The position numbers and the translations under genes were made by a program. Source: Candidatus Thalassarchaeum betae (lineage in GTDB: Archaea; Thermoplasmatota; Poseidoniia; Poseidoniales; Thalassarchaeaceae). From it: a stretch of 5,108 nucleotides of DNA. This document shows positions 1 to 5,108 of the stretch, one piece after another. The notes under the pieces were generated by a model. The model saw nothing but the letters and a program-made list of their open reading frames with translations, was not told the origin of the DNA and ran no database searches. Every line of letters starts with the position of its first letter. Position 1 is the stretch's first letter. The stretch spans positions 1-5,108 of the forward strand of contig PSPG01000020.1 in assembly GCA_003193925.1 (NCBI GenBank). The letters are read 5' to 3'.

Positions 1-629
1 GCAATGAAGAGTCCATTCCTTGGGATTCTGATGGGGATGGCTGCATCGATGATTCTGATGGGGATGGTGTCAAGGACAATGCAGATCTCTGCAGTGGATT
101 CGACGACAATGTTGACATTGATGGCGACTCGATTCCAGACGATTGCGACTCTCTGATAGATTCGGATGCGGATGGCGTGGCGGACTCCTCTGATGCATGC
201 CCGGGATATGACGACACTGTGGATGTTGATGCAGATGGGACTCCAGATGGTTGCGATTCTCTGATAGATTCGGATGCGGATGGCGTGGCGGACTCCTCTG
301 ATGCCTGCCCGGGATATGACGACACTGTGGATGTTGATGCAGATGGGACTCCAGATGGTTGCGATTCTCTGATAGATTCGGATGCGGATGGGATATCTGA
401 TGCCGACGACCAGTGTGCAGGATACAATGATTCACTCGACCAAGATGGCGATGGAATTCCTGACAATTGTGATCAGACACCGATGCCTGAAGATGACCAA
501 ACCAATGTTACCGATACAACTCCAGTAGATGATGAACAAGCATCCCTGGATTCGGGCTCATCCTCAGCATCACCGCAGCACTTGGAGCCACTCTTGTTGC
601 GACCCGCCGTGAGTGAATGGACCCATTGA
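1..629 (+). CDS. Secreted TSP3-repeat (Ca-binding) surface protein, 3' part, apparent C-terminal frameshift
   Basis: The gene enters from the left; codons are read from base 3 and the frame is open to the TGA at 627-629. The protein is dominated by Asp-rich DxDxDG loops with regularly spaced Cys (for example DSDADGVADSSDACPG and DVDADGTPDGCDS), the pattern of thrombospondin type-3 calcium-binding repeats. Four 36-residue units cover bases 45-476. A Thr/Asp/Glu-rich linker with an N-glycosylation sequon (NVT) follows. TSP3 arrays of this type occur in extracellular, surface-anchored proteins; the role is probably structural or adhesive, but the N-terminal domains that would define it lie outside the window. 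The encoded last 28 residues (SLDSGSSSASPQHLEPLL...) resemble no anchor. One frame over, the same DNA encodes a PGF-type sorting signal ending at the TGA at 614-616. I therefore infer that a one-base indel near 536-542 displaced the true C-terminus, so 616 is the more likely original gene end. Base use is more AT-rich than in the genes at 800-4980. Confidence 0.8.
   Translation, partial: NEESIPWDSDGDGCIDDSDGDGVKDNADLCSGFDDNVDIDGDSIPDDCDSLIDSDADGVADSSDACPGYDDTVDVDADGTPDGCDSLIDSDADGVADSSDACPGYDDTVDVDADGTPDGCDSLIDSDADGISDADDQCAGYNDSLDQDGDGIPDNCDQTPMPEDDQTNVTDTTPVDDEQASLDSGSSSASPQHLEPLLLRPAVSEWTH
45..476 (+). repeat. Four tandem 36-aa (108-bp) TSP3 repeat units
   Basis: Four codon-phased units of exactly 108 bp lie at 45-152, 153-260, 261-368 and 369-476. 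Each encodes two Asp loops and two Cys. The outer units are diverged (first: IDDSDGDGVKDNADLCSG...; last: LIDSDADGISDADDQCAG...). The two central units are identical in protein sequence (LIDSDADGVADSSDACPG...) and nearly identical in DNA. Confidence 0.9.
150..391 (+). repeat. Near-perfect 108-bp direct tandem duplication
   Basis: With a 108-base offset the sequence matches itself from 150 to 391 with only one visible mismatch (A197 versus C305). This makes two full copies (151-258 and 259-366) plus the first 25 bases of a third (367-391). It sits inside the TSP3 array and keeps frame. The near identity contrasts with the diverged flanking units and suggests a recent unit duplication or gene conversion, or an assembly effect. 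Confidence 0.88.
539..616 (+). other. Out-of-frame PGF-CTERM-like archaeosortase sorting signal
   Basis: Read from base 542 (frame 2), the DNA encodes IPGFGLILSITAALG followed by ATLVATRRE and a TGA at 614-616: a PGF tripeptide, about 18 hydrophobic residues, then RR at the extreme C-terminus. This tripartite layout is that of PGF-CTERM signals, which archaeosortase A removes while transferring the protein to a lipid anchor. The TSP3 gene uses frame 3, and frame 2 is closed by a TGA at 533-535, so the frame change must lie between about 536 and 542. Inserting one base there would give a smooth ...EQ-A-IPGFG... junction. No slippery heptamer is visible, so programmed frameshifting is not supported. 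A sequencing or assembly indel is the simplest explanation, with a genuine mutation as alternative. Confidence 0.7.
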
Positions 630-656
630 AACCCCACTGACTCGCCCGTGACTCAC

Positions 657-677
657 AGGGTGCATGAGTGCAACCCT
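657..677. terminator. Hairpin in convergent spacer (possible terminator)
   Basis: Bases 657-664 (AGGGTGCA) pair with 669-677 (TGCAACCCT) across a TGAG loop, giving eight base pairs with A672 bulged. It lies just past the TSP3 gene and between two converging genes, which suits a 3'-end structure. No T-run follows on either strand, and archaeal termination usually depends on T-rich tracts, so function is uncertain. Confidence 0.3.
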
Positions 678-699
678 ATGCAATAGGTAGTGTTTCATT

Positions 700-718
700 G
701 GGTTCTGCTGAGGAACCC
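700..718. terminator. Second hairpin in convergent spacer
   Basis: GGGTTC (700-705) pairs perfectly with GAACCC (713-718), extended by a T-G wobble (706-712) around the loop GCTGA. Being symmetrical it would form in transcripts from either side. It lies about midway between the ends of the TSP3 gene and the lipoprotein gene. No adjacent T-tract is present. Confidence 0.3.
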
Positions 719-797
719 TATGACTCGGATATGACTCATTCATACCGACTGACTGAGGGGCGACTCATTCGCTACCCTGTGATTCAGTGGTAAGCAA

Positions 798-2276
798 TCA
801 GTTGAATTCGGCCAGATCGCCGACTGATTCGTACAGGCTGGGCCCGCTGCCTAGGAAATAGACCGAGCCAATCCTGCTGCGCGAGTCCTCTGGCGTGGAG
901 TTGTTACCGGTAGCGCAGACCCCGGTACAGCCGTCTGCGAAGGCCACGTAAACGCGTCCCTCCCGGTCGATGTGGAGGTCGTTGAAGTCCAGCAGGTTAC
1001 GGTTAGAGCCCCCGATGTCGCGGCAGTCCCCGCTGTTCAGGCAGATGCTGCCGACCTGGACCGGGTCGGGGGACACCCTGACCGTGTGGAACACCGGGTT
1101 CGGGTCAAGCGCATTGAGGCTGTACGTGATGTACAGGTAGTAGCTGACGTTGGCGGGCGCGTAGTGCGGGTTGCCGTCCCACGGCTCGCCGTCGATGTCG
1201 GATTGGTTCAGCGCGCTGCCGTTCTCGCTCCCTAGGTACGTGATCGCAATCCGCCCCGGGTCGCCGGCATCGATGTGCGGGAAGGTGGTGGAGATCACCT
1301 CGATGGGGCTCAACCGGGTGCTGTTCTGCTCCCAGGTCTGCCCGGAGTTGGTGCTGCGGGACATGTATACCCCGTGGTCAGCACCGATCCAGATGTGGTA
1401 GGCGTTGGACTCGCTGTCTGTGGCGACCTCGGAGTTCTTCCGCGGGTTCGGCGTGCCGACGTCCTCTCCCATCGTACGCTCCTCCCAGGTCAGCCCGTTG
1501 TCCTTGGAGAAAACTATCGTCGGCGTCGCTACTCGCGGCGTCACGTAGACGGTTCCGTCGGGCGCTGTTGTGACGGCGCCGTGCAGCCCTCCGTTAGTGG
1601 TCACTAGACCGAAGACCAAGCCGCCAACCTCGAAGCTAGCTCCACCATCGAAGCTGGTGTAGCAGAATATGCCGACTCCCTTGTTGTAGCAGAAGTAGAC
1701 GGCGGTTTCGTAGATATCCTGAGAAAATTCTCCGATCAAGCCGTAACCATCGTCCGTCCAGGGTCCCGAGCCGAGCTTGATGTGGTCGTTGAGGGGAATC
1801 GGGCCGGAGTCGTGCGGGTTGCCCAGCCAGTTCACTCCGTCGTCATCGCTCCATGCGATCCAAGTGGTCATGAGGCCCACCATCTGGACGTCGAACACAC
1901 GGTCCGTCATGAGATCCACCCACAGCCATGGATCGCTCGTCGATTGATGCTGGAAGATCGAGTTCATGTGCTCCCACGTCTCGCCGTGATCGCACGAGCG
2001 CATGACCTTCTCGAAGGCGGTGAAGAACATGCAGCCGCTCGAGGTGATGCCGATGCTCGGTTCGGCCCCGTCTTCGCCCACGTCGCTGAAAACGAAACTT
2101 AGGGGCAGGGGTTGGTAGAGAGCCAATGAAAGGTTCAGGCCGTCCGGTCCGGTGATGAAAATCCCGTCCGGAAGTGAGGGTTCCTCTGGGGGTGGTGGTG
2201 GCGAATCCTCCTTGAAGCAGCCAGCAAGCGATGCCGACAGCATCAGGATCCCGATTAGCAAGACCTTCGCCCGCAT
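798..2276 (-). CDS. Secreted Asp-box (BNR/sialidase-like) beta-propeller lipoprotein
   Basis: The 492-residue protein begins MRAKVLLIGILMLSASLAGC, a short basic n-region, hydrophobic core and lipobox LAGC with the lipidated Cys at residue 20. An acidic/proline tether (KEDSPPPPPEEP) follows. At least five Asp-box motifs (S-x-D-x-G-x-T-W type) are visible: SCDHGETW (94-101), SDDDGVNW (143-150), SFDGGASF (208-215), SKDNGLTW (257-264) and STNSGQTW (308-315). Such motifs mark BNR beta-propellers, found in sialidases and in many non-enzymatic surface proteins. I see no clear sialidase catalytic arginine triad, so glycosidase activity is not claimed. A Cys-bearing C-terminal part (CLNSGDC, CTGVC) may form disulfides. 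I chose ATG 2276 because it opens directly into the signal peptide. A TTG at 2303 would add nine residues and has a weak AGGT upstream, so it stays possible. The gene lies 96 bases after pyrI on the same strand, so read-through is possible. Confidence 0.85.
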   Translation of the reverse strand: MRAKVLLIGILMLSASLAGCFKEDSPPPPPEEPSLPDGIFITGPDGLNLSLALYQPLPLSFVFSDVGEDGAEPSIGITSSGCMFFTAFEKVMRSCDHGETWEHMNSIFQHQSTSDPWLWVDLMTDRVFDVQMVGLMTTWIAWSDDDGVNWLGNPHDSGPIPLNDHIKLGSGPWTDDGYGLIGEFSQDIYETAVYFCYNKGVGIFCYTSFDGGASFEVGGLVFGLVTTNGGLHGAVTTAPDGTVYVTPRVATPTIVFSKDNGLTWEERTMGEDVGTPNPRKNSEVATDSESNAYHIWIGADHGVYMSRSTNSGQTWEQNSTRLSPIEVISTTFPHIDAGDPGRIAITYLGSENGSALNQSDIDGEPWDGNPHYAPANVSYYLYITYSLNALDPNPVFHTVRVSPDPVQVGSICLNSGDCRDIGGSNRNLLDFNDLHIDREGRVYVAFADGCTGVCATGNNSTPEDSRSRIGSVYFLGSGPSLYESVGDLAEFN

Positions 2277-2315
2277 ATCCGCATCGACAGCGCGGTAACG
2301 CAATTACCTTGTCCT

Positions 2316-2335
2316 TGGGCTCAAGGGAGCCCTTT
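2316..2335 (-). promoter_or_regulatory. Dyad element upstream of the lipoprotein gene / downstream of pyrI
   Basis: On the minus strand the sequence is AAAGGGCTCCCTTGAGCCCA, a perfect 6-bp inverted repeat (GGGCTC / GAGCCC, plus-strand 2317-2322 and 2327-2332) around a 4-base loop. It sits 40 bases before the lipoprotein ATG and about 40 bases after the pyrI stop. A closely similar element lies upstream of pyrB (3818-3836). It could be an operator, a leader hairpin, or a 3' structure of the pyrBI transcript. It has no T-run. Confidence 0.4.
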
Positions 2336-2372
2336 CGAATACTGGCATAGCATTGGATGCCCACTGATTCGG

Positions 2373-2840
2373 TCAGAGGATGTTCTCGACTATCTCGTCC
2401 ATGTCCTGCCCGCGCCCGCAGTAGGAGCAGCGGATTTCGAGCGGCTCCACGCTGATGATGCGCAGTTTGTGCGGCAGCGGCTCGCGGGAGTTCTGCGTTA
2501 TGCAGTTCCAGAACGAGCAGCGGGCGATGTTGACTAGCTCGTCGCCCAGGTCGACCTGCATTTTCTCGGCGACGCCGTAGTTGCGGATGATGGAGATGCT
2601 GGCCGCAGGAGCGATGAGCGCGAGCCTGTCGAGCTCCTCCTGGCTGAGCTCTCGGTCCTCGATCTTCAGCACGTCCTTGCGTCCCAATTTGGCGCTGGGT
2701 ACGTTCATCACCATCGAGATCGGGTTGGAGCGTCCGATGTCGAGCCTGAGCATGCGCAGGACCTGAATCGCGTTGCCTGCGGGTATGTGATCGACCACAG
2801 TGCCGTTGCAGATCGCTGTGACACGGCGCATCTCGCTCAT
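2373..2840 (-). CDS. pyrI: Aspartate carbamoyltransferase regulatory subunit PyrI
   Basis: The 155-residue product matches the usual length of PyrI, the allosteric subunit that binds nucleotide effectors and holds catalytic trimers together in the ATCase holoenzyme. The N-terminal allosteric domain carries the typical GTVVDHIPAGNAIQVLRML stretch (residues 13-31). The C-terminal zinc domain has four Cys ligands, C108 and C113 (CSFWNC) and C138 and C141 (CSYC), in the same arrangement as E. coli PyrI. ATG 2840 is the start: it overlaps the pyrB stop in TGATG, has GGTG about six bases upstream, and gives the expected family N-terminus (MSEMRRVTAICNG). A longer frame from 2882 would only read back into the end of pyrB. 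Coupling by a one-base overlap fits stoichiometric production with PyrB. Confidence 0.96.
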   Translation of the reverse strand: MSEMRRVTAICNGTVVDHIPAGNAIQVLRMLRLDIGRSNPISMVMNVPSAKLGRKDVLKIEDRELSQEELDRLALIAPAASISIIRNYGVAEKMQVDLGDELVNIARCSFWNCITQNSREPLPHKLRIISVEPLEIRCSYCGRGQDMDEIVENIL

Positions 2841-3769
2841 CACTTCACCTTCTTCGGTACCTTGACTCCGAGGCACTTGCACAGTAGCGCCATCCGCGCG
2901 ACCACCCCGTTGAACGCCTGCTGGAAGTACCTTGCGTGACGCGTCGCATCCACGCTCGGGTGAATCTCGTTGACCCGGGGCAGCGGATGCATGATGATCA
3001 TGCCCTCCTTGGCGCCGGCGAGGTCTGAGGCCGTCAGCATGTAGATGCCAGCGACCTTGGCGTACTCATCCTCGTCGGGGAAGCGCTCCTTCTGGATACG
3101 CGTCATGTAGATCACATCGGCCTCGGCGATGGCCCCGGTCAGGTCGACAGTCTCGCTGACCTTCGCGCCCCCGCTCGGGAGATCGGAGACTATCTCGGTC
3201 GGCATGCGCAGCGAGCCCGGCGAGACCAGCGTCAGCGTCGCGCCGAAGCGGACGAGGGCGTGCGACAGGCTGTGCACCGTGCGACCGTATCTCAGGTCGC
3301 CCACGAGCACGACGTTCAGCCCCTCGAGGGTGCCGTGCGCCTCTCGGATTGTGAACAGATCCAGCAGGGTCTGAGTGGGGTGGTTGCCAGCGCCGTCGCC
3401 CGCGTTCAGCACCGGGATTGCGATGGCGTCGGCGCTGTACTGGGCCGCGCCCTGGCGCGGGTGGCGGATAGCGACCACGTCGGCGTACCCCTCGATCATC
3501 TGCATGGTGTCGTAGAGAGTCTCGCCCTTGGCCACGGACGAGCCCGCGGAGCTGAAGTTCAGCACCGAGCCTCCGAGCCTCTTCATCGCGGTCTCGAAGG
3601 ACATGCGGGTCCTAGTGGAGTTCTCGAAGAACATGTTGGCGAGGACCTTGCCCTCGAGCAGAGGCATGTGGACTTCGCCGTTTGCGACGGGGAGAAGACG
3701 CTCGGCGTTGTCGAGGAGATTGGTAATCTCCTTGTTCGTCAGATCGTCCATCGTGATGAGGTCGCCCAT
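2840..3769 (-). CDS. pyrB: Aspartate carbamoyltransferase catalytic subunit PyrB
   Basis: A complete 309-residue ATCase catalytic chain, which makes N-carbamoyl-L-aspartate from carbamoyl phosphate and L-aspartate in the second step of cytosolic de novo pyrimidine synthesis. Diagnostic motifs are all present: the carbamoyl-phosphate loop FFENSTRTRMSFE (residues 48-59), AKGETLYDT with Lys81, IRHPRQGAA with Arg102, GDGAGNHPTQTLLDLF with His130 and Gln133 (124-139), DLRYGRTVHSL with Arg163, MTRIQKERF with Arg223 and Gln225, and MHPLPRVNEI (260-269). No key residue appears to be missing. The start at 3769 has GAGGAA (upstream on the minus strand, about six bases away) as ribosome binding site; Met7 is a weaker alternative. 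The gene is first in the pyrBI operon and divergent from the sugar kinase. Confidence 0.97.
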   Translation of the reverse strand: MGDLITMDDLTNKEITNLLDNAERLLPVANGEVHMPLLEGKVLANMFFENSTRTRMSFETAMKRLGGSVLNFSSAGSSVAKGETLYDTMQMIEGYADVVAIRHPRQGAAQYSADAIAIPVLNAGDGAGNHPTQTLLDLFTIREAHGTLEGLNVVLVGDLRYGRTVHSLSHALVRFGATLTLVSPGSLRMPTEIVSDLPSGGAKVSETVDLTGAIAEADVIYMTRIQKERFPDEDEYAKVAGIYMLTASDLAGAKEGMIIMHPLPRVNEIHPSVDATRHARYFQQAFNGVVARMALLCKCLGVKVPKKVK

Positions 3770-3775
3770 CGCTTT

Positions 3776-3781
3776 TCCTCA
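3776..3781 (-). promoter_or_regulatory. pyrB Shine-Dalgarno site
   Basis: On the minus strand GAGGAA precedes the ATG at 3769 with about six bases of spacing (GAGGAAAAGCGATG). This supports the chosen start and implies that the pyrB mRNA has a leader. Confidence 0.6.
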
Positions 3782-3817
3782 GCGAAGCCGGGAGCGTGCC
3801 GGTTAAGTGTGTTACTG

Positions 3818-3836
3818 TGGGCCCTGAGAGCCCTTT
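3818..3836 (-). promoter_or_regulatory. Dyad element upstream of pyrB
   Basis: The minus strand reads AAAGGGCTCTCAGGGCCCA, nearly the same as the element upstream of the lipoprotein gene (AAAGGGCTC, 4-5 variable bases, GCCCA). It lies about 49 bases before the pyrB ATG in the divergent promoter region. A regulator-binding or leader-hairpin role is inferred from its recurrence and position only. Confidence 0.4.
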
Positions 3837-3860
3837 GACACGATACCGTCGGCTTGATGT

Positions 3861-3874
3861 GGGATAATTATCCC
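3861..3874. promoter_or_regulatory. Perfect 14-bp palindrome with TATA-like core in divergent promoter
   Basis: GGGATAATTATCCC is its own reverse complement. The ATAATTAT core resembles an archaeal TATA box on both strands, so it could serve as a shared promoter or an operator between pyrB and the sugar kinase. On the minus strand it would predict a pyrB leader of about 70 bases. For the kinase, its distance to ATG 3884 is shorter than the usual TATA-to-start spacing of a leaderless gene, so the exact role is unsettled. Confidence 0.45.
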
Positions 3875-3883
3875 CCCCGACTG

Positions 3884-4858
3884 ATGATAATCAGCCGGAC
3901 CCCTCTCCGAGTCTCCTTCTGCGGTGGAGGAACGGACGTCGACTGGTTTGCCTCATCCGAGCCGAATGGGGGCATGGTGACCTCTTTGGCGCTCGACAGG
4001 CACATCCACGTCACGGTCAATCAGCGCTTCGACGACAAGGTCCGCGTGTCTTACTCCTCGATGGAGACCGTCGACGACTTCGAGGATCTGGATCACGAGC
4101 TCGTCCGCGAGGCGATGCGGCTCACTGGTGTCACCTCCGGCGTCGAGATCACGACAATCGCCGACATCCCCTCTCGAGGCACCGGCCTCGGTTCCTCCTC
4201 TGCAGTCACGGTGGGGCTGCTCAACGCCCTCCACAGATTCGCTGGGCGCGAGGTCTCGGCCGAGCAATTGGCCGAAGAGGCCTGCCGCATCGAGATCGAA
4301 GTGCTCGGACAGCCGATTGGCAGGCAGGACCAGTACGCCGCAGCTTTCGGCGGCGTCAATTCGATCAGTTTCGGTCCTGACGGGGTCGGGATTGAGCCGC
4401 TGGAGCTCTCGGCCTTCACCGTGAAGCGGCTCGGAGAGGAACTCACACTCGTTTTCACGGGGCTGTCACGCAGCGCCAGCGAGGTGCTGAGCGAGGCTCC
4501 GGACGACCCCGCGGACAAGACGGCGCGCCTGCGCGCTATACGCGCGCAGGCGGACGAGGCCAGAGGATTGCTGGAGTCGGGCGACATCTCAGGTCTCGGT
4601 GGGCTGCTCAACGACGCTTGGGAGGCCAAGCGCGGCATCTCGGCCAGCGTCAGCGGGGACGAGATTGACGCGCTGCACGCGCGCATCATGGATTTGGACG
4701 CCACCGGTGCCAAGCTGCTCGGTGCAGGCGGAGGGGGCTTCTTCCTGGTTCACGGCGATGCGGACCTACGGGTCAAGCTGGCCGAACTCGGGCCTGCTCA
4801 CAGGACCATCCCACTGGAAGTCGACCACATCGGCTCGACGATTATCCACGAAGACTGA
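3884..4858 (+). CDS. GHMP-family sugar kinase, D-glycero-D-manno-heptose 7-phosphate kinase-like
   Basis: The 324-residue protein shows the three GHMP kinase motifs: N-terminal TPLRVSFCGGGTD (6-18), the ATP-binding loop PSRGTGLGSSSAVTVGLLNAL (96-116, PxxxGLGSSSA type) and C-terminal KLLGAGGGGFFLV (277-289). The central block IEIEVLGQPIGRQDQYAAAFGG (136-157, with Asp149 a likely catalytic base) is typical of the HddA-like branch, which phosphorylates heptose 7-phosphate on the way to nucleotide-activated heptose; related members act on fucose or other sugars, so the substrate is uncertain. ATG 3884 gives the usual family N-terminus (MIISRTPLRVSF). Upstream in-frame starts (TTG 3854, ATG 3857) would add nine or ten unlikely residues and run through the palindrome and a C7 tract. 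No Shine-Dalgarno site is seen, so translation may be leaderless. It is probably co-transcribed with the secreted protein nine bases downstream, hinting at surface glycan metabolism. Confidence 0.88.
   Translation: MIISRTPLRVSFCGGGTDVDWFASSEPNGGMVTSLALDRHIHVTVNQRFDDKVRVSYSSMETVDDFEDLDHELVREAMRLTGVTSGVEITTIADIPSRGTGLGSSSAVTVGLLNALHRFAGREVSAEQLAEEACRIEIEVLGQPIGRQDQYAAAFGGVNSISFGPDGVGIEPLELSAFTVKRLGEELTLVFTGLSRSASEVLSEAPDDPADKTARLRAIRAQADEARGLLESGDISGLGGLLNDAWEAKRGISASVSGDEIDALHARIMDLDATGAKLLGAGGGGFFLVHGDADLRVKLAELGPAHRTIPLEVDHIGSTIIHED
4526..4552. repeat. Strong 11-bp inverted repeat inside the kinase gene
   Basis: CGCCTGCGCGC (4526-4536) is the exact reverse complement of GCGCGCAGGCG (4542-4552), with the five-base loop TATAC between them. 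It encodes an Arg/Ala-rich helix (ARLRAIRAQADEA), so it may simply follow from high-GC codon choice, but the stem would be very stable in RNA. Confidence 0.6.
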
Positions 4859-4866
4859 GGTGAGGT
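4857..4866 (+). promoter_or_regulatory. Shine-Dalgarno site for the secreted CBM9-like protein
   Basis: GAGGTGAGGT ends one base before the ATG at 4868 and overlaps the stop codon of the kinase (4856-4858). It contains GAGGTGA, four bases from the start. This strong site fixes the start codon and supports translation within a shared transcript. Confidence 0.75.
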
Positions 4867-4867
4867 A

Positions 4868-5108
4868 ATGGGCTCTCGCGCTTCAGCACTGACTCTGTCG
4901 CTTCTGATGCTGTTCGGCACGCTCGCCGCCCCGGCGCTCGCAGACGGTGATCAGCCGGAGACCGGCGAGCGCGACCCTCCGGCAGAGGAAGGCAATACGA
5001 GTTTTCCTGTAACGATTGATGGTCTTTTTGATGATTGGGAGTCAATCCCGGTTGTGTATGCCGACCCTGCCGGTGATGGAACCGATGAAGATTTCAGTAT
5101 GCTGAAAA
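4868..5108 (+). CDS. Secreted protein with CBM9/DOMON-like N-terminus, 3' end outside window
   Basis: The frame is open from ATG 4868 to the window edge (80 complete codons). The product begins with a signal peptide (MGSRASALTLSLLMLFGTLA then APALA, probable cleavage before DGDQ at residue 26), so it is exported. A polar acidic linker (GDQPETGERDPPAEEGN) follows. The sequence from residue 46 (FPVTIDGLFDDWESIPVVYADPAGDG...EDFSMLK) resembles the start of family 9-type carbohydrate-binding/DOMON domains, in which an IDGxxxDWxxxP strand precedes an Asp-rich loop. That is a family-level impression from a short stretch; the rest of the protein is not visible. It starts nine bases after the kinase stop with a strong ribosome binding site, so the two are likely an operon. 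Base composition changes abruptly inside it: roughly 70% G+C at 4871-4980 but about 43% at 4991-5050 by hand count. Confidence 0.8.
   Translation, partial: MGSRASALTLSLLMLFGTLAAPALADGDQPETGERDPPAEEGNTSFPVTIDGLFDDWESIPVVYADPAGDGTDEDFSMLK

What the first reader, a model, noticed from the sequence alone, without database searches (positions are those of the whole stretch)
533..629. Archaeosortase (PGF-CTERM) anchor displaced by a one-base frameshift
The annotated frame of the TSP3 protein ends in an unstructured Ser/His-rich tail. Frame 2 of the same DNA encodes a textbook tail: IPGF, a hydrophobic stretch, then RRE and a stop at 614-616. The TGA at 533-535 in frame 2 confines the shift to about 536-542. 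If real, the protein would lose its membrane/lipid anchor and be released; if a sequencing error, the gene should be corrected to end at 616. Either way the anchor reveals the protein's surface location and the sorting pathway of the host.
Basis: partly seen in the sequence, partly recalled or inferred. Interest (0 to 1): 0.6.

Follow-up and report, generated by a model that had tools for sequence, protein, structure and literature searches.

The report
Surface-anchor signal knocked out of frame
In a marine archaeon a gene for a cell-surface enzyme still carries, in the wrong reading frame, the tail that should anchor the protein to the cell; a sister species has the same gene intact, so a seven-base deletion (or an assembly error of that size) has cut off the anchor.

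Summary
Frame 2, 536-616, encodes TSIPGFGLILSITAALGATLVATRRE*, which passes the PGF-CTERM model TIGR04126 (28.3 bits genome-wide, 30.7 alone; cut-off 24.5). The genome has an archaeosortase A (TIGR04125, 86 bits, cut-off 75). Upstream codons are in frame 3. A same-genus genome (G010) carries the orthologous gene intact: a 674-aa arylsulfotransferase-like (ASST) protein with TSP3 repeats, in frame into the same tail (...TTPVDDGEATSIPGFG...RRE*). The window differs from it at the joint by one gap of 7 bases (GTGAAGC, between 534 and 535), net -1, not one base at 536-542. The sequence GATGATGGTGAAGCAACAAG also occurs in a PhoX-type gene of another Poseidoniales genome, so the 7-base form looks ancestral. 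Reads are not available, so real allele versus assembly error stays open; I lean to a real, very recent allele (about 0.6), because other window genes are intact and a 7-base gap without homopolymer is not a typical base-calling error. The wider result: the tail looks transplanted from PhoX-type genes, and close ASST orthologs carry different tail types, so anchors seem to be swapped in this order. Mechanism and families are known; interest is modest.

The parts
1..534 (+). 3' part of an ASST-TSP3 surface-protein gene in frame 3: TSP3 repeats, including near-identical 108-base tandem units at about 134-391, then the linker CDQTPMPEDDQTNVTDTTPVDD; the 5' part lies beyond the contig start
   Evidence: PF02412; tandem repeats; 90-92% DNA identity to the G010 ASST gene; PF05935 Arylsulfotrans on the G010 and G026 orthologs
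534..535 (+). site of the frame break: GTGAAGC (7 bases) present here in G010 and in the G312 PhoX-type gene is missing
   Evidence: pairwise and multiple alignments
536..616 (+). displaced PGF-CTERM anchor in frame 2 with stop: TSIPGFGLILSITAALGATLVATRRE*
   Evidence: TIGR04126 28.3/30.7 bits; PF18204 20.4 bits
537..629 (+). present frame-3 continuation QASLDSGSSSASPQHLEPLLLRPAVSEWTH* that replaces the anchor; no family match

Best explanation
The window holds the 3' end of a Poseidoniales (Marine Group II) gene for a secreted ASST-like enzyme with TSP3 repeats. In the common ancestor with G010 this gene was joined to a PGF-CTERM tail of the kind carried by PhoX-type genes, at a shared AGATGATG (inferred). 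The intact protein would be exported, its tail recognised and cleaved by archaeosortase A and the protein lipid-anchored (inferred from Haloferax). In the assembled allele 7 bases (GTGAAGC) are missing at 534/535, so translation stays in frame 3, reads 30 unrelated residues (537-626) and stops at 627-629 (shown from sequence). If the allele exists in cells, the protein would be exported but not sorted or anchored, hence released (inferred). I put about 0.6 on a real recent allele and 0.4 on an assembly or sequencing error; the anatomy is the same either way, and the confidence below is for the anatomy.
For: The tail passes TIGR04126 and PF18204. The genome has archaeosortase A, 86 bits over a cut-off of 75, and exo_archaeo TIGR04178 49 bits. 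G010 has the intact in-frame gene, 674 aa with an N-terminal hydrophobic segment, ASST domain, TSP3-like repeats and PGF-CTERM. GATGATGGTGAAGCAACAAG is identical in G010 and the G312 PhoX-type gene, so the 7 bases were probably present at the fusion. Tail differences between the window and two PhoX-type tails avoid second codon positions of frame 2 (2/0/5 and 3/0/6 by codon position), so frame 2 is the constrained frame. Upstream frame 3 is under constraint: 22 of 32 differences from G010 at third positions. By reading the aligned tails, the three window-G010 tail differences are all changes on the G010 side, so the window tail is undecayed. Window genes for PyrB, PyrI and a GHMP kinase are intact over nearly full model lengths, so indel errors are not pervasive.
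Against: No reads. The break is 534 bases from a contig start beside near-identical 108-base repeats, where coverage and assembly are doubtful. A stretch of 91-96 bases ending at the break is 100% identical to genes of another genus (G026) and another family (G049), which invites tangled assembly. The tail shows no decay. Only one in-frame ortholog with this tail was found among 318 genomes of the order.
Confidence: 0.82

Rival explanations
1. Sequencing or assembly error: the cells carry the intact in-frame gene as in G010, and 7 bases were lost in assembly or gap filling near the contig edge.
For: Contig start within the gene, near-identical repeats, a 91-96 base block shared at 100% with other genomes and ending at the break, ASST part missing from the assembly, tail without decay.
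Against: A 7-base loss with no homopolymer and no microhomology is unusual for base calling; switching between genomes inside the shared block would still need reads spanning the shifted joint; the other genes in the window are intact.
Confidence: 0.4
2. One-base deletion: the fused tail had GATGATGCAACAAGC, as in some PhoX-type tails; the window lost the C, and G010 separately gained six bases.
For: The G049 PhoX-type gene reads GATGACGATGCAACAAGC, one base longer at the joint than the window.
Against: Needs two events, and the six bases in G010 would by chance recreate the sequence of the G312 PhoX-type gene.
Confidence: 0.12
3. Programmed -1 frameshifting makes both an anchored and a released form.
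For: The shift needed is -1 and both frames are open across 536-613.
Against: No slippery heptamer at 525-545 (sequence read directly); the in-frame ortholog needs no recoding; the frame-2 TGA at 533-535 leaves almost no overlap.
Confidence: 0.02

Closest known systems
PGF-CTERM (TIGR04126 / PF18204) sorted by archaeosortase A (TIGR04125), as in Haloferax volcanii ArtA
   Same: PGF motif, hydrophobic stretch, basic end, stop directly after; archaeosortase A in the same genome
   Different: Out of frame with the protein in this assembly; the carrier is an ASST-TSP3 protein of a marine Poseidoniales archaeon
ASST-like proteins with TSP3 repeats of Poseidoniales
   Same: G010 ortholog 90-92% DNA identity over the shared part; PF05935 in the orthologs
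   Different: Most relatives read end in a plain transmembrane helix, often with a cytoplasmic LPxGWTMEQWxxYGQQ segment; only the window and G010 have this PhoX-type PGF tail, and G161 ends in a different, sub-threshold PGF tail
PhoX-family (PF05787) proteins with PGF-CTERM in Poseidoniales (UWMA-0357; BLASTP relatives in G049, G032, G231)
   Same: Tail DNA 88-93% identical over 73-91 bases; the joint GATGATGGTGAAGCAACAAG identical in one copy (G312)
   Different: The protein in front of the tail is unrelated to ASST (no BLASTP match)

Membership tests
PGF-CTERM sorting domain (TIGR04126) | Score over the curated cut-off of 24.5 bits | tested here: met
   28.3 bits in the genome search, 30.7 for the isolated tail
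PGF-CTERM sorting domain (TIGR04126) | PGF motif, hydrophobic segment, basic residues | tested here: met
   IPGF GLILSITAALGATLVAT RRE
PGF-CTERM sorting domain (TIGR04126) | At the C-terminus and in frame with the exported protein | tested here: not met
   Out of frame in the window; in frame in the G010 ortholog. The assembled protein is therefore not a PGF-CTERM protein; its ortholog is
PGF-CTERM sorting domain (TIGR04126) | Archaeosortase A in the same genome | tested here: met
   G000:C19:20892-21704, 86.3 bits, cut-off 75
PGF-CTERM sorting domain (TIGR04126) | N-terminal export signal on the same protein | tested here: inconclusive
   The window lacks the 5' end; the G010 ortholog begins with a hydrophobic segment by eye; no signal-peptide predictor was run
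PGF-CTERM sorting domain (TIGR04126) | Cleavage and lipid attachment by archaeosortase | not testable with these tools
   needs experiment
Arylsulfotransferase-like (PF05935) | ASST domain in the protein | tested here: inconclusive
   Not in the window (contig start); present in the orthologs G010, G026, G161

The most novel reading that the evidence does not exclude
C-terminal anchor tails are exchanged as short DNA cassettes between unrelated surface-protein genes across genera and families of Poseidoniales, switching proteins between archaeosortase-lipid and transmembrane anchoring; the frameshifted window allele is a further step that releases the protein.
Probability: 0.45. Interest if true: 0.45.

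Novelty: new member of a known kind. Interest (0 to 1): 0.3.

Why it matters
It identifies a surface enzyme of an uncultured marine archaeon and its sorting route, and warns that an automatic annotation would miss the anchor. The comparison suggests that the way a surface protein is anchored can change between close relatives by recombination at the 3' end of the gene. For archaeosortase sorting in Marine Group II I found no published account in the papers searched, which is a limited search.

Tried and rejected
Programmed frameshifting: no slippery site, and the ortholog is in frame. Phase variation by slippage: no tandem repeat or microhomology at the 7-base gap. Chance PGF-like tail: rejected by model score, ortholog and shuffles. 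Frame-3 tail as a real domain: no family match and not seen in relatives read. Other genomes of the same species: a pattern scan of genome contigs found only G010, G026, G049 and UWMA-0357, with a note that records near the window may be left out; viral contigs and phage records gave nothing. The missing 5' part of the gene was not found elsewhere in the assembly.

Full report
Setting. The window is the entire contig C17 (5108 bases) of a 1.48-Mb, 92% complete genome in 23 contigs. The order is therefore most likely Poseidoniales (Marine Group II); this is inference from those titles.

Check of the observation. Frame 3 runs from the contig start through TSP3 repeats and a linker to SLDSGSSSASPQHLEPLLLRPAVSEWTH* at 629. 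Frame 2 from 536 to 616 reads TSIPGFGLILSITAALGATLVATRRE*. It passes TIGR04126 and PF18204, and it is the only over-cut-off PGF-CTERM tail of this genome that sits on a frame of 26 codons. Shuffles gave no such tail in 400,000 trials. Archaeosortase A is encoded at C19:20892-21704.

The intact ortholog. G010, of the same genus, has the gene in one frame: 674 aa, hydrophobic N-terminus, ASST domain (PF05935, 66 bits), TSP3-like repeats, linker, PGF-CTERM. Window and G010 are 90-92% identical in DNA over the shared part; the window has one more 108-base repeat unit. Of 32 differences upstream, 22 fall on third positions of frame 3, so frame 3 is coding up to 534. At 534/535 the window lacks GTGAAGC. 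The same GATGATGGTGAAGCAACAAG stands in a PhoX-type gene of G312, which makes the 7-base form the likely ancestral joint. A one-base loss remains possible only with a second, coincidental event in G010.

Where the tail came from. The tail DNA (window 537-617) is 88-93% identical to tails of other genes in G032, G028, G049 and UWMA-0357. A pattern of 26 bases from it (one mismatch allowed) occurs at 8 places in 7 of 318 genomes of the order, in 6 genera and both families, and never with the reversed control pattern. Five of the eight carriers are related to each other by BLASTP; the UWMA-0357 one is PhoX, PF05787, 105 bits. G010's ASST body does not match them. ASST linker and PhoX-type tail share AGATGATG at the joint. 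A crossover there would create the G010 gene; this is inferred.

Other tails of the same enzyme. ASST relatives were found in 94 of 318 genomes of the order. I read C-termini from 33 loci, some cut by the end of the fetched stretch. G026 and G140 (88% identical to G010 in the ASST domain) end in a plain transmembrane helix. G161 (92%) ends in another TSP3-like array and a PGF-like tail that scores 15.7 bits, under the cut-off. Many others end in a transmembrane helix with a cytoplasmic LPxGWTMEQWxxYGQQ segment. In UWMA-0357 a PhoX gene with PGF tail is followed, in frame after its TGA, by an orphan ASST-type linker and transmembrane tail, which looks like a scar of such an exchange. Contamination of MAGs could mimic part of this pattern and was not excluded.

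Real or artefact. For artefact: contig edge, near-identical repeats, a block of 91-96 bases shared at 100% with other genomes and ending at the break, no decay in the tail. For a real allele: 7 bases without homopolymer or microhomology, other genes of the window intact, and the argument that switching between genomes in the shared block would still need reads with the shifted joint. I give 0.6 to a real allele. If real it must be recent.

Mechanism. In Haloferax, proteins with PGF motif, hydrophobic domain and positive residues are processed by ArtA and lipid-anchored (PMC7157517; PMC8559796). By analogy the intact protein is anchored and the shifted one released. None of this was tested in Poseidoniales. 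Thrombospondin genes are reported as widespread in Poseidoniales and linked to adhesion (PMC6461757).

Verdict. Observation right, mechanism class right, size and place of the shift corrected. A known sorting signal on a known kind of surface protein, with a probably recent loss of frame; the tail exchange is the more interesting lead.

Noticed in passing
window 618-787: Repeat of about 170 bases after the stop codon, with imperfect inverted arms (649-661 / 774-786); matched in 9 of 13 genomes of the genus, with a second 90% copy in this genome (C18:372-541) plus shorter matches, several within a few hundred bases of contig ends. Looks like a small mobile element; similarity to G010 stops at 648, at the edge of the inverted arm.
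   Followed up: partly
L102, reverse strand about 6589-6900: In UWMA-0357 a PhoX gene with PGF-CTERM is followed, in the same frame after TGA, by an orphan ASST-type linker and transmembrane tail.
   Followed up: partly
window 444-534: 91 bases 100% identical to a gene of another family (G049) and to G026 of another genus; recent transfer, strong constraint or MAG contamination not separated.
   Followed up: partly
window 798-2303 (-) and L033: The BNR-repeat lipoprotein gene beside the TSP3 gene is also near a TSP3 linker and tail in G049 (73% DNA identity over 1.4 kb), about 2 kb apart there; in G010 the ASST gene has other neighbours.
   Followed up: partly
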